This document shows, piece after piece, positions 1 through 64,000 of a DNA stretch of 64,000 bases. A model generated the notes under the pieces. The model searched no databases. It was not told where the DNA came from and worked only from the letters and a program-made list of their open reading frames with translations. This DNA comes from Candidatus Gastranaerophilales bacterium (lineage in GTDB: Bacteria > Cyanobacteriota > Vampirovibrionia > Gastranaerophilales > Gastranaerophilaceae). The DNA is taken from positions 1-64,000 of the forward strand of contig CALUWH010000005.1 of assembly GCA_944324435.1 (NCBI GenBank), written 5' to 3'. Made by a program: the position numbers and the translations under genes. The stretch's first letter is position 1; the number at the start of each line of letters is the position of its first letter.

Positions 1-204
1 AGTTTAACGTCCTTCGGGGGTAAATGGACTTGGTCGGTTGGTAGAACTACAAGTTTAACGTCCTTCGGGGGTAAATGGACTTGGTCGGTTGGTAGAACTA
101 CAAGTTTAACGTCCTTCGGGGGTAAATGGACTTGGTCGGTTGGTAGAACTACAAGTTTAACGTCCTTCGGGGGTAAATGAACTTGGCTGGTTGGCAAAAC
201 TACA
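1..204. repeat. 51-bp tandem repeat, four copies
   Basis: Four head-to-tail units start at 1, 52, 103 and 154. The first three are identical over 51 bp and the fourth differs at several positions. Each unit carries the core GGGGGTAAATGGACTTGG followed by GGTAGAACTACAAGTTT, which contains a small palindrome GTAG-AA-CTAC. There are no unique spacers, so this is not a CRISPR array. The array touches the window edge, so its true copy number is unknown. Relatives in the opposite orientation lie near 13.86-14.1 kb, on the other side of the phage island. Confidence 0.93.
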
Positions 205-285
205 AGTTCAGCATATATAAAACCTTTTAACACAATTAATTATAACTACTCTCTTATATTATCTTACATCTTAATTACAAGTTTC

Positions 286-310
286 AGCCCCAATTTAGGG
301 GCTTTTTTTT
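286..310 (+). terminator. Rho-independent terminator
   Basis: The stem AGCCCC/GGGGCT closes a 6-nt loop and is followed by eight T residues on the plus strand. It would end rightward transcripts entering from the repeat array or from beyond the left edge. The rest of 205-394 holds no recognisable gene. Confidence 0.8.
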
Positions 311-394
311 CAATATAATTTTATCAATATGTTATCTTCTTTGATTGCAAAGAATAAAGCGCAAAAGCGTGCTCTAGCAATACAACCAAAAATT

Positions 395-1066
395 TTAGCG
401 TACAGGTTTTCTTCTGTAATACCCATTAACCCTAACCCCATCCGCACGTTGATAATTCTCTACATAAATTAGCTCGCCACTTCTCACTCTTTTATCTAAA
501 TTTTCCTTTGATGGAGCTTCCCAATTATTATCAATCGCGTAGTCCAGGTATTTATCCATTACAAGCGCCTTCATCTTTTCATCAAAATTTCTAAACTCAC
601 CATCAGCATAAACCCTGTCATTTTCTGTCAACCGTTCTAATTCCATATTTTCAAATTTACGTTTATCATTAGGAGTTGTGATCAACTCGCCTTTTTGCAT
701 TCGCTCATAAATTTTTCTTGAAGCAACATCAGAAACAGACTCATCGTCTAATAAATCAAAATTACCCTGTTTCATTTCATAAGCAATTTCTCTGCCGATT
801 GCATTGTTCCACAAATCCATATTACGTTCTCCGCTAGGAGCATTTGGCGTTTCATTTTCATGCATATCACCCAATTCCCTTGCCTTTTTTTCTCCTGCAT
901 ACCAAGATAAAAACCACTGCATATATGCATGCTTAAAAGCATCAGCCTCATTATTCCAAGTTGCGTGTTCACCACTCCCGATATCAAATCCATATTTTCT
1001 TTGTGCCTTGTAAGTTGCATTCAAGACAATATCATTGAATGAATCCCTAAATGATATCTTTTTCAT
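395..1066 (-). CDS. DUF6973-like putative effector or phage accessory protein
   Basis: A 223-residue soluble protein with no signal peptide. Residues about 37-95 carry EADAFKHAYMQW, GDMHENE and NMDLWNNAIGREIA. This His/Asp/Asn-rich pattern resembles the uncharacterised DUF6973 family, which as far as I recall occurs as stand-alone proteins and as C-terminal domains of polymorphic toxins. The C-terminus ends in a DGVRVNGYYRRKPVR tail. The gene has the same GAAAGGAAA-type ribosome binding site as the phage structural genes further right, so it probably belongs to the phage transcript. It is divergent from two small membrane protein genes. A truncated second copy of its C-terminus lies at 9875-9990. 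An effector or toxin role is inference; the function is unknown. Confidence 0.6.
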   Translation of the reverse strand: MKKISFRDSFNDIVLNATYKAQRKYGFDIGSGEHATWNNEADAFKHAYMQWFLSWYAGEKKARELGDMHENETPNAPSGERNMDLWNNAIGREIAYEMKQGNFDLLDDESVSDVASRKIYERMQKGELITTPNDKRKFENMELERLTENDRVYADGEFRNFDEKMKALVMDKYLDYAIDNNWEAPSKENLDKRVRSGELIYVENYQRADGVRVNGYYRRKPVR

Positions 1067-1095
1067 AAGTTTCCTTTCTATGTTATACTACTACT

Positions 1096-1449
1096 ATGAA
1101 AATTCCATGTTTCCACAAATTCTATTCTATAAATATTTTTCTATACTTAATTATCGTTCATGCAATATCTATTACTGGCGGATTTTTTATTAGAATAGAG
1201 GTTTTAACATCACTATTACTATGCTTACTAATGATATTAACTGATGTACTACTCCAAATAAGTATCGGTATGATTTTTTTAGAATTAATACTGCGCAAAT
1301 TTAAATATATAAAAAATGAATGTAGAAATATTATTGGTGAAAAATTTCAAAAAATAATTTATGTAATCGCTGTAATAGCAACTTTCTATACATTTTGGTT
1401 TTGGATTTATTATTACCCAATTATAGAACAACGAACTCGTTTTGATTAA
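1096..1449 (+). CDS. small multi-pass membrane protein, family A copy 1 (immunity-like)
   Basis: A 117-residue, very hydrophobic protein with about three or four membrane segments: one near residues 10-32, one or two at 36-68 and one at 88-110. A basic cytosolic stretch LRKFKYIKNEC lies near residue 75. It starts MKIPCFHKFYS, almost identical to the next gene, so the pair is a tandem duplication. It is divergent from the DUF6973-like gene with only a 29-bp gap. Small multi-TM proteins paired with an effector gene are typical of immunity proteins, but no homology was recognised, so superinfection exclusion or another role remains possible. Confidence 0.75.
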   Translation: MKIPCFHKFYSINIFLYLIIVHAISITGGFFIRIEVLTSLLLCLLMILTDVLLQISIGMIFLELILRKFKYIKNECRNIIGEKFQKIIYVIAVIATFYTFWFWIYYYPIIEQRTRFD

Positions 1450-1462
1450 GAGATTTAATATT

Positions 1463-1825
1463 ATGAAAATTCCTTGTTTCCACAAATTCTATTCTGTAAA
1501 CATTTTTTTATATTTAATTATTATTTATGCGCTTTCTCTTGCCTGTACGCTATCGTCATACATTTGTATAAACTACTTTTACATATGGATACTGTACGCC
1601 TTATTATTTTTAATAACAATGGAGCTAACTCCGATAAGTTTTGTTTTGATTTTTATAGAATTAATCCTGCGTAAATTCAAATATATAAAATCGGAATGCA
1701 CTAATATTGTCGATGAAAAAATCAAAAAAACAATTTACGGAGTAGCAGTGACAGCTCTAATCTATATCCTGTGGTACTGGATTTATTATAACCCTATTCT
1801 GGAAAAACAGATGCAGTTTGATTAG
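1463..1825 (+). CDS. small multi-pass membrane protein, family A copy 2 (immunity-like)
   Basis: A 120-residue paralogue of the gene just upstream. Both ends are conserved (MKIPCFHKFYS at the start, ELILRKFKYIK and WIYYNPI towards the end), while the middle transmembrane part has diverged strongly. The ATG at 1463 was chosen because it aligns with the start of copy 1; the frame is open back to 1442. The stop codon overlaps, tail to tail, the end of a minus-strand open stretch (1822-1900) that may be another C-terminal gene remnant. Function is unknown. Confidence 0.72.
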   Translation: MKIPCFHKFYSVNIFLYLIIIYALSLACTLSSYICINYFYIWILYALLFLITMELTPISFVLIFIELILRKFKYIKSECTNIVDEKIKKTIYGVAVTALIYILWYWIYYNPILEKQMQFD

Positions 1826-1899
1826 ATGTAATCCCTGCAATTTATATATTCCAAATCGTTGAATATTTGGCTATCTTCCACTAACTTTAAGCCTTCTCG

Positions 1900-2103
1900 T
1901 TATTTATATAACCCATCCAAACTTTGCGTGATTTTATACTGTTTTTCATATATAGTATCAACAAGACTTGCAATTATTCCAACATTTGCAACATTATTAT
2001 CTATATTATACTTACAATAATCTTTTAAAATGCTTATTAAATTAAAATTATCAAAAATAAGAAATTCAAGTTCTGAAAAACTGTCTTGTATATCTTTATC
2101 CAT
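1900..2103 (-). CDS. small hypothetical protein next to Xre regulator
   Basis: A 67-residue acidic, helical protein (begins MDKDIQDSFSELEFLIFDNF). No family was recognised and there is no signal peptide. It is divergent from the Xre-type regulator and shares with it the 62-bp region that holds two direct-repeat operator-like sites. Its stop overlaps no other gene. It could be a small partner of the regulator (for example the toxin or antitoxin of a two-gene module), but nothing in the sequence proves that. Confidence 0.5.
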   Translation of the reverse strand: MDKDIQDSFSELEFLIFDNFNLISILKDYCKYNIDNNVANVGIIASLVDTIYEKQYKITQSLDGLYK

Positions 2104-2120
2104 AATCGTTTATCCCATAC

Positions 2121-2165
2121 AATAAGCGTATCAGTCTATACACATAATAAGCATACCAGTCTATA
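2121..2165. promoter_or_regulatory. two 20-bp direct repeats, probable Xre operator
   Basis: AATAAGCGTATCAGTCTATA (2121-2140) and AATAAGCATACCAGTCTATA (2146-2165) match at 18 of 20 positions and start 25 bp apart. They lie between the divergent 67-residue gene and the Xre gene. Placement directly upstream of a lambda-type HTH gene suggests binding and autoregulation by that protein. A partial match, AGCATACCA, lies at 13561-13569 upstream of the second Xre gene. Confidence 0.6.
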
Positions 2166-2174
2166 TTGTCAAGT

Positions 2175-2393
2175 ATGAATATAAAAATTCTTGACAAACT
2201 TGGCAAAAGACTAAAAGAAATTCGTCTTTCAGAAGGACTCACACAGGAAGCCCTTGCTGAAAAAGTAGGAATACACCCGACCTATGTCGGTAAACTGGAA
2301 GCAGGCAAGAGCAATTTATCAGTCAAATTACTTTTTAAAATTTCACGTGCCCTCAACGTCAACCTTGCACAAGTTTTTGATTTTGATAAATAA
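2175..2393 (+). CDS. Xre-family HTH transcriptional regulator (first)
   Basis: A 72-residue protein that is essentially a single lambda-repressor/Cro helix-turn-helix: LGKRLKEIRLSEGLTQEALA, then VGIHPTYVGKLEAGKSN as turn and recognition helix, then an ISRALNV helix. The ATG at 2175 is preferred over an in-frame TTG at 2166 because the TTG abuts the operator-like repeats; neither has a clear ribosome binding site, so the message may be nearly leaderless. It probably controls the phage island or the small divergent gene. Confidence 0.85.
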   Translation: MNIKILDKLGKRLKEIRLSEGLTQEALAEKVGIHPTYVGKLEAGKSNLSVKLLFKISRALNVNLAQVFDFDK

Positions 2394-2445
2394 AAAAATT
2401 TTATTAAATATGTTGTAATTGTATTATAATAAGTTTCATTTATAC

Positions 2446-2475
2446 GCCCCTTTCTTGTGCCGGCAAGAAAGGGGC
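2446..2475. repeat. 12-bp perfect-stem hairpin
   Basis: GCCCCTTTCTTG (2446-2457), a 6-nt loop TGCCGG, and CAAGAAAGGGGC (2464-2475) form a perfect stem. No T-tract follows, so a simple intrinsic terminator is unlikely. It resembles a palindromic intergenic repeat. Confidence 0.75.
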
Positions 2476-2829
2476 AGAAAGAACCTCGTGGGCGAAGTTT
2501 CGTTCGCTAATCAATTGTATTGCTCAACCCAAAACGAGTGAACTCGGTAGGGCTCATATTACTGTTTTAAAAATTAATTTACCTCTCACCCCCTCAGACA
2601 GCACTCGTCTTTGTTGTTGTTTCGCAAACATTGATTGCTTACTCCACAACGCCCACAATTTTTACAAGCACCTATCGGATCTTGTTGCGAGCCTTAACGG
2701 AATGAGCCAATAATACTTGCGAGAAAACAGTGGAAGCAGGCATTGTCTGAGCGTAAGCGAGTTTGCCTGCTTTGGTTCGAGCAATGTAATTATTGTGCGA
2801 ATGAAGTTCCGGCTCGAGAGTTTCTTTGC

Positions 2830-2861
2830 GCCGCGTTTCTTTGCGGTCAAAGAAATGCGGC
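2830..2861. repeat. 14-bp-stem hairpin
   Basis: GCCGCGTTTCTTTG (2830-2843) pairs with CAAAGAAATGCGGC (2848-2861) across a CGGT loop, with one G-T wobble. It shares the TTTCTT core with the hairpin at 2446. A dispersed palindromic element or the end signal of the phage transcript are both possible. Confidence 0.75.
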
Positions 2862-2911
2862 TATAAAAATTACATTTCAAAATTAATAATGTGTTGTAAT
2901 TTAATCTCCCC

Positions 2912-3571
2912 TTAAAATTTAATTGCCTTATCGAGCCCCACCCCCTTAGAGTATTTAATTAATAGTCTGTATGCAACTTCTGATTGTTTTTTGTACGCAG
3001 AATAATTCTCATCACCTTCTGATGCAATAGAATTAAGCATTGTTCTGGCTATTACCGCATTTTTCATAAGCTCTTCCAAATGCGTGGGCACAGTCAGCGT
3101 ATCTGTCGGATTTTTTAATGCAAAAATTTCATTACCATCTGCATCCTCACCTATTGCAAGAGTTGTATAATCAATTGTTATTAGCGATTTCTCAACAGGT
3201 TTCGGATAAAAAACAATCTTATCACTCTTAATATAAAATCTGTCTGGAATCCCGATTTTGCTATCCAAATTCTCCGCAGACTCAACAAAACTCAATAATT
3301 TAGAATTAAGCTTCACCATATAATTACCGTTATCATCACGATTAATCAATCCCGGCGGTAAGTCATAAGTATTCACATCCGGCAAAGTCAGGATTACATG
3401 CGTACGCTCTCTAAAATTAAACGGATAAGAATACAAAATTTCCACAATTGCTTTATTCAAAGCAAGAACAAGCGCGGATTCCAACTCTTCTCCGTTTGCC
3501 GCGTCATTGTCATACATTGACCATTCCTGAGTTGCAGCCGTATTATATAAATCTAATAAATTTATTGTCAT
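2912..3571 (-). CDS. phage tail tubular/adaptor protein (T7 gp11-like)
   Basis: A 219-residue protein. The order DLYNTAATQEWSMYDN, ALNKAIVEILYSYPFNFRER, LPDVNTYDLPPGLI and a C-terminal helix with AVIARTMLNSIAS is typical of podovirus head-tail connector/tail tube A proteins, which close the portal after packaging. The ATG at 3571 was chosen over an upstream in-frame start at 3607 because AAGGAG sits 7 bp before it and the longer form would overlap the lysozyme-like gene. It is the last recognisable gene of the minus-strand structural run. Confidence 0.7.
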   Translation of the reverse strand: MTINLLDLYNTAATQEWSMYDNDAANGEELESALVLALNKAIVEILYSYPFNFRERTHVILTLPDVNTYDLPPGLINRDDNGNYMVKLNSKLLSFVESAENLDSKIGIPDRFYIKSDKIVFYPKPVEKSLITIDYTTLAIGEDADGNEIFALKNPTDTLTVPTHLEELMKNAVIARTMLNSIASEGDENYSAYKKQSEVAYRLLIKYSKGVGLDKAIKF

Positions 3572-3581
3572 AATTTTCTCC

Positions 3582-4082
3582 TTATTTACAAAGGTCCGAC
3601 ACATCATATCCGGAAAACTTCCTGATATAGCTTTCTACAGATGTTCCAAACGCATCTTTAGGGTTGTTTTTACCGTTGGATTTCAGATAGTTAATCACAG
3701 AGCCCGGCCCCTTCAGGTGTGCACCGGCCAGCAAACCGGAAGGCGTAATATTAATTCCGTTTATAACCTGCCCGACATATTTATCCGCTCCGACCGCTTT
3801 TAAGTACCCCCATTGGCGTTTTTTGAATATTATCTGTGCGTTTTCCTGTGCGTGTGGATTGTTTAAAAAGTCATTGATTGAGAAAACTCCGTCCTTTCCG
3901 GTAAAAGTTCCGCTCCAATCATTATTATAATTAGCAGAGGCCTTTTTGTAATATCCGCTGTCAATAAGCGCAGCTTCTCCCATCTGATATTTACCTGCAT
4001 AACCGTATTTATTAAATGCTTTATAATTTCCTCCGGATTCTCTTGCCCCTAAGTCATTTAAAAAATCTGCTAAAGTCTTCAT
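3582..4082 (-). CDS. phage lysozyme/transglycosylase-like protein
   Basis: A 166-residue protein beginning MKTLADFLNDLGARESGGNY and continuing GYAGKYQMGEAAL. The ESGG...GKYQ arrangement is the catalytic glutamate region of lysozyme-like/SLT muramidases, with E15 as the likely acid. There is no signal peptide, so it is probably a virion-associated or internal protein that opens peptidoglycan during DNA entry, or a lysis enzyme needing other export. It overlaps the upstream 75-residue gene by 4 bp, so the two are translationally coupled. Confidence 0.7.
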   Translation of the reverse strand: MKTLADFLNDLGARESGGNYKAFNKYGYAGKYQMGEAALIDSGYYKKASANYNNDWSGTFTGKDGVFSINDFLNNPHAQENAQIIFKKRQWGYLKAVGADKYVGQVINGINITPSGLLAGAHLKGPGSVINYLKSNGKNNPKDAFGTSVESYIRKFSGYDVSDLCK

Positions 4083-4306
4083 TTCTTCTTCCTCCCCTTT
4101 GCCTTAGGAATCTCTTCATCAAGAACCTGCAGCAGAATAGATTTTGGATTCGGGGTTTTTGATTCTACCTGAATCTTATCTTTAATTTTTTTACCGTCTT
4201 TTTCTAAAATTTGATAATCAAAGGGATTCTTGTTTTTTAACTCCATGGCGACGGCTTCCGGCAAGAGAAAAACATGTCCTGTCGGAAGATATTTGATTTT
4301 ATACAT
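4079..4306 (-). CDS. small phage structural-module protein, unknown
   Basis: A 75-residue basic protein (starts MYKIKYLPTGHVFLLPEAVA, ends in a KGRKKK tail). Position between capsid-type genes and the lysozyme-like gene and a GAAAGGAATT ribosome binding site tie it to the phage operon. The GHVFLLP motif and lysine-rich end recall small head-completion or DNA-binding phage proteins, but no family is assigned. Confidence 0.6.
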   Translation of the reverse strand: MYKIKYLPTGHVFLLPEAVAMELKNKNPFDYQILEKDGKKIKDKIQVESKTPNPKSILLQVLDEEIPKAKGRKKK

Positions 4307-4360
4307 TATAATTCCTTTCTTTAAGAGCGGGCAGAGAAAAATCCCTGCCCGAAAACAAAA

Positions 4361-4747
4361 TTATTCTACTTCCCTTACGCCTGCCCATTTTGCAATCGCA
4401 AAAATATTTCCGGTAAATCCGGCTGCAAAATCCAAATCAATAGAGCCGTCAGCTTTCTCAAATCTTGATAAATCCTGAAGCTGTATTGCGGAAGTTCCGT
4501 CCGGAAGCTCAATTACAATATCACCAAGCATTGAATTAGGATAAGCATCCCCGGCTTTCACTGTCAAAAGTGAATCTGTACCGGTATTTTCTATCACTAT
4601 GAATAAAGAATTATTCTTATTAGAAAAAGCTTCTGCTATAGTGATACCATTTGCCTGAGTGACAGCTTTTGTTTCTATGCAAATATTTGCAACTGATTCT
4701 GTGTGATCTAACGTAGGATATTGTACTTGAATAACATCTCTTGCCAT
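4361..4747 (-). CDS. probable head decoration/fibre protein
   Basis: A 128-residue, beta-rich protein without signal peptide. The repeated alternation SLFIVIENTGTDSLLTVKAG and a Gly/Asp-rich middle resemble small capsid decoration or head-stabilising proteins, and it directly follows the major capsid gene in transcription order. The role is inferred from position and composition. Confidence 0.5.
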   Translation of the reverse strand: MARDVIQVQYPTLDHTESVANICIETKAVTQANGITIAEAFSNKNNSLFIVIENTGTDSLLTVKAGDAYPNSMLGDIVIELPDGTSAIQLQDLSRFEKADGSIDLDFAAGFTGNIFAIAKWAGVREVE

Positions 4748-4778
4748 ATTAACATTTCCTTTCTTTATTTAAAAACTA

Positions 4779-5672
4779 CTAACCGATAGTAAGAGCTGCA
4801 GAAACTTTTACTGTACCTAAATAATCAGCTCTCGGAGCACCAACACCATAGAGGCCGTAACCTTTGTAGCAAGTGTTAAAGTTCTTTTCAGGAGTATAAT
4901 AAGTTGTATTCAAGTCAGAAGAAATACCGCCCGCAAGAGTTTTGTCCTTAACCCCGAATAGAGGATAGAATACGCCGCTTTCAGGCTGTGCAATATTGTT
5001 TGATACAAGAATCTCCCATCCGCAAAGATTACCGATATACCCCTTGGCAATTTCAGATTTACCTGTTTCTGTGTATTTCAATTCATCCAGCTTGCCTAAG
5101 AAGAATTGATATTCAGGAGGAATTACGCATACCATAGAACCATCAATCCAGTTAGTATGGCCTTTTCCGTCACCTCTTTGGAATTTAGCCTGCATGTATG
5201 CAAGAATATCTTTTGCGGTCTGTGCAGTAAGTGCGATTGCGTCACCCTCGTCATCCAAATAATGTCCGGCTCTTGTGTATAAGTTAGCATAAGCACTGTC
5301 TACGGCTGCGGCAAACTGTTTGATAGCATCATTTGTATAATCTTTTGCAAGTTCTACCTGAGCTTCCGGATTATCAGCAGAACCTCTCATCATTTTTTCT
5401 TCCATCTCAGAAAGTTCAAAATGGAAGGCTTTACCTCTGTCAATTCTAACTTTGCAGGTAGAAACGGTTGCAGCTTCCGCTGTAGGCAGGTCTCCTCCGT
5501 CATAATCAAAAAGAGTTACCAGACCGGGCATTGTAACATCGACTTCATCGCCTTTATTAATATGTTTTTTCATTTCAGAATGCGCAAGTTTTCCGACAAC
5601 AAGTTCATTGTAAAAATGTTTGTTGAAAGCTTTTGAAAACGCATTTACAATCATTTGTTTTGTAGTTGTCAT
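4779..5672 (-). CDS. phage major capsid protein (T7/podovirus-like)
   Basis: A 297-residue protein of HK97-fold type: an N-terminal arm, then KGDEVDVTMPGL, an E-loop/spine region with AKDYTNDAIKQFAAAVDSAY, and a C-terminal A-domain with GWEILVSNNIAQ and APRADYLGTVKV. Order after portal and scaffold and before small head genes matches podovirus head operons. It carries the strong GAAAGGAAA-type ribosome binding site seen through this operon, expected for an abundant protein. The gene is intact. Confidence 0.85.
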   Translation of the reverse strand: MTTTKQMIVNAFSKAFNKHFYNELVVGKLAHSEMKKHINKGDEVDVTMPGLVTLFDYDGGDLPTAEAATVSTCKVRIDRGKAFHFELSEMEEKMMRGSADNPEAQVELAKDYTNDAIKQFAAAVDSAYANLYTRAGHYLDDEGDAIALTAQTAKDILAYMQAKFQRGDGKGHTNWIDGSMVCVIPPEYQFFLGKLDELKYTETGKSEIAKGYIGNLCGWEILVSNNIAQPESGVFYPLFGVKDKTLAGGISSDLNTTYYTPEKNFNTCYKGYGLYGVGAPRADYLGTVKVSAALTIG

Positions 5673-5692
5673 AAATTTTCCTTTCTTTTTTC

Positions 5693-6295
5693 CTAAATTA
5701 ATCTTTCAAGAAGTTCGTCAACTTCCTTAGGTGTCATCTCATCCAATCGTTTTTTCGGGGGAGTAAGCGAAGACTTCTCGTTTTTAGAAAACGTCATCGA
5801 ATCAGTAGCTTTAGAGGTTTCGGCTTCTGCAGCCCTTTCCCTTTCGTGAGCAAAAATCCTTGACGAAACATATCCTTCAAGCAGGTTTACGAACCTATCA
5901 ACGTCAAGATTTTTACCCATCGCAAGGTATGCTTCTTTGTACATCTGCTTGAAAGAAGGGTCAATAAAATATTTTTCATACTTATTAACAGCTTCTTTAA
6001 TGCTGTCAGCCGCCTCTTTAACGTTTTTTGCTTTGTCCCAAATATCGGTAATATCTTTCAACTTAACCGCATTTTGTCTTAAAATTCCGAGCTCCTCAGA
6101 TTGAATCCCCCTTTGCTTTTCAATCTCTTGATAAGCCTTTGATAAATCTTCGACGGATTTAAATTTGCCTAAGATTAGATTAGAAGGGTCCTCAGATTGT
6201 CCTTCATTTTCGATTTGTTCAGTCTCAAAGTTATCGGTATCCGGCTCTGAAACTTCATAGTTTTCTTGTTGATTTTGTTCTTGAATCTCTTCCAT
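5693..6295 (-). CDS. phage capsid assembly scaffolding protein
   Basis: A 200-residue, highly charged protein. An acidic disordered N-terminus of about 40 residues is followed by ILGKFKSVEDLSKAYQEIEKQ, a signature of T7-like scaffolds, and then a long coiled-coil-like helix to residue 100. The end is Lys-rich (LTPPKKRLDEMTPKEVDELLERLI), typical of the capsid-binding helix. It lies directly upstream of the capsid gene in transcription order. Scaffolds fill the procapsid and leave before DNA packaging. Confidence 0.8.
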   Translation of the reverse strand: MEEIQEQNQQENYEVSEPDTDNFETEQIENEGQSEDPSNLILGKFKSVEDLSKAYQEIEKQRGIQSEELGILRQNAVKLKDITDIWDKAKNVKEAADSIKEAVNKYEKYFIDPSFKQMYKEAYLAMGKNLDVDRFVNLLEGYVSSRIFAHERERAAEAETSKATDSMTFSKNEKSSLTPPKKRLDEMTPKEVDELLERLI

Positions 6296-6368
6296 AAAAA
6301 TTTCCTTTCGTTTTAAATAACTACTTTAGCCTATAGACAATAGGCTAATTCTTTGATAATATAGATTT

Positions 6369-6845
6369 GTGATTAGAAAATGTATTAAAAAATTAGATGG
6401 TATAATCCAGTGGAGTAAAAGATTTTACTTCGCTCATTTCTTCGTTTGGCTTACCTGGTTTGCTAATATTCTGTATGTTACAGTCATTACGCTTTTCTAC
6501 ATTGAAGAAGTGATAAAATATTATCCGACTACTCATGCTATTATTTTAGGCTTAACCAGTTCCGACTTTGAAGGATTCTTAGCCTTATATTTACTCTATT
6601 TCCCTTTCTTTTGCGGAGTAATTTTATATGCTATTATCCCTGCCACATTCTTGATAATGCTGATTAAATTTGCTTTTTCTAGAAAATTCACAGTTACAAG
6701 CAAATATTTACTGGATAATAAGAAGTACAACATTTTTTATACTATAGGGTTTATTTATGCTGTCATAATTTGGTTTCTATTATTAATTACAGGTATCGGT
6801 ATTCTAATGTTAAGTTATACAATAACTATTTTTCCAAGATATTAA
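6369..6845 (+). CDS. multi-pass membrane protein, family B copy 1 (immunity-like)
   Basis: A 158-residue protein with four predicted membrane helices (about 25-50, 70-100, 88-108 and 125-150) and a basic cytosolic loop SRKFTVTSKYLLDNKKYN before the last helix. It begins at a GTG codon. It lies opposite to and inside the phage head operon, between scaffold and portal. It is the first of three tandem paralogues, about 70-80 percent identical to copy 3 and less to copy 2. Function is unknown; it is interpreted with the other clusters as an immunity or superinfection-exclusion type protein. Confidence 0.72.
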   Translation: MIRKCIKKLDGIIQWSKRFYFAHFFVWLTWFANILYVTVITLFYIEEVIKYYPTTHAIILGLTSSDFEGFLALYLLYFPFFCGVILYAIIPATFLIMLIKFAFSRKFTVTSKYLLDNKKYNIFYTIGFIYAVIIWFLLLITGIGILMLSYTITIFPRY

Positions 6846-6878
6846 AACACTTTTTTCTTTATTTGATATGGTCAGTTT

Positions 6879-7343
6879 ATGCAAAAAAAATGTATCCAAA
6901 AATTAAATATTATAATCCAGTGGAGTAAAAAATTTTACTTCGTCCATTTCTTTGTTTGGCTTATGTGGTTTGAGAATATTTTATTTTTTGGCACATTTTT
7001 ATTTTGTATGTGTGGAGACGCAATACACAATATTACCTCTCCTAACCCTGTAGAATACAGCATAAATAGTTCTAATTGGACAGATTTAATCGGGTTCTAC
7101 TTTTTGTTTATACCTGCTATATCAGGATTTGCTCTATTATACGCGCTCATCCCCTTTACCCTGATAGTAATGCTGATGAAATACCTTCTTAAAAGAAAAT
7201 TCACCGTTACTGGAAAATTTCTTTTAGAGAATGCAAAATATAACAGATTTTATAAAATAGGCTTCATATATACCGTACTGATGTGGTTGTTTGAACTAGT
7301 TTCAGGTATCGGAATATTAATGCTAAGCCTTGCTTTTATATAA
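6879..7343 (+). CDS. multi-pass membrane protein, family B copy 2 (immunity-like)
   Basis: A 154-residue paralogue with the same four-helix layout. The N-terminus (IIQWSKKFYFVHFFVWL) and the loop before the last helix (LKRKFTVTGKFLLENAKYN) are conserved, while the segment between helices 1 and 2 (residues about 40-75) is entirely different from copies 1 and 3. Variation in that one segment suggests that specificity lies in the external loop. It is spaced 33 bp after copy 1. Confidence 0.72.
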   Translation: MQKKCIQKLNIIIQWSKKFYFVHFFVWLMWFENILFFGTFLFCMCGDAIHNITSPNPVEYSINSSNWTDLIGFYFLFIPAISGFALLYALIPFTLIVMLMKYLLKRKFTVTGKFLLENAKYNRFYKIGFIYTVLMWLFELVSGIGILMLSLAFI

Positions 7344-7364
7344 AATTTTTGATAACGTCAGTTT

Positions 7365-7826
7365 ATGCTAAAAAAATGTATCCAAAAATTAAATAGTATA
7401 ATCCATTGGAGTAAAAGATTTTACTTCGCTCATTTCTTCGTTTGGCTTACTTGGTTTGCAAATATTCTGTACGTAACAGTCATTACGATTTTCTACATTG
7501 AAGAAGTGATAAAGTATTATCCGACTACTCATGCTATTATTTTAGGCTTAACTAGTTCTGACTTAGAAGGATTCTTAGTATTGTATTTACTTTATTTTCC
7601 TTTCTTCAGCGGCTACGTGTTATTAGTGATTATTCCTGCCACGTTCTTGATAATGCTGATTAAGTTTGCTCTTTCCAGAAAATTTACAGTTACTAGCAAA
7701 TATCTACTGGATAATAAGAAGTACAACATTTTTTATATTATAGGACTTATTTATTCGATAGTTATTTGGATTTTTTTGCTCGCAACACAAGTCGGGATTT
7801 ATATGCTAAGCCTGATCCTTATTTAA
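7365..7826 (+). CDS. multi-pass membrane protein, family B copy 3 (immunity-like)
   Basis: A 153-residue protein nearly identical to copy 1 through residue 80 (same YYPTTHAIILGLTSSD loop), diverging in the last helix. It begins 21 bp after copy 2. It ends tail to tail with a short minus-strand C-terminal fragment (7828-7885) and the portal gene. The three copies show ongoing tandem amplification inside a phage morphogenesis operon. Confidence 0.72.
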   Translation: MLKKCIQKLNSIIHWSKRFYFAHFFVWLTWFANILYVTVITIFYIEEVIKYYPTTHAIILGLTSSDLEGFLVLYLLYFPFFSGYVLLVIIPATFLIMLIKFALSRKFTVTSKYLLDNKKYNIFYIIGLIYSIVIWIFLLATQVGIYMLSLILI

Positions 7827-7827
7827 A

Positions 7828-7885
7828 CTACCTGTAATATTTCCTTAAAATATCCTCCAATTCCTCTTTACTGTACCATATTGGG
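7828..7885 (-). pseudogene. C-terminal remnant of an effector-like gene beside portal
   Basis: In a frame different from the portal gene, this stretch reads SPIWYSKEELEDILRKYYR followed by a stop. It aligns with the end of the 86-residue protein at 12911-13171 (IPIKFTKQELEEVLYSKWNQ). It overlaps the last codons of the portal gene and abuts the stop of membrane gene copy 3, the same tail-to-tail arrangement as the remnants at 11240, 11795 and 12347. The match is short, so chance similarity is not excluded. Confidence 0.45.
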
Positions 7886-9826
7886 CTTTTTAGCAGCAGT
7901 CTCACCCTCCGCCTGACGAATAATTTCCTGCAAAGCCTGCTCTATCTCTGCAGGGTTAATTTCCTGCTCAGTTTGAGGATTTGAAACGTCTGCATTCAGC
8001 TGTGAGACAAGATTCTGAAGACCGGCTCCAGCTCCGCCCTGAGCCAAAGCATTAGTATTTACACCCTGATTTGCCCCAAGATTTACCCCTGGATTTACCC
8101 CCTGGTCTATCCCTAAGAATCTTTCAGGGTTATCGACACCTTTTTGCTCAAAGTACCAGACAAAAATCTCCTGTAAGTTCAGAGGAATCAGAGATGCAAA
8201 CCGCTCTACAGATTGAACAACCAAATCAGCCTGCTCCGACTTTTGCGCAGTCACGGAAGAATCAGAATACGTATATTTATAATCACCCTGACGAACAAAA
8301 TCATCAACTTCAATCAACTCTTGATTGTTCTCATGGTTTACAAAAATCGTCTCCACTCCGGATTTAAAATCAGCACAAAGTTTTGCGACCTTTTCCACAT
8401 TCGGGATAATCAAATCCTGATTAATTGTATCCACAATCATAGAAAGTCTTGTCATTTGTCCCTGTGTTTTTGTATTAATCTCAGTTGCGGTTTTTGAAGC
8501 AGACGACTCTACCGCGCCAATCATATTCGGGAATATACCCGAAACCTCTGCCATCAAATCATTCAGGAAGTTTATATCCTCCAAAAATACAGTCGGGTTA
8601 AACGAAAGCTGCTGGAATGCAGCAGCCGGAGAAAGATTATCACCATATTCAATAATTTTTCCCGGATACAACTCAATCTCATCTTCATCAAAAAATCCCT
8701 CCGGAGCAAGAAGCGGCGGATTCTCGTTAAGCGCCTGCAGGTCACAAGTCTTGTTCATCAAATCTTCCTGTAAATGTGCAAGCGAAAGCACTGAATACAG
8801 AGGGCTTATGCCTCGCTTTGTATCAGGGTCGGTAACAAAAGCGCCATAAGAAAATGGGTTTACAATCCTTTCGTTTTTGCCGAAGGCTACCAGATACTTA
8901 CGCGCTACAATAACCGCATGCCAGTTCTTCAAAAGTGTTCCGTCCGGCAGCTTCAAATCCCCCCAGTGTTCTAAAACCTCTACAGTGGAACCCTTTGTTA
9001 CATCCTCTGAAAAAGGAGAAGAAGAAAGTATTTTGTTGTTATTTTCACTATTGCATAATGAATTAATCTCTTCTGCCTGTTCTTTCGTTATTGAATACAA
9101 TTTATTTGAGATAATTTCAGCAGGAGTTTTGTAGGTTCTATAAATTTTCGGACAAGAATCCCAATTGTCTTTCTGCAAAGGATCAAAAACCAAATCAGCC
9201 GGATTCACCGGATAAATATAGGGATTATCGTAAATTTTCTTTGTATCAACCCAGTAGTTTTTACCTTTAGAAATAGCATCCAGTATAAGCGGAAGCTTAG
9301 TTACATCTTGTGAAAACAGGTTTTTAAAAAACTCAATCGGACGTCTGTATTCCTCATAATTCTTTTTCCACGCAGTAAAAGAGATTAATTCTCCGTATAA
9401 AAGTGCATTATCTATAATCTGATCGCAGGTTTTTTGGAACCCCATTTTTTCAAGAATATCAACCAGCATCGCTTTTTGCTTGTTGGAAGCATTGTTGGAA
9501 TCGTGATTCTCTCCTGAAACATCAAACATTGAGTTTACATTTGCGTAGGTATTTCTCCAGATAAAAGCCTTTAGGGTCTGATAAAACATAAAAGTTTTGC
9601 ACATCTTAATCTTAGACTTCCACTTTTTAGTCTTGTCGGAAATTGATTTAAAATCGTTCTTGAAAAATATTTCATTTGCGAGATTAGAAGCCATTTCCAA
9701 ATTGGAAGAACGTTCAGAATTAAGCTCGACAAATTTTGACGCAATTTTCTTCACAAGACGCTCTGACATTTCATCACTAAGTTTTTTTTGAGAATTATCT
9801 TTTTCAATAATGTATTCAAAAGACAT
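7868..9826 (-). CDS. phage portal protein (T7-like head-tail connector)
   Basis: A 652-residue protein, longer than T7 gp8 (536). The N-terminal third has the wing/clip region (KTFMFYQTLKAFIWRNTYANV), the middle has PVNPADLVFDPL and NEPP-type NENPPLLAPEG, and then KTATEINTKTQGQMTRLS, the conserved helix before the tunnel region. The C-terminal about 90 residues are Gly/Asn/Gln-rich (GVNPGVNLGANQGVN) and probably disordered. It forms the dodecameric vertex for DNA packaging. Ribosome binding site GGAAAGGAAATTTT. The gene is intact, but no terminase gene precedes it. Confidence 0.85.
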   Translation of the reverse strand: MSFEYIIEKDNSQKKLSDEMSERLVKKIASKFVELNSERSSNLEMASNLANEIFFKNDFKSISDKTKKWKSKIKMCKTFMFYQTLKAFIWRNTYANVNSMFDVSGENHDSNNASNKQKAMLVDILEKMGFQKTCDQIIDNALLYGELISFTAWKKNYEEYRRPIEFFKNLFSQDVTKLPLILDAISKGKNYWVDTKKIYDNPYIYPVNPADLVFDPLQKDNWDSCPKIYRTYKTPAEIISNKLYSITKEQAEEINSLCNSENNNKILSSSPFSEDVTKGSTVEVLEHWGDLKLPDGTLLKNWHAVIVARKYLVAFGKNERIVNPFSYGAFVTDPDTKRGISPLYSVLSLAHLQEDLMNKTCDLQALNENPPLLAPEGFFDEDEIELYPGKIIEYGDNLSPAAAFQQLSFNPTVFLEDINFLNDLMAEVSGIFPNMIGAVESSASKTATEINTKTQGQMTRLSMIVDTINQDLIIPNVEKVAKLCADFKSGVETIFVNHENNQELIEVDDFVRQGDYKYTYSDSSVTAQKSEQADLVVQSVERFASLIPLNLQEIFVWYFEQKGVDNPERFLGIDQGVNPGVNLGANQGVNTNALAQGGAGAGLQNLVSQLNADVSNPQTEQEINPAEIEQALQEIIRQAEGETAAKKPNMVQ

Positions 9827-9874
9827 AAAATTTCCTTTCCGGAGAGTTTCTCCAAATTAATTACTAAATTCTAT

Positions 9875-9990
9875 CTAACAGGTTTTCTCCTATAATAACC
9901 ATTAACTTTAACCCCATCAGAACGAGTATAATTATCAACATAAATTAAACTCTCTGATTGACCTTTCCTAACTCTTTCTATATAATCTAG
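9875..9990 (-). pseudogene. truncated second copy of the DUF6973-like gene (C-terminus only)
   Basis: The minus-strand frame reads LIYVDNYTRSDGVKVNGYYR, then RKPVR and a stop, clearly matching the last about 35 residues of the protein at 395-1066 (LIYVENYQRADGVRVNGYYR...). No start codon or upstream domain is present, and membrane gene family C begins immediately beyond it (9994). It is best explained as what is left after duplication and replacement of an effector-like module. Confidence 0.8.
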
Positions 9991-9993
9991 AAA

Positions 9994-10338
9994 ATGAAAG
10001 TTTCAAAAGCTAAATTATATAGTTTAACTTTTTTCTATTATCTTGTTTGGGGTAGCTACATTCTTTATCTATTCTATTTTATTGTTAGCAGGCTAAAATA
10101 TTCTTTGTATGGTTCTGAATTACTTTTTTTTACATTACCGGTTGATACATTTATATACTTGTCTATATTGTTTATATTACTTACGATAAACAGCATCATA
10201 ATTATTGCGGAATATTTTATGAAAAGAAATCTATACCCACAGCTAACTTTAAACAAAAAATTATTAAAACTCACACTAACCAGTCTTATAATCGTTTTAA
10301 GTATATATATTTATCTAATATTTTTCCTCAAAACGTAA
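9994..10338 (+). CDS. small multi-pass membrane protein, family C (immunity-like)
   Basis: A 114-residue protein with about three membrane helices (10-35, 48-72 and 90-112) and a basic segment MKRNLYPQLTLNKKLLK before the last one, the same layout as families A, B and D. It lies divergent from the DUF6973-like remnant, exactly as family A lies divergent from the intact copy. Its 3' end overlaps the acetyltransferase-like gene by 28 bp. Function is unknown. Confidence 0.7.
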   Translation: MKVSKAKLYSLTFFYYLVWGSYILYLFYFIVSRLKYSLYGSELLFFTLPVDTFIYLSILFILLTINSIIIIAEYFMKRNLYPQLTLNKKLLKLTLTSLIIVLSIYIYLIFFLKT

Positions 10339-10709
10339 ACCGAACCTACCCCATTAACCAGCTTAAACCCGCATTTTATAAGGCACAAAGCAGAGGCTCT
10401 ATTCTGTGCCTGCGCGTAAATATCACAATCAAACCACCGGGTCGACAATTTGAGACATCGGAGTTTTTGTTCAAACATTTTTCTTTTTGCAAACCCATTC
10501 AGAAAGAGCTTTCCATCACTATCAACAAAATAATAAATAGCTCCGATTAACAAATCATCGTCGGTGAATAAGTAAAAAAATGTATTATCCCTTATAAAAT
10601 CAAACGAATTAGAATCACAAATTTTACCCTGGAGCCTCTGGTACAATGCCCTGCATTCCGGCTCAAAAAATTTAAAGCCCGAATCAGAGGGTATAAAAAC
10701 TTTTATCAT
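10311..10709 (-). CDS. phage-associated GNAT-like acetyltransferase-fold protein
   Basis: A 132-residue protein. The pattern DDDLLIGAIYYFVDSDGKLF, then LNGFAKRK, and a C-terminal AQNRASALCLIKCGF matches the strand-turn-helix and NxxA...Y/C-GF layout of GNAT N-acetyltransferases. The ATG at 10709 was chosen for the AAAGGGG site 4 bp upstream; the frame is open further back to 10784. Small GNAT-like genes occur next to portal genes in some podoviruses. Substrate is unknown, and the acetyl-CoA loop is not clearly recognisable. Confidence 0.5.
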   Translation of the reverse strand: MIKVFIPSDSGFKFFEPECRALYQRLQGKICDSNSFDFIRDNTFFYLFTDDDLLIGAIYYFVDSDGKLFLNGFAKRKMFEQKLRCLKLSTRWFDCDIYAQAQNRASALCLIKCGFKLVNGVGSVYVLRKNIR

Positions 10710-10782
10710 ACACCCCTTTCTTCTGTGCAAATCAACAAATTTTCCTGTTGCAATATAAGAAAATATATTATAAAATATATAC

Positions 10783-11238
10783 ATGCTTAAATATTTAAAA
10801 ATATTCTACGACTTCCTGATGAAACTAAAGCAGTACCACGCGGTGCATGTTATTGTAATACCACAAATTTTAACACTACCTATTTGTTATTGTTATACAT
10901 TCTATATTGCTATATGTGGATTCAAACCGGAAGATGATATCTATGGTTTTACTATAATTTCAGCACTAGGATTGTGTTTATTTTACATATATATTCTTCC
11001 TATTTTATCACTTTTTACAGCTACTATAATATTTGTAATTCAGAAACTAACAACTACAAAGCTCAAAATTACCTCGCCTTTTTTATTATATAATAGCTTC
11101 TTTAATGTTATATATTTATTAACGTTAATTAATTATATAATAACGGTATTAGTCTTTATTGTTGGAGATTTAGGGAAATACCTCTGCTTCATATACACAA
11201 TACCATATAAATTTGTATCACTACTTAATAATTTCTGA
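10783..11238 (+). CDS. multi-pass membrane protein, family D copy 1 (immunity-like)
   Basis: A 151-residue protein sharing MLKYLKIFYDFLMKLKQYH and then AVHV with the next three genes but with an unrelated membrane region after residue 25. It has four predicted helices, with KLTTTKLKITSPFLLYNSFFN as basic loop before the last two. A conserved N-terminus joined to a different body suggests recombination at the N-terminal segment. Two bp downstream begins a broken minus-strand fragment. Confidence 0.72.
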   Translation: MLKYLKIFYDFLMKLKQYHAVHVIVIPQILTLPICYCYTFYIAICGFKPEDDIYGFTIISALGLCLFYIYILPILSLFTATIIFVIQKLTTTKLKITSPFLLYNSFFNVIYLLTLINYIITVLVFIVGDLGKYLCFIYTIPYKFVSLLNNF

Positions 11239-11239
11239 T

Positions 11240-11339
11240 TCAGTTTTGTAAAATTGTTTCCAACTCCTTTTGGGTAAATTTCACCGGAACATAAAGTATA
11301 TATGGCTCTAATTTACTCGCCTTTTACAGTCCCTACGCA
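11240..11339 (-). pseudogene. broken C-terminal fragment of the 86-residue family, remnant 1
   Basis: The minus-strand frame reads KASKLEPYILYVPVKFTQKE, then LETILQN and a stop, aligned with the C-terminus of the protein at 12911-13171. Two in-frame stops (TAG, TAA) occur just upstream, so this is a dead fragment. It abuts membrane gene copy 1 tail to tail. Confidence 0.8.
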
Positions 11340-11396
11340 TTTAAAAAGTAATGAAACCAACTTGTAAAACAAGAAAATATATTATAAAATACATAT

Positions 11397-11798
11397 ATGC
11401 TTAAATATTTAAAAACATTCTACGACTTCCTGATGAAACTAAAGCAGTACCACGCGGTGCATGTTATGATACTGCCTCCTTTTATTTATTTTATATTATT
11501 AGCTTGGCTATTATATAGTAGCCGGAATCAAGACTATTCACAGACAGAGACCGGCACCTTTATATTTGCACTTTTAATTTTGTTATTACTTGGAATCGCA
11601 GAAATTTCATTTTTTATAGCATTATTTGTAGAAATTATAATATTAATTAGACAACACTTCACACGAAAAAAAATCATAATTAAATGGAAATTTATATTAA
11701 ATAACCGAATATACAATATCATCTTTTTATTGAGTTTAGCAGTATATTTTACTATATCTTTTATAATTTTTATGGACATATTATTTAGTAGCTTTTAG
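11397..11798 (+). CDS. multi-pass membrane protein, family D copy 2 (immunity-like)
   Basis: A 133-residue protein with three or four membrane helices: about 24-43, 54-85 (long or split) and 105-130. The first loop is polar (SSRNQDYSQTETG), and a basic cytosolic loop RQHFTRKKIIIKWKFILNN precedes the last helix. It differs from copy 3 at a single residue (T7 against I7). Its stop overlaps the end of remnant 2. No homologue was recognised. Confidence 0.72.
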   Translation: MLKYLKTFYDFLMKLKQYHAVHVMILPPFIYFILLAWLLYSSRNQDYSQTETGTFIFALLILLLLGIAEISFFIALFVEIIILIRQHFTRKKIIIKWKFILNNRIYNIIFLLSLAVYFTISFIIFMDILFSSF

Positions 11799-11890
11799 TC
11801 TAAAATTTTTTCTAGTTCTTTTGTTGTAAACTTTATCGGGATATAAAGAATATAAGGCTCTAACTTACTCGCCTTTTACAGTTCATACGC
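11795..11890 (-). pseudogene. broken C-terminal fragment of the 86-residue family, remnant 2
   Basis: It reads KASKLEPYILYIPIKFTTKE, then LEKILD and a stop on the minus strand, preceded by an in-frame TAA. It is homologous to the C-terminus of the 12911-13171 protein and overlaps the stop codon of membrane gene copy 2. Confidence 0.8.
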
Positions 11891-11948
11891 ATTTAAAAAG
11901 TAATGAAACCAACTTGCAAAACAAGAAAATATATTATAAAATACATAC

Positions 11949-12350
11949 ATGCTTAAATATTTAAAAATATTCTACGACTTCCTAATGAAACTAAAGCAGT
12001 ACCACGCGGTGCATGTTATGATACTGCCTCCTTTTATTTATTTTATATTATTAGCTTGGCTATTATATAGTAGCCGGAATCAAGACTATTCACAGACAGA
12101 GACCGGCACCTTTATATTTGCACTTTTAATTTTGTTATTACTTGGAATCGCAGAAATTTCATTTTTTATAGCATTATTTGTAGAAATTATAATATTAATT
12201 AGACAACACTTCACACGAAAAAAAATCATAATTAAATGGAAATTTATATTAAATAACCGAATATACAATATCATCTTTTTATTGAGTTTAGCAGTATATT
12301 TTACTATATCTTTTATAATTTTTATGGACATATTATTTAGTAGCTTTTAG
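11949..12350 (+). CDS. multi-pass membrane protein, family D copy 3 (immunity-like)
   Basis: A 133-residue protein identical to copy 2 except residue 7. It lies in the second 552-bp unit. Retention of two identical reading frames without any stop or frameshift suggests either dosage selection or a duplication too recent to decay. It has the same topology as copy 2. Confidence 0.72.
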   Translation: MLKYLKIFYDFLMKLKQYHAVHVMILPPFIYFILLAWLLYSSRNQDYSQTETGTFIFALLILLLLGIAEISFFIALFVEIIILIRQHFTRKKIIIKWKFILNNRIYNIIFLLSLAVYFTISFIIFMDILFSSF

Positions 12351-12442
12351 TCTAAAATTTTTTCTAGTTCTTTTGTTGTAAACTTTATCGGGATATAAAG
12401 AATATAAGGCTCTAACTTACTCGCCTTTTACAGTTCATACGC
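12347..12442 (-). pseudogene. broken C-terminal fragment of the 86-residue family, remnant 3
   Basis: An exact repeat of remnant 2, 552 bp downstream, with the same in-frame stop. It overlaps the stop codon of membrane gene copy 3. Confidence 0.8.
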
Positions 12443-12500
12443 ATTTAAAAAGTAATGAAACCAACTTGCAAAACAAGAAAATATATTATAAAATACATAC

Positions 12501-12890
12501 ATGCTTAAATATTTAAAAATATTCTACGACTTCCTAATGAAACTAAAGCAGTACCACGCGGTGCATGTTATGATACTGCCTCCTTTTATTTATTTTATAT
12601 TATTAGCTTGGCTATTATATAGTAGCCGGAATCAAGACTATTCACAGACAGAGACCGGCACCTTTATATTTGCACTTTTAATTTTGTTATTACTTGGAAT
12701 CGCAGAAATTTCATTTTTTATAGCATTATTTGTAGAAATTATAATATTAATTAGACAACACTTCACACGAAAAAAAATCATAATTAAATGGAAATTTATA
12801 TTAAATAACCGAGTATACAATATCATCTTTTTGTTAAGCCTAACTCTTTATCTAATTTTAACTATTGTTTATTTATATAACTTTGTTTAA
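12501..12890 (+). CDS. multi-pass membrane protein, family D copy 4 (immunity-like)
   Basis: A 129-residue protein, identical to copy 3 for about 110 residues, then a different last helix (LSLTLYLILTIVYLYNFV). It is the copy facing, tail to tail with a 20-bp gap, the most complete member of the minus-strand family (12911-13171). If this is an effector/immunity module, this is the presently cognate pair and copies 2 and 3 are spare duplicates. Confidence 0.72.
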   Translation: MLKYLKIFYDFLMKLKQYHAVHVMILPPFIYFILLAWLLYSSRNQDYSQTETGTFIFALLILLLLGIAEISFFIALFVEIIILIRQHFTRKKIIIKWKFILNNRVYNIIFLLSLTLYLILTIVYLYNFV

Positions 12891-12910
12891 ATTATATCAC
12901 TATTTGACAA

Positions 12911-13171
12911 TTATTGATTCCATTTACTATACAAAACTTCTTCAAGCTCTTGTTTAGTAAACTTTATCGGAATATAAAGAATATAAGGCTCTAGCTTATT
13001 AGCCTTCTGTTGTCTATACGCATTGTTATTGATGTATTTTATTCCCTTTTCTTTCCAATCATCATTTTCATTTTCATACAAATAATCAAAATCAAAAAGA
13101 TCACTAATTACAAAAGAAATTGAACCGTCATCTTCTTTTTTCATATCATAGATATCCGCTCTATGAAGCAC
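12911..13171 (-). CDS. 86-residue protein, probably the C-terminal domain of an effector-like gene
   Basis: The protein reads ADIYDMKKEDDGSISFVISD, then LFDFDY, then AYRQQKANKLEPYILYIPIK and ends KFTKQELEEVLYSKWNQ. The frame opens with a GTG at 13171 and lacks a convincing ribosome binding site. The ordered strands at the very start suggest that the N-terminus of a longer protein has been lost. C-terminal fragments of the same family occur at 7828, 11240, 11795 and 12347. The overall pattern (a DxFDFD strand, then a QQxxxLxPYxxxIPI strand) recalls C-terminal domains of phage or polymorphic-toxin proteins, but no family is assigned. Confidence 0.6.
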   Translation of the reverse strand: MLHRADIYDMKKEDDGSISFVISDLFDFDYLYENENDDWKEKGIKYINNNAYRQQKANKLEPYILYIPIKFTKQELEEVLYSKWNQ

Positions 13172-13193
13172 ATAGAAGAATACACAACCAATG

Positions 13194-13529
13194 TTATTTC
13201 CAATATGGCTTAAAATCTAAAATATCTTTTAATGTTTGATTATAATCCCTTTTAAAACAAATTGTTCTGTCATCAATATAAAGAAAAGACGGAATTTTAT
13301 TATTTGTCACATCCCTAAAATATTTATCCAAATCATTCTTTATAAGCCACTTGCTAGCAAGTAATAAATTACGAGAAGTAAATAAATAGAGTTCATTGTC
13401 ATTTGCCAACCTTTTAATAAAATCCCTTGCACCATCTTTTAAATCAGGGATAAAATTTTCATCAAACTTGGTTTGCCCATATTGGTTTAAGACACCATCT
13501 AAATCTACTAAAATTTTTTTCTTATACAT
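13194..13529 (-). CDS. HAD-superfamily hydrolase, 5'-nucleotidase-like
   Basis: A 111-residue protein. Motif I is ILVDLDGVLNQYG (nucleophile D and acid/base D), motif II is LYLFTSRN and a late acidic motif is FLYIDDRT. The size fits small cap-less HAD phosphatases/deoxynucleotidases seen in phages. The start at 13529 keeps five residues before motif I; in-frame starts exist up to 13565, without a clear ribosome binding site. It is divergent from the second Xre gene. Substrate is unknown; a nucleotide or phosphosugar is likely. Confidence 0.7.
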   Translation of the reverse strand: MYKKKILVDLDGVLNQYGQTKFDENFIPDLKDGARDFIKRLANDNELYLFTSRNLLLASKWLIKNDLDKYFRDVTNNKIPSFLYIDDRTICFKRDYNQTLKDILDFKPYWK

Positions 13530-13581
13530 AATTGGACTGTCATTCCTGTAAATAAACATCAGCATACCACATAATTGGAAT

Positions 13582-13809
13582 ATGAGTCAAGATAAGATAA
13601 TTGCAAACAGAGCCATTTTAGCAAAGAATCTAATCCATCTAAGAGCTAAACATAATCTTTCCAGAGAAGAATTATCACTAGCTCTGGGTTTTGACAATTC
13701 ATATATTTCAAAATTAGAAAAGTGTAAAATTAATATCACTATTGATAAACTAACCTTAATCTCAAACTATTTCAATATTGAGTTAAAAGATTTATTTGAA
13801 ACAGTATAA
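13582..13809 (+). CDS. Xre-family HTH transcriptional regulator (second)
   Basis: A 75-residue single HTH domain: LAKNLIHLRAKHNLSREELS, then LALGFDNSYISKLEKCKIN, then LTLISNYFNIELKDLF. It has the same size and design as the protein at 2175-2393 but low identity, so the two are separate regulators at the two sides of the island. Upstream, AGCATACCA at 13561 matches half of the direct repeats before the first regulator. Confidence 0.85.
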   Translation: MSQDKIIANRAILAKNLIHLRAKHNLSREELSLALGFDNSYISKLEKCKINITIDKLTLISNYFNIELKDLFETV

Positions 13810-13839
13810 TCACCCAACACGAAGCGACAAACACAGGGA

Positions 13840-14096
13840 ATTTTAAATCCACACCCCCATCAGCGGCCGACAAACTTGTAGTTTCTACTAACCCAATCTA
13901 TTAACCCCTCCCCGAAATCAAAGATTTCGACCCTCCCACAAGGGGAGGGTTAAGTTGACCACATATAGCAGGGCTTTTTCCTTTCCCTAGGACACCAAAC
14001 TTGTAGTCTCCACTAACCCAGCCAAATCTATTTCCCCCCCCCTAGGCTGCCAAACTTGTAGTCTCTACCAACCAGCCAAATCTATTTACCCCCCCC
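13840..14096. repeat. inverted relatives of the 51-bp repeat plus a palindromic element
   Basis: Read on the minus strand, two units contain GGGGTAAATAGATTTGGC (or GGGGAAATAGATTTGGC) followed by TGGTAGAGACTACAAGTTTGG, matching the array at 1-204; a third partial unit lies near 13868-13900. The orientation is opposite to the left array. Between them, 13905-13950 forms a hairpin with TTAACCC(C)TCCCC and GGGGAGGGTTAA arms and an inner GAAATC-AAA-GATTTC stem. No gene is present. Confidence 0.8.
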
Positions 14097-14402
14097 CTAG
14101 ATTTTGTCTTGATTAACCCCTTCAATAATATTAATCTCGGGTTCCATGTTTTCTACGAGTTCATTATCAAGTCCGAGCGCAAGCCTGTGTCCTTTTTGGA
14201 TTTTGCCGACGGCAGAGATTAGAAAATCCAGAGTTGAGACAGAGTTTTTCGGCATATCTAAAAAATCAAACTCTGCAGACTTTAGTTCCTGCTCATAATT
14301 CTTTATAAGAAATTCGACAATTCCTAACGTTTTATCATAAAGAGCTATATGTTTTTCATTAACCTTTTTTTGCAAAGCTCTTGTTTTCTTGATATCTGAC
14401 AT
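14097..14402 (-). CDS. phage-like small protein, possibly terminase-small-subunit related
   Basis: A 101-residue helical protein (MSDIKKTRALQKKVNEKHIA...). The C-terminal part has IQKGHRLALGLDNELVEN followed by INIIEGVNQDKI, a layout I associate with small proteins encoded just before phage terminase large subunits. The start at 14402 has AGGA 8 bp upstream; the frame is open to 14483. No large terminase follows within the island; instead the inverted repeats begin at its stop codon. Assignment is tentative. Confidence 0.45.
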   Translation of the reverse strand: MSDIKKTRALQKKVNEKHIALYDKTLGIVEFLIKNYEQELKSAEFDFLDMPKNSVSTLDFLISAVGKIQKGHRLALGLDNELVENMEPEINIIEGVNQDKI

Positions 14403-14542
14403 AAGATAATCCTGTCTCCATTTATAAATTAAATTGACCAAAATAAAAAAAAGACCGGAAGCAGGAGCAAATGTACAGAGCATACTACAGAGAGGAGTAA
14501 TGCGAGAGAGAAAGGTGAAACGAAAAGCTCCCGGTCAGAAAT

Positions 14543-14920
14543 TTATAGAGAAGAAGTTTTAACCAGTTCCTTGTTACCATAAAAATCACAAGCGTACTGT
14601 TTTATATATTCTTTATGTTTAGCCTTTTGCAGTTTATTAACTCCGTAAACCCAGCCCCAGGGTCTGGATTTGAACCTTGAATAATTATATTCACGCATAG
14701 AATACCAAATCTGGTTTTGAAGAGAAAGCATCAAGTCATTTGCCCGAATCCCTGACGCAGATTCCTTATACACTTCGCCGTCAAAGCGGAATTGTATAAG
14801 CTCTGCAACAGGCTTTGAGCAAATCGGACAAAACCCTATTGAGAGTTTCCTTGATGAAAACAAATCATTGTCATACAAATAATAGACATCGTCAGGCTTA
14901 AACCTGCAGCAATGACGCAT
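14543..14920 (-). CDS. phage-island protein with Cys motif, unknown
   Basis: A 125-residue protein. Two N-terminal cysteines (MRHCCRFKPDD) and a CPICSKPVAEL motif at about residue 31 could bind zinc. The rest is Tyr/Trp/Lys-rich (SRFKSRPWGWVYGVNKLQ). AGGAGG lies 6 bp before the ATG. It shares its orientation with the preceding phage-like gene and precedes the promoter region of the alcohol dehydrogenase, so it marks the right end of the island. Confidence 0.55.
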   Translation of the reverse strand: MRHCCRFKPDDVYYLYDNDLFSSRKLSIGFCPICSKPVAELIQFRFDGEVYKESASGIRANDLMLSLQNQIWYSMREYNYSRFKSRPWGWVYGVNKLQKAKHKEYIKQYACDFYGNKELVKTSSL

Positions 14921-15130
14921 AAAAACCTCCTAATTCAGTTACAATAGGGAATAGTATCCCCTCATACCCTTCAAAGATTTATCCTACGCGGTTTCCCTTG
15001 TTTCAAAATCGAGTACAAGAATATACTACAACATTTTCAAAATCGACCACCGAATTGTAAAGACTTTTTTACATCTAAACCTAGAATGCAGTATTTATGG
15101 TATCTTATAAAAAGTGAGGGAGGTATAAAA

Positions 15131-16096
15131 ATGAAAGCTATTGTATTTGATAAAGAATTAAAACTTGATAAAAATTACCCTAAACCAACCCCTAAGAAAG
15201 GCGAAGCTCTGATAAGAGTAACCCTTGCAGGGATTTGTAACACTGATTATGAAATAACTAAAGGTTATATGGGGTACGTAGGAGTTTTGGGGCATGAATT
15301 TGTCGGAGTTGTAGAAGAGGTTAACGGCGAAGACAAGTCTCTTGTCGGCAAAAGAGTTGTTGCTGAAATAAGTTACGGATGCAACGACCCTGATTGTGAA
15401 TGGTGCGCCAAAAAGAATTACCGTCACTGCCCAAACAGACACACCCTCGGAATTTGGAGAAAAGACGGCTGTTTTGCCGAATACATGACAATGCCTGTTA
15501 ATGTTTTGTTTGAAGTTCCGGATAATGTAACGGACGAACAGGCTGTATTTGTAGAGCCGCTTGCTGCAGCTTGTGAGATTACAGAGCAGCTTCATATTGA
15601 ACCTACCCAAAAAGTTGTTGTATTAGGGGATGGAAAGCTCGGGCTTACAACAGCATTAACCCTAAACGCACAGAATTTTGATGTCCTTCTTGTCGGCAAA
15701 CATCAGAACAAACTGGATATTGCAAAGGCTCAAGGTGTAAGAACCGAACTTCTCAGTTCTTTTACGCCTGAAAAAAAATACGATGTCGTGGTAGAGGCAA
15801 CCGGAACAGCCTCCGGATTTGAAACATCAATGGCGTTAACAAAGCCTCGCGGAGTTCTTGTTCTCAAAAGCACAGTGGCATCAGGAAAAGAATTAAACCT
15901 TGCTCCGATAGTAATTGATGAAATTACTGTTTTGGGCTCTCGCTGCGGTCAGTTTGCACCAGCACTAAGACTTCTCAAGAATAACAGAATAGATTTTACA
16001 CCGTTTATAAGCGGAATATACTCAATAGATGACGCCTTAGAAGCTTTTGAAGCAAACAAGGCTAAAGACAGTTTAAAAATCTTAATTAGAATATAA
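15131..16096 (+). CDS. zinc-dependent alcohol dehydrogenase family protein
   Basis: A 321-residue medium-chain dehydrogenase. The catalytic zinc region shows GICNTDYEITKGY and GHEFVG, the structural zinc loop is CNDPDCEWCAKKNYRHC, and the Rossmann site is VVVLGDGKLGL. The ATG at 15131 follows GAGGGAGG; the longer open frame to 15086 has no such site. It would oxidise a polyol or secondary alcohol, or act as a threonine/sorbitol dehydrogenase type; the substrate cannot be read from the sequence. Single gene followed by a bidirectional terminator. Confidence 0.85.
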   Translation: MKAIVFDKELKLDKNYPKPTPKKGEALIRVTLAGICNTDYEITKGYMGYVGVLGHEFVGVVEEVNGEDKSLVGKRVVAEISYGCNDPDCEWCAKKNYRHCPNRHTLGIWRKDGCFAEYMTMPVNVLFEVPDNVTDEQAVFVEPLAAACEITEQLHIEPTQKVVVLGDGKLGLTTALTLNAQNFDVLLVGKHQNKLDIAKAQGVRTELLSSFTPEKKYDVVVEATGTASGFETSMALTKPRGVLVLKSTVASGKELNLAPIVIDEITVLGSRCGQFAPALRLLKNNRIDFTPFISGIYSIDDALEAFEANKAKDSLKILIRI

Positions 16097-16100
16097 AAAA

Positions 16101-16130
16101 AATGGCGGACTTTTTAAAAAGTCCGCCATT
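16101..16130. terminator. bidirectional intrinsic terminator
   Basis: A perfect 30-bp palindrome, AATGGCGGACTTTTT and its complement, is flanked by A-rich and T-rich tracts, so it works in both directions. It lies between the convergent alcohol dehydrogenase and HEAT-repeat genes. Confidence 0.9.
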
Positions 16131-16147
16131 TTTTATTTACTTACATC

Positions 16148-17005
16148 TTAAAAAGTTTGAGCAGGTTTTTTCTGCTGAGTAGCGCCCGGAATAGCTTGCC
16201 AGTTAGCAGCCATAATCTTTTTGAAAGATTTTAGAGCAGTATCTTCAAGTTCTCCAAGTTCTTCTGCTTCCATAATCAATTCTCTTAGCGGAAGCAAAGC
16301 TCTTTGGTCTCTTAGAACACCAAGTGCAGCTGCAGCGCCGGCTCTAACCAAATCATTTTCAGAACGATTTTTCATAACATCGATTAATGCAGGAACAGCC
16401 TTTGTATCGTTTAGTTTACCTAAAGAAGTTACTGCATAAATTCTTACGTTAACCCATTCGTCATACAACATGTTAATAATCTTATCAACACATTTTTTGT
16501 TTCCGATTTCACCCAAAGCTCTTGTTGCATCGCAGCGAACATTAACTTTTTCGTGATCAAGTGATTTCATCAAAGCATCAGTTGCAACGTCGCCGATTTC
16601 AATAAGCGCATCTGTTGCAGTAATACAAACCTGAGAGTTTTCATCATTAAGAGCCTCAACCAGCGGTTCAACAACGATTTTGCCGCCCAATCTTCCGAGA
16701 GCACGAGCAGCTCTAACTCTTACGTCAACGTTACGGTCTTCTCTTAAAGATTCAATTAAGTGTTCTGTTGCTTTAGAATCGCCCAATTCACCTAATGCAC
16801 GAGCGGCATATAAACGAACAGAACCGTTTTTATCGTTTTTAAGAACATTAATTAATGGTTCAACAGCTTTGGAATCACCCATCTCGCCTAAAACACGAGC
16901 AGCATTATATCTAACTTTTTCAGAGCTTGATGTCATAAGATCATTAATCAATTCCTGAAAAGTCTTTTTTACCTGCTTTTTCTTGCTGTTTACTGTAATT
17001 GCCAT
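16148..17005 (-). CDS. HEAT-repeat protein (PBS lyase/CpcE-type repeats)
   Basis: A 285-residue alpha-solenoid of about seven HEAT repeats, each with the pattern VR-AARALGE-GD-KAVEPLI, as in the phycobilisome lyase-like HEAT family (CpcE, NblB). It has no signal peptide or catalytic domain. GGAGG precedes the ATG. In photosynthetic cyanobacteria such proteins handle chromophores; here, with no photosynthesis genes in view, a protein-protein scaffold role is more likely. It lies downstream of a sensor kinase on the same strand (292-bp gap), which may hint at signalling. Confidence 0.85.
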   Translation of the reverse strand: MAITVNSKKKQVKKTFQELINDLMTSSSEKVRYNAARVLGEMGDSKAVEPLINVLKNDKNGSVRLYAARALGELGDSKATEHLIESLREDRNVDVRVRAARALGRLGGKIVVEPLVEALNDENSQVCITATDALIEIGDVATDALMKSLDHEKVNVRCDATRALGEIGNKKCVDKIINMLYDEWVNVRIYAVTSLGKLNDTKAVPALIDVMKNRSENDLVRAGAAAALGVLRDQRALLPLRELIMEAEELGELEDTALKSFKKIMAANWQAIPGATQQKKPAQTF

Positions 17006-17297
17006 ACACGTTACCTCCGTATGTAAACATATTCTATTAAACTTCTACACAGTTATATAAAGTTTTACTATTTAAAAAAATTGCCTTTATCTTTCGATTT
17101 GTTAAATTTTTGTTACATTCCCTAATAATTAGGGTAAAATTTACACTTAATCTCGGTAGTATTAATATAACATATTTTTACATATTTATGACTAGTCTTC
17201 CAGATAATTTTACAAAACTCAATTCTAATTATAATTCTAATACTCCTAAAATTTAGTTATATTAATAAAATTAGAGGTTTAAAAAACTTAACACTTA
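17006..17297. promoter_or_regulatory. 292-bp AT-rich intergenic leader of the HEAT gene
   Basis: An AT-rich stretch between the stop of the sensor kinase and the start of the HEAT gene. It includes a small palindrome CCCTAATAATTAGGG near 17118 and GGAGG before the HEAT start. No gene or recognisable riboswitch is seen. It probably holds the HEAT gene promoter. Confidence 0.4.
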
Positions 17298-18947
17298 TTA
17301 CTCACCAGGGATAGTAATACAAAACTCGCTCCCCTTATTTAATTTTGTTTTAACTCCGATTTTCCCATTGTGTTTTTCTATAATTTTTTGTGAAATTGCA
17401 AGCCCCAAGCCGGTTCCGACGCCGACACCTTTTGTGGTGTACCCTGCAAAAAATATCTTTTCAGGCTCTTTTATTCCACAGCCGTCATCTTTAATTTTTA
17501 CAATCAGTTCCTTCTTTTTAAAAGCTGTGTCAATAGTGATTGTACCCTCGCCTTTTATAGCATGCGCCGCGTTTACAAGGATATTCATAAACACCTGATT
17601 TAACATGTTTGGATAACACTTTATTGGCGGAAGCTTACCGTAATTTTTTACGATTTTAATTCTATTTTTTGTCTCATGCCTGATTAAATCCAGTGTTAAA
17701 TCAATTTCTTTATTTATGTCGGCCTCTTGAAGTTCCGCCTCGTCCAATCTTACAAATTTCCTCAAAGATATAACAAGCCTGTTTATACGTGCGATTGCCT
17801 CTGAGTCTATATTATTTATCTCGTTCAAAATTTCTTTTAATTCGGAATTTTCCACCCTATCAATCAATTTTTTAGATATCTCATTGTTAGACTTAATTGA
17901 TGCAACCGGAGTATTAATTTCATGCGCAACTCCTGCAACAAGCTGCCCCAGAGAAGCCATTTTTTCGGAATTTATAAGCTGCAGCTGAGTTTCTTTCAAT
18001 TCTTTTAATGCTTTTGTTAAATCTTTAACCATTATCGCATCTTTTTTATAAAGCTCAGCTTGAATGATTGCGTTTCCAAGCTGGGAAGATACACCTTCAA
18101 GAACTTCCAGCGTATCATCAAGTTTTGTTTTTTGCTTTGTTGAGAGAACAATTATCCCGAGCAGTTTGTTCAGATGGTAAACCGGCATTACAATTCTCTG
18201 AACAGACTCTCTGAAAGGTTTGGCTTCGTTGTATTCTTTAATACACATTGTGCAAGAGACCTTGCCGGAATTAATATATTTATTAATATCTTTATCAAAG
18301 GAGATTGTTTTATTCATATCCTTTTTTTCAAGGGATTCTGTAATAATAAAGTTCTTTTCGTCTTTGTAAGAAGCATAATACGCTCTAAAAGCACCGAACA
18401 TCTGCGATAATTCTTTAAGGGCTGAAATTAGTATTACGGAAGTATCAATTGATTCTCTTATAATATTAGAAATATTATTAAGCAAAAGTAGTTTCATTGC
18501 CTGAGATTGCGCCTGCAGTTTTATTTTAGAAAGAGTTTTGTTTTCTCCCTCAAGTAGTGCAATCTTTTTCTGAAAACTCTGATTTCTTTGCAAAGAATTT
18601 TCGAGCGCAATTTTAGCTGTCACATCAGTAAAAAATATTATTGTATAATTACTTTTTTTTGTCGTATTCATATCATAATAAAAGTAGTCGTTATTAGAAG
18701 TCTGATACATAACATGCGCAGAGAAGTCTTCCGGCGAGACAATTGCCTGCAATATAGGAGAGTGGACGCTCACATCGTTGCTTACAAGCGCGCATACATT
18801 GTAGTTGAGTTTATGGGAAAATTTTTTCAATGTTTGGAAATCTGAAAAAACTCTTTTGAAAACATTGTTTGTAAAAACAGTTTCATTTTTTTCATTCAAA
18901 ACAATAACAGCACTATTAAATTTATTAAATAAATCAAACTTCCCCAT
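17298..18947 (-). CDS. soluble PAS-GAF sensor histidine kinase
   Basis: A 549-residue protein with no transmembrane segment. It has a PAS-like domain at 1-115, a coiled coil near 120-150, a GAF domain at about 160-310 with CTMCIKEYNEA, a HisKA H-box LVAGVAHEINTPVASIKSN with phosphoacceptor His, and a HATPase_c domain with N-box NILVNAAHAI, G1 DDGCGI and G2 GVGTGLGLAIS. The class resembles NtrB/hybrid-type kinases that sense internal signals. No response regulator is adjacent, so it is an orphan kinase. It faces the flagellar operon divergently across 190 bp, which makes motility control plausible but unproven. Confidence 0.88.
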   Translation of the reverse strand: MGKFDLFNKFNSAVIVLNEKNETVFTNNVFKRVFSDFQTLKKFSHKLNYNVCALVSNDVSVHSPILQAIVSPEDFSAHVMYQTSNNDYFYYDMNTTKKSNYTIIFFTDVTAKIALENSLQRNQSFQKKIALLEGENKTLSKIKLQAQSQAMKLLLLNNISNIIRESIDTSVILISALKELSQMFGAFRAYYASYKDEKNFIITESLEKKDMNKTISFDKDINKYINSGKVSCTMCIKEYNEAKPFRESVQRIVMPVYHLNKLLGIIVLSTKQKTKLDDTLEVLEGVSSQLGNAIIQAELYKKDAIMVKDLTKALKELKETQLQLINSEKMASLGQLVAGVAHEINTPVASIKSNNEISKKLIDRVENSELKEILNEINNIDSEAIARINRLVISLRKFVRLDEAELQEADINKEIDLTLDLIRHETKNRIKIVKNYGKLPPIKCYPNMLNQVFMNILVNAAHAIKGEGTITIDTAFKKKELIVKIKDDGCGIKEPEKIFFAGYTTKGVGVGTGLGLAISQKIIEKHNGKIGVKTKLNKGSEFCITIPGE

Positions 18948-19137
18948 AATAATATTATATAGTCACAGAAAAAATGAAGCAATAAAGTTATTACAGATTT
19001 TTTGGCAAAAAGAAATAATCCTGTTATAATATAATAGGTTATGTGCCGTGTTATAATCAGACAAATACTCCAAATAATGGTAGTAAAGAAAATATTAGAG
19101 CTGATATAATGATAATGTAGTATAAGTGGAGAAAAGT

Positions 19138-19743
19138 ATGGCTGAAAACGATAACCAGGGAGCTGGTAAACAGCAGGATTTAACAAAATTTATAGGAATT
19201 GTTCTTGCCGCAATGGCAATCCTTTTTATAGTTTCAACGGGTGTAAACTACGTGCTTGTTGATAACCTCGTAACGCAGAGAGTGAACAGCATTTCTGTTT
19301 CACAAGAAGAGCTGGGGGACGAGGGTTCATCTGAAGACGAAGTTCAAAAAGGTATCATTGTTGATCTTGGTGATTTTATTTTAAACTTGTGTGACGAAAG
19401 CCAGAAAAAATATTTGAAAGTCAATGTCGCAATAGAGGTTACACAAAAAGAGACCGACTTTCCTGCTGAAACAGAAGAGCCCAAAAGCGGTGGTCATGGC
19501 GGTCATGGCGCAGCAGCACCTGCTGTAGATCCGATGGAAGCTATACAAAAAGAAATGAATCAATATAAGCCTGCAATCAGAGATGCAGTTATTACTAATC
19601 TTTCCAGCAAAACATCTACAGAGCTTGCGACTGCTGCAGGTAAAGAGCTTGCAAAGGAACAGATTACAAATGATATAAATTCAATCCTTGGCGGAGAAAG
19701 GGAAGTTTTGAGAGTAAGCTTCGGACAGTTTATTATTCAATAG
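19138..19743 (+). CDS. fliL: flagellar basal body-associated protein FliL
   Basis: A 201-residue protein: a short cytosolic tail, one membrane helix (about 18-40, FIGIVLAAMAILFIVSTGV), then a periplasmic FliL domain with VDLGDFILNL, YLKVNVAIEV and the end VLRVSFGQFIIQ. A His/Gly-rich insert GGHGGHGA splits the domain. The ATG at 19138 is chosen because GGAG lies 6 bp before it and overlaps the alternative GTG at 19126. FliL binds the stators and basal body. It is the first gene of fliL-fliM-fliN, 7 bp before fliM. Confidence 0.88.
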   Translation: MAENDNQGAGKQQDLTKFIGIVLAAMAILFIVSTGVNYVLVDNLVTQRVNSISVSQEELGDEGSSEDEVQKGIIVDLGDFILNLCDESQKKYLKVNVAIEVTQKETDFPAETEEPKSGGHGGHGAAAPAVDPMEAIQKEMNQYKPAIRDAVITNLSSKTSTELATAAGKELAKEQITNDINSILGGEREVLRVSFGQFIIQ

Positions 19744-19750
19744 GGTAAAT

Positions 19751-20728
19751 ATGACAGAAAGCAACAACTTGATTTCACCTGTAGATACTTTTGAAGAAGA
19801 TTTTTCGGATTCGGAACATAAGAGTTATAAGCTGTATAACTTTAGACGTCCTGATAAATTTTCAAAAGATAACCTGAGAGCATTAAGAGATATTCATAGA
19901 GAATTTTCTAAAGCGATATCTCTTATCTTGAGCGGTTATCTTCGTATGCGCGTAGAAATTGAAATTGTATCTGTTGACCAATTGACTTATGAAGAATTTG
20001 TACGTTCAATGCCATCTCCTATAAGTGTCGGAGTATTTGAGTTTGAACCTTTATCAGGTCAGATTCTTCTTGGTATCAGCTTCGAGGTTATTTCCTGTAT
20101 TGTTAACAGAATGCTTGGCGGTGGCGGCACTATAGAGACGCAGACAAGAGAGCTTACAGATATAGAAAAGGCTCTTGCTAAAAAGGTTATTAATATTATT
20201 ATTAAGTCGCTTGAAGACTCCTGGAATGCCATAATTCCTGTTACAGGGAAATTCATAAGCCTTGATGACAACTACCAGTCAATCCAGGTCGCAACCGCAG
20301 GAGAAATTGTTGCTCTCTTAACATTTGAAGTTCAAATACAGGGCAAACATTTCGGTTTATTTAGTATCTGTTTTCCTTACCCCGTATTGGAAACTGTTCT
20401 GGGTCACTTGAGCACACAGCATATTTTTCAGACGAAAGGCCTTGTCGCTTCTAATGATGAGCGTATGAAAATGATATCCAAAATCAACTCTTCTACGGTT
20501 GATTTGCGAGTTCAATTCGGCTCTTGCAGTATCACTCTGGATGATTTTTTACAGCTTACAGAGGGTGATATTATAAAGCTTGATAATAATGTAAAAGACG
20601 ATTTGATTGTAAAAGTTAACGGGGAAAAGAAGTTTTTTGCACGCCCCGGTACAATGAAAGACAAAATTTGTGTTAAAATAACAGATGTCTATGATGAAAT
20701 GCATGAGTTACTAAGAAACTATTTTTAG
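19751..20728 (+). CDS. fliM: flagellar motor switch protein FliM
   Basis: A 325-residue protein with the FliM layout: an N-terminal acidic CheY-binding-type segment (residues 1-25, weakly conserved), the middle domain with RALRDIHREFSKAISLILSG and NRMLGGGG, and a C-terminal SpoA/FliN-like domain with LTEGDIIKLDNNV. It forms the C-ring that reverses rotation. It is intact, in an operon with fliL and fliN, 11 bp before fliN. Confidence 0.93.
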   Translation: MTESNNLISPVDTFEEDFSDSEHKSYKLYNFRRPDKFSKDNLRALRDIHREFSKAISLILSGYLRMRVEIEIVSVDQLTYEEFVRSMPSPISVGVFEFEPLSGQILLGISFEVISCIVNRMLGGGGTIETQTRELTDIEKALAKKVINIIIKSLEDSWNAIIPVTGKFISLDDNYQSIQVATAGEIVALLTFEVQIQGKHFGLFSICFPYPVLETVLGHLSTQHIFQTKGLVASNDERMKMISKINSSTVDLRVQFGSCSITLDDFLQLTEGDIIKLDNNVKDDLIVKVNGEKKFFARPGTMKDKICVKITDVYDEMHELLRNYF

Positions 20729-20739
20729 AGAGGTTTTAG

Positions 20740-21219
20740 ATGATAGATGATGAAGATATAAATGCCGAAGAGAACTTAACAGGCGCTGCAAATACAGAAG
20801 ATGAGATGGAGGATATGCAAATTTCGCAAGAACATATTGCGCCCCATGACGAGCATGCAAAACCTGATAGTACAGTTACGGTTCAGCCGGTACAATTTGC
20901 TTCATTTGAGGATTTAGATCAGGTTCAGGGCCCTCAGAATCAGAATTTGAATATACTTTTAGATGTAAAACTTCAGCTGACTGTAGAGCTTGGTAAAACA
21001 GAACTCCCTATAAAAAAAGTTTTGGAGCTGACAAAAGGCTCTATCGTAACACTAAATAAGGCTGCAGGCGAACCGGTTGAACTTTATGCAAACGGCAAAC
21101 TGATTGCTTACGGCGAAGTTGTTGTAATTGAAGATAATTTCGGATTAAGAATAACCCACATTACGGATCCTGCACGACGATTAAACACTATAAACAGCGG
21201 CGCAAATAAAGAAGACTAG
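20740..21219 (+). CDS. fliN: flagellar motor switch protein FliN
   Basis: A 159-residue protein. An acidic extension of about 70 residues precedes the SpoA domain: LDVKLQLTVELGKTELPIKK, VLELTKGSIVTLNKAAGEPV and LIAYGEVVVIEDNFGLRIT. It is the C-ring partner of FliM. The last gene of this three-gene unit; the rest of the flagellar genes lie outside the window. A structured intergenic segment follows. Confidence 0.93.
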   Translation: MIDDEDINAEENLTGAANTEDEMEDMQISQEHIAPHDEHAKPDSTVTVQPVQFASFEDLDQVQGPQNQNLNILLDVKLQLTVELGKTELPIKKVLELTKGSIVTLNKAAGEPVELYANGKLIAYGEVVVIEDNFGLRITHITDPARRLNTINSGANKED

Positions 21220-21223
21220 CGTT

Positions 21224-21319
21224 TGCTAAAATAACAACCGCATTGTGATATGTATATGTTGGCGCAGACTATTTGCGTAAAGAATCTTCAACAGTCCGTT
21301 AGGAGCCTATTTTAGTAAT
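21224..21319. ncRNA. possible structured RNA element between fliN and OadG-like gene
   Basis: CTAAAATA (21225-21232) and TATTTTAG (21310-21317) are complementary and would close an about 90-nt domain. Inside, GCGCA-N7-TGCGT and GTTG...CAAC can form inner stems. The gene-free stretch lies between two convergent genes. It could be a small RNA or just an untranslated 3' end; no known RNA family was recognised. Confidence 0.3.
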
Positions 21320-21352
21320 TTCGTCAGGACAAACAGGAATTCTCTATGAAGT

Positions 21353-21589
21353 TTAAACACCCCTTTGGGCTGATGCACAGGCTATTGCCAATGCAATTTC
21401 CTCATCTTCAACAGAAGCTCTTTGCTTAATTTTTTCATCCGCGGTTTCTTCCGGGAAATACCGGTTAACGAATTTAAGAATATATCCGTTCAGATACATT
21501 ACCCAAATCATTACGGTAAGGAATACAAAAACTGTAGACATACCGATTATCATTACAAAAAAACCGTCTTCTAATAATGTAAAATCCAT
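21353..21589 (-). CDS. OadG-family small membrane protein
   Basis: A 78-residue protein with one N-terminal membrane helix containing MIIGMSTVFVFLTVMIWVM, the hallmark G-M-x-x-V-F-x-F-L pattern of oxaloacetate decarboxylase/sodium-pump gamma subunits, then a charged tail with EEIALAIACASAQ. In known pumps it ties the carboxyltransferase (alpha) to the membrane beta subunit. No alpha, beta or biotin-carrier gene lies nearby, so partner and ion are unknown. Confidence 0.75.
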   Translation of the reverse strand: MDFTLLEDGFFVMIIGMSTVFVFLTVMIWVMYLNGYILKFVNRYFPEETADEKIKQRASVEDEEIALAIACASAQRGV

Positions 21590-21785
21590 TATATTTTTCT
21601 CCCCGTCATCTGTTATTTCGTTTATTATCCCTTAAAAAATGAATAAGTGCAAATAAAAATTATTTTTCAGATTTTTATCAAAACTAATTATGCCATATAT
21701 GGCGTCATTACTATACATCTAACCCTTGAAATTTTTAATGTTAATAGTAAAATTGTTTTAAGGAGTTAGTTTAAAGAAAGGTTAG

Positions 21786-23177
21786 ATGATGCTTAAATTA
21801 AATTACAGAAACACAGATTCAATGATTATCGGAAGCGATAACGGCTTAAATCTTAGTGAAGAATTTGCAAATTATCAACAAACAATTTCTGATATTATAA
21901 AGAATTTAAACCAGCGCAAAGATAAACCGGGTCAGTGGCTTCAGTGGATGAATTTAGGCTATAATGAAGAGACTGTATGGTACGTCAAGGAATTTGCCTC
22001 AATGGTTAAAGGCAGATTTGATAATATTCTCGTACTCGGAATCGGCGGCTCGGCATTGGGAGGAATTGCCGTTACAGAAGCATTGTTAAAACCGTATTGG
22101 AACCTTTTAACTCCAGAACAAAGAGAAGGGCTTCCAAGGATTTTCTTTTTAGATAACATTGATCCTGATACAATGAACGGACTGCTTGGTATTCTTGATT
22201 TAAAAAGAACTCTTGTTAATGTTATTACAAAGTCAGGCTCTACAGCGGAGACCATGTCTCAATATATGATTATCAAAAATTTGCTTGAAAAAGAGCTCGG
22301 AGATGATTACAGAAAAAATATAGTAGCTACTACAGATAAAAAGGTAGGAGTTTTGAGGCAGCTTGCGGATCAGGAGGGATATAAAACGTTTGTAGTTCCT
22401 GATGACGTAGGCGGACGGTTTTCTGTATTTTCAGCGGTAGGGCTTGTTCCATTTGCGCTTGTCGGACTTGACATAGACCAGATTATGAACGGTATTAAGG
22501 ATATGGATTTGGCGCTAAAAAATACGGACATTAACCAGAATATTGCGGCTCAAGGGGCTTTAATCCAGTATCTTTTGGATACTAAAAAGGGGAAAAATCT
22601 CTCTGTTATGATGCCTTATTCAAGCAGGCTTAAATATGTTTCTGACTGGTATGTACAATTGTGGGCAGAGTCATTGGGCAAGGAAGTTAATAACAACGGC
22701 GAGAAAGTTAATGTCGGTCCTACTCCGATAAAAGCACTCGGGGTGACTGACCAGCACTCGCAAATTCAACTTTACAATGAGGGACCGAACAACAAAGTCA
22801 TCACATTTATCAGGGTTGAAAATTTTGACACAACGCTAGAGATTCCGAGAATACTTGACTATACGGGAATCGGGTATCTTGGCGGTAAAACAATCAACGA
22901 TTTAATGAATGCGGAAGCCGATTCAACAAGAGTTGCTCTTGCGGATTATTCTCGCCCTACAATGACTATTACGCTTGAAAAAATAGATGAGTATAATATT
23001 GCACAGCTTCTTTATATGCTGGAAGTTCAAACTGCAATTGCCGGCGAGCTGTACAATATAAATACTTTTAATCAACCTGGTGTAGAACAGGCCAAAAACT
23101 ATACTTATGCCCTTATGGGCAGAGCCGGCTACGAGGAGTCTGCTCATACACTTCAGGAAAAAATGGCAACTGTTTAA
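21786..23177 (+). CDS. pgi: glucose-6-phosphate isomerase
   Basis: A 463-residue glycolytic enzyme interconverting glucose 6-phosphate and fructose 6-phosphate. The phosphate-binding SIS motif NVITKSGSTAETM, the early IGGSALGGIAVTEAL, the arginine loop DDVGGRFSVFSAVGLVPFAL, the catalytic glutamate region and GVTDQHSQIQLYNEGP are all present. The length fits the shorter bacterial type. A ribosome binding site AAAGG precedes 21786. A perfect palindrome GCCATATATGGC lies at 21692, about 90 bp upstream, and might be a regulator site. Confidence 0.95.
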   Translation: MMLKLNYRNTDSMIIGSDNGLNLSEEFANYQQTISDIIKNLNQRKDKPGQWLQWMNLGYNEETVWYVKEFASMVKGRFDNILVLGIGGSALGGIAVTEALLKPYWNLLTPEQREGLPRIFFLDNIDPDTMNGLLGILDLKRTLVNVITKSGSTAETMSQYMIIKNLLEKELGDDYRKNIVATTDKKVGVLRQLADQEGYKTFVVPDDVGGRFSVFSAVGLVPFALVGLDIDQIMNGIKDMDLALKNTDINQNIAAQGALIQYLLDTKKGKNLSVMMPYSSRLKYVSDWYVQLWAESLGKEVNNNGEKVNVGPTPIKALGVTDQHSQIQLYNEGPNNKVITFIRVENFDTTLEIPRILDYTGIGYLGGKTINDLMNAEADSTRVALADYSRPTMTITLEKIDEYNIAQLLYMLEVQTAIAGELYNINTFNQPGVEQAKNYTYALMGRAGYEESAHTLQEKMATV

Positions 23178-23269
23178 ACATTATTTGTTTAGCAGCTGTC
23201 AGGACTATATTTTTACATCCTTTGTTCTGCATGGATATATTATTATCCAAGATGAGTTCGTAAACAAAG

Positions 23270-23848
23270 TTACTTTGTTTTAAGATGCTGTCTTCCAAAG
23301 AAAATTAGTTCTGCAGCTTCTTCGCCGTATTGATTTTTTATCCTTATATAATCAGCCGTATTGCGGATTTTATTTTTTTCGCTGACCTGCTGCGGCAATC
23401 TTGGGGCTTTTGGATACTTAACAGGTTCTTGCTTTTTTACTTCCGGTAAAATTTCGTTCACTTCAGGTTCTTTTTCAGGTTTTATAAGATTTCTTTCGTA
23501 ACGCCTTTGCAGCTTCATTTCAGTAGACATTTTTTTCATGTTTTTGCCGACCTGTCTATAATTTCTTGTATCAAGCTGCTCTTTTATGTAATAATCCAGT
23601 TCTCTTTTGTCAATATTATGCTCCTCAAATATCTGAAATATCTTATATCCTATATTTTTAAGCTTTGTTACAAACGCATTGTCTTCACTTTCCGGGATTG
23701 ATAACCTTGCATAACCATCCTTGCCCTTTCCTACCATACCATTAGGATATGATTTAACAAGTTCTGATAGTCTTGCTTTTTTAGCAGAATTAATTCCTGC
23801 CTGTGTGACTTTTATTCTATAAGTTGAGCCAAAGTTTACATTTGTCAT
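23270..23848 (-). CDS. hypothetical protein with NFGS N-terminus
   Basis: A 192-residue, lysine-rich soluble protein beginning MTNVNFGSTYRIKVTQAG. Residues 30-80 form an alpha/beta part (GYARLSIPESEDNAFVTKLK), and residues 95-165 are low-complexity Lys/Glu/Pro. GGAGG lies 11 bp upstream of the ATG. The early NFGxxYxI motif is similar to VSPNFRAKLDIS in the protein at 44226-44657. No function is assigned. Confidence 0.65.
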   Translation of the reverse strand: MTNVNFGSTYRIKVTQAGINSAKKARLSELVKSYPNGMVGKGKDGYARLSIPESEDNAFVTKLKNIGYKIFQIFEEHNIDKRELDYYIKEQLDTRNYRQVGKNMKKMSTEMKLQRRYERNLIKPEKEPEVNEILPEVKKQEPVKYPKAPRLPQQVSEKNKIRNTADYIRIKNQYGEEAAELIFFGRQHLKTK

Positions 23849-23936
23849 ATTATATTTTCCTCCATACTATAATAGCAGAACACCCCTAAAAGAAAAATTT
23901 GCTAGTTAATTTAAATCCTGTAATGATTTACATTCA

Positions 23937-24518
23937 CTATACACTAGATTTATCTATAGGGCTGTTAACCATTTGAGGTATTTTGATTCTGCTGATATTT
24001 TTCAAGGTCTTTTTACGCTGTTTTGCGAATTCTTTTTTTACCGCTTCTATATCAAACGAGTTGCTGACACTGTAACGTTTTGCGTATTGAATACCAATAG
24101 TACCGCATTCCGGGGATTTTTCATATTTAAATACATTAAATTCAAGTATTATAGGGAGTTTTTTCCCGTCAATCAAAACAAAATCAATAATTCCAGTATT
24201 ATTTTTTTCATCCAAAGTTATTGCACTTGGACAGTTCATTTCATCAAGATATTCTCTAAAACTTTCTGCTTGATCAAGTGGAGAGAACATATTCGGGAAA
24301 TGATGAACCGCAATCATTTCCGTCCATGTATTCATACCTTCGCCATCTTTAAAGTATTCATTCAAATAGCCGTTATTTTCTTCGCTTTTAGAGCTGTAAA
24401 TAAGATGATATTTACTGCCCTCAAAATTAATAACATTTATATCTTTTCCTAAAGCAACACCACTTAGAACACAAAAAATAACCAAGATAATTCCAAGCTT
24501 TTCCAAAAATATCTTCAT
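23937..24518 (-). CDS. secreted hypothetical protein
   Basis: A 193-residue protein with a signal peptide (MKIFLEKLGIILVIFCVLSG, cleaved near VALGKD). The mature part contains YFKDGEGMNTWTEMIAVHHF, which resembles families of secreted proteins of about 180 residues with a WTEMI-type motif. The start at 24518 puts the signal peptide at the very N-terminus. Likely periplasmic or lipid-free outer-surface; function unknown. Confidence 0.65.
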   Translation of the reverse strand: MKIFLEKLGIILVIFCVLSGVALGKDINVINFEGSKYHLIYSSKSEENNGYLNEYFKDGEGMNTWTEMIAVHHFPNMFSPLDQAESFREYLDEMNCPSAITLDEKNNTGIIDFVLIDGKKLPIILEFNVFKYEKSPECGTIGIQYAKRYSVSNSFDIEAVKKEFAKQRKKTLKNISRIKIPQMVNSPIDKSSV

Positions 24519-24558
24519 AACATGAGAATAGCACACTAGAATAGAAAAGTGAATATCA

Positions 24559-24777
24559 TTAACTTACAAAAGCTCTGGCCAGAAGTTCTGCAGGTTCAGC
24601 AATAGCAGTGCTGTATATGATGAAATCATTATCAGGAGCAAAGTATTTTCTCATAGCAGTACGATTTGTTATTTTTTCATAACAAACATAAGAGTCCACA
24701 TTATCCTTTAGATAGCCAGCAAAAATCCTTTGCTTGTGGGACAGATTATAGTCCTTCAAATTTTTGACGATATACAT
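24559..24777 (-). CDS. small hypothetical protein
   Basis: A 72-residue protein (MYIVKNLKDYNLSHKQRIFA...), soluble, with an acidic middle and a hydrophobic C-terminal helix AEPAELLARAFVS. No family was recognised. It lies upstream of the secreted protein on the same strand with a 40-bp gap, so the two may be co-transcribed. Confidence 0.5.
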   Translation of the reverse strand: MYIVKNLKDYNLSHKQRIFAGYLKDNVDSYVCYEKITNRTAMRKYFAPDNDFIIYSTAIAEPAELLARAFVS

Positions 24778-24975
24778 ATACCTACATTATATACCATTTA
24801 AATATAAATTTATAGTGTTAAAGTTAAACTTTTACATAACTTAAACATAAGCTCTTCCACAGATTTTGTAAATAATTGTAAATATTTAAAAAAAAATCCT
24901 AAAGTTTTTCTAAAAGATGCCGATATAAAAATTGTAAGCTAAATACATAACCCCGAGAATTTAGGAAAGGATTAA

Positions 24976-25137
24976 ATGAATATGCGTATCGAAAATGAAA
25001 TGTTAGCAAGATTCAACAAAACAGAAGAACTGGACTTAACAAAAACAGAAACCGCATTGTCACAAGAATTGGACTTCTTCTTTGATAATGTAATGGACAC
25101 GGTCATTGATTATTTCAAAGAAGAAGTCACTGTATAA
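24976..25137 (+). CDS. 53-residue acidic small protein
   Basis: A frame of 53 codons opens at ATG 24976 with AAAGG 5 bp upstream and closes at TAA 25137. The product is acidic and helical (MNMRIENEMLARFNKTEELD..., ending DTVIDYFKEEVTV), without signal peptide. A terminator-like hairpin follows at 25175. A good ribosome binding site, a clean frame and typical codon use support a real gene. Function is unknown. Confidence 0.6.
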   Translation: MNMRIENEMLARFNKTEELDLTKTETALSQELDFFFDNVMDTVIDYFKEEVTV

Positions 25138-25174
25138 TCTCCAAATCTGCCCTCAAAAATATACATTTATCCTA

Positions 25175-25206
25175 AAGTTACAAGTTTGTACTTGTAACTT
25201 TTTGTT
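25175..25206 (+). terminator. intrinsic terminator or leader hairpin
   Basis: AAGTTACAAG and CTTGTAACTT form a perfect 10-bp stem with a TTTGTA loop and run into TTTGTT. It ends the small gene at 24976 and lies 14 bp upstream of the dCMP deaminase start, so it could also act as an attenuator for that gene. Confidence 0.7.
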
Positions 25207-25219
25207 ATATGATATGTGT

Positions 25220-25696
25220 ATGGCAATAAAATCTTGGACAGATTACTTTTTAGATATGGCAAAAACTTGCTCTTCTCGTTCAAACTGTCTTCGTGCACAG
25301 GTTGGCGCGGTAATTGTGGGACAGGACAAGAAAATTAAGGCAACTGGTTATAACGGCACACCGTCCGGCGTAGAATCCTGCTATGAACGCGGCGAATGCT
25401 ACAGGATTAAGAACAAAATCCCCTCCGGTACGTGTTATGAGACTTGTCGTTCGATTCATGCCGAGCAAAATGCCATAATTCAGGCTGGCCAAGACAGGTG
25501 TATGGGGGCTTCCATGTACATATACGGGCATAACTTTATTTGTATTCTATGCAAGAGGTTTATTGTACAGTCCGGCATTATTGATGTTTACCTCAAAAAA
25601 GATGATGAAGCGCCGGTAATCCACGTTTCGGTTCAAGACATAAAACGAGAGCTTGAAAATCAGGAAGCTTATACTACAGTCTCTCCTGTAAACTAA
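25220..25696 (+). CDS. dCMP deaminase family protein
   Basis: A 158-residue zinc cytidine-deaminase-fold enzyme. The zinc/catalytic signature is SIHAEQNAIIQAG and the second ligand pair is CILC. The early CSSRSNCLRAQVGAVIV and the TGYNGTPSG nucleotide loop match bacterial dCMP deaminases/ComEB, which make dUMP for dTTP synthesis. The usual Pro before the CxxC is replaced by Ile. The ATG at 25220 fits the family N-terminus; the open frame continues upstream into the terminator hairpin. Confidence 0.85.
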   Translation: MAIKSWTDYFLDMAKTCSSRSNCLRAQVGAVIVGQDKKIKATGYNGTPSGVESCYERGECYRIKNKIPSGTCYETCRSIHAEQNAIIQAGQDRCMGASMYIYGHNFICILCKRFIVQSGIIDVYLKKDDEAPVIHVSVQDIKRELENQEAYTTVSPVN

Positions 25697-26025
25697 TTTT
25701 TCGCCTTAAACATAAAATATTCTGTTATAAAACTATCTAAATAAAGAATCTACACTTAATTAAATTGTACGATTTTGTACAATGATGTGTAAAAGAGAGA
25801 ACTAACACAACATTTTTAGAATTTTGTGATATACAAGGCCGGTTGACTTACACCCGAATTGCTGCAGCAGGCAAGCCTGCCCTCTTTCGCGGACTATTGC
25901 AATGCTTTGAGCATTGCACGTCCGCGGTTAGAATGGCGATATTTTGTAACGATTTCGTTACAATAGACATTATATATAGCAAATTTATTAATGAGATAAC
26001 TTTATACCTCCGAAAAGAGGCATGA
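25697..26025. other. 329-bp intergenic stretch with two hairpins, no gene
   Basis: It lies between convergent genes. 25888-25926 forms CGCGGAC/GTCCGCG plus TTGCAATGC/GCATTGCA with a 5-nt loop, and 25944-25963 forms TTGTAACG/CGTTACAA around ATTT. A short Pro/Gly/Ala-rich reading frame across it has no ribosome binding site. The hairpins probably act as transcript ends or belong to a palindromic repeat family. Confidence 0.6.
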
Positions 26026-26283
26026 TTATTCGCGACCCAGCCGGAACCAGTTTACAAATTTGTTAAACAGAGTGCTGTGCGGAATGTCTTCTTCCCTTAT
26101 TTCCGGGTCTAACTCTATTTCATGTTCGTTCTTGTCGTCCCGGCGTTCAAACATATCTTCTTCGTCTTCTTCCTTACGTTTTTTACCCTGACGCATATAC
26201 ATTCCGCCGCCGCCTAAGCCGCCGCCATCTTTGTACACTGATTGAGCTTTAATTGGGTTGATATTGTTGAAATCAAAGGACAT
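26026..26283 (-). CDS. small charged hypothetical protein
   Basis: An 85-residue, strongly charged protein with a glycine cluster (DGGGLGGGGMYMRQGKKRKE) and a run of Glu/Asp/Arg, ending STLFNKFVNWFRLGRE, an amphipathic helix that might touch a membrane. Low complexity and largely disordered. No family was recognised. Confidence 0.5.
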   Translation of the reverse strand: MSFDFNNINPIKAQSVYKDGGGLGGGGMYMRQGKKRKEEDEEDMFERRDDKNEHEIELDPEIREEDIPHSTLFNKFVNWFRLGRE

Positions 26284-26377
26284 TTTTTTGCCTTAATTAT
26301 ACATTGCATGTTAATTATAACCTATTTTTGAATATTTTCCAGTATTTTTGTGATAAAATCATACTGTTGAGGTATAA

Positions 26378-27157
26378 ATGAAAAAATTTTTGAGTGTATT
26401 TTTAGTTTATTTGCTTTCAGCATCAATAAGTTTTGCAAAGGATTTAAGATTTGTACAGGTCACTGACGTAAGGTTTTCCGAAAAATCTGAAAATAATATT
26501 CTAAAAAAAATTGTAGATGATATCAACAAACAAAAGGATGTAGAATTTGTTGTTTTTACGGGAGATAACATCAATAAACCTGATAAAAAAGAGCTTAGTG
26601 CATTTTTATCGGAGGCAAAAAAACTCAACTGCCCTTTTTATTTAGTTATAGGGGATCGTGATGTTAACAAGCACAAAGATTTAAGTAAAAAAGAATACAT
26701 CAAAACAATAAAAAAAGAGGTTCGCAGATATAGACCGGAAACTCCGAGCTACACCTTTGAAAAAGACGGTGTTGTGTTCATTGTTGCAGATGGCTCAAAA
26801 GATGTCATTCCGGGAACTATGGGGTATTTTAAAGAGGACGTTTTAAGCTGGATGGATTCGGAATTAAGCCTCTATCCGGACAACAATGTCATCCTCCTTC
26901 AGCATTTTCCTGTTATACCGCCTGCGGAAAAGGAGACCTATTATACGTTTAAACCGGAAAATTATTTGAAGGTTATTGCAAAGCACAGCAATGTAAAGGC
27001 CGTTATTGCAGGACATTTTGGTGTCAATAAAGAAGAAACGGTGAATGGAGTGTTGCACATTTCAACAGCGCCTGCACCTTATTACAGAATCATTGACATT
27101 TTGGACTCCGAAACCAAAAATCCCACTATTTGGGCTCAGTTGAAAGAAGTAGAATGA
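26378..27157 (+). CDS. secreted calcineurin-like phosphoesterase with altered metal ligands
   Basis: A 259-residue protein with a signal peptide (MKKFLSVFLVYLLSASISFA). The metallophosphoesterase order is kept: TDVRF, FTGDNINK, VIGDRDVN, LQHFPV, IAGHFG. In the canonical pattern these would be DxH, GDxx, GNHD/E, H and GHxH; here the first His is Arg, NH is DR, and the last His is Gly. Loss of several ligands suggests changed metal use or loss of catalysis. Periplasmic. It is followed by a 73-residue gene and ribD on the same strand. Confidence 0.75.
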   Translation: MKKFLSVFLVYLLSASISFAKDLRFVQVTDVRFSEKSENNILKKIVDDINKQKDVEFVVFTGDNINKPDKKELSAFLSEAKKLNCPFYLVIGDRDVNKHKDLSKKEYIKTIKKEVRRYRPETPSYTFEKDGVVFIVADGSKDVIPGTMGYFKEDVLSWMDSELSLYPDNNVILLQHFPVIPPAEKETYYTFKPENYLKVIAKHSNVKAVIAGHFGVNKEETVNGVLHISTAPAPYYRIIDILDSETKNPTIWAQLKEVE

Positions 27158-27192
27158 ATATGATATATTTGATATAAAGAGGTACAAAATTA

Positions 27193-27414
27193 ATGAATGA
27201 AGAGCCGCGTATACTGATGAACGAATTACAGGGTAATGCACAGGAAGTTGAAAGCCTGCTGGAGATTTTATACGAATATACAAAATCCGGTATAGGGAAT
27301 CCGGATGTTGCAGGCAATATTCTTCCAATGCTTGAGATTATAAAAACTAAACAGAACAATTTGATTAATGAATTAGAAACTAAGAGCCTTAGATTTTTTG
27401 AGAAAGCGTTATAA
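27193..27414 (+). CDS. small helical hypothetical protein before ribD
   Basis: A 73-residue, all-helical protein (MNEEPRILMNELQGNAQEVE...). Its TAA stop overlaps the ribD start (TAATG), so the two are translationally coupled. It has no Cys motif or signal. Possible adaptor; function unknown. Confidence 0.6.
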   Translation: MNEEPRILMNELQGNAQEVESLLEILYEYTKSGIGNPDVAGNILPMLEIIKTKQNNLINELETKSLRFFEKAL

Positions 27415-28445
27415 TGGTATCTGATGTAATATTTAACAGGATTGTTGATGAAGGATATATGCGCGAGTGTTTTAGACTTGCCCAAAAAGGAAAAAAGAGA
27501 GTTTTACCGAATCCCATGGTCGGATGTGTGGTTTTAGACAAAACAGGAAAGATAGTTGCTAAAGGATACCATAAAAGATACGGCGCAGAGCATGCGGAAA
27601 GAAACGCTTTACTTAAACTGGAAAACAATGAGGCAGAGGGCGGAACTTTGTATGTTAATCTTGAGCCGTGTTCTCATTATGGCAAGACACCGCCCTGCGT
27701 CAATCTGATTATTGAAAGAAAGATTAAAAGGGTCGTTATCGGGATGAAGGATGTTAACCCTAAGGTTAATGGAATCTCAAAACTTATAAAGGCTGGAATT
27801 GAAGTCAGTATGGTATTAGAAAACGAAGCCAGGTTCTTAAACAGAGTTTTCATAAAGAATATGACTCGTCAAATGCCTTACGTTGTACTTAAAACCGCCT
27901 CCACAATGGACGGTAAAATAGCCACCCAAACAGGCTCATCAAAGTGGATAACTTCAGAAGAAGCAAGAGAAGAGGTTTATAGATTGCGAAAGGAGTTTGG
28001 CTGTATTTTAACAAGCTCAAATACTGTTATTGCTGACAATCCGAGGATGGAACATAAGTTTAAATGTATTCTGGATAAGGATTTACGGGTGGAAAAGGAG
28101 GCCGAGATTTTCAAACAGGGAAAATTTTATGTTGCATCAAGTAAAAATACTCCATTAAAAGACGATCAGCTTGATATTGAATATGTGCTCAGAAAATTAT
28201 ACCGGCGAGGGATTTACACCGTATTTGTGGAATGCGGAGGAACTCTTGCCGGAGCCATGTTAAGAGAAGGTCTTATTGATGAGGTTTATCAGTTTATTGC
28301 TCCGAAAATTTTAAACGACAATTCCGGATTAAGCTGTTTTAACGGTGACAATATTTCGGATATTTCCGAGGCTCGCGGATTAAAATTTTATGAAATAAAA
28401 AACGTAGGCCCCGATTTACTAATAAAGGGTGTTTTAACCACTTGA
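27414..28445 (+). CDS. ribD: bifunctional riboflavin biosynthesis deaminase/reductase RibD
   Basis: A 343-residue protein. The N-terminal deaminase has HAERNALLKL and EPCSHYGKTPPCVNLII as zinc signatures. The C-terminal reductase has KTASTMDGKIATQTGSSKWI and VFVECGGTLAGAML. It performs the second and third steps of riboflavin synthesis (deamination, then ribose reduction). It is slightly shorter than E. coli RibD (367). No other rib genes are nearby. Start by coupling with the upstream 73-residue gene. Confidence 0.93.
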   Translation: MVSDVIFNRIVDEGYMRECFRLAQKGKKRVLPNPMVGCVVLDKTGKIVAKGYHKRYGAEHAERNALLKLENNEAEGGTLYVNLEPCSHYGKTPPCVNLIIERKIKRVVIGMKDVNPKVNGISKLIKAGIEVSMVLENEARFLNRVFIKNMTRQMPYVVLKTASTMDGKIATQTGSSKWITSEEAREEVYRLRKEFGCILTSSNTVIADNPRMEHKFKCILDKDLRVEKEAEIFKQGKFYVASSKNTPLKDDQLDIEYVLRKLYRRGIYTVFVECGGTLAGAMLREGLIDEVYQFIAPKILNDNSGLSCFNGDNISDISEARGLKFYEIKNVGPDLLIKGVLTT

Positions 28446-28512
28446 AAAATCTAAAAAATGAGTTATAATGTTATAATATAGTCTACCAACAAAATATAAT
28501 GAGGGCCCCAAC

Positions 28513-28893
28513 ATGAGTGATATAATGATGAATCAATTATCGCTGAACACTCAGCTTTTGCAGCAATCTTTAGATACCGGAAACAGGATTAGTGAAATGG
28601 CACCAAAACAGGCTGTAAATCCTCCAGCGGCCCAGCCCCATTATGCGGTCAAAGGCGATGATGCTTATGTCGAGACCATGGACGCAAACGGTGACGGCAC
28701 AATAACTTATGATGAATATATGGAATACTGCAAACAGAACGCAGTATCAAACAATAATAGTGAATCCGGAAGAACGGTAGTACAAAGGGATGCAGAGACA
28801 ATCAGACCCCTACAGGTCGGCAGAGCTTTTGAAACCTATGCAAGAGCAGAAGCCTCAGGGCTTCCGCAATCAATGATTTTTAACGAGGCTTAA
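28513..28893 (+). CDS. EF-hand domain protein
   Basis: A 126-residue soluble protein with one canonical EF-hand loop DANGDGTITYDE at about residue 57 and otherwise polar, disordered flanks. GAGGGCCC lies upstream. It probably binds calcium. Its last 24 bp overlap the end of the convergent CoA-disulfide reductase gene. Another EF-hand-type protein occurs at 46678. Role unknown. Confidence 0.7.
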   Translation: MSDIMMNQLSLNTQLLQQSLDTGNRISEMAPKQAVNPPAAQPHYAVKGDDAYVETMDANGDGTITYDEYMEYCKQNAVSNNNSESGRTVVQRDAETIRPLQVGRAFETYARAEASGLPQSMIFNEA

Positions 28894-30492
28894 CGAATCT
28901 TTTGTAATCTCTTTATACAGTTCAATTCCTCCGGCAAGGGAGTAAATATTATTAAACCCGGCCTGCTCCAAAATCCTCGAAGCCACATAGCTTGTATGGC
29001 CTGTGTTGCAAAATAGGAGCACTTTTCTGTCTTTTGGGATTTCATTGAGCCTGCTTCTGATTTCGCTTATCGGGATATTAACCGCGCCTTGTATTGTTTC
29101 GCGATTGAATACGGCTTGGGGTCTGACATCAATCAGGTAAGAGTTTTCAATATCTTCATAAAACGCAGGTTTAAACAGCCCTCTCAAAATATTGTCCGCA
29201 TTCATACCCAGAATATTTACGGGGTCTTTGGCGGAAGAATATGGCGGCGCATAACATAGTTCGCTATCCAGCAAACCCTGAACGGTTCCGTTTTGGCGCA
29301 TCACAGAACTTATTACATCAATCCTTTTTTCAACACCTTCTTCGCCTGCTGCTTGTGCGCCGAGGATTTTACCTTCTCTATTAAATAATAACTTTATAGC
29401 TATTTGCGTGGAATCAGGATAATATCCGGCGTGAGAACGGCCATAAATAAAGGTTTTCCAATAAGGAATCTCTTTTCTCTTGAGTTGTTTTTCACTGTTT
29501 CCGACGCTTGCAATTGTAAGGTTAAATACCTTGATAACGGAAGTCCCTTGAGATTTTTTATATTGAGAATTCAGACCTGCAATATTATCCGCAATAATTC
29601 TCCCCTGCCTGTTTGCAGGGCCTGCAAGAGGAATGAGCGTATCAGAATCGTCTACAAAATCTTTCACCTCAACACTGTCTCCTGCAGCGTAAATATTTTC
29701 ATCTGACGTTTGCATAAATTCATTAACGACGACTCCTCTTCTTACTTCTAAACCGGCGTCTTTTGCAAGCGCTATTTCAGGCTTAACACCGATTGCCATA
29801 ATAACGATGTCGTACTCAATTTCTTTTCCGGAGTTCAAAACAATTTTGTTTCCGCTAAAACGCTTCACTCCGTCTGACAAAATTAACTCTACGCCGTTTC
29901 CGCGCATTTCGTTTTGAGCAAAAGCAGCTATTTCATAGTCTACAGGCGCAAGAATCTGGTTTTGGAGTTCCACAAGTGTTGTGCGAATCCCGAGCTCTGC
30001 AAGATTTTCTGCCATCTCAACTCCGATAAAACCTCCTCCTATTACAACAGCTTTTTTTGCACTGTGGAGTTTAATAAAATCTTTTATCCTGTCAGCATCA
30101 AAAAGCGTTCTTACAGTGAACACTTTTGAAATATCCATTCCCTCAAACGACGGAATAATAGGACTTGCACCCGGTGTGAGAACGAGTTTGTCATATTTTA
30201 ATTCTTCTCCTGTCGACAAAATAACTTTCTTATTAATTCTGTCAATTTTTACGGCCTCTGAATTAAGCCGAATATCAATATTAAACCAGGTCTTAAACTT
30301 TTGAGGAGTTGATACAAGCATTTTATCTCTGTCGTTAATAACGTTAGAGACATAATACGGCAGACCGCAGTTTGCAATAGAAATTTCGTCTGTTTTTTCT
30401 AGAATCGTAATCTCCGCTTTCTCATCCAGCCTTCTGAGCCTTGCTCCGCAGCTTGCGCCGGATGCTCCGCCTCCGATTATTATAACTTTCAT
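28870..30492 (-). CDS. CoA-disulfide reductase with C-terminal rhodanese domain
   Basis: A 540-residue protein. FAD site IIIGGGASGASCGARLRRLD, redox Cys in ISIANCGLPYYVS (single Cys as in CoA-disulfide reductases), NAD(P)H site VVIGGGFIGVEMAENLAELG and second FAD motif IYAAGDSVEV. From about 450 a rhodanese domain with active-site loop FCNTGHTSYVA. Such CoADR-RHD proteins reduce CoA disulfides/persulfides or polysulfide and protect anaerobes from oxygen and sulfur stress. It is transcribed after the hemerythrin gene. Confidence 0.9.
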   Translation of the reverse strand: MKVIIIGGGASGASCGARLRRLDEKAEITILEKTDEISIANCGLPYYVSNVINDRDKMLVSTPQKFKTWFNIDIRLNSEAVKIDRINKKVILSTGEELKYDKLVLTPGASPIIPSFEGMDISKVFTVRTLFDADRIKDFIKLHSAKKAVVIGGGFIGVEMAENLAELGIRTTLVELQNQILAPVDYEIAAFAQNEMRGNGVELILSDGVKRFSGNKIVLNSGKEIEYDIVIMAIGVKPEIALAKDAGLEVRRGVVVNEFMQTSDENIYAAGDSVEVKDFVDDSDTLIPLAGPANRQGRIIADNIAGLNSQYKKSQGTSVIKVFNLTIASVGNSEKQLKRKEIPYWKTFIYGRSHAGYYPDSTQIAIKLLFNREGKILGAQAAGEEGVEKRIDVISSVMRQNGTVQGLLDSELCYAPPYSSAKDPVNILGMNADNILRGLFKPAFYEDIENSYLIDVRPQAVFNRETIQGAVNIPISEIRSRLNEIPKDRKVLLFCNTGHTSYVASRILEQAGFNNIYSLAGGIELYKEITKDSLSLVKNH

Positions 30493-30513
30493 TACTCCTC
30501 ACTTTCGTTAGTC

Positions 30514-30921
30514 TTAGTATACACCTTTTGAATTCAGAAATTCTGTATATTTTTTATCCAGCACAAGAATATGGTTAACTATCCAGTTCTTAATAAAGAC
30601 AGCAATCTCAAAGTGTATAAGCTGCTTATCATTATTAAAATCATCCGCAAATTGTGTCATTTTTTCAATAAAAATTTTATGCTGTTTTCTCTGCTCATCA
30701 TAGCCGGGATAATTATGTAATAAAAAACAGGTTTCTTCTTCTGTCAGGTGCTCTTTTGCATAACTGAGCAAATCATTAATAACCTGTGCCAGAGCAAGCT
30801 TATCACGTTTATTTTCCATTGCTGTATAAAGATTTTCTAAACACTTAAAAAGCTTCTTGTGTTGTTCGTTAAATTTCTGGATACCGACATCCAATTTGTC
30901 ATCCCATTTAAAATCCGTCAT
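30514..30921 (-). CDS. bacteriohemerythrin
   Basis: A 135-residue four-helix di-iron protein. The ligands appear as FNEQHKKLF, HLTEEETCFLLHNY and QRKQHKIFIEKM, and WIVNHILVLDKKY. It binds oxygen, possibly for storage, delivery or sensing in an oxygen-sensitive cell. It lies 21 bp upstream of the CoA-disulfide reductase gene and 13 bp after the EndoQ-UvrD gene, so it is probably in one transcript with them. Confidence 0.92.
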   Translation of the reverse strand: MTDFKWDDKLDVGIQKFNEQHKKLFKCLENLYTAMENKRDKLALAQVINDLLSYAKEHLTEEETCFLLHNYPGYDEQRKQHKIFIEKMTQFADDFNNDKQLIHFEIAVFIKNWIVNHILVLDKKYTEFLNSKGVY

Positions 30922-30934
30922 ATCTATTCCCCTT

Positions 30935-33790
30935 TCAAAATAAACTCAGCTGGAGTGAATTATCCTTAGGTTTTGCCTCAAACCTGGTAAGAGCTAATAA
31001 ATCCTGTTCAATCTTTGCAAGATAGGGAGAAATTTCAAGATTTTTATACTGCCCCATCCACATTCTTTTTATTGTTCTTGAAAGAAACAGCCTTTTCTCT
31101 GCCCTTGTCATACCGACATAGAGAAGTCTTTTCTCCTCTTCCTTTTCCTCCGGAGTTTCCGCTCTGTACAGAGGAATTATGCCGTCTTCCAGACCAGCAA
31201 TAAATACGCACTTAAATTCCAGCCCCTTTGATGCGTGAAGCGTCATAAGAGAAATTCTGTCCGCCCTTCCGTCAAGCGCGTCTGATTCTCGAAGCAGGCT
31301 TATGGCATGAATAAAATCTTCTGCATTTAAATTCTCCGATGCAATTTTTACAAGAAATTTCTGCATATAATCCTCAAACTTGCCAAACTTTTCCAGCTGT
31401 TCTATTATTGTCTCATTTCTATTAAGATTTTTCAAAAATTCCCTCACAGCCTTGTTATCACACAAGAGGTCATCAGACAATTTCACATAAGGCATGCCGG
31501 AGCGCTCAAGCGCTTCTATTATTGGTTTTAATTGGGCTGATGTTCTATATAGAATTGCAAAATCAGAAAAGCCCAAATTCTCATTTATCCCCTCAGAGCG
31601 GTCTGAGTCAAGTGAAAATAAACTATTTCCCCCAATCAAACTTTCTATAGTGTTTACTATAAATTCAGCTTCAGCCTTATCTGTCGGCGCCGTATGAATT
31701 GTAATTTTTTCGTGCGGCTTGTGGTATTGAGAAACTATATTAAAAGATTCAATCATCTGGTTTGAAGCATTAACGATATTTTCAGTCGAGCGGTAATTAT
31801 TTACAAGGCTTATAACCTCAGCGTCTTTGTAATCCTCTTCAAAATTTTTGAAAAACCTTGAATCTCCGCCTCTGAATCCGTAAATTGCCTGATTCGGGTC
31901 ACCTATAATACAAATCTTCTCCGGCGCAAGCAGCTTTATTAATTTATACTGATTCTCATCAATATCCTGATACTCATCCACTGACATATAATCATAATGC
32001 TCAATTGTTTCAGGGTGTTCTTCAAAAAGTTTTACCGTGAGCGTAATCAAATCATCGAATTCTATTGTATTTTCAGGAAGAATTTTATACAAAGCTTTTT
32101 CCTGTTCGCTTATTACGTCAAAACCTTCATCCAATCCTGCTTTTTCGTAATTTTGTTTCAAGACTTTAAAACAAAAAGAGTGGAAAGTGTGAATATTAAT
32201 TTCATCAGCCTTGTCAGGAATCAGTTTTTGAAGTCTTTCCCTCATCTCCTGTGCGGCTCTGCGCGTAAAAGTTATTGCAAGGCACTTTTCTGCGGCAACT
32301 CCCCGACTTTGAATCATATAAGCAATTCGTCCGGTGAGTACGGTTGTTTTGCCTGCCCCCGGCCCTGCCGTGATGATAAGTCTGTCTGATGAACTTTCAA
32401 CCGCAGCTTTTTGATACTCATCAAGTCCTGTTTTCTTTTCTTCTTCCAAAGCAGCAGGCTTCACGGTTTTAATAACCGGCAAAGGCGCGGCTGCTTTCGG
32501 CTCCTCTTTTTGAGGAAGATTAATATCCAGCTTTAAATTCATATACTTTTTCTGGATTAATTCATCTTTATCAAAAAGCCTTATCACACCATATTCGCCG
32601 TCATATCCTGCCTGTTTAATAACCCTGCCTTCCCTTAGGCGCTGAATTCCTTCTCCAAGAAGCGGAGAATCTTTCGAAATATCCTCAATCGGAACTTCTC
32701 GCAAGATTGAAAACTCGGAGCCAAACTTGTGAATCAATTTTTCGTACTCCAGAGTAACAGATTTACTTGAGACACCAACCTGCAGAATTTCAGATAAGAT
32801 TTCCGGCAGAGGAACAAGGCTGAAAACTTTTCCTGCAGTTTTCGGCACAACCAGATTCCCTGCAGGTCTGTCCGCAAGTTCGCATACCCTGTTTAGAACA
32901 CCTATAGTAAGCGGCTTTCCGCAAACAGGACATATTCCTCCAAGCCTCTTTGTATCCTCGGGATTAAGGCAGACATTACATTTTCTGTGACCGTCTTCGT
33001 GGTATTTTCCCTCTTCCGGGAAAAATTCCACTGTTCCGACATAACCCTCGCCCGATTTTAAGGCATTAATAATACTGAAATAATCGGGCGCAGTATCAAA
33101 TACAGTCGCTTCTCTTGCAAGCTTCGCAGGGGAATGCGCATCGGAATTGGAAACAAGTCTGAACTTATCAAGCTTTGATACTCTCCAATTCATCTCAGAG
33201 TCAGACGAAAGTCCTGTTTCTACCGCAAAAATATGTTCCGCAAGGTCGCCGTAGCAGTCTTCTATACAATCAAACCCCGATTTAGAACCCAGAACAGAAA
33301 ACCACGGCGTCCAGATATGTGCAGGAATAAGGCACGCACCCTCTCCTGATTCCAGCGCAACCTCCAAAAGGTCTCTGGAATCCAAACCCAGAATAGGTCT
33401 TCCGTCCGATACAATATTCCCGATAGCGCCCAGCCTGTCACGGAAGCGCCCTGCTGTTTCAATATCAGGTGCCATAATAACATGGTGAACTTTTCTTGTC
33501 TTATCCCATTTTTTATAAATCGTAGAAATCTCGACCGAAAGAAGAAAACGAACAGGCTCACCGTTTTTCAGGATTTCTTTTTCAATCTCAGGCTTTAGCC
33601 TGAACGCTCCGTTACCTTCCGGGACAAGTTTTTCTTTAATCTCCTCAAACCACGCAGGATGAGTAAAATCTCCCGTGCCGATTACGCTCAAGCCTTTTCT
33701 CTGCGCCCAGAATGCGAGTTCTTCAAGGTTGCAGTTCTTGCTCGTCGCGCGTGAATACTTAGAATGTATGTGTAAATCTGCAAAAAACAT
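30935..33790 (-). CDS. endonuclease Q (PHP domain) fused to UvrD-type helicase
   Basis: A 951-residue protein. Residues 1-400: PHP-type nuclease with FADLHIHSKYSRATSKNC, GTGDFTHPAWF, NSDAHSP and a zinc finger CNVCLN...CPVCGKPL, the layout of endonuclease Q, which cuts 5' of deaminated bases. Residues about 460-930: UvrD/PcrA helicase with Walker A ITAGPGAGKTTVL, DEYQDID and late motif LMTLHASKGLEFKCVFIAG and YVGMTRAEKRL. A short PIP-like end SLQLSLF could bind the sliding clamp. A repair nuclease-helicase fusion. The ATG follows the tolC-type stop directly (TAAATG). Confidence 0.88.
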   Translation of the reverse strand: MFFADLHIHSKYSRATSKNCNLEELAFWAQRKGLSVIGTGDFTHPAWFEEIKEKLVPEGNGAFRLKPEIEKEILKNGEPVRFLLSVEISTIYKKWDKTRKVHHVIMAPDIETAGRFRDRLGAIGNIVSDGRPILGLDSRDLLEVALESGEGACLIPAHIWTPWFSVLGSKSGFDCIEDCYGDLAEHIFAVETGLSSDSEMNWRVSKLDKFRLVSNSDAHSPAKLAREATVFDTAPDYFSIINALKSGEGYVGTVEFFPEEGKYHEDGHRKCNVCLNPEDTKRLGGICPVCGKPLTIGVLNRVCELADRPAGNLVVPKTAGKVFSLVPLPEILSEILQVGVSSKSVTLEYEKLIHKFGSEFSILREVPIEDISKDSPLLGEGIQRLREGRVIKQAGYDGEYGVIRLFDKDELIQKKYMNLKLDINLPQKEEPKAAAPLPVIKTVKPAALEEEKKTGLDEYQKAAVESSSDRLIITAGPGAGKTTVLTGRIAYMIQSRGVAAEKCLAITFTRRAAQEMRERLQKLIPDKADEINIHTFHSFCFKVLKQNYEKAGLDEGFDVISEQEKALYKILPENTIEFDDLITLTVKLFEEHPETIEHYDYMSVDEYQDIDENQYKLIKLLAPEKICIIGDPNQAIYGFRGGDSRFFKNFEEDYKDAEVISLVNNYRSTENIVNASNQMIESFNIVSQYHKPHEKITIHTAPTDKAEAEFIVNTIESLIGGNSLFSLDSDRSEGINENLGFSDFAILYRTSAQLKPIIEALERSGMPYVKLSDDLLCDNKAVREFLKNLNRNETIIEQLEKFGKFEDYMQKFLVKIASENLNAEDFIHAISLLRESDALDGRADRISLMTLHASKGLEFKCVFIAGLEDGIIPLYRAETPEEKEEEKRLLYVGMTRAEKRLFLSRTIKRMWMGQYKNLEISPYLAKIEQDLLALTRFEAKPKDNSLQLSLF

Positions 33791-35092
33791 TTATATATCC
33801 TCTACAAGGTCAAATTCCTCGTCGTTAACTTCTCTCAAAAAGTTTGTCCAGCTGTTATAATACTCGGCAAGCGCCTGAGCATAGCCGATAATTATAGATT
33901 TATAAGATTGTTTCATAACAATCAAAGCGGTAATGTCAGACTTTCCCGCTTCGTAGCTGTCTTTTGAAGTATTAATTAACTCCTCCGAGCCCTTAACAAT
34001 TTTGGATTCATAGTGGTTAAGGTTCTCTGCCGCTGTTAAAAATCTTTCGTAAGCCGCGCTTACATCTTTTACTGCTTTGTTTTTTACGGAAGTATATTTT
34101 AGTTCTGCCTGTCTAAGCTTTAAAGCAGCGTTTTGAATTTCAGGCGAGTAGTTGTAAAAAAGCGGAATGTTTACAAGGCTTGCTCCTGCGTAAGCTCCGT
34201 TATTAAAATTCCCGTTATCAGCATAAGAGCCTGGTATGTAGCCGTATCCTCCCATAAGTTCTATATCGGGAATTCTTTGACGCGCAACAACAGTCAGATT
34301 TTTCTCTGCCAAATCAATTTCCTGCTTCACGATTTTTATGTCATAACGATTATTTAAAGCACTTTTCAGAATAAGAGAAAACGGCGGAAACTGAATATCA
34401 GGAGGCGGTGTCATCATCTCCGCAAAGTTGTTTTCCTCCGAAAAAATATTGTCCTTGCTGTCATATACTATATCATTCGGGTCATTTATCATCTTATTAA
34501 AATTAGTAAGCGCACTTTTAACGTTAACCCTTGCGGTATTAACCTGTGTGATAATCTGGTTAAGAGCAATTTCCGCCTGTATTACGTCAATATCCGGCGC
34601 CTGATGAGATTTAACCCTGTTTTTTGCAATTTCAAGAAGCTCCTCCTGCAATTCCTGCTGCTGGCTCAAGGTTTCAAGAATAGATTTTGCAGCAACAAGA
34701 TTTATATACGCTTCTCTTACATCCATTTTCAAATCAAATGTTGTATAATCAACATTTTTTTCCACAAGCTCTAAGTTAGATTCGGCAAGCTTTTTTCTTG
34801 CGCTTCTTTTTGCAATTTCAATATTCTGGCTTGCCCCAATCTGCCGCGGCTCGCCCCTTCCGGCTGCACCCATAAAATAAAACACGTCAAGAGATGGATT
34901 TTGAAGGCGGTTTGCTGCTTTGATATTATTTTTTGCGATATTAATCTCAATTTGCGCTGCCTGCAGGTCAATATTGTTCTTTAAAGCCGCATCAATCGCT
35001 TCGTTCAAATAAACCTTTTTTACATTCTCAATTCCGAATGCCGAGGCTTGAATAACGGCGAAAAATATTCCCAAACAAAGCAGCTTCTTCAT
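33791..35092 (-). CDS. TolC-family outer membrane efflux protein
   Basis: A 433-residue protein with signal peptide (MKKLLCLGIFFAVIQASAFG). Two OEP repeats: YLNEAIDAALKNNIDLQAAQ with ANRLQNPSLDV, and later LALKNNR-type LKSALNNRYDIKIVKQEI with AGASLVNIPLF. It forms a trimeric channel for RND or ABC exporters (CzcC/CusC type). No pump gene is adjacent; instead the EndoQ-UvrD gene follows immediately. Confidence 0.88.
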   Translation of the reverse strand: MKKLLCLGIFFAVIQASAFGIENVKKVYLNEAIDAALKNNIDLQAAQIEINIAKNNIKAANRLQNPSLDVFYFMGAAGRGEPRQIGASQNIEIAKRSARKKLAESNLELVEKNVDYTTFDLKMDVREAYINLVAAKSILETLSQQQELQEELLEIAKNRVKSHQAPDIDVIQAEIALNQIITQVNTARVNVKSALTNFNKMINDPNDIVYDSKDNIFSEENNFAEMMTPPPDIQFPPFSLILKSALNNRYDIKIVKQEIDLAEKNLTVVARQRIPDIELMGGYGYIPGSYADNGNFNNGAYAGASLVNIPLFYNYSPEIQNAALKLRQAELKYTSVKNKAVKDVSAAYERFLTAAENLNHYESKIVKGSEELINTSKDSYEAGKSDITALIVMKQSYKSIIIGYAQALAEYYNSWTNFLREVNDEEFDLVEDI

Positions 35093-35160
35093 AATTTAAA
35101 ATTTTATCATAAAGAAATCTTTAAGGCTTGCAAATTTCAACGCTTAACTGCACTGTTTGA

Positions 35161-35394
35161 TTATCCTTCACGACGCTGATATCTTGCAGCCTTGGCATTA
35201 ATTGCATAGCAAGTATTGCTGAGTCTTTGAGAGAGCATAAACATGTTTCTCTGGATAGCTGCAACATCGTTCATTGCTTCAAGCATTTTTTCCGGATTAA
35301 CCATCGATTCCATCGCATCATGGTTATCAACTTTTTCATCTGCATATTTTTTGACCAAAAGTTTGTCAATATAATCTCTTGCCCCAATTGCCAT
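35161..35394 (-). CDS. small hypothetical protein
   Basis: A 77-residue helical protein (MAIGARDYIDKLLVKKYADE...), with TAGGAG before the ATG. The last half, NDVAAIQRNMFMLSQRLSNT, is an amphipathic helix. It has no signal peptide or known motif. It stands alone between tolC-type and glycosyltransferase genes. Confidence 0.55.
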   Translation of the reverse strand: MAIGARDYIDKLLVKKYADEKVDNHDAMESMVNPEKMLEAMNDVAAIQRNMFMLSQRLSNTCYAINAKAARYQRREG

Positions 35395-35475
35395 AATAAA
35401 ACTCCTAATAACTTAAATTTCCCTATATATAAATAAAAACAATTCGGGTAAAAAAATTGACTTAATTGTAAAGAA

Positions 35476-36438
35476 TTATAACAATTCTTTATCTTTAATA
35501 TATCTTGGTCTTGCTTTCACTTCGTTAAAAATCTGTCCCATATACTCTCCTATTATGCCCAGACAGAAGATTTGAAGCCCCCCAAAAAATGCAAGCAGGA
35601 TTACGAGTGTTGCCCAGCCTCCGGGAGTTGTGTGAAAAATATATTTTTCGACTATAACTTCCATCGCAAGCAAAAAGCTTCCCAGAACTGTCAGCACACC
35701 AATTGCGGCAATTATTCTCAAAGGCACAATACTAAAAGCCGTGATTCCATTAAGCGCAAGACTTGTTAAACTAAAGAAGTTGTATTTTGTAGAACCTAAT
35801 GCCCTCGGTTTTACATCAAAATGGACATACGCTGTCTTAAGCCCGATTTCGTGGAAGAATCCTCGCAAGAAAAGTCCTTCTTCGGAATACTGTTCTAAAA
35901 TCTCAAGTCCTCTTGCACTCACGAGTCTAAAGTCAGAATGATTGGGAGGAATCTTAACTCCCAGAAGATTCATGAGTTTATAAAAACAAAGAGCCGTATA
36001 TTTTTTGAAAAAAGAATCTGTTTTTCTGTCATTTCTGATACCCGATACAATATCAGCCCCCTTATGGAACTCGTCAATAAACGTTTCAATTGCGTTTTCA
36101 TCCTGCTGCAGATCTGCATCAATTGAAATTACACAGTCACATCCGATTGCTTTAACCCCTAAAAGCCCAGCAATAAGCGCTTTTTGGTTGCCGTAATTTC
36201 TGATAAACTTTGTACCCTTGACTCTTGAGCCATAGGTATTATGCAATTCTTCAATGAGAGACCAGGTGCTATCCTTTGAGCCGTCATCTACAAGATAAAT
36301 ATAACTGTCGGAAGCTATTTTGTCTTTCGCAATTATTCTGTCAAGAACCTTTAAAAGTGTTTCAACTGTTGACTTAACCACCAGCTCTTCATTAAAACAC
36401 GGAATTATTATCGCAAGTTTTGTTTTATTTTCGCTCAT
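35476..36438 (-). CDS. family 2 glycosyltransferase, DPM1/GtrB/ArnC-like
   Basis: A 320-residue GT-A enzyme: IIPCFNEE, YLVDDGSKDSTW, QKALIAGLLGV and the metal site ISIDADLQQDEN, then two C-terminal membrane helices (about 235-262 and 275-300), as in bactoprenol-phosphate sugar transferases. It loads a sugar on undecaprenyl phosphate on the inner face. The ATG at 36438 was chosen for GAGG 7 bp upstream. It is divergent from the ChbG-like gene, a pairing seen in sugar-modification loci. Confidence 0.88.
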   Translation of the reverse strand: MSENKTKLAIIIPCFNEELVVKSTVETLLKVLDRIIAKDKIASDSYIYLVDDGSKDSTWSLIEELHNTYGSRVKGTKFIRNYGNQKALIAGLLGVKAIGCDCVISIDADLQQDENAIETFIDEFHKGADIVSGIRNDRKTDSFFKKYTALCFYKLMNLLGVKIPPNHSDFRLVSARGLEILEQYSEEGLFLRGFFHEIGLKTAYVHFDVKPRALGSTKYNFFSLTSLALNGITAFSIVPLRIIAAIGVLTVLGSFLLAMEVIVEKYIFHTTPGGWATLVILLAFFGGLQIFCLGIIGEYMGQIFNEVKARPRYIKDKELL

Positions 36439-36495
36439 TGTAATCCTCGTTATATTATAATACAATTAAATTATCAAAAAATAAAGGAGAAACTT

Positions 36496-37368
36496 TTGGC
36501 AGCCAAGAGATTCATACTCAATGCAGACGATTTCGGAATATCACAAGCGTTTAACAGGGCTGTGCTTGAAGGTTATTCGGAGGGAATACTCAAAAGTGCA
36601 AGTCTCGTTGCCAACGGAGAAGCTTTTGAAGAGGCTGTTAATAAAATTATTCCCACCTGCCCTGATTTGGGAGTCGGAGTGCACCTTAATATTATCGAAG
36701 GGAAATCTCTCTGCAGAGGGTTAGATTTGCTGACAGACGAAGAAGGAAATTTCAACAACTCTTTCGGAATGATTCTTATTAAATCTCTGAACACAAAAGA
36801 CGATACTTTTATGGTACAGCTTGAAAAAGAATTCCGCGCACAGATTGAAGATATTCAGGCAAAAACCTTTGTCACACATATTGATTCACACGTTCATACA
36901 CATTCAATTCCGAGGATTTTTGATTTGGTTTGCAGGCTCGCAAAAGAATACGGAATTAGCCAGATAAGAACACAATTTGAAAAACCATACATTATACCTG
37001 ATGTTTTCAAACATTTAAACCGTGTATATCCGATTAACTTAATCAAAGTTGCACTTCTTAATTTTTTCACGCTTATAAACGAAAATACCGTCCCAAAATA
37101 CGGACTCAATACGAATGATTACCTGATTGGGGTTGCATATACTTCAATGATGAACAGCCTCACGGTTTCTTACGGACTTAAAGCAATAAAAAGAGACAAC
37201 GTTACTGTTGAATCTTTGATTCATCCTTGCAGATATGAAGACGGTAAGATTGATAATCATTTTACGGAATTTCAGATTACGAGAAATAAAAAATTAAAGG
37301 AAGAAATTGAAAAACTCGGATTTGAGATTACTAACTATAAAGATGTCCAAACTCCTGTAGAAGTATAA
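36496..37368 (+). CDS. ChbG/HpnK (YdjC) family carbohydrate deacetylase
   Basis: A 290-residue protein. Metal ligands appear in FILNADDFGISQAFN, GVGVHLNIIEG and VTHIDSHVHTHSIPRIF. The family removes acetyl groups from N-acetylated sugars. It starts at a TTG with GGAG 6 bp upstream. Its stop overlaps the next start (TAATG), so it is coupled to the phospholipase-D-like gene. Together with the divergent glycosyltransferase it suggests lipid-linked glycan modification. Confidence 0.87.
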   Translation: MAAKRFILNADDFGISQAFNRAVLEGYSEGILKSASLVANGEAFEEAVNKIIPTCPDLGVGVHLNIIEGKSLCRGLDLLTDEEGNFNNSFGMILIKSLNTKDDTFMVQLEKEFRAQIEDIQAKTFVTHIDSHVHTHSIPRIFDLVCRLAKEYGISQIRTQFEKPYIIPDVFKHLNRVYPINLIKVALLNFFTLINENTVPKYGLNTNDYLIGVAYTSMMNSLTVSYGLKAIKRDNVTVESLIHPCRYEDGKIDNHFTEFQITRNKKLKEEIEKLGFEITNYKDVQTPVEV

Positions 37369-39002
37369 TGTTGAAAAATTTAAGCGTCGTTATTCTAATT
37401 CTTGCATTTGTAATTTTCGGAATCTTCTTTGTTCCGAAAGATGATTATTATCATGTTACAAGTGTAGTTAATCCGTATGAACTTAAACTTGATAACGGAG
37501 AGGAGATTAATCTTAAAGGGTTTGAGAATTTCAAAGACAATCAGGCAAATTTGGGAATAACAGGGGATGAAGCTTTTATTCTGGATAATTTTGCCAAATA
37601 CTGGGCTAAAAATATTCTTGAAGGCAGAAAGGTTAAACTTGCGGATAATGATTTAATCTATTTAAAATACAGTTATACTGCAAGATTCAGGAATTCTCCC
37701 TACTGTATAGAAAATGGCAGACTTACAAACCAATACGCTTTTGACAAACTTATAAAATCAATCCGCAGAGGACAATATGTCATTATCGATAATGACAATA
37801 TTTACCCAATCTCATCCCACAGAGACGGAATAATCATCAGAAAAAGATATTTTACAAAGATTAAAAATAACGAAGCACTATTTGAGGCGGAAAAGACATA
37901 CAAATCATCAATAGATACCAACAATATCAAAATTATTGTCTCTGACAGCACCACAAAGCTTAAACCTGACAGAAACTGCTCCAGCGAGATTTGCAAAGAA
38001 ATCCTCGCCGGAATAAATAACTCCAAAAGTTCAATTGATATTGCAATTTACGGCTACTCTTCAACCCCTCAAATTGAAAAAGCAATAAAAGATGCAATCT
38101 CTCGTGGGGTTAAGATTCGGCTTGTATATGATACAGACACAAAAGGCGAGAATATTTACCCCGATACATTTGATTTTGTCAAACTGATTCCCACAAGCCG
38201 AAATGACGGCGTCTCAAAAGAGGCAGCATGCACAATGCACAACAAGTTTTATATATTTGATAATAAAACCGTAATAACAGGCTCTGCAAATCTTTCGCAC
38301 ACGGATATGTCAGGCTATAACACAAACAGCATTATTGTAATAAATTCAGCCGAAGCCGCAAAGATTTACAAGCAGGAATTTGAACAAATGTTCAACGGTC
38401 AATTTCATACTGACAAAATCCAAACTCCTTACAAGCAGAGCTTTGATAACATGGAAATCTTTTTCTCACCGCAGGATAGAGCAATAACAAACGGGGTTAT
38501 ACCCCTTGTAAAAAACGCAAAAAAATATATTTATATTCCGACTTTTGTTATCACTCATAGAGAACTGACTTCCGAACTTATAAAAGCACATTCAAGAGGA
38601 GTTGACATCAGAATAATTGCGGACGCTCTGAATGCTTCAACCAAACACTCCAAACATCAGGAATTAAGAGATGCAGGAATTGCCGTAAAAACCGAAAATT
38701 ATGCAGGGAAAATGCACTCCAAAACAATGATTATTGATAATGAATACCTAATCATAGGCTCAATGAATTTTTCTTTCAGCGGCGAGAACAAAAACGATGA
38801 GAATATGATTATTTTAAAAAACCCCGAATTTACTAAATTTTACAAAGACTTTTTCCTGTATCAGTGGGGCCGCATTCCTGATAAATGGCTTAAATTCAAC
38901 GCAAAAGCCGAAGGTTTTGATTCAATCGGCTCTTGCTCGGACGGAATTGATAATGATTACGACGGACTTACAGACAGTGCAGACCCTGCTTGTATAAAAT
39001 AA
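37368..39002 (+). CDS. phospholipase-D-like protein with C-terminal metal-binding motif
   Basis: A 544-residue protein with one N-terminal membrane/signal segment (SVVILILAFVIFGIFFV). Residues 20-190 may hold a thermonuclease-like region with charged repeats. Two HKD motifs follow: MHNKFYIFDNKTVITGSANL and MHSKTMIIDNEYLIIGSMNF, giving a complete PLD active site. The end SCSDGIDNDYDGLTDSADPA is the calcium-binding-type motif found at the ends of many secreted proteins. Probably periplasmic nuclease or phospholipase; the substrate cannot be told. Confidence 0.85.
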   Translation: MLKNLSVVILILAFVIFGIFFVPKDDYYHVTSVVNPYELKLDNGEEINLKGFENFKDNQANLGITGDEAFILDNFAKYWAKNILEGRKVKLADNDLIYLKYSYTARFRNSPYCIENGRLTNQYAFDKLIKSIRRGQYVIIDNDNIYPISSHRDGIIIRKRYFTKIKNNEALFEAEKTYKSSIDTNNIKIIVSDSTTKLKPDRNCSSEICKEILAGINNSKSSIDIAIYGYSSTPQIEKAIKDAISRGVKIRLVYDTDTKGENIYPDTFDFVKLIPTSRNDGVSKEAACTMHNKFYIFDNKTVITGSANLSHTDMSGYNTNSIIVINSAEAAKIYKQEFEQMFNGQFHTDKIQTPYKQSFDNMEIFFSPQDRAITNGVIPLVKNAKKYIYIPTFVITHRELTSELIKAHSRGVDIRIIADALNASTKHSKHQELRDAGIAVKTENYAGKMHSKTMIIDNEYLIIGSMNFSFSGENKNDENMIILKNPEFTKFYKDFFLYQWGRIPDKWLKFNAKAEGFDSIGSCSDGIDNDYDGLTDSADPACIK

Positions 39003-39003
39003 T

Positions 39004-40416
39004 TTATATGTTCTGCGCCGCAATAGCTTTATAAAAACTTATATAGTCAATCATGCAGTCAAATTCGCTTGAATAAACCATCTTGTTAACGCTCAAAAGA
39101 TTCTCTTCCATCTGGTTCAAATCAAGTTTTGCAATTACACCCTGATTGAATTTGTCCTGAGAAAGTTTGAAATCTTTCTGCTCAAGTTCCTGAATCTTTC
39201 TCTGCTTGCTCAATTTTTCCTTATCCATATTTACTGAAACCAGAGAATCATTAACCTCCTGCATTGAAGTCAAATTTGTTTTCTCATAATTTTTCAGGCT
39301 CTTCTCATACGCAATCTTTTTAGCCTTCAAATTAGCCTTAATTCTTCCGCCCATAAACAGAGGCTGCATAATTCCGCCGCCAAAGCCCCAGAGCATATTA
39401 GATGTCGTAAATAAACTCTCAAAATGCTTAGAGTTAAACAAAACACCGCCGCCCAGATTGAGTGTCGGAAGCATTTCTTTTCTTGCAACTTTTACGTCAA
39501 TTCCTGCTTTCTCAAGCATTTTCTCTGCCTTCATAAAGTCAGGACGCTTCATTATAACATCAGAGCTTACATACTCGGGAATAGTTCCTGAAAATGCAAG
39601 TTTTTTGTAATCAATTCTTTTATATTCCTCAATATTGTTAGGGCTGTCGCCTATTAAAACAGCAAGCTGATGCAAAAGCTTTGTGCGCTCTTTTTTGTAA
39701 TCCGTAAGTTCGGTTACACCCGTAATATAAGACTGATTTGCCTTTACCAAATCAGAAGTTGATACAATACCTTCCGCATTGCTTACCAGCATCATATCAA
39801 AAATCTCTTTTCTAAGATTTACAATATCTTCCTGCAAATCTATCATTGCATCCAGCTTAACAATGTTTATATATACACTCCCGACAGATGAAGCTATAGA
39901 AATATAAGCTGACTGCTCATCAAGAATTGATGCTTCATATAGCTTTCGAACAGCAGTTGTCTTATTGTGATTCTTACCAAACAAATCAAGCTCATAATTT
40001 GCTATTATAGGAAGCATAAATCCGCCGGCTGATGAACCCAAAAATTTACCGTACCCCGGCATAAATCCCGCCTGAATAGTAGGAAGCTCGTTCGCACGCT
40101 GGGCAACTACATTCTGATAATACTCGTCTATCGTTAATGTCGCCATCTTCAAATCTTTGTTATTTTCAACAGCTCTTATAATATAATCATTCAAATACTC
40201 ATCATTGAACTGCTGCCACCACGCAAGATTAATATATTCATATTTGTTCTTGACAGGTTTAACCTTATCTGATTTTTTCTTTTCTTTTTTCTTTTTATCT
40301 GTATCAACAGTCTGCTCCGCCCCTGCACTCAAAACTGTCTTTTCTGCTGCTATAACAGGAACTATATTTCCTGCTGTCATTGATATTAATATAGCCAGTG
40401 TTAAAAACTTCCTCAT
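39004..40416 (-). CDS. outer membrane efflux protein, NodT/TolC-like
   Basis: A 470-residue protein with a signal peptide (FLTLAILISMTAGNIVPVIA), a Lys-rich linker, then LAWWQQFNDEYLNDYIIRAV and the OEP helices with GGGIMQPLFMGGRIKANLK. There is no lipobox Cys, unlike most NodT proteins. The start at 40416 places the signal peptide first; the frame is open to 40509. It is divergent from marR-emrA over a palindromic operator, so it is probably the channel of that exporter. Confidence 0.87.
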   Translation of the reverse strand: MRKFLTLAILISMTAGNIVPVIAAEKTVLSAGAEQTVDTDKKKKEKKKSDKVKPVKNKYEYINLAWWQQFNDEYLNDYIIRAVENNKDLKMATLTIDEYYQNVVAQRANELPTIQAGFMPGYGKFLGSSAGGFMLPIIANYELDLFGKNHNKTTAVRKLYEASILDEQSAYISIASSVGSVYINIVKLDAMIDLQEDIVNLRKEIFDMMLVSNAEGIVSTSDLVKANQSYITGVTELTDYKKERTKLLHQLAVLIGDSPNNIEEYKRIDYKKLAFSGTIPEYVSSDVIMKRPDFMKAEKMLEKAGIDVKVARKEMLPTLNLGGGVLFNSKHFESLFTTSNMLWGFGGGIMQPLFMGGRIKANLKAKKIAYEKSLKNYEKTNLTSMQEVNDSLVSVNMDKEKLSKQRKIQELEQKDFKLSQDKFNQGVIAKLDLNQMEENLLSVNKMVYSSEFDCMIDYISFYKAIAAQNI

Positions 40417-40464
40417 AATTCTTTTCTCCAAGTACTTGATTTTTTCTAATGGTAATGATAACAT

Positions 40465-40506
40465 AAGTATGTTGCAAAAGCAACATGTTGTAAAAAAAAC
40501 ATACTT
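40465..40506. promoter_or_regulatory. nested inverted repeats, probable MarR operator
   Basis: ATGTTGC-AAAA-GCAACAT (40469-40486) is a perfect inverted repeat; outer arms AAGTATGTT (40465) and AACATACTT (40498) form a second one. The site lies in the divergent promoter region of the outer-membrane channel and marR-emrA, where an autoregulating MarR dimer would bind. Confidence 0.7.
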
Positions 40507-40526
40507 CAAACAGAGGATTTACAAAA

Positions 40527-40982
40527 TTGAAGAATCATTTTACTAATACTATATTCTACCAAATAGAATTAACTGCAAAGTATTGCAAGCTCCTCGGTCA
40601 GCAGGTGTTTGAAAAATACGATGCAGGGATTACTGTGGAGGAATTCTCTGTTCTGGATACACTTTCCTGTAATCCGCAATTGTGCCAGAGAGACTTGGCT
40701 AAGCTTATTCTTAAAGATAGAGCAAATACAGGAAAACTGCTTGACGGATTAGAAAAGAAAGGATACATTGCAAGAAAACTTTCAATAAAAAATAACAGAC
40801 CTGTTAAAATAGTAGAAATTACAGAAAAGGGGATACACAAAACCGAAGAAGTTACAAGTAAAATAAAACCGCACATGAACGCTGTTAAAGAAAAAATTGA
40901 CAACAGCGACCTTGCAAAAATAAGTGGGCTGTTAGAAGAATTAAGAAATGTATTAAATGAGACTTTGGAGATAAGGATATGA
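40527..40982 (+). CDS. MarR-family transcriptional regulator
   Basis: A 151-residue winged-helix protein: FSVLDTLSCNPQLCQRDLAK, then LKDRANTGKLLDGLEKKGYI as recognition helix and wing, then a C-terminal dimer helix. A TTG start with GAGG about 10 bp upstream. It overlaps emrA by 4 bp. Likely represses the divergent channel and emrA-like gene until a toxic ligand binds. Confidence 0.88.
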   Translation: MKNHFTNTIFYQIELTAKYCKLLGQQVFEKYDAGITVEEFSVLDTLSCNPQLCQRDLAKLILKDRANTGKLLDGLEKKGYIARKLSIKNNRPVKIVEITEKGIHKTEEVTSKIKPHMNAVKEKIDNSDLAKISGLLEELRNVLNETLEIRI

Positions 40983-42004
40983 GTGAAGAAAATAAAATTG
41001 AAGAAGAAAATACAAGAAAGCTTCCGGTTAAGAAGCGGTATATATTTGCTTTCCTGGGCTTGATAGGCGTTTTGATTGCAGGATATTTTATTTATGAATA
41101 TCTTGGCTACCAATCAACAGACGATGCTTATGTTGAAACAACAACCGTTTCTGTTTCACCTAAAGTATCAGGGCAGATTGTAAAAGTTCTTGTGGAAGAT
41201 AACCAGCCGGTTAAAGCAGGGCAAGTCGTTGCAGTAATAGATAAAATAGATTATCAGGTTAAGCTTGACCAGGCAACCGCAGCTTACGAAAGAGCACTTT
41301 TAGACCAAGAAAATGCACACGCTGAACTTAATGCAGCAAACGCGTCCATTGAACTTGCGAAAAAAGATGTTGAAAGATATGAAAACCTTTATGCTGCAGG
41401 TGCTGTTTCAAAGCAGACACTAGACAGAGCAAGAACAAATCTTGAATCTATGCAGGCAAAACAAACGTCAGCTGAACAGTCTATTTTTTCAAAAGACCCT
41501 TCTCAGAACGCAAAAGTTGCCGATGCTGATTTGAATGTATTAAAAGCACAAAAAAGAGCGGCAGAACTTGCGCTTGAATATACGGATATTAAAGCTCCTA
41601 TTGACGGAACTGTCTCTAACAAAAAGGTTGAAGTCGGTATGATGGTTCAACCGGGCTCACCGCTGTTTGTTATTGTTCCGCACGATGTTTGGGTGGTTGC
41701 TAACTACAAAGAAACTCAGCTTACTCACATGAAAGAAGGTATGGATGTTGATATCAAGATTGATACTTATCCGGACAAAGTTTTCAAAGGGAAAGTTGAC
41801 AGTATCCAAAGAAGCTCAGGCGCTAAGGCCAGTTTGTTCCCACCTGAAAACGCAGTAGGTTCGTTCGTTAAAATTGTTCAAAGAATTCCGGTAAAGATTG
41901 TTTTCACTGAAAAAGTTGATCCGAGTGAATATTCAATAATTCCGGGTATGTCAGTCGTGCCAAAGGTTAAAATTAGAGATTACTACAAAAATCATAAAAA
42001 CTAA
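40979..42004 (+). CDS. emrA: HlyD/EmrA-family membrane fusion protein
   Basis: A 341-residue adaptor: one N-terminal membrane helix (KRYIFAFLGLIGVLIAGYFI), lipoyl/barrel half TTVSVSPKVSGQIVKVLVED, a coiled-coil hairpin (residues about 100-190), and the second half TDIKAPIDGTVSNKKVEVG with VVANYKETQL. It bridges an inner-membrane pump to an outer-membrane channel. The expected EmrB-type pump gene is missing; a terminator and repeats follow directly. Confidence 0.88.
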   Translation: MSEENKIEEENTRKLPVKKRYIFAFLGLIGVLIAGYFIYEYLGYQSTDDAYVETTTVSVSPKVSGQIVKVLVEDNQPVKAGQVVAVIDKIDYQVKLDQATAAYERALLDQENAHAELNAANASIELAKKDVERYENLYAAGAVSKQTLDRARTNLESMQAKQTSAEQSIFSKDPSQNAKVADADLNVLKAQKRAAELALEYTDIKAPIDGTVSNKKVEVGMMVQPGSPLFVIVPHDVWVVANYKETQLTHMKEGMDVDIKIDTYPDKVFKGKVDSIQRSSGAKASLFPPENAVGSFVKIVQRIPVKIVFTEKVDPSEYSIIPGMSVVPKVKIRDYYKNHKN

Positions 42005-42027
42005 TATTTTTCAGTATTACGACTCTG

Positions 42028-42066
42028 AGGTGTCAAGGTTTCTTCATACTTGCCACCTTTTTTTTG
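42028..42066 (+). terminator. Rho-independent terminator after emrA
   Basis: AGGTGTCAAG pairs with CTTGCCACCT (one mismatch) around an 11-nt loop and is followed by about nine T residues. It ends the marR-emrA transcript. Confidence 0.85.
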
Positions 42067-42079
42067 TGCTACGCACGTA

Positions 42080-42443
42080 GGGGTAAATATACTTGGTCGG
42101 CAGGTATTGGTAAACATTTAACGTTTATAATACTCCTACTTACCTGCCTCGAATTACCTCTACCAGCCGGGGTAAATATATATCGTCGGCAGGTAATGGT
42201 AAACATTCAACGTTTGTAATACTCCTACTTACCTGCCTCGAATTAACCCTACCAGCCGGGGTAAATATATATCGTCGGCAGGTAATGGTAAACATTCAAC
42301 GTTTGTAATACTCCTACTTACCTGCCTCAAATTGTCTCTACCAGCCTGCACGTAGGGGGGGGTAAATGTATTTGGTCGGCAGGTATTGATAAAACATTCA
42401 ACGTTTGTAATACTCCTACCTGCCTCTAATTGCCTCTACCAGG
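42080..42443. repeat. 89-bp structured tandem repeat, four units
   Basis: Units start with GGGGTAAAT at 42080, 42169, 42258 and 42359 (spacings 89, 89 and 101 bp). Each can fold: GGCAGGTAA pairs with TTACCTGCC and, inside, AAAC with GTTT. The last unit has an extra 12 bp. The first 27 bp (GGGGTAAATATACTTGGTCGG...) match the 51-bp repeat at 1-204 at 23 positions, so both belong to one family. No coding frame runs through it. The flanks up to 42600 hold nothing else recognised. Confidence 0.85.
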
Positions 42444-42600
42444 CCTTGTCTCTCAAATAAGCTATGCCGGCAAGTATGGATGAAATTTATACAATCTCTA
42501 TTATTTCGATTAGGAGGCTTTTTATACTAATTTAAATAGCAATAAATATAGCTATAAAATGTCAATATATTTTGCTATAATTACAAAAAGAGGTGCTTGT

Positions 42601-42756
42601 ATGATTACTAAAAAACTACGCAGTATCGGAGGAAGTTGGGGTGTTATAATCCCTAAGGCAATACTGGATGGGCTCGGTATTAATCCGGTACTTGATCAGG
42701 TCGAACTATATCTGGAAGATAACGAAATTAGAATAAGAAAAATTAAAAAGGATTAA
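42601..42756 (+). CDS. AbrB/MazE-like DNA-binding protein
   Basis: A 51-residue swapped-hairpin domain: LRSIGGSWGVIIPKAILDGL and a C-terminal VELYLEDNEIRIRKI. This matches SpoVT-AbrB/MazE antitoxin-type DNA-binding domains. The ATG at 42601 is preferred because GAGGTG precedes it. No toxin gene follows; the next gene, 3 bp away, encodes a flavin reductase-rubredoxin, so it may regulate that gene. Confidence 0.8.
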   Translation: MITKKLRSIGGSWGVIIPKAILDGLGINPVLDQVELYLEDNEIRIRKIKKD

Positions 42757-42759
42757 AAT

Positions 42760-43365
42760 ATGGATACAAATGTTATGTTTAAAATTGGCTACGGACTCTA
42801 CGTCCTGACCGCGGCAGAAGGGGAAAAAGATAACGGATGCATTATTAATACCGTTATGCAGGTTACATCAGACCCTCTTCAAATTGCTATTGCTGTTAAC
42901 AAAAAAAATTATACAAATGAAATGATACAGCGGACTAAAAAATTTAATGTATCGATTCTGTCTGAATCTGCAAAATTTGATGTATTTGAACACTTCGGCT
43001 ACCACTCGGGACGTGATTCGGATAAGTTTGCTTCTTTTTATGATACTAATAGAAGTCCCAACGGAGTTTTGTATATAACTCAAAACACTAATGCGTTTAT
43101 GTCAGCCTATGTTAAGCAAGAAATTGATTTAGGTACTCATACACTGTTCATAGCCCAGCTTGTTGAGGCAAAAGTGTTGTCAGAAGAGCCTACAGTAACT
43201 TACACTTACTATCAAAATAATATAAAACCAAAGCCCCAAAAAACTGAAAAAAAAGGCTGGATATGCAAAATTTGCGGCTATATATATGAAGGGGAAAATC
43301 TGCCTCCGGATTTTATCTGCCCCTGGTGCAAACACGGTGCCGCTGATTTTGAAAAAATAGGATAA
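42760..43365 (+). CDS. hrb: flavin reductase-rubredoxin protein (high-molecular-weight rubredoxin)
   Basis: A 201-residue protein. Residues 1-150 are an FMN-binding flavin reductase-like split barrel (CIINTVMQVTSDPLQIAIAV, KKNYTNEMI). Residues 160-200 are a rubredoxin with two CxxCG-type pairs, WICKICGYIYEG and FICPWCKHG. This is the Hrb design that passes electrons from NAD(P)H to diiron oxygen or NO reductases in anaerobes. Coupled to the AbrB-like gene. Confidence 0.9.
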   Translation: MDTNVMFKIGYGLYVLTAAEGEKDNGCIINTVMQVTSDPLQIAIAVNKKNYTNEMIQRTKKFNVSILSESAKFDVFEHFGYHSGRDSDKFASFYDTNRSPNGVLYITQNTNAFMSAYVKQEIDLGTHTLFIAQLVEAKVLSEEPTVTYTYYQNNIKPKPQKTEKKGWICKICGYIYEGENLPPDFICPWCKHGAADFEKIG

Positions 43366-43439
43366 TACCTTCACATTATATAAAAATCTTATTATAAGAA
43401 AACTCTTAAATGAATTTCACAAAACTTAGAAATACTACC

Positions 43440-43934
43440 ATGAAAAAATTATTTTTATTACTTTTAATGTTGATTTTTTTGCTTCCGGTCCTCGCGGAAG
43501 AAAAAATCCTATCTGCAGGTGTCTCGGTAAATGACGTTCCGGAGGCTTTTTTCGGAAGCTGGAGAGTAAGTGCAAAACTTGAAGAGTCAAACAGTTATGG
43601 AACCTTTAAGCCTGCAAGTGTCGACTTCTGGAATCTCTCAAGAGTAGGTGATAAAATTACCCTTGAAAACCCTTTTTCTGGTGCGAAAGCAGAAATATCG
43701 CTAAGAACTGTAGAGGGAAACGTCGTTGTTTTCTCTAAAAAAGCTCCTTATGATAATAAAATGCTGACGGATATTGTAACGCTGAGGCTTTCGGATAACG
43801 AATTCAGCGGCATCAATGAGTTGACTTTAGAATCTTTTTCTCTTGTGGATAATCATTTAATGAAAACAGAGCATGCAAGGTATACTATAAAAGGCGAAAA
43901 AATAGCAGGAGAAAGCGTCCTTGGGGATAAGTAG
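43440..43934 (+). CDS. secreted hypothetical protein
   Basis: A 164-residue protein with a signal peptide (MKKLFLLLLMLIFLLPVLAE). The mature part is beta-rich: FFGSWRVSAKLEESNSYGTF and VDFWNLSRVGDKITLENPFS suggest a lipocalin-like or beta-sandwich domain. No lipobox. The start at 43440 begins the signal peptide. Periplasmic or outer-membrane-associated; function unknown. Confidence 0.65.
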   Translation: MKKLFLLLLMLIFLLPVLAEEKILSAGVSVNDVPEAFFGSWRVSAKLEESNSYGTFKPASVDFWNLSRVGDKITLENPFSGAKAEISLRTVEGNVVVFSKKAPYDNKMLTDIVTLRLSDNEFSGINELTLESFSLVDNHLMKTEHARYTIKGEKIAGESVLGDK

Positions 43935-44225
43935 TTTGAAATCAAAATAAACCTCAAAAAACAGATTTACTGTCTGCCGTCAAGCAATATATAAGAAAGA
44001 TATTTTAATAACGGCCGGAAAATAATTAAGTTTGTATGGCGTATTGGAGAGGCTCCCTTTTTGAATGACAGATTTTGATTTTAAAAGATGTTTAACGCGA
44101 TAAATTTTCCCCACATCAAATATCTTGAATTCATCCGCCGTAAACATGTAAAAAACTATAAAGCATGTAGCAATTAAAATCTTTTAGGCGGTTTAATAAC
44201 ACTGTGCAGAATGAAAGGAGTATTT

Positions 44226-44657
44226 ATGAACAATTCAATCAATCCGGTTGTAAGTCCTAACTTTAGAGCAAAATTGGACATAAGTAAGATTAAAGGAGAC
44301 AAAGAAAGATGGAGCAATATAGCAAAAATTTTTGAAAATAAGACGAAAAAAATTGCACCAAATGATACATTCAAGATAAGCGGCAGTTTTAACAGCGGTC
44401 TAAAAATGCCTTTTAGAGATAAAGTCCATGATTTTATGTTTTATGGCACAAAAGGTGTAGAAAGAAAAATTCTCCAATTATTGAAAGATAATGGATACAT
44501 ATTTACCGGAATAGCAGGTATTGATAAAAACACCTCGAAATCCTTAAAGTCATTGTCAGATAAAGAGATCGCACAAGAACTGACTAACTTCGTCAACGAA
44601 AATCGTATTACTCGTGCAGACTGGCTTAAAACGGATATTATAAAAAAAGAGTTATAA
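44226..44657 (+). CDS. hypothetical protein with NF-motif N-terminus
   Basis: A 143-residue soluble protein. It begins MNNSINPVVSPNFRAKLDIS, and the NFRAKLDIS stretch parallels NFGSTYRIKV at 23848. The rest is Lys-rich with a helical end (ADWLKTDIIKKEL). AAAGGAG lies 6 bp before the ATG at 44226. Not recognised. The 291 bp upstream hold no gene. Confidence 0.6.
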   Translation: MNNSINPVVSPNFRAKLDISKIKGDKERWSNIAKIFENKTKKIAPNDTFKISGSFNSGLKMPFRDKVHDFMFYGTKGVERKILQLLKDNGYIFTGIAGIDKNTSKSLKSLSDKEIAQELTNFVNENRITRADWLKTDIIKKEL

Positions 44658-44660
44658 GAA

Positions 44661-44690
44661 CGCGGCGGATTAAAAAATCCGCCGCGCCTT
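44661..44690. terminator. bidirectional terminator hairpin
   Basis: CGCGGCGGATT and AATCCGCCGCG form a perfect 11-bp stem around AAAA. It lies between the convergent 44226 gene and the GGGtGRT gene; a short T/A flank follows on both sides. Confidence 0.8.
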
Positions 44691-44720
44691 TACAAAAATT
44701 TTAAAAGTTACTATTTACCT

Positions 44721-45725
44721 CTAGCCCTTCATAGCGTTTTCAACAGCAACTGCAACAGCAACTGTTGCACCAACCATCGGGTTGTTACCCATACCGATAA
44801 CACCCATCATCTCTACGTGAGCCGGAACTGATGAAGAACCTGCAAATTGAGCATCACCGTGCATTCTGCCCATAGTATCCGTCATACCGTAAGAAGCAGG
44901 CCCTGCAGCTACGTTATCAGGGTGAAGTGTACGACCTGTACCGCCTCCGGATGCTACCGAGAAGTATTTTCTGCCGTTTTCCCAGCACCATTTTTTGTAA
45001 GTACCGGCTACAGGGTGTTGGAATCTTGTTGGGTTAGTTGAGTTACCGGTAATAGATACATCAACACCTTCTTTAATCATGATTGCAACGCCTTCGTTAA
45101 CATCATCTGCGCCGTAGCATTTAACTTTCGCTCTTTCACCTTCAGAAAAAGGTGTCTCTTTAACAACTTTCAGTTCGCCAGTCTTATAGTTATATTCAGT
45201 TTCAACATGGGTAAAGCCGTTGATTCTTGCAATAAGATAAGCAGCGTCTTTACCAAGACCGTTTAAGATAACTCTTAAAGGTGATTTTCTAACTTTATTA
45301 GCGTTTCTTGCAATACCGATAGCGCCTTCTGCAGCTGCAAAAGATTCGTGACCGGCAAGGAAGCAGAAGCAGTCTGTTTCTTCTCTAAGAAGCATAGCTG
45401 CTAAGTTACCGTGACCTAAGCCTACTTTTCTTGTATCACCAACTGAGCCCGGAACTGCAAATGCTTGAAGCCCGATTCCGATAGCTTCTGCAGCCTCTGC
45501 GGCAGTTTTAATACCTTTTTTGATTGCAATAGCGCAGCCTAATGTATAAGCCCAAGATGCGTTATCGAACGCAATCGGCTGAATACCTTTTACAATTGCA
45601 TCAACGTCGATGCCCTTTGATAAGCATAATTCGCGAGCGTCTTCAAGTGATTTAAAACCATATTCAGGTAAAACTTTTTTAAGAGTCGCTTCGCGTCTGT
45701 CTTGTCCTTCAAATTTTACTGTCAT
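44721..45725 (-). CDS. GGGtGRT protein
   Basis: A 334-residue protein carrying the family-naming motif FSVASGGGTGRTLHPDNVAA, with preceding GVDVSITGNSTNPTRFQHPV and late VEMMGVIGMGNNPMVGATVA. The family is conserved in anaerobes and gut bacteria and usually sits next to a NifU-like protein, as here (154 bp upstream on the same strand). Its biochemical role is not established. Length is normal; no frame damage. Confidence 0.88.
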   Translation of the reverse strand: MTVKFEGQDRREATLKKVLPEYGFKSLEDARELCLSKGIDVDAIVKGIQPIAFDNASWAYTLGCAIAIKKGIKTAAEAAEAIGIGLQAFAVPGSVGDTRKVGLGHGNLAAMLLREETDCFCFLAGHESFAAAEGAIGIARNANKVRKSPLRVILNGLGKDAAYLIARINGFTHVETEYNYKTGELKVVKETPFSEGERAKVKCYGADDVNEGVAIMIKEGVDVSITGNSTNPTRFQHPVAGTYKKWCWENGRKYFSVASGGGTGRTLHPDNVAAGPASYGMTDTMGRMHGDAQFAGSSSVPAHVEMMGVIGMGNNPMVGATVAVAVAVENAMKG

Positions 45726-45878
45726 AATTTATATCCTTATTTATTGTGTTTCATTACTAATTTAAAAAGTTTAAAAGTTTTGTAGTTTTTAAGTTTAGAA
45801 GAAGTTATAGATTTATTTAGATTAAATTCTTCTAAACAGCTAAACTTATCTTCTTCTCAACTGTGAACGAAGCTCACC

Positions 45879-46580
45879 CTATTCTTTTCTCGGGTCAATT
45901 GTCTTAACCGCATCAGCAAATCTGCCGTAAGTACCGATGTTCTTTTCGTAAGCTTCTTTCGGATCAACGCCTGCTTTTATTGCGTCCATAACTTTACCGA
46001 GGTTTACGAATTTATAACCGATAACTTCGTCATTTTTGTCAAGACCAAGTTCAAGAATATATCCTTCTGCAAGTTCAAGGTATCTAACACCCTTTTGTTT
46101 TGTAGAGTGAATAGTACCGACTTGAGAACGAAGTCCTTTACCTAAATCTTCAAGACCTGCACCGATTGGAAGTCCGTTTTCAGAAAACGCAGTTTGAGTT
46201 CTTCCGTAAACAATCTGCAAGAATAATTCTCTCATAGCAACATTGATTGCGTCGCAAACAAGGTCTGTATTTAAAGCTTCAAGAATAGTTTTGCCCGGAA
46301 GAATTTCACCTGCCATAGCTGCAGAGTGAGTCATGCCTGAGCAGCCTAAAGTTTCTACCAAAGCTTCCTGAATAACTCCGTCTTTAACATTCAAAGTAAG
46401 TTTGCAAGTACCTTGCTGAGGTGCGCAGCATCCGCATCCGTGAGTTAAGCCTGAAATGTCTTTAATTTCTTTACATTTTGTCCATTCACCTTCTTGCGGA
46501 ATCGGAGCTGGAACTCCTTTTACACCGCGGTGTACACAACATTTTTCTTCAATCTCGTGTGTAATTTCAATTTTGCCCAT
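45879..46580 (-). CDS. NifU-like iron-sulfur cluster scaffold protein
   Basis: A 233-residue protein. A Cys-rich segment HGCGCCAPQQGTCKLTLNVK, then LVETLGCSGMTHSAAMAGEI, fits the NifU/IscU N-terminal scaffold fold with additional cysteines. The C-terminal part has HSTKQKGVRYLELAEGYILE. Expected to hold a transient Fe-S cluster. AAGGAGG precedes the ATG. It forms a pair with the GGGtGRT gene downstream, suggesting shared cluster chemistry. Confidence 0.82.
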   Translation of the reverse strand: MGKIEITHEIEEKCCVHRGVKGVPAPIPQEGEWTKCKEIKDISGLTHGCGCCAPQQGTCKLTLNVKDGVIQEALVETLGCSGMTHSAAMAGEILPGKTILEALNTDLVCDAINVAMRELFLQIVYGRTQTAFSENGLPIGAGLEDLGKGLRSQVGTIHSTKQKGVRYLELAEGYILELGLDKNDEVIGYKFVNLGKVMDAIKAGVDPKEAYEKNIGTYGRFADAVKTIDPRKE

Positions 46581-46677
46581 TTGACCTCCTTATTAATCAA
46601 AAAATAAAGCTATTTAAATTCCAATAACTTTATTATATTACAAACAGGGTGCAAATAAAGAGGGGCATTAAAATTTT

Positions 46678-47187
46678 TTACACTAAACCCTTTATATCAT
46701 CAACAAATTCTGTAAGATTGGTAATAACATTTTTTGAGTGTTGGTTATAAAAATCTGTAGCCTGCCTGCGAGCAAAGTCAAATAATTCAGAGCGAGCTTC
46801 CTGACCGGTTGAACCGTTATCTAAAAGTGACGTAAAGAATGTAAGCATCTCCGAGCTTGTAACATCACCGTCATTATTTAAATCCATAATATTATTATTT
46901 TGGTTTTCTTCTTCATTTTCACCATCAGTTTTAGCCCCGAGAGCCTCTGCCTGATCAAAAGCTTTTTCCGTAAATTCTGTACCGTCCATACCGTCTATCT
47001 GCATGCCGGCAGGAATACCAAATGAGCCTAAAAGTCCATTAGCTGAGCTGTTTTCATCTTGACCTTTTATCTGTTTTTCTAAAAGGTCGGAAAATGTTGT
47101 GTCGTTCAAGTCAAAATTCGGGGCTAAAGCTGCTCCATTACCCCCTATGCCTGAAACTCCGCCAATATAATTTGATACTAAACTCAT
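46678..47187 (-). CDS. EF-hand-like acidic protein
   Basis: A 169-residue acidic protein. One EF-hand-type loop, MDLNNDGDVTSSEM, lies near residue 103, followed by helices. The N-terminus is Gly-rich (SNYIGGVSGIGGNGAALAPN). No signal peptide. An ATG at 47187 without a clear ribosome binding site was chosen; a TTG at 47229 would add 14 residues. Probably binds calcium; role unknown. Confidence 0.6.
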   Translation of the reverse strand: MSLVSNYIGGVSGIGGNGAALAPNFDLNDTTFSDLLEKQIKGQDENSSANGLLGSFGIPAGMQIDGMDGTEFTEKAFDQAEALGAKTDGENEEENQNNNIMDLNNDGDVTSSEMLTFFTSLLDNGSTGQEARSELFDFARRQATDFYNQHSKNVITNLTEFVDDIKGLV

Positions 47188-47286
47188 ATTAATATTATAT
47201 ATATATTCATTGAGAGACTCATCCTTCAAACAGTTGAAGTATAAAAGATTATCCTGTATAATTAAACTCCAGGAGAGATTTATTAT

Positions 47287-47931
47287 ATGAAAAAGATATT
47301 TTGTTTATTTATATTATTGGGGTATACTCTAAGTGCTCAAGCGGCGGATTTGCTTTCTATTCCATATAAAAATATTAAAGAAGAAGGAAAGCTTAAAGTT
47401 TTTGAAGACGTCTGGACGACAAACGTCAATAGAAAAGATTCCGATTACTTTATCAAATTTATATCCTCAGGAACAGCAAGTTTTTCTGAGTTTTATAAAT
47501 CAAACGGGGATTTTGCATTTACGACAGGCTGCCAGTATGAATTTATACATAACGGCGACTTGATAGGGTATTCAAATGATTATTTGAAATTTTATGATTT
47601 TTCCTATCTTGACGGTCAGGTGAATAAAAGAGAACTCTCTCCTGATGAAGTTCAGGCGCTTTTTCCTGATTTTAAAATAATTAAAATATCGGAATTTAGT
47701 CCTAATACAAATTCTTTAAAGATAAAGAAGGATAAACATAATTTTAAAATTATTATCCTCAATGACACGGACAGATATTTTTACAACTACTCGTTTACGT
47801 CCGGAAACTCAAAGTTTAAAACATATCCGCTTGTAGGATTTATTAATATTAAAAAAAAGGGAATGATACAATTCTCCCACTTTGGCGATAATACAAAAGA
47901 ATGGCCTTGGTTTATTCTGCTTGTAAGATAA
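47287..47931 (+). CDS. secreted hypothetical protein
   Basis: A 214-residue protein with a signal peptide (MKKIFCLFILLGYTLSAQAA). The mature part is beta-rich with aromatic residues (FYDFSYLDGQ, YFYNYSFTSGN). GGAG lies 10 bp before the ATG. No family was recognised. A hairpin terminator follows. Confidence 0.65.
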   Translation: MKKIFCLFILLGYTLSAQAADLLSIPYKNIKEEGKLKVFEDVWTTNVNRKDSDYFIKFISSGTASFSEFYKSNGDFAFTTGCQYEFIHNGDLIGYSNDYLKFYDFSYLDGQVNKRELSPDEVQALFPDFKIIKISEFSPNTNSLKIKKDKHNFKIIILNDTDRYFYNYSFTSGNSKFKTYPLVGFINIKKKGMIQFSHFGDNTKEWPWFILLVR

Positions 47932-47934
47932 AAA

Positions 47935-47962
47935 GCCGTGAACTGTTAAGACAGCCCACGGC
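47935..47962. terminator. hairpin between convergent genes
   Basis: GCCGTG-AA-CTGT and ACAG-CC-CACGGC form a stem with an internal mismatch and a TAAG loop. It lies directly after the secreted-protein stop and just before the end of the recombinase gene. Confidence 0.6.
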
Positions 47963-47970
47963 CTTGTGCA

Positions 47971-48513
47971 TTATAAAGCAAACATCTTTAAGTTATCATC
48001 TATAACCTCTTGTGTCACGCCTATGTATCGAAGAGTTATGTCCTGCGACGAATGATTTAGGATTTGTTGAAGCATTGCAATATCCTTGGTTTTTTTATAG
48101 AAATGATAACCAAAAGTCTTTCTCAAAGAATGTGTGCCCGTATGTTCAATACCAATAATCTGACAGGCATCTTTGATAATTCTGTATGCTTGAACTCTGG
48201 ATATTGGTTTGTTGGCCTTTTTGCTTTTGAAAAGGAATCTTGCCATGGGTTTGCGCTCAACATATTCGTCTATAAAAACCTGTATATCTTTTGGTATCGG
48301 GAATTTTTTAATCTTGTGTGTCTTTTGTTCAATTATCTGAACACAATCCTTATCTTTAACATCTCGCACACGCAGCATTAACAAATCCGAGATTCGCAAA
48401 CCCGTATTTATTCCCATAAGAAATAAAAGAAGGTTCCTTGTCCCACTTTCTCTAAGTACGCGTTTTATCGCATTAATATACTCTTTGTTCCGAATAGGAT
48501 CTACTACATTCAT
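47971..48513 (-). CDS. tyrosine recombinase, catalytic domain only
   Basis: A 180-residue phage-integrase-family protein. The catalytic set is visible: GINTGLRISDLLMLRVRD (first Arg), Lys in EQKTHKIKKF, HSLRKTFGYH (His, Arg), LNHSSQDITLRYIG (His, Tyr nucleophile). The N-terminal DNA-binding arm is very short, so it is only the catalytic core. No attachment site or element is obvious around it. It may be an orphan integrase or invertase acting elsewhere. Confidence 0.85.
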   Translation of the reverse strand: MNVVDPIRNKEYINAIKRVLRESGTRNLLLFLMGINTGLRISDLLMLRVRDVKDKDCVQIIEQKTHKIKKFPIPKDIQVFIDEYVERKPMARFLFKSKKANKPISRVQAYRIIKDACQIIGIEHTGTHSLRKTFGYHFYKKTKDIAMLQQILNHSSQDITLRYIGVTQEVIDDNLKMFAL

Positions 48514-48641
48514 TTTTTACTCCTTTTTGACTACTATTACACATAAAAAACATAAGCAGTCAGACTGTCAGCACCCAGCCATATGGCTTACGCCTTTTTA
48601 CCTATATAAGGAGTTAAAATAGTATTTTTTTACACTTAAAT

Positions 48642-50114
48642 TTATATTTTACCTATAAACTTTACATTAGAGTCACTAACCAACTCTTCATAAGCTAAAA
48701 CGGTTATGCCGCGCATAAATTCCGATAATATAACAAAGACCATATGTCTTATATCCATTGGTACAACAAGTATTGGTTTTGAAATTTTCTTTGATTTAAT
48801 CATTTTTGCAAGTTTATCCGCTATAACCTGAACATCCGAAGCATCTATGCGCAATATTGCTTCATCATTATGCTCACTCTCCCTGAAAAATGAATAAATT
48901 TTTTCTACAGTTGAGTCTTCCAACTCCACAACCTTCAATTCGCCATCTTCTGCCAAATCTCTTATTATATGCTTAGAAAGAGCCAATCTTACCTTATCCA
49001 GCAAATCTTCTTTTGTTGGCTCATTTGCATAATCATTTATTTTCTCAAAAATATAAACAATATTTTTTACAGAAACTCTTTCTCTGATAAGACAGGTCAA
49101 GAGATATTTCAAATCAGACGCCGTAATAAAATCAGGAATGATATTATCAACAAGGAATGAATTATTTTCAATAACGATTTCAACATACTTATTTACGTCA
49201 TTATAATCCATTATATCCGAGACTTCGTTAACAGCTATATATTCAATGGCTTTTCCTATATATTCCGCTGCGCTCATTCCTTTAAGCCAAAAATCTTTCA
49301 CCTTGTCACGCTGTATCCAAATAAGTTTTCTGCCGGTAATTTCATCAACCGTAACGTAATCCTCTTCCGTAACCTTATACCCCTTCAGCTCGTCTTTATA
49401 AAAAGATATACAGTCCGGAAAAACAACCGAGCGGAAAACTTCAATATCATGAACTTTAATGCTAAATTCATTCTGCATTAAATCATCACTATTATGAAAA
49501 TGTATATGAGGAATAACATATCCCAATCTGTCCGTAAGGTTTTGCCGTATTTTTACTGTTTCAGAAAGCAAATTGTCACCGGCCTCCATAGAAATAACTT
49601 CCAAAATTTCTTCAGAAAGATTAACAACAAACTTTTCTTCTTTAATCATTGAATACATGGTGTCGGGCGATATCTCATTAACAAGAGCCTGTTTTAACGC
49701 GTCAAGTTGTTTCAGCTCATCCGACATCTGATTATTAAGCTGCTTTTTACCTCCGGGAGAAAGACTTTCACTTTCAAGTTGATCTTTTATCTTTTTAATC
49801 CTCTCCTTCTGGTTAGAAATTTTAAGCTGTATTTCCTTGCAGGATTCATAAGGACTTGAAGGTGCCGCAAGCATTTTTTCCATACGATATTTGAAACTTG
49901 TTATATTAACGATATCATCAAGATCCGTAGAATCATCCTCTTGTCTTTCGCGCATAAATATACAGTTAAAATCAAAGCCGCTGTCAGTCTCAATTTCATG
50001 CATTGAATACAAATCCCAGCCGGACTCGGACATCTCGTTCAGGAGATTTTCCAACGCCTGCCGATCGTCTGTCGGAACAGATTTTATTACGTACTGCATC
50101 TTTTTATTAAACAT
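48642..50114 (-). CDS. soluble FlhA cytoplasmic-domain protein with N-terminal DUF4177-like domain
   Basis: A 490-residue protein without membrane helices. Residues 1-60 resemble DUF4177 (LLNEMSESGWDLYSMHEIE); 80-150 form a coiled coil; from about 180 the flagellar/T3SS FlhA C-terminal domain is followed through: TDRLGYVIPHIHFHNSDDLM, NEFSIKVHDIEVFRS, MSAAEYIGKAIEYIAVNEVS, DNIIPDFITASDLKYLLTCL, IRERVSVKNIVYIFEKINDY. FlhA normally carries an N-terminal eight-helix membrane domain, missing here. The ATG at 50114 follows GAGG by 6 bp; the gene overlaps the nucleoside phosphorylase stop. Confidence 0.82.
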   Translation of the reverse strand: MFNKKMQYVIKSVPTDDRQALENLLNEMSESGWDLYSMHEIETDSGFDFNCIFMRERQEDDSTDLDDIVNITSFKYRMEKMLAAPSSPYESCKEIQLKISNQKERIKKIKDQLESESLSPGGKKQLNNQMSDELKQLDALKQALVNEISPDTMYSMIKEEKFVVNLSEEILEVISMEAGDNLLSETVKIRQNLTDRLGYVIPHIHFHNSDDLMQNEFSIKVHDIEVFRSVVFPDCISFYKDELKGYKVTEEDYVTVDEITGRKLIWIQRDKVKDFWLKGMSAAEYIGKAIEYIAVNEVSDIMDYNDVNKYVEIVIENNSFLVDNIIPDFITASDLKYLLTCLIRERVSVKNIVYIFEKINDYANEPTKEDLLDKVRLALSKHIIRDLAEDGELKVVELEDSTVEKIYSFFRESEHNDEAILRIDASDVQVIADKLAKMIKSKKISKPILVVPMDIRHMVFVILSEFMRGITVLAYEELVSDSNVKFIGKI

Positions 50115-51435
50115 CATCATCCTCATCTGTTTTTACAATTTCATATATCAAGCCATTCTGAGCAGGTTTACTGTCATTTATGGAAAAAGCCCCATCACAA
50201 AGCCGCTGTGCAATACGGGTCGACTCCTCATCATTTGAGTATATGGTATATAATGTTTCCCCTTTATTAACATACTCACCGCTTTTTTTATTCAAATAAA
50301 CACCTACGCTATGATCAATCCTGCCCGTTGCACTTTCCCGGCTGCCTCCTAACACTCCAAGCGCATTTGCAATTTCACAAGCGTTAATATTTTGAACATA
50401 TCCGCCCTTTTTAGACTCACATTCAATTTTAAATGTAGGAAGGTTAAACTTGTCATAATTATCTATAATTTCAACATCTCCGCCTTGTACCGATATAAGC
50501 TCTTTGAATTTCTCAATAGCTTTCCCCGATTCAATAAGGCTCTTTAAATAATTTCTGACTTCGGCTTCATTATCATAGTACCGCAGCTGCATCAGAATTA
50601 TAGAAGCAAAAGAATAAGTAAGCTCTGCAAGGTCACCGCTCGTAATGTTACCCTTTAAAAATTCAATTGCTTCAATCACCTCCAGAGCATGCCCTACAGC
50701 CCTGCCCAGGGGCTCTTCCATTGATGTTACAACCGCGGTAATAGATTTATCCAAATATCTTCCTATCTTTACAATCCGTTTTGAGAGCTGTACAGCATCT
50801 TCCGCTGTTTTCATAAATGCTCCGGAGCCGTATTTTACATCAATGATAATATGGCTCGCCCCGGAGGCAATTTTTTTTGAAACAATAGATGCCGCAAGCA
50901 TCGCCTCACTATCGGCCGTTGCCGTGGTATTCCTAAGTACATAGAGTTTTTTATCCGCAGGTGCAATATCTTTTGCCTGAGATGCAATAACTGCAGAAAT
51001 TTCTTTTACCTGTTTAACAATTGAGGAAATTTCAAGTTCAGTATTAAATCCAGGTATTGATTCCAATTTATCAACCGTTCCGGCAGAATGCCCGAGTCCT
51101 CTATCAGCGAGCTTTGCAACCGGAACACCGGCCGCGGCGAGAAGCGGAACAAGCGTTATTGTTACTTTATCACCGACACCGCCTGTTGAATGCTTATCAA
51201 CGATTAAACCTTTCAACTCCTCGAAATCTATTGTTTTTCCCGAGTTTGCAAGTGCCTCCGTAAAGTAAGATGTTTCTTGTTCTGTCATACCTTTAAAATA
51301 CATGGCCATTAGCCAGGCAGAAATCTGATAATCATAAGCCTCGCCGTTCATAATTGAGTTTACAATATAACAAATTTCTTCCCGGCTATGTACACAACCC
51401 TGCTTTTTCCTTTCAATCAGGTCGACAAACTTCAT
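50107..51435 (-). CDS. pyrimidine-nucleoside (thymidine) phosphorylase
   Basis: A 442-residue enzyme splitting thymidine/uridine with phosphate. The signature VDKHSTGGVGDKVTITLVPL, then KLADRGLGHSAGTVDKLESI, and the Lys/Ser helix DIKYGSGAFMKTAEDA are complete; length is standard. The start overlaps the ompH stop (TAATG), so it is coupled to the outer-membrane genes upstream, an unusual neighbour for nucleoside salvage. deoA and pdp cannot be told apart here. Confidence 0.92.
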   Translation of the reverse strand: MKFVDLIERKKQGCVHSREEICYIVNSIMNGEAYDYQISAWLMAMYFKGMTEQETSYFTEALANSGKTIDFEELKGLIVDKHSTGGVGDKVTITLVPLLAAAGVPVAKLADRGLGHSAGTVDKLESIPGFNTELEISSIVKQVKEISAVIASQAKDIAPADKKLYVLRNTTATADSEAMLAASIVSKKIASGASHIIIDVKYGSGAFMKTAEDAVQLSKRIVKIGRYLDKSITAVVTSMEEPLGRAVGHALEVIEAIEFLKGNITSGDLAELTYSFASIILMQLRYYDNEAEVRNYLKSLIESGKAIEKFKELISVQGGDVEIIDNYDKFNLPTFKIECESKKGGYVQNINACEIANALGVLGGSRESATGRIDHSVGVYLNKKSGEYVNKGETLYTIYSNDEESTRIAQRLCDGAFSINDSKPAQNGLIYEIVKTDEDDDV

Positions 51436-51881
51436 TATTTTTTAGCGCCCTTTAATTTTGAAATTACGCTGTCAGTAATATCAACACCACCGACAAAAAC
51501 TCCACGAATATCCATTATTGCATCGAGCTTTTGTTCTACCATCACAGCTTTTGCGGCATCTCTTATCTTCGTATAAACTTCTTGTTCTCTTTTTTCTTTA
51601 AGAGTCAAATAAGCTGTTTGTTTAGACTTAAATTCCTGAGCAACCTTTTCTTCAAAAGTTTGCTTTTTTAACGGCGTGTCCAAAGATTTATACTCTTTTT
51701 CTTTATCTACAAGATATTGCTGCATTTCAAGTCCTTTTGCGTCAACTTCTTTTGTAACCTGTTTGGCATAATCATAATTATCAATAACTTTGGCATAGTC
51801 GATATACCCGACTGCTGCATTTGCCGTGCCCGTTATTGCAGCCATAAGAAGAACTGCGAGTGCCAGTCTGATTTTTTTCAT
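51435..51881 (-). CDS. OmpH/Skp-family periplasmic chaperone
   Basis: A 148-residue protein with a signal peptide (RLALAVLLMAAITGTANAAV). Body GYIDYAKVIDNYDYAKQVTK, then Lys/Glu-rich coiled coil, then VFVGGVDITDSVISKL. Skp trimers carry outer-membrane proteins. AGGAGG precedes the ATG. It lies 46 bp after bamA, the classical bamA-skp order. Confidence 0.88.
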   Translation of the reverse strand: MKKIRLALAVLLMAAITGTANAAVGYIDYAKVIDNYDYAKQVTKEVDAKGLEMQQYLVDKEKEYKSLDTPLKKQTFEEKVAQEFKSKQTAYLTLKEKREQEVYTKIRDAAKAVMVEQKLDAIMDIRGVFVGGVDITDSVISKLKGAKK

Positions 51882-51927
51882 TTAAATACCTCCTCTGTTA
51901 ATAATCATTATACATTACCTGTCAACA

Positions 51928-53847
51928 TTAGTACATCATATCGCCTACACCGAACGTAAAGTATCCGTTTGGCGAGCCGTTCGGGCCCGGATTTGTGAGC
52001 GGAAAACCATAATCTACAGACAATGGCCCGATACCGGGCATGTTAATTTTCAAACCTATACCTGCAGTAATTGCATGAACCGGTCTGTCATACAACACGC
52101 TTGCAATTGTCGGGTCAAAAACTTTACCTGCATCAACCCAGAAGGTTAATCTTAGATTTTGCAGGAAGTTAACTTTCAAACGATCAACAAACGGAATCGG
52201 AGTAGCAAGTTCTGCCGACCCCATAATAAATGCCCGGCCTGTACCAACTCCGTTGACCTTATACCCTCTGATGGTGTAAGGGCCGCCAAGACGAAATGCC
52301 ATAATCTCAGGAACATCAGAGCCGTGAACGGTCAAGCCGCCCCGTCCGGTGAAAGTAAGAGAGGATTTCTTAGCAATCGGAATAAACTTCTTAGCCATAC
52401 CTGTCAAACGACCGTTGGTTTTTCCAAAACCGTCAAGTCCAAAATTCTCTTCATACCTTACAGAAGCCAAAGCTCCGTGACGTGGGTTTGTCGCAGAATC
52501 TCGCGAGTCATACGCCAATCCGGGAGCCAGTCTCAGGAAAAATCCGCCTTCCAATTGTTTGGCACGGTCTGCTATATTTAAATTGTGCTCGCGGTACAGC
52601 CTGTTTATTGCAGCAATATCCCCTTCAGACAGGTTAATATATTCAACTCCCCCGGTTAATGTTGTTGACATACGTTTATTGAATTTTAATCTATGCGCAA
52701 TTGTTCCTTCGATACCAATTCGGCGTTCTATTGCAAGGGGCACCTGGTAGCTTCCCAAATCTCTAAAATAAATCTTGCTCATAAGCGAATTGTCCGCATT
52801 CAGGAAATGCGGTTCAAAAAAACTAAGCTCTGCCTGATAGTTCATGTGGTTTTTGATAGAAGAGTCACTCATTAAAATACCTGACCCGACCAGACCCGTT
52901 AAGGAAACTCTCTGATTCATACCCCTAAAGTTATTGTCAGAAATTCCCAGCGAGCCAAAAGCTCCGGTTGCGGAATCCAGACCGCCGCCTACAGAGACCG
53001 ATGCAGTTCTTTGCTCTTTCAGTTCAATGGTGATATCAAATTTATCAGGATCGTCCTCAGAAACCTCAATCGTTCGGTTGACATCTTTAAAAGCTTGTGT
53101 GGAGTAGAGGCGGACCAAATCCTGTTTTATTTGATTCTCATTATAAACCGTACCCGGTTCTGTCATTATATTACGTTCTATGATATATCCTTTAGTTTTC
53201 TCATTACCGGTAATCATTATCTTATTAATTTTACCCTCTGTAATGCTTAGGTTAAGTGTACCATCGGGGTCATCGTAAATTGAATCAATCTTTGAAAGTA
53301 TATACCCTTTTGAATAGTAACTTTCATTAATCTTCTCCATTGCCTCGTTAATTGCTGTAATATTCTGGGGTTTACCTTTTAATGGAAGCAGATAACGCAT
53401 AATTTCGTCGCTTGATACAACAGTATTCCCTTCTATAGTAAAATCAGTAACAGGAATATTTTCTTCCAAAATGATCTTTAGAGAAATTGTTCCATTAGGA
53501 TTTTTTACAGGAATAGCCTTCATTCTTTCAGTAAAATATCCGAGGCGGTAAATGGTTTTCAGATCTTGCTGCATGGCGTCTTTGTCATACAAATCGCCTT
53601 TTTGGAGTGACATTTTTGATAAAATATATTCAGGTTTAATAATATTCGCGCCTAAAATTTCTATATCGTTAATATATGCTGTGTTGCTGTCATAAGCAGC
53701 TTCTTCAACGTAATCTGCTTCTTCCTCCATTATTGAATCCGGTGTATCAGGCATATCAGCATAACAAACCTCACCGGCCCACAAAAAACTTACCAAGATT
53801 AATAAAAATAATATTAAATTTTTATATAAACCTGATAGACTAATCAA
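51928..53847 (-). CDS. bamA: outer membrane assembly protein BamA (Omp85)
   Basis: A 639-residue protein, shorter than E. coli BamA (810), with a signal peptide (NLILFLLILVSFLWAGEVCY), about three POTRA domains (residues 55-290; INDIEILGANIIKPEYILSK, VTDFTIEGNTVVSSDEIMRY, NKIMITGNEKTKGYIIERNI) and a C-terminal 16-strand barrel with the FxLGG-type lock AFRLGGPYTIRGYKVNGVGT and GPLSVDYGFPL near the end. Three POTRAs is the cyanobacterial number. A TTG start with GGAG upstream is used. Confidence 0.9.
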   Translation of the reverse strand: MISLSGLYKNLILFLLILVSFLWAGEVCYADMPDTPDSIMEEEADYVEEAAYDSNTAYINDIEILGANIIKPEYILSKMSLQKGDLYDKDAMQQDLKTIYRLGYFTERMKAIPVKNPNGTISLKIILEENIPVTDFTIEGNTVVSSDEIMRYLLPLKGKPQNITAINEAMEKINESYYSKGYILSKIDSIYDDPDGTLNLSITEGKINKIMITGNEKTKGYIIERNIMTEPGTVYNENQIKQDLVRLYSTQAFKDVNRTIEVSEDDPDKFDITIELKEQRTASVSVGGGLDSATGAFGSLGISDNNFRGMNQRVSLTGLVGSGILMSDSSIKNHMNYQAELSFFEPHFLNADNSLMSKIYFRDLGSYQVPLAIERRIGIEGTIAHRLKFNKRMSTTLTGGVEYINLSEGDIAAINRLYREHNLNIADRAKQLEGGFFLRLAPGLAYDSRDSATNPRHGALASVRYEENFGLDGFGKTNGRLTGMAKKFIPIAKKSSLTFTGRGGLTVHGSDVPEIMAFRLGGPYTIRGYKVNGVGTGRAFIMGSAELATPIPFVDRLKVNFLQNLRLTFWVDAGKVFDPTIASVLYDRPVHAITAGIGLKINMPGIGPLSVDYGFPLTNPGPNGSPNGYFTFGVGDMMY

Positions 53848-53942
53848 CTATCCACTCCACAGCATTATATTTATACATTCTATCACAAACATATAAATTA
53901 GTGTAGTTTATTTTTTTTACAATGCCTGTGGATTTAGTATAA

Positions 53943-54173
53943 TTACACAATAGTTTTCAAGTATTCAATTATGTCATCGGATTCATACATTTGAATATTC
54001 CTATCTTTATCAACCAAGAACGGAACTTGTCTTTTGCCGCCCAGCTGAATAAGCGCTTCTTCCGCAACTTTATCACTAATATCAATTTTATTGTACTTTA
54101 TACCTTTTTCGTCAAGATAATTCATAACTTTTCTACAGTAAGGACAAGTTTCCAAAATAAATAAATCAAGCAT
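53943..54173 (-). CDS. glutaredoxin family protein
   Basis: A 76-residue thioredoxin-fold protein: LFILETCPYCRKVMNYLD holds a CPYC dithiol site, then GGKRQVPFLVDKD (cis-Pro loop) and MYESDDIIEYLK. The N-terminal Cys pair reduces disulfides with glutathione or another thiol. It is a monocistronic gene with AGGAGAA upstream. Confidence 0.9.
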   Translation of the reverse strand: MLDLFILETCPYCRKVMNYLDEKGIKYNKIDISDKVAEEALIQLGGKRQVPFLVDKDRNIQMYESDDIIEYLKTIV

Positions 54174-54277
54174 TTTTATTCTCCTGTGTTATCCTTATTA
54201 TACAGAATTTACACATACAAACTCATTCGCCATGTATTTAATTTTTTTGTGTTAATATTATTAAGAGAGGTAAGTGT

Positions 54278-54628
54278 ATGTTAAGACAATTTTTAAATTC
54301 AAAAATACATAGAGCTACGGTTACTGATGCCAATTTAAATTACGTAGGCTCGATAACCATAGATGAAGAATTTTTGGAGCTTGCCGGAATATATGAGTGG
54401 GAAAAAGTTGAAATTTTAAATATAAATAACGGTGAGCGTTTCCAAACTTATGCAATAAAGGGAGCTCGGGGCTCAAAATGTTTTTGCCTTAACGGAGCAG
54501 CCGCAAGAAAGGCACAGCCGGGAGATAAAATTATTGTAGTGACTTATGCAATGCTGACTCCGGAGGAAATAAAAACGCATAAACCAACTATTGTTCAAGT
54601 TGGAGAAGGTAATAAGATTGTCAAATAA
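54278..54628 (+). CDS. panD: aspartate 1-decarboxylase
   Basis: A 116-residue proenzyme that makes beta-alanine for pantothenate. The self-cleavage site YVGSITID (Gly24-Ser25, giving the pyruvoyl group), [26 protein letters not shown] and the end [16 protein letters not shown] are typical. Length is normal. Its end overlaps a 46-codon frame that starts at 54618. The panE-like gene at 56174 serves the other branch of the pathway. Confidence 0.93.
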
Positions 54629-54758
54629 TCCTTACAAACCGAAAAAAAAGAAGAAGAAATTTACAGTTAATATTAAGAATATGGGTGTTAATATTGACAA
54701 GAATGAGTATTACGAAATCGTAAAATCGAATTCCGCGCACCCCGAACAAGGACTTTAG
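54618..54758 (+). CDS. 46-residue basic small protein coupled to panD
   Basis: A frame of 46 codons starts at TTG 54618 inside the last codons of panD and ends at TAG 54758. GGAGAAGG lies 8 bp upstream, inside panD. The product is [20 protein letters not shown] and then [18 protein letters not shown]..., with a poly-Lys N-terminus that could bind nucleic acid or membranes. Its stop overlaps the stop of the convergent gene by 4 bp. Small but well supported by its ribosome binding site. Confidence 0.55.
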
Positions 54759-55462
54759 TCCAAAATTTTAACTCCGGTTGTTGAGCCGGTTGTATAATTA
54801 TAATTCCTGTAACCTTGATTAAAAGGACTTGTTCCATAGCCAAAGCTTCTGCCGTTGTCATATACCGTAGGATACTGATTATAGTTAAAGTTTCCCATAG
54901 AGTTGTAAGGGTTTACCGGATTAAAGGAAGTTGTGTAAGGAAAATAGTTAGAACTCCCGATTGATGGAGTAAAGCCCGTCATTTGTCCATTAAAATAGTT
55001 GCTGAGATTTCGAAGCCAGGACGTTTTATAATTTTGTTTCGGGCGTGACAGGATAGCGCTTCTTACATTGTCGTACCTTGTGTTGACATCACCCTGCTGA
55101 ATTGCACCAAAGGCCTGCATTTCAAGTCGTTGTAGCCTCTCTAAGTCACTATCTTTTGAGAAGCTTTTATTGAGAGCGTATTTTTCAAGTGCATTCAAGT
55201 CTGTTAGAGAAGAGACTTGATTATAAGCGCTTCTGTTAATAAGCCGCCTTCTGTATGGAGAAGGCTGGTAGATAGTTCTGGTCCTTGAGTAAGGATTATA
55301 GTAATTATTGTTATTATAGTAGTATGGTCTGTTATATCGACGAGCAGGTGAGGCATAATAAGGGCGATACGCAGGCCTGCTTGTCACAACCGTTCGCGCG
55401 GCTTCTACTGCAGTCTGAGCAAATATTAATATAATTAGTAAAAGAGTGCAAATACGATACAT
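54755..55462 (-). CDS. secreted Tyr/Asn/Arg-rich protein
   Basis: A 235-residue protein with a signal peptide (MYRICTLLLIILIFAQTAVE), followed by a low-complexity region rich in Tyr, Asn, Pro and Arg (PYYYNNNNYYNPYSRTRTIY), a helical segment with LTDLNALEKYALNKSFSKDS and a second Tyr/Asn/Gly-rich part. The ATG at 55462 was chosen for AGGAGG 6 bp upstream. The middle resembles a domain in cyanobacterial secreted proteins. Surface location and function unknown. Confidence 0.65.
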   Translation of the reverse strand: MYRICTLLLIILIFAQTAVEAARTVVTSRPAYRPYYASPARRYNRPYYYNNNNYYNPYSRTRTIYQPSPYRRRLINRSAYNQVSSLTDLNALEKYALNKSFSKDSDLERLQRLEMQAFGAIQQGDVNTRYDNVRSAILSRPKQNYKTSWLRNLSNYFNGQMTGFTPSIGSSNYFPYTTSFNPVNPYNSMGNFNYNQYPTVYDNGRSFGYGTSPFNQGYRNYNYTTGSTTGVKILD

Positions 55463-55681
55463 AAGAAACCTCCTCATTAATGTTATTAAATAATGAGAGG
55501 ATGTAATTTGTATTAGCTTACCGGGCGATTTTGTAGTATATAAGGTCGGTTTTCGTAAAAAAATCAAGACTTGATAAGAGGACAGGCTGACCGCCTATGC
55601 GCGCCATATCACACCTGCCAAGAAAAATACTCCTAAGAGCAATACCTTAAAGGACCCTAAACCAATTGACCGCTAACGCGT

Positions 55682-56083
55682 TTATTTAATTTGAAAAATA
55701 CACTTAACACAGTGTGCTTTTGGTTCCAGAACTAAATTATCCTCTAAGTCATACATTTTTGCTACACGAGTTATAAGCGGTTCTCCACACATAGGACATT
55801 GCAGATTTGTTTCTCTATTTAAAATTCTTTTTTTGAGATTGTCAATACATTCATCAGATATAACTTCAAACTCGTAGTCCCGTTCATATTTTTTTAGTTC
55901 TTTGGGAGAACATTTCAAAACTCTTGCAATCTGCTGCCGCTGCGTAACTGATAAAAAAAGCTCCTTACCCGACTCAATATCTTCTAGGACTTCAGGCTTT
56001 ATATTGGCTTTATTTGCGAGTCCGCTAAGAGATAATCCTGCTTTTTCCCGTTTTTGCTGTATAAATTGTGCTAAACTTTCCAT
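55682..56083 (-). CDS. HTH regulator with C-terminal zinc ribbon
   Basis: A 133-residue protein. N-terminal Xre-type HTH: FIQQKREKAGLSLSGLANKA, then IKPEVLEDIESGKELFLSV. The C-terminal part has LQCPMCGEPLITRV and AHCVKCIFQIK, two CxxC pairs for one zinc. This composition fits transcription regulators sensing metal or redox state. It is divergent from panE-like across about 90 bp. Confidence 0.75.
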   Translation of the reverse strand: MESLAQFIQQKREKAGLSLSGLANKANIKPEVLEDIESGKELFLSVTQRQQIARVLKCSPKELKKYERDYEFEVISDECIDNLKKRILNRETNLQCPMCGEPLITRVAKMYDLEDNLVLEPKAHCVKCIFQIK

Positions 56084-56173
56084 ATAACATTATTATAGCG
56101 TAAATTTTAAAATTTAAAATTATATGTTTTTAATTACTTGCACTGTTGAGTGCTTACTATGTATAATAGGGAT

Positions 56174-57079
56174 ATGAATAAAGTTATTATTTGCGGTTTA
56201 GGGGCTGTGGGGCTTACTTTTGCGGTAAAGTTTCGGAGAAAATGCGAACTTAGGATTCTTGTTGATGAAGAAAGACTTGCAAGGTATAAGAAAAATAAGC
56301 CGACTCTTAACGGAACAGAGCAAAATTTTGAATATATTCTGCCGTCTGAGGTTTTTGAACCTGATTTGATAATAATATCGACAAAATCGTCCGGCTTAGC
56401 AAGCGCAATTGAAAGTATTAAAAACTTTGTCAGAAAAGATACGATAATAATATCATTATTGAACGGAGTTTCTTCAGAAGAGATTATAGCCAATGCGTAT
56501 CCTGAAGCTAAGGTTTTAAAATCTTATTTTATCGGGCACAGTGCTGTAAGAGATGGCAATCTGGTAACTCAGGACGGTGTCGGGGAAATAGTTGTCGAGA
56601 ATGATTCTGATATTGTAAGAATTCTGGAGAATGCCGGAGTTGATTACACTACGCCCGAGGATATGAATTACTCTCTATGGCTAAAATTTACAATGAACGT
56701 ATTTTCAAATCAGGCTTCCGCAATATTAAACATGACATTCGGAGACTTGAAGAAAAATTCTGCATTTATTGATTTTGCGAAAAAAGTTATATCGGAAGTT
56801 CGTGCAATTGCGGAGAAAAAGGGGATAAAGAATTTGGAAAATCTGGAATCCGATGCTCTGAAAGCTCTTGCAAGAATGTGTGATGAGGGAAAAACCTCCA
56901 TGCACCAGGATATTCTAGCAGGCAGAAAAACAGAGGCCGATATTTTTGCAGGCGAAGTCATAAGATTAGGAAAAGAATTTAATATACAAACACCTTACAA
57001 TCAAGTGATGTACGATATGATAAAGATTTTGGAGGAGAAAAATGAACATAGCCTTCATTCCGGCAAGAGGGGGCAGTAA
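56174..57079 (+). CDS. panE: 2-dehydropantoate 2-reductase family protein
   Basis: A 301-residue enzyme: NAD(P)H site KVIICGLGAVGLTFAVKFRR, ISTKSSGLASAIE, and the C-terminal six-helix domain with the catalytic Lys region NYSLWLKFTMNVFSNQASAI. It would reduce ketopantoate to pantoate, in the same pathway as panD (54278). The start at 56174 keeps the Rossmann motif at the N-terminus. Its end overlaps the CMP-sugar synthetase gene by 38 bp. Related ketopantoate reductase-like proteins with other substrates exist. Confidence 0.82.
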   Translation: MNKVIICGLGAVGLTFAVKFRRKCELRILVDEERLARYKKNKPTLNGTEQNFEYILPSEVFEPDLIIISTKSSGLASAIESIKNFVRKDTIIISLLNGVSSEEIIANAYPEAKVLKSYFIGHSAVRDGNLVTQDGVGEIVVENDSDIVRILENAGVDYTTPEDMNYSLWLKFTMNVFSNQASAILNMTFGDLKKNSAFIDFAKKVISEVRAIAEKKGIKNLENLESDALKALARMCDEGKTSMHQDILAGRKTEADIFAGEVIRLGKEFNIQTPYNQVMYDMIKILEEKNEHSLHSGKRGQ

Positions 57080-57722
57080 GTCTATTCCTCTTAAAAATAT
57101 TAAAGAACTCAACGGAAAACCGCTCATATACTGGACAACAAAAGCCGCAAACGACGCGGAATGTATTGACAAAGTTATCGTTGCAACGGATTGTGCGAAG
57201 ATAAAAAGCACTGTTCTTTCTTTCAACCTTCCAAAAGTCGAAATTTATGACAGGAATTCCGAAAACGCTCAAGATACTTCGTCAACCGAGAGTGTCATGC
57301 TTGAATATATTGAAAAGGCAGGTTTGGATATGAATGACAAATTCTTTTTGATACAGGCAACGTCTCCTATGCTCAAAGCAGAACATATAGACGGCATGTA
57401 TAAAGAATTTTTAGAAACAAAAGTTGATTCCATGTTCACAGGCGTATTGGAAAAACAATTTCACTGGACTTTTTGTGAAAACGGAATCAAACCCGTAAAT
57501 TACGATTACAGAAACCGTCCGCGCAGACAGGACTTTGAAGGCTTGATTGCAGAGAATGGCGCCTGCTATATTAACTCTATTGCCAATATCCTGCGTGACA
57601 AGTGCAGACTATCCGGCAAAATCGGGTTTTACGAACTTCCTGCTTACACTGCTTATGAAATCGACGAACAGGATGACTGGATTATAATAGAAGAACTGAT
57701 AAAAATATATGGTTCTCTATAA
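57042..57722 (+). CDS. CMP-sugar (acylneuraminate-type) synthetase
   Basis: A 226-residue cytidylyltransferase: IPARGGSKSIPLKNIKELNG for the nucleotide, VIVATDCAKI, FFLIQATSPMLKAEHIDGMY and AENGACYINSIANIL. It activates a nonulosonic acid (sialic, legionaminic or pseudaminic) as a CMP-sugar. Since the cell makes flagella, flagellin glycosylation is a reasonable guess; no nonulosonate synthase lies nearby. Its start lies inside panE-like, so translation is coupled. Confidence 0.87.
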   Translation: MNIAFIPARGGSKSIPLKNIKELNGKPLIYWTTKAANDAECIDKVIVATDCAKIKSTVLSFNLPKVEIYDRNSENAQDTSSTESVMLEYIEKAGLDMNDKFFLIQATSPMLKAEHIDGMYKEFLETKVDSMFTGVLEKQFHWTFCENGIKPVNYDYRNRPRRQDFEGLIAENGACYINSIANILRDKCRLSGKIGFYELPAYTAYEIDEQDDWIIIEELIKIYGSL

Positions 57723-57756
57723 ACAACTATCCTAAACCACTTAATAGATATGTGAA

Positions 57757-57972
57757 TTACTCAAGAATCTGCGGCAATTCAATATTGGGTGTGCCTATTG
57801 TTCGTACAAGCTCCAAAACTGCAGCTTTCATCTGGCATTTTTGCGCTGTTGCACTAAAAAAATCACTATAAAAGCAACCATCACACACACATCCGCGTTT
57901 ATAACACTCTAATGCCGTAGGTGTCCATCTCTTTACGGCAATAGCTCTTCCCATATCACGACTCTTAAACAC
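57757..57972 (-). CDS. small Cys-rich protein, possible metal or Fe-S site
   Basis: A 71-residue protein with CYKRGCVCDGCFYSDF and QKCQMKAAVLEL: cysteines in C-x4-C-x-C-x2-C plus one more after 12 residues. Such clusters bind Zn or Fe-S. It starts at GTG 57972 with GGAGG 5 bp upstream. Sandwiched between an unrelated CMP-sugar gene and murF. Family not recognised. Confidence 0.65.
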   Translation of the reverse strand: MFKSRDMGRAIAVKRWTPTALECYKRGCVCDGCFYSDFFSATAQKCQMKAAVLELVRTIGTPNIELPQILE

Positions 57973-58286
57973 TTATTCCTCCAAATTCTATTTTCTGTTC
58001 TTGATAATACTGGTGTATTATATCTCTTCCCCTGTAGAAATTTTCTAACTATATTCTTATTATATGGCTTAACCAAGCTTTTACAACCCATAAAATCGGT
58101 TTTGTAACGTTTTTGTAATACAAGAAAATTGCCCAAGTTTATTGACATTGCCTATTTGAGCGCATGCTTATGGCTGATAATTCCATGGTTACAGAGATTT
58201 TTTGGCTTAAAAACCATGCAGCCAGCATGTTTGCATGCATTTTATAAACAGTAAAGTTTTGTAAAGAAGTTGGCATGTACTTAAAA
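57973..58286. other. 314-bp intergenic stretch, no supported gene
   Basis: This AT-rich stretch separates the Cys-rich gene from the murF stop. A repeated GCATGC word occurs near 58160, 58200 and 58231. An open frame at 57933-58148 on the minus strand has no ribosome binding site and overlaps the promoter area, so it is not called. Confidence 0.4.
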
Positions 58287-59576
58287 TCAGCTGAGATTTT
58301 CTATAATTTTTTCAAATTGCATGCTTCGGGAAGCCTTTAAAAACATTAATTCCGTATGTATATTTTCTTTGATATATAAAACCGCCTCTTCTATCGTATC
58401 AAAATGTTTTGTTCTAAATTTGTTAATTGCATCCGTAATGTTTTTCGAAAGCTTGCCGATTGATATAATTTCCGTATTATCTGCAAGGTTTTTGGCATTA
58501 ATATATTCTCCAAGCTCCCTGTGATAATCAGCCTCTTCGTCTCCGAGTTCGCCCATATCTCCAAGAATTATTGTGTAATTTTTATAAAGCTCAGCGATTG
58601 TATCAATAAACGCACGCATTGATTCCGGATTAGCATTATAGCTATCATTGATAATCTTAAATCTTCCGGCTTTCACGCTCTCCCAGCGTTTTTCAATGGG
58701 TTTGTATTTTTTTAAACCCTCTTTAATTTCGTCAGGTGTCATTTTTAATACAAGCCCTGCATTGATTGACGCAAGCGAATTTTCTATATTATAGTCTCCG
58801 CCAATATTAAGCTCATACAGATTATTTTTGTACTCAAATTTTGAATATACAGCGGTTTTTTCTAAAATTTTAACATCATTGATTGAGTAATAAATTTTTT
58901 CTCCGTTAAATTGAACCGTTTTTTTGATTAATTCATCATCATGTGCAATAAAAACATTTCCGCGCTGATGTTTAACAATTTCGCATTTAGCTTTTGCAAT
59001 GTTCTCTCTTGAGCCCAAGCGCCCTATATGTGCACTCCCTACGTTTGCGATTATAGTAATATCAGGCTCCGCGTATTTTGACAGGAGTTCAATCTCTCCC
59101 AATCCGCGCATTCCCATCTCAAGTATCAGAATCTCTGTATCGTCAGGCATTTCAAATATTGTCTGGCAGAGGCCTACTTCATTATTGTGATTAAGCGGAG
59201 TTTTAAAAGTCTTAAATCTTTCATTAAGAACAGATGCCGTCAATTCTTTGGTCGTTGTTTTTCCAGAGCTTCCGGTAATTGCAACAACCATCGGGTTAAT
59301 TTTTCTCCGCCTGCAATTCGCAAGCTCCAGGTATGCAATAAGCGTATCTTTAACCTTGAGGTTTCCATAATTGCCTGTACAAAACGCTCCTGCAGCGCCC
59401 TTTGCAAACGCGGATGATATAAACTTTTCACCGTCAAAATTCGCTCCTTTAAGAGGAAGATAAAAGTCTCCTTCTTTTATTGTACGGGTATCTGTCGATA
59501 TCACAACATTCTGTTCTAAATCAACCGGCTTTATTATTTCTGCCTTAGTTACTTCAATTAATTCTTTTATTTTCAT
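58287..59576 (-). CDS. murF: UDP-N-acetylmuramoyl-tripeptide--D-alanyl-D-alanine ligase
   Basis: A 429-residue Mur ligase that adds D-Ala-D-Ala to the cell-wall precursor. N-terminal uridine-binding part STDTRTIKEGDFYLPLKGAN, ATP loop VAITGSSGKTTTKELTASVL, NHNNEVGLCQTIFEM, and late ILEMGMRGLGEIELL and NDSYNANPESMRAFI. The length is close to the family norm (452 in E. coli). The ATG at 59576 matches the family N-terminus; the frame is open further to 59729. It is divergent from gyrB. Confidence 0.93.
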   Translation of the reverse strand: MKIKELIEVTKAEIIKPVDLEQNVVISTDTRTIKEGDFYLPLKGANFDGEKFISSAFAKGAAGAFCTGNYGNLKVKDTLIAYLELANCRRRKINPMVVAITGSSGKTTTKELTASVLNERFKTFKTPLNHNNEVGLCQTIFEMPDDTEILILEMGMRGLGEIELLSKYAEPDITIIANVGSAHIGRLGSRENIAKAKCEIVKHQRGNVFIAHDDELIKKTVQFNGEKIYYSINDVKILEKTAVYSKFEYKNNLYELNIGGDYNIENSLASINAGLVLKMTPDEIKEGLKKYKPIEKRWESVKAGRFKIINDSYNANPESMRAFIDTIAELYKNYTIILGDMGELGDEEADYHRELGEYINAKNLADNTEIISIGKLSKNITDAINKFRTKHFDTIEEAVLYIKENIHTELMFLKASRSMQFEKIIENLS

Positions 59577-59713
59577 ACAATATAAGTATAACGCTAAAAA
59601 ACAAAGAATGCATTTATTTATAATTAACAAAAAAATCCAAGAATAAAATAAATGCTTATGCAAATTTTGCTTTTGTGCTACAATTAATAGTATAGATAGT
59701 ATATTAATATTGA

Positions 59714-62158
<2,445 letters not shown>

Positions 62159-62834
62159 GGGGTAAATGGTTTAGAAGGAAATAAGTTTAGAGGTTGAGAA
62201 GAAGTTATTGACTAAAATGTCATACTGAACTTGTTTCCACAACTGTCCAGGATAATTTTGTATAAAAAACTGAAAAATGAGTAAAAAAATGTCATCCTGA
62301 AAGATTAGAAAAACAAACGAAAGTGTAGTTTTTCAATCTGTTCAGGATCTTACCAAAAACTAAATATAATATCTGGTTTGTAAGATTCTGAACTGTGCGA
62401 AAAATTAACCGTTTTAAATAAATTAATTTTTCAGCACTTTCTCAAATGACAGAATTTTTAAATTTATTCGGGACAGCAGGGGAACTTGTTTCAGCTTCTT
62501 ACCGGACAGCAAATATAACAACACACCGGCGTAAGCCCCCGAAGGGGGAAATAATCCCTATAGGCTTCACGCCAAACTATTCGGATTGATATAAAATTCC
62601 AGATGACGTTTTAATCTATTGTCTATCCACGTTTTTTTTGAGTTCAATACCCGTCGTTACTTTTTCAGATTTTCTCATAAAATTGTCCCGAATACTTGTA
62701 CCACGCAGCAAAACTACAGGATATGCAAATAATCTGTTATAATATTTTTATACAGAACAACAAAAATTGTTTGAATATGAACATTTTTAAATAATTTTCG
62801 TTATAATATTGTAAAGGCAATATAAGGTATAAAA
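62159..62834. other. 676-bp intergenic stretch with repeat fragments, no gene
   Basis: GGGGGTAAATGG (62158-62169) directly after the gyrB stop matches the core of the 51-bp repeat. Further on, GTCATCCTGAAAGATTAGAAA and TTTTTCAATCTGTTCAGGATCT near 62290-62350 form an imperfect inverted pair, typical of dispersed intergenic repeats. Several T-tracts follow gyrB. No frame with a ribosome binding site was found. The last 60 bp hold the promoter and leader of the anti-sigma gene. Confidence 0.6.
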
Positions 62835-63182
62835 ATGAATAATAAATGCATGAAATATGAAGGATTATTTATTTTCTCCGATGATGAAACTCTAAAAAAG
62901 CATCTTGCAGAATGCGAAGAATGCCGAGCAGAGCAAGAAACAATGGATAAAGTATCATCTCTTATCAGCGAGGTAAGGTTTCATTATTACCGCAAACGTA
63001 AAATAATGCCTAAGCTCAGAGCCGTCTGCGCTGCAGCGTTATTGCTTTTCTCAACCTTGACTTTGGGCATTGCCGTAAATGATGAGGATTTGATGGATAC
63101 TTTAAGGTACGGAGAAACTCTGTCTGCTGAAGAGTTAGGCTTTCCGGTCGATTCTTACGGGCTTTTAATGGTGGATGAATGA
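62835..63182 (+). CDS. anti-sigma factor, zinc-finger type, membrane-anchored
   Basis: A 115-residue protein. N-terminal zinc motif HLAECEECRAEQ (H-x3-C-x2-C), as in ZAS-type anti-sigma factors, one membrane helix at about 62-78 (LRAVCAAALLLFSTLTLGIA) and a short periplasmic tail. Its stop overlaps the start of the sigma gene (ATGA), so the two are coupled. It would hold the sigma factor until an envelope signal arrives. Here it precedes the sigma gene, the reverse of the usual order. Confidence 0.8.
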   Translation: MNNKCMKYEGLFIFSDDETLKKHLAECEECRAEQETMDKVSSLISEVRFHYYRKRKIMPKLRAVCAAALLLFSTLTLGIAVNDEDLMDTLRYGETLSAEELGFPVDSYGLLMVDE

Positions 63183-63682
63183 ATTTTAACGAAATAATCA
63201 AAGCTAACAAACAAAACGTTAAAAATATAATAAGATTAATTACAAAACAGGATAATGAAGACTTAGAACAAGAAGTCTATATCAAACTGTGGAAAAATGC
63301 GGATAAATACGAAGAACGAGGTACGTTTAAAAGCTGGATAAATACAATTGCAAAAAACACTTCAAAAGATTATTTGAAATCTGCCTCAGTGAAAATGGAA
63401 CAAAATTCTACGTCAGATGAATTTGTACTAACAAGTATAAAAGACAAAAAAATAACGCCTGAAGAGCGTATGGCGGCATCTGAACGCCAAAAAAAAATTA
63501 TTAGAGCCATCGACGGCCTTAAACCTAAGTTTCGTGAAGTTATAATGCTATGCGAAATATACGGATATACCTACGAAGACGCGTCAAAGAAGCTTGATTG
63601 CCCGATAGGTACTATAAAATCAAGGATTTACAATGCAAAAAAAGAGTTGGCAGAAGTCCTGAGTGACTTAATGAATGAATAG
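63179..63682 (+). CDS. ECF-type RNA polymerase sigma factor
   Basis: A 167-residue sigma-70 protein: region 2 with NEDLEQEVYIKLWKNADKYE and FKSWINTIAKNTSKDYLKSA; region 4 with REVIMLCEIYGYTYEDASKK and LDCPIGTIKSRIYNAKKEL. Directs stress or envelope regulon transcription. It overlaps the anti-sigma gene by 4 bp and lies 11 bp before a Spy/CpxP-like gene that it may control. Confidence 0.9.
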   Translation: MNFNEIIKANKQNVKNIIRLITKQDNEDLEQEVYIKLWKNADKYEERGTFKSWINTIAKNTSKDYLKSASVKMEQNSTSDEFVLTSIKDKKITPEERMAASERQKKIIRAIDGLKPKFREVIMLCEIYGYTYEDASKKLDCPIGTIKSRIYNAKKELAEVLSDLMNE

Positions 63683-63693
63683 AGAGGTACAAG

Positions 63694-64000
63694 ATGAAAA
63701 AATTATCAATTTTAATGTGTGCGGTTTGTATGGTTTTATCATCAGCCAATGCCGCTGAACAAACACAAGCTGCTAATGATGATGTTAAGGTTATGGAATG
63801 CCCTGCCGCAAAAACGAACGAAGGTGTTAGAACTCCAAGCGTACGTGAAGAAATGATACGATTAAAAAAAGCTAAAGAAGCAGCTTTTGAACAAAAATTG
63901 GGACTTACTGAAGAACAAAAAATTAAAGCAAAAGAAGTAAGGCTTGAAGGACACAAGCAGATGAGACCAATTGTAGAACAAATTTATAATAAAAAACAAG
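63694..64000 (+). CDS. Spy/CpxP-like periplasmic protein (partial, 3' end cut by window)
   Basis: The first 102 codons of a secreted protein: signal peptide (MKKLSILMCAVCMVLSSANA), then a Lys/Glu-rich helical body with LGLTEEQKIKAKEVRLEG, matching the LTxxQ motif of Spy/CpxP envelope chaperone-like proteins. GAGAGG lies 6 bp upstream of the ATG. It is third in the anti-sigma/sigma unit, as expected for a stress-responsive product. The rest lies beyond the window. Confidence 0.75.
   Translation, partial: MKKLSILMCAVCMVLSSANAAEQTQAANDDVKVMECPAAKTNEGVRTPSVREEMIRLKKAKEAAFEQKLGLTEEQKIKAKEVRLEGHKQMRPIVEQIYNKKQ

Follow-up and report, generated by a model that had tools for sequence, protein, structure and literature searches.

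We analyzed a 64,000-nucleotide stretch of a Gastranaerophilales contig (the window), in which a tandem array lies behind the terminator of an HlyD-type efflux gene. Tandem Repeats Finder reports a period of 89 bp, 3.0 copies and 93% matches at 42080-42346, and the full array adds to these three units a fourth, diverged one that follows a 12-bp spacer (Table 1). Just 3′ of the array, and 5′ of a flavin reductase gene, is a MazE/AbrB-like reading frame of 51 aa (42601-42756, plus strand). Each unit is a composite of a G-run leader, GGGGTAAATRTAT, and a hairpin module, GTCGGCAG...CTGCCTC. A preliminary description of the array assigned a GGCAGGTAA/TTACCTGCC stem to all four units; we found it perfect over 9 bp in units 2 and 3 and one pair shorter, 8 bp, in the other two. 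The inner AAAC/GTTT pair proposed with it is present as letters in every unit, but the predicted optimal fold of unit 4 leaves it unused. The leading 27 bp, said to agree with a 51-bp repeat elsewhere in the window at 23 positions, do so in units 1 and 4, whereas units 2 and 3 match at 20.

Table 1. Repeat copies and adjoining features in the window.
Feature	Position	Strand	Remarks
51-bp short-form array	1..208	+	Contig starts within the array
Two GGGGTAAAT leader words, 12 bp apart	8081..8101	-	In a 651-aa frame, GVNPGVN; possible leader-only copies
Two short-form units	13995..14100	-	Repeat finder, core match
Terminator-like hairpin and T-run	42029..42065	+	3′ of the HlyD-type efflux gene; the array is inserted at this site
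Terminator arms GGTGTCAAG and CTTGCCACC	42029-42037, 42049-42057	+	By sequence
GTGCTACGCACGTA leader, GTGC/GCAC hairpin	42066..42079	+	Same leader 5′ of hairpin modules at other loci
Unit 1, G-run leader and hairpin module	42080..42168	+	Match to sequence model R1
Unit 2	42169..42257	+	R1 match, repeat finder, fold
Unit 3	42258..42346	+	R1 match, repeat finder, fold
Spacer TGCACGTAGGGG, remnant of GCACGTA leader	42347..42358	+	Sequence
Unit 4, right stem arm 4 bp shorter	42359..42443	+	R1 match, fold
Leader fragment GGGGTAAATGG	62159..62169	+	Directly 3′ of the gyrB stop codon; GGGGTAAAT fragment

Further copies of the family lie elsewhere in the window, where the core GGGGTAAATRNAYTTGGTCGG (up to 3 mismatches) occurs 10 times against 0.01 expected, and the leader word GGGGTAAAT 13 times against 0.60 expected. 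The core fragment previously described after gyrB is indeed there: the gene, identified by Pfam, ends in CACCTAG and GGGGTAAATGG follows immediately. The 651-aa frame (7868-9826, minus strand) has no Pfam match, and its C-terminal GVNPGVNLGANQGVN is encoded by GGGGTAAAT-like 12-bp repeats. Regions 10748-13024 and 6347-7716 contain tandem gene-sized duplications with a period of 552 bp and copies 80-100% alike, and a second duplication set with a spacing of ~500 bp.

The repeat family is modular

Copies of the family begin with a leader, usually a G-run followed by TAAATRTATT, and continue with either a short module or a hairpin module, the latter laid out as GTCGGCAGACA...ACTAC...GTCTGCCTC. 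Other leaders, among them GTGCTACGCACGTA..., also occur. At one orthologous site, G009 and G013 carry the G-run leader, G033 has TACTACGTGTGTAAATATTGGG before the same body, and G005 is empty; on this comparison, leaders appear to replace one another. The short and hairpin forms have in common the leader, the motif TCGG and one GTnnnACTACnAG part, and we infer that the short form is a shortened hairpin form. In genome G033, one copy of the core (locus L080) directly follows a telomere-like GGGGTAA run. The left edge of the repeat is clear and the right edge is undefined; recJ is the one site where G-runs bound the array on both sides. Terminal inverted repeats were not seen, nor was a defined target duplication.

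A clear outer stem is found in the hairpin module, whereas most of the genes with in-frame copies (see below) contain the short form. In 45 distinct rows gathered with a sequence-only model, three of the eight outer-stem pairs change on both sides, and such double-sided changes fill 12 cells, whereas shuffles give 1.4 and slid controls 0. These cells include related copies, and at least four separate changes can be told apart (the window group, L291, L296 and L314). Pairing cells amount to 88.5%, against 85.0% in shuffles, and the eighth pair forms in 5 of the 41 rows with letters there. Further pair types, one of five covariation measures, show no excess (4 versus 4.1 in shuffles), and RNAalifold on A2 returned three pairs, without support. 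Together these data are modest evidence that selection probably acts on the outer stem, at the DNA or RNA level.

The family is concentrated in one genus

Among named genomes, the nearest relatives of CoaBC come from metagenome-assembled Candidatus Gastranaerophilales and Candidatus Melainabacteria. In the genome that contains the window, the core with at most one mismatch occurs 31 times and its reversed word twice; some of the 31 are coincidences, and by our reading of the sequences true copies would occupy about 16 loci, mostly as tandem units. The exact core was found in 20 of 57 relatives, 19 of the 34 of the genus among them, and the reversed control in none. The single match outside the genus looks like a coincidence, and some of the 19 genus genomes have only one or two matches, several of which are other sequences. 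In particular, the matches at L063, L068, L077, L081 and L083 belong to another conserved sequence, GGGTAAATGTATTCGGGGTAAGGATACC...GTAACGGATATGGTTTACAA, which follows TTCACAAGGTAGTGAA-like repeats in several species. The hairpin module with exact ends occurs in 18 of the 57 relatives (16 of 34 in the genus; reversed control, 0), where the two matches outside the genus lack ACTAC motifs and one in G019 (L298) looks like coding chance.

The leader word GGGGTAAAT is far more abundant, with 17-391 occurrences per genome in 33 genus genomes compared with 5-25 for the reversed word, and is near control level outside the genus (7-31 in 21 genomes, versus 0-24). In 103 related loci (313,702 bases), most of them not selected for repeats and some of them overlapping or containing arrays, it occurs 40 times and the reversed word not once. 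Searching 146 genomes of the order with the sequence-only hairpin-module model gave matches in 11. Seven are genomes of the genus with 2-12 each; the remaining four belong to different genera of the family, and each has a single weak match (E 3e-5 to 9e-4). Genome G020 of the genus has no match, and 115 further matchless genomes are not itemised by genus. A search of viruses with one exact pattern gave 0 matches. The hairpin pattern in one viral contig we attribute to chance, since the contig is GC-rich and model R1 finds nothing there. Comparison of the array with phage and plasmid records yielded no match.

Arrays begin at G-runs, some in sites that are empty in relatives

Arrays begin at a G-run. 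Of 100 first-unit contexts, 17 lie behind a REP head, and the other 83 carry at most 0.12 bit at positions -20 to -2; the high information in the core results from the search pattern, as in part does that at -1. Array starts show an enrichment at stop codons: among 99 intergenic starts, 13 fall between -9 and +6 relative to the end of a stop codon on the same strand, compared with 158 of 6911 random intergenic positions, with some of the 13 being orthologous sites.

At the window site, G027 has the identical terminator with no array following, G011 has a single unit followed by the beginning of another, and G000 has four units, while at a second site (site H) G000, G011 and G027 have 2, 0 and 5 units; all genomes are metagenome assemblies, and unit numbers may be wrong. 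Several empty sites already possess a G-run or G-rich codons. Site H in G011 reads GGTGGGGTAAATAAG, the empty recJ site in G023 has AAAAGGGGATAAA, and the empty radA sites have three GGN codons in four of five genomes and GGAAGCGGT in the fifth. The empty mnmE sites have no G-run.

Conserved enzymes carry in-frame copies

We found the repeat within the reading frames of five genes, in 11 gene-genome cases, always in the sense orientation and in a single, open frame. These are radA (G019, three units; G029, two), mnmE (G019, one unit; G029, three), coaBC and recJ (each in G000, G011 and G027), and a zinc dehydrogenase in G011, the weakest case, for which the sole compared relative is distant. 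A loose ORF rule had flagged 14 of 97 arrays; we retained the seven in recognised genes and left out seven as short or antisense (L189, L192, L193, L203, L220, L254 and L005). The frame reads GGT AAA TGT or GGG AAA TGT and gives recognisable peptides like GGKCIGLAGETTSL, so that in-gene copies would be translated as an extra protein loop. RecJ in G000 (L002) is matched by both Pfam DHH and DHHA1.

Spacings within genes are 54, 54, 54, 54, 57, 54, 57, 57, 57 and 57, all ten of them multiples of 3, though they come from eight arrays, several of which are orthologous. In the comparison class, 27 of 82 units are divisible by 3, a figure raised by a few in-gene units from duplicate loci (L017 is one example); the three 49-bp units at L237 form an intergenic array on the other strand. 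Translational bypass or RNA-level removal of the in-gene copies is unlikely, because the open frame and the multiples of 3 are maintained. Among the 82 units, 41 are stop-free in the genic frame, 33 and 0 in the other two sense frames, and 26-41 in the antisense frames, so the use of one frame needs more than stop codons as its explanation, and entry at glycine codons would supply it.

Structure alignments place the RadA insert (residues 85-152) between chain positions 84 and 84 of 5lkm, and the CoaBC insert between 297 and 302 of 6tgv. The MnmE insert falls within query residues 61-140; this stretch also includes a further repeat, and its left piece matches weakly. In the predicted model of CoaBC from G027, pLDDT drops below 50 only at residues 283-361, the insert; this low confidence is partly expected, because 2 of 16 aligned sequences have such an insert. 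The coaBC position is empty in 11 other relatives (L269-L279), and L268 has at the identical position a different in-frame insert made of short GGGGTAAATGGA-like repeats.

A non-autonomous mini-element as the preferred reading

We interpret the array as a tandem-amplified copy of a family of non-autonomous selfish mini-elements in one genus of the Gastranaerophilales, gut bacteria with kinship to cyanobacteria, a reading to which we give a probability of roughly 0.6. On our best reading, the family would act like the Rickettsia palindromic elements (RPEs) and yet be a separate family. The preliminary description had suggested one family in two structured forms, possibly a mobile palindromic element, and both suggestions gain support from the dispersed copies, the filled and empty orthologous sites and the compensatory changes, which concern the outer stem of the hairpin module. 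From these sequence comparisons we infer mobility. Units may be copied into existing G-runs, our preferred step, through microhomology there or by a trans-acting enzyme that possibly uses the hairpin; recombination or slippage between the G-runs of adjacent units could then produce tandem growth. Selection would purge harmful insertions, with survivors found behind stop codons or terminators or lengthening a loop in frame, and the array in the window would be a harmless insertion 3′ of the terminator of the efflux operon. A bolder proposal, which we offer tentatively and hold to be rather doubtful, is that GGGGTAAAT signals landing and copying in an undescribed mobile process of this genus, in which short units joined by G-runs are copied into existing G-runs with no need of a Y1 transposase or a reverse transcriptase. 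This process would have seeded a 9-14 bp word by the hundreds, carried the larger hairpin modules, and repeatedly remodelled conserved proteins with in-frame tandem peptides.

The family could instead belong to the REP/BIME elements, intergenic hairpin repeats that a REP-associated tyrosine transposase (RAYT) mobilises in genomes holding Y1 transposases. It too forms hairpins and sits beside REP heads in 17% of array contexts. Of 38 genus genomes, 22 have a Y1_Tnp hit, and these include six of the seven genomes with the most short-form copies (the seven being G000, G011, G014, G019, G027, G029 and G033). Y1_Tnp nonetheless gives no hit at E 1e-5 in the copy-rich G014, G023 (only 83% complete) and G026, and the family core was not found in 20 transposase loci, of 43 hits listed, where we saw only 17-base matches with several substitutions. 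None of these 20 loci shows a RAYT gene flanked by family repeats; the nine whose flanks we read bear other, GTAG-type palindromes, while family copies, unlike REP/BIME elements, also lie within genes. Near transposases the leader word reaches 11 in 81,856 bases, no clear excess over the 10 in 106,072 of loci without an array. The link to a REP-associated transposase raised in the preliminary description thus finds no support in the examined loci, and we consider a RAYT origin unlikely. The RAYT-like genes at L110-L116, L118 and L120 have their own GTAG-type palindromes, which differ from genome to genome. Reverse transcriptase was rejected as the engine because RVT_1, found in seven of 38 genus genomes, is present in just one (G011) of the seven genomes with the most short-form copies. 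Our survey of these two enzyme families, Y1 and reverse transcriptase, turned up neither a responsible enzyme nor a parent transposon.

The repeats could also be ordinary tandem repeats that arise by slippage and are spread only by recombination, with no mobility of their own. Variable G-run length, changing unit number and short tandem forms such as the GGGGTAA repeats at L080 would fit such an origin. It is nevertheless improbable, given that the same leader and modules turn up within one genus at numerous unrelated sites whose left flanks are themselves unrelated, and that copies occupy sites that are empty in relatives.

That the array is a structured RNA or an RNA-level regulator we judge very unlikely. 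The compensatory changes in the outer stem, the position of the array between two genes and RNA-fold z-scores of -2.1, -2.7, -1.2 and -2.6 for units 1-4 agree with this idea; folded as DNA, unit 2 gives z = -3.25. Against it, the folds of L159 and L170 are no better than shuffles, Rfam covariance models have no match in the window at gathering thresholds, copies stand in tandem, in both orientations and within reading frames, the locus corresponding to the window in G027 lacks the module, and conserved pairing amounts to one outer stem, so we see no support for the unrecognised RNA suggested earlier. Assembly artefacts might be suspected in short-read metagenome assemblies, where the window contig starts within an array and contigs end at several related loci, but are scarcely credible as the explanation, since in-gene copies occur at identical places and in open frames in three genomes for coaBC and recJ and in two for radA and mnmE.

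Relation to known coding repeats

RPEs and the coding palindromes of Wolbachia are described as small palindromic repeats, intergenic and in frame within conserved genes, for which no enzyme is known either, and RPEs and other MITEs have been found fused in frame with genes, so that repeats of this kind are already known (PMC2229807, PMC10969869). The family described here similarly has both intergenic copies (99 starts) and in-frame copies (five genes), read in one conserved frame that yields a recognisable peptide. Set beside the RPE descriptions, it would differ in sequence, and it differs in host, in its G-run leader, in tandem amplification that also occurs within genes, and in unit size (49-125 bp, against 105-150 bp for RPEs). 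MITEs such as ERIC and YPAL/RU-2 resemble it in being non-autonomous, dispersed and sometimes fused in frame, and YPAL mobility was also argued from filled and empty sites (PMC2229807, PMC10969869); the family seems to part from them in the terminal inverted repeats, defined target duplication and parent transposon, none of which we found. PARCELs are palindromic DNA repeats translated to tandem peptide repeats, with a 25-residue motif in ORFs without assigned functions, whereas the in-gene copies here lie in conserved enzymes (PMC2996958). Among open-licence papers on repeats of the order and phylum and on coding palindromes, titles and abstracts do not describe the family.

Rickettsia supplies the best-known case of in-frame selfish DNA, whose movement is unexplained, and the present family would be a second system, from a gut lineage not related to Rickettsia. 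Numerous related genomes, sites both filled and empty, and arrays that grow in tandem within genes make movement without a visible enzyme testable, as they do the tolerance or use of added loops by CoaBC, MnmE, RadA and RecJ. For annotators, differences in protein length among these genomes can be repeat-driven. A second in-frame repeat, with peptides like PPPNPLPQGAGE or APSGRGSGRGAE, occurs at L247 and L327 (mnmE), L266 and L268 (coaBC), and L237 and L215 (radA), and derives from palindromes of the CCCTCCC...GGGAGGG type.
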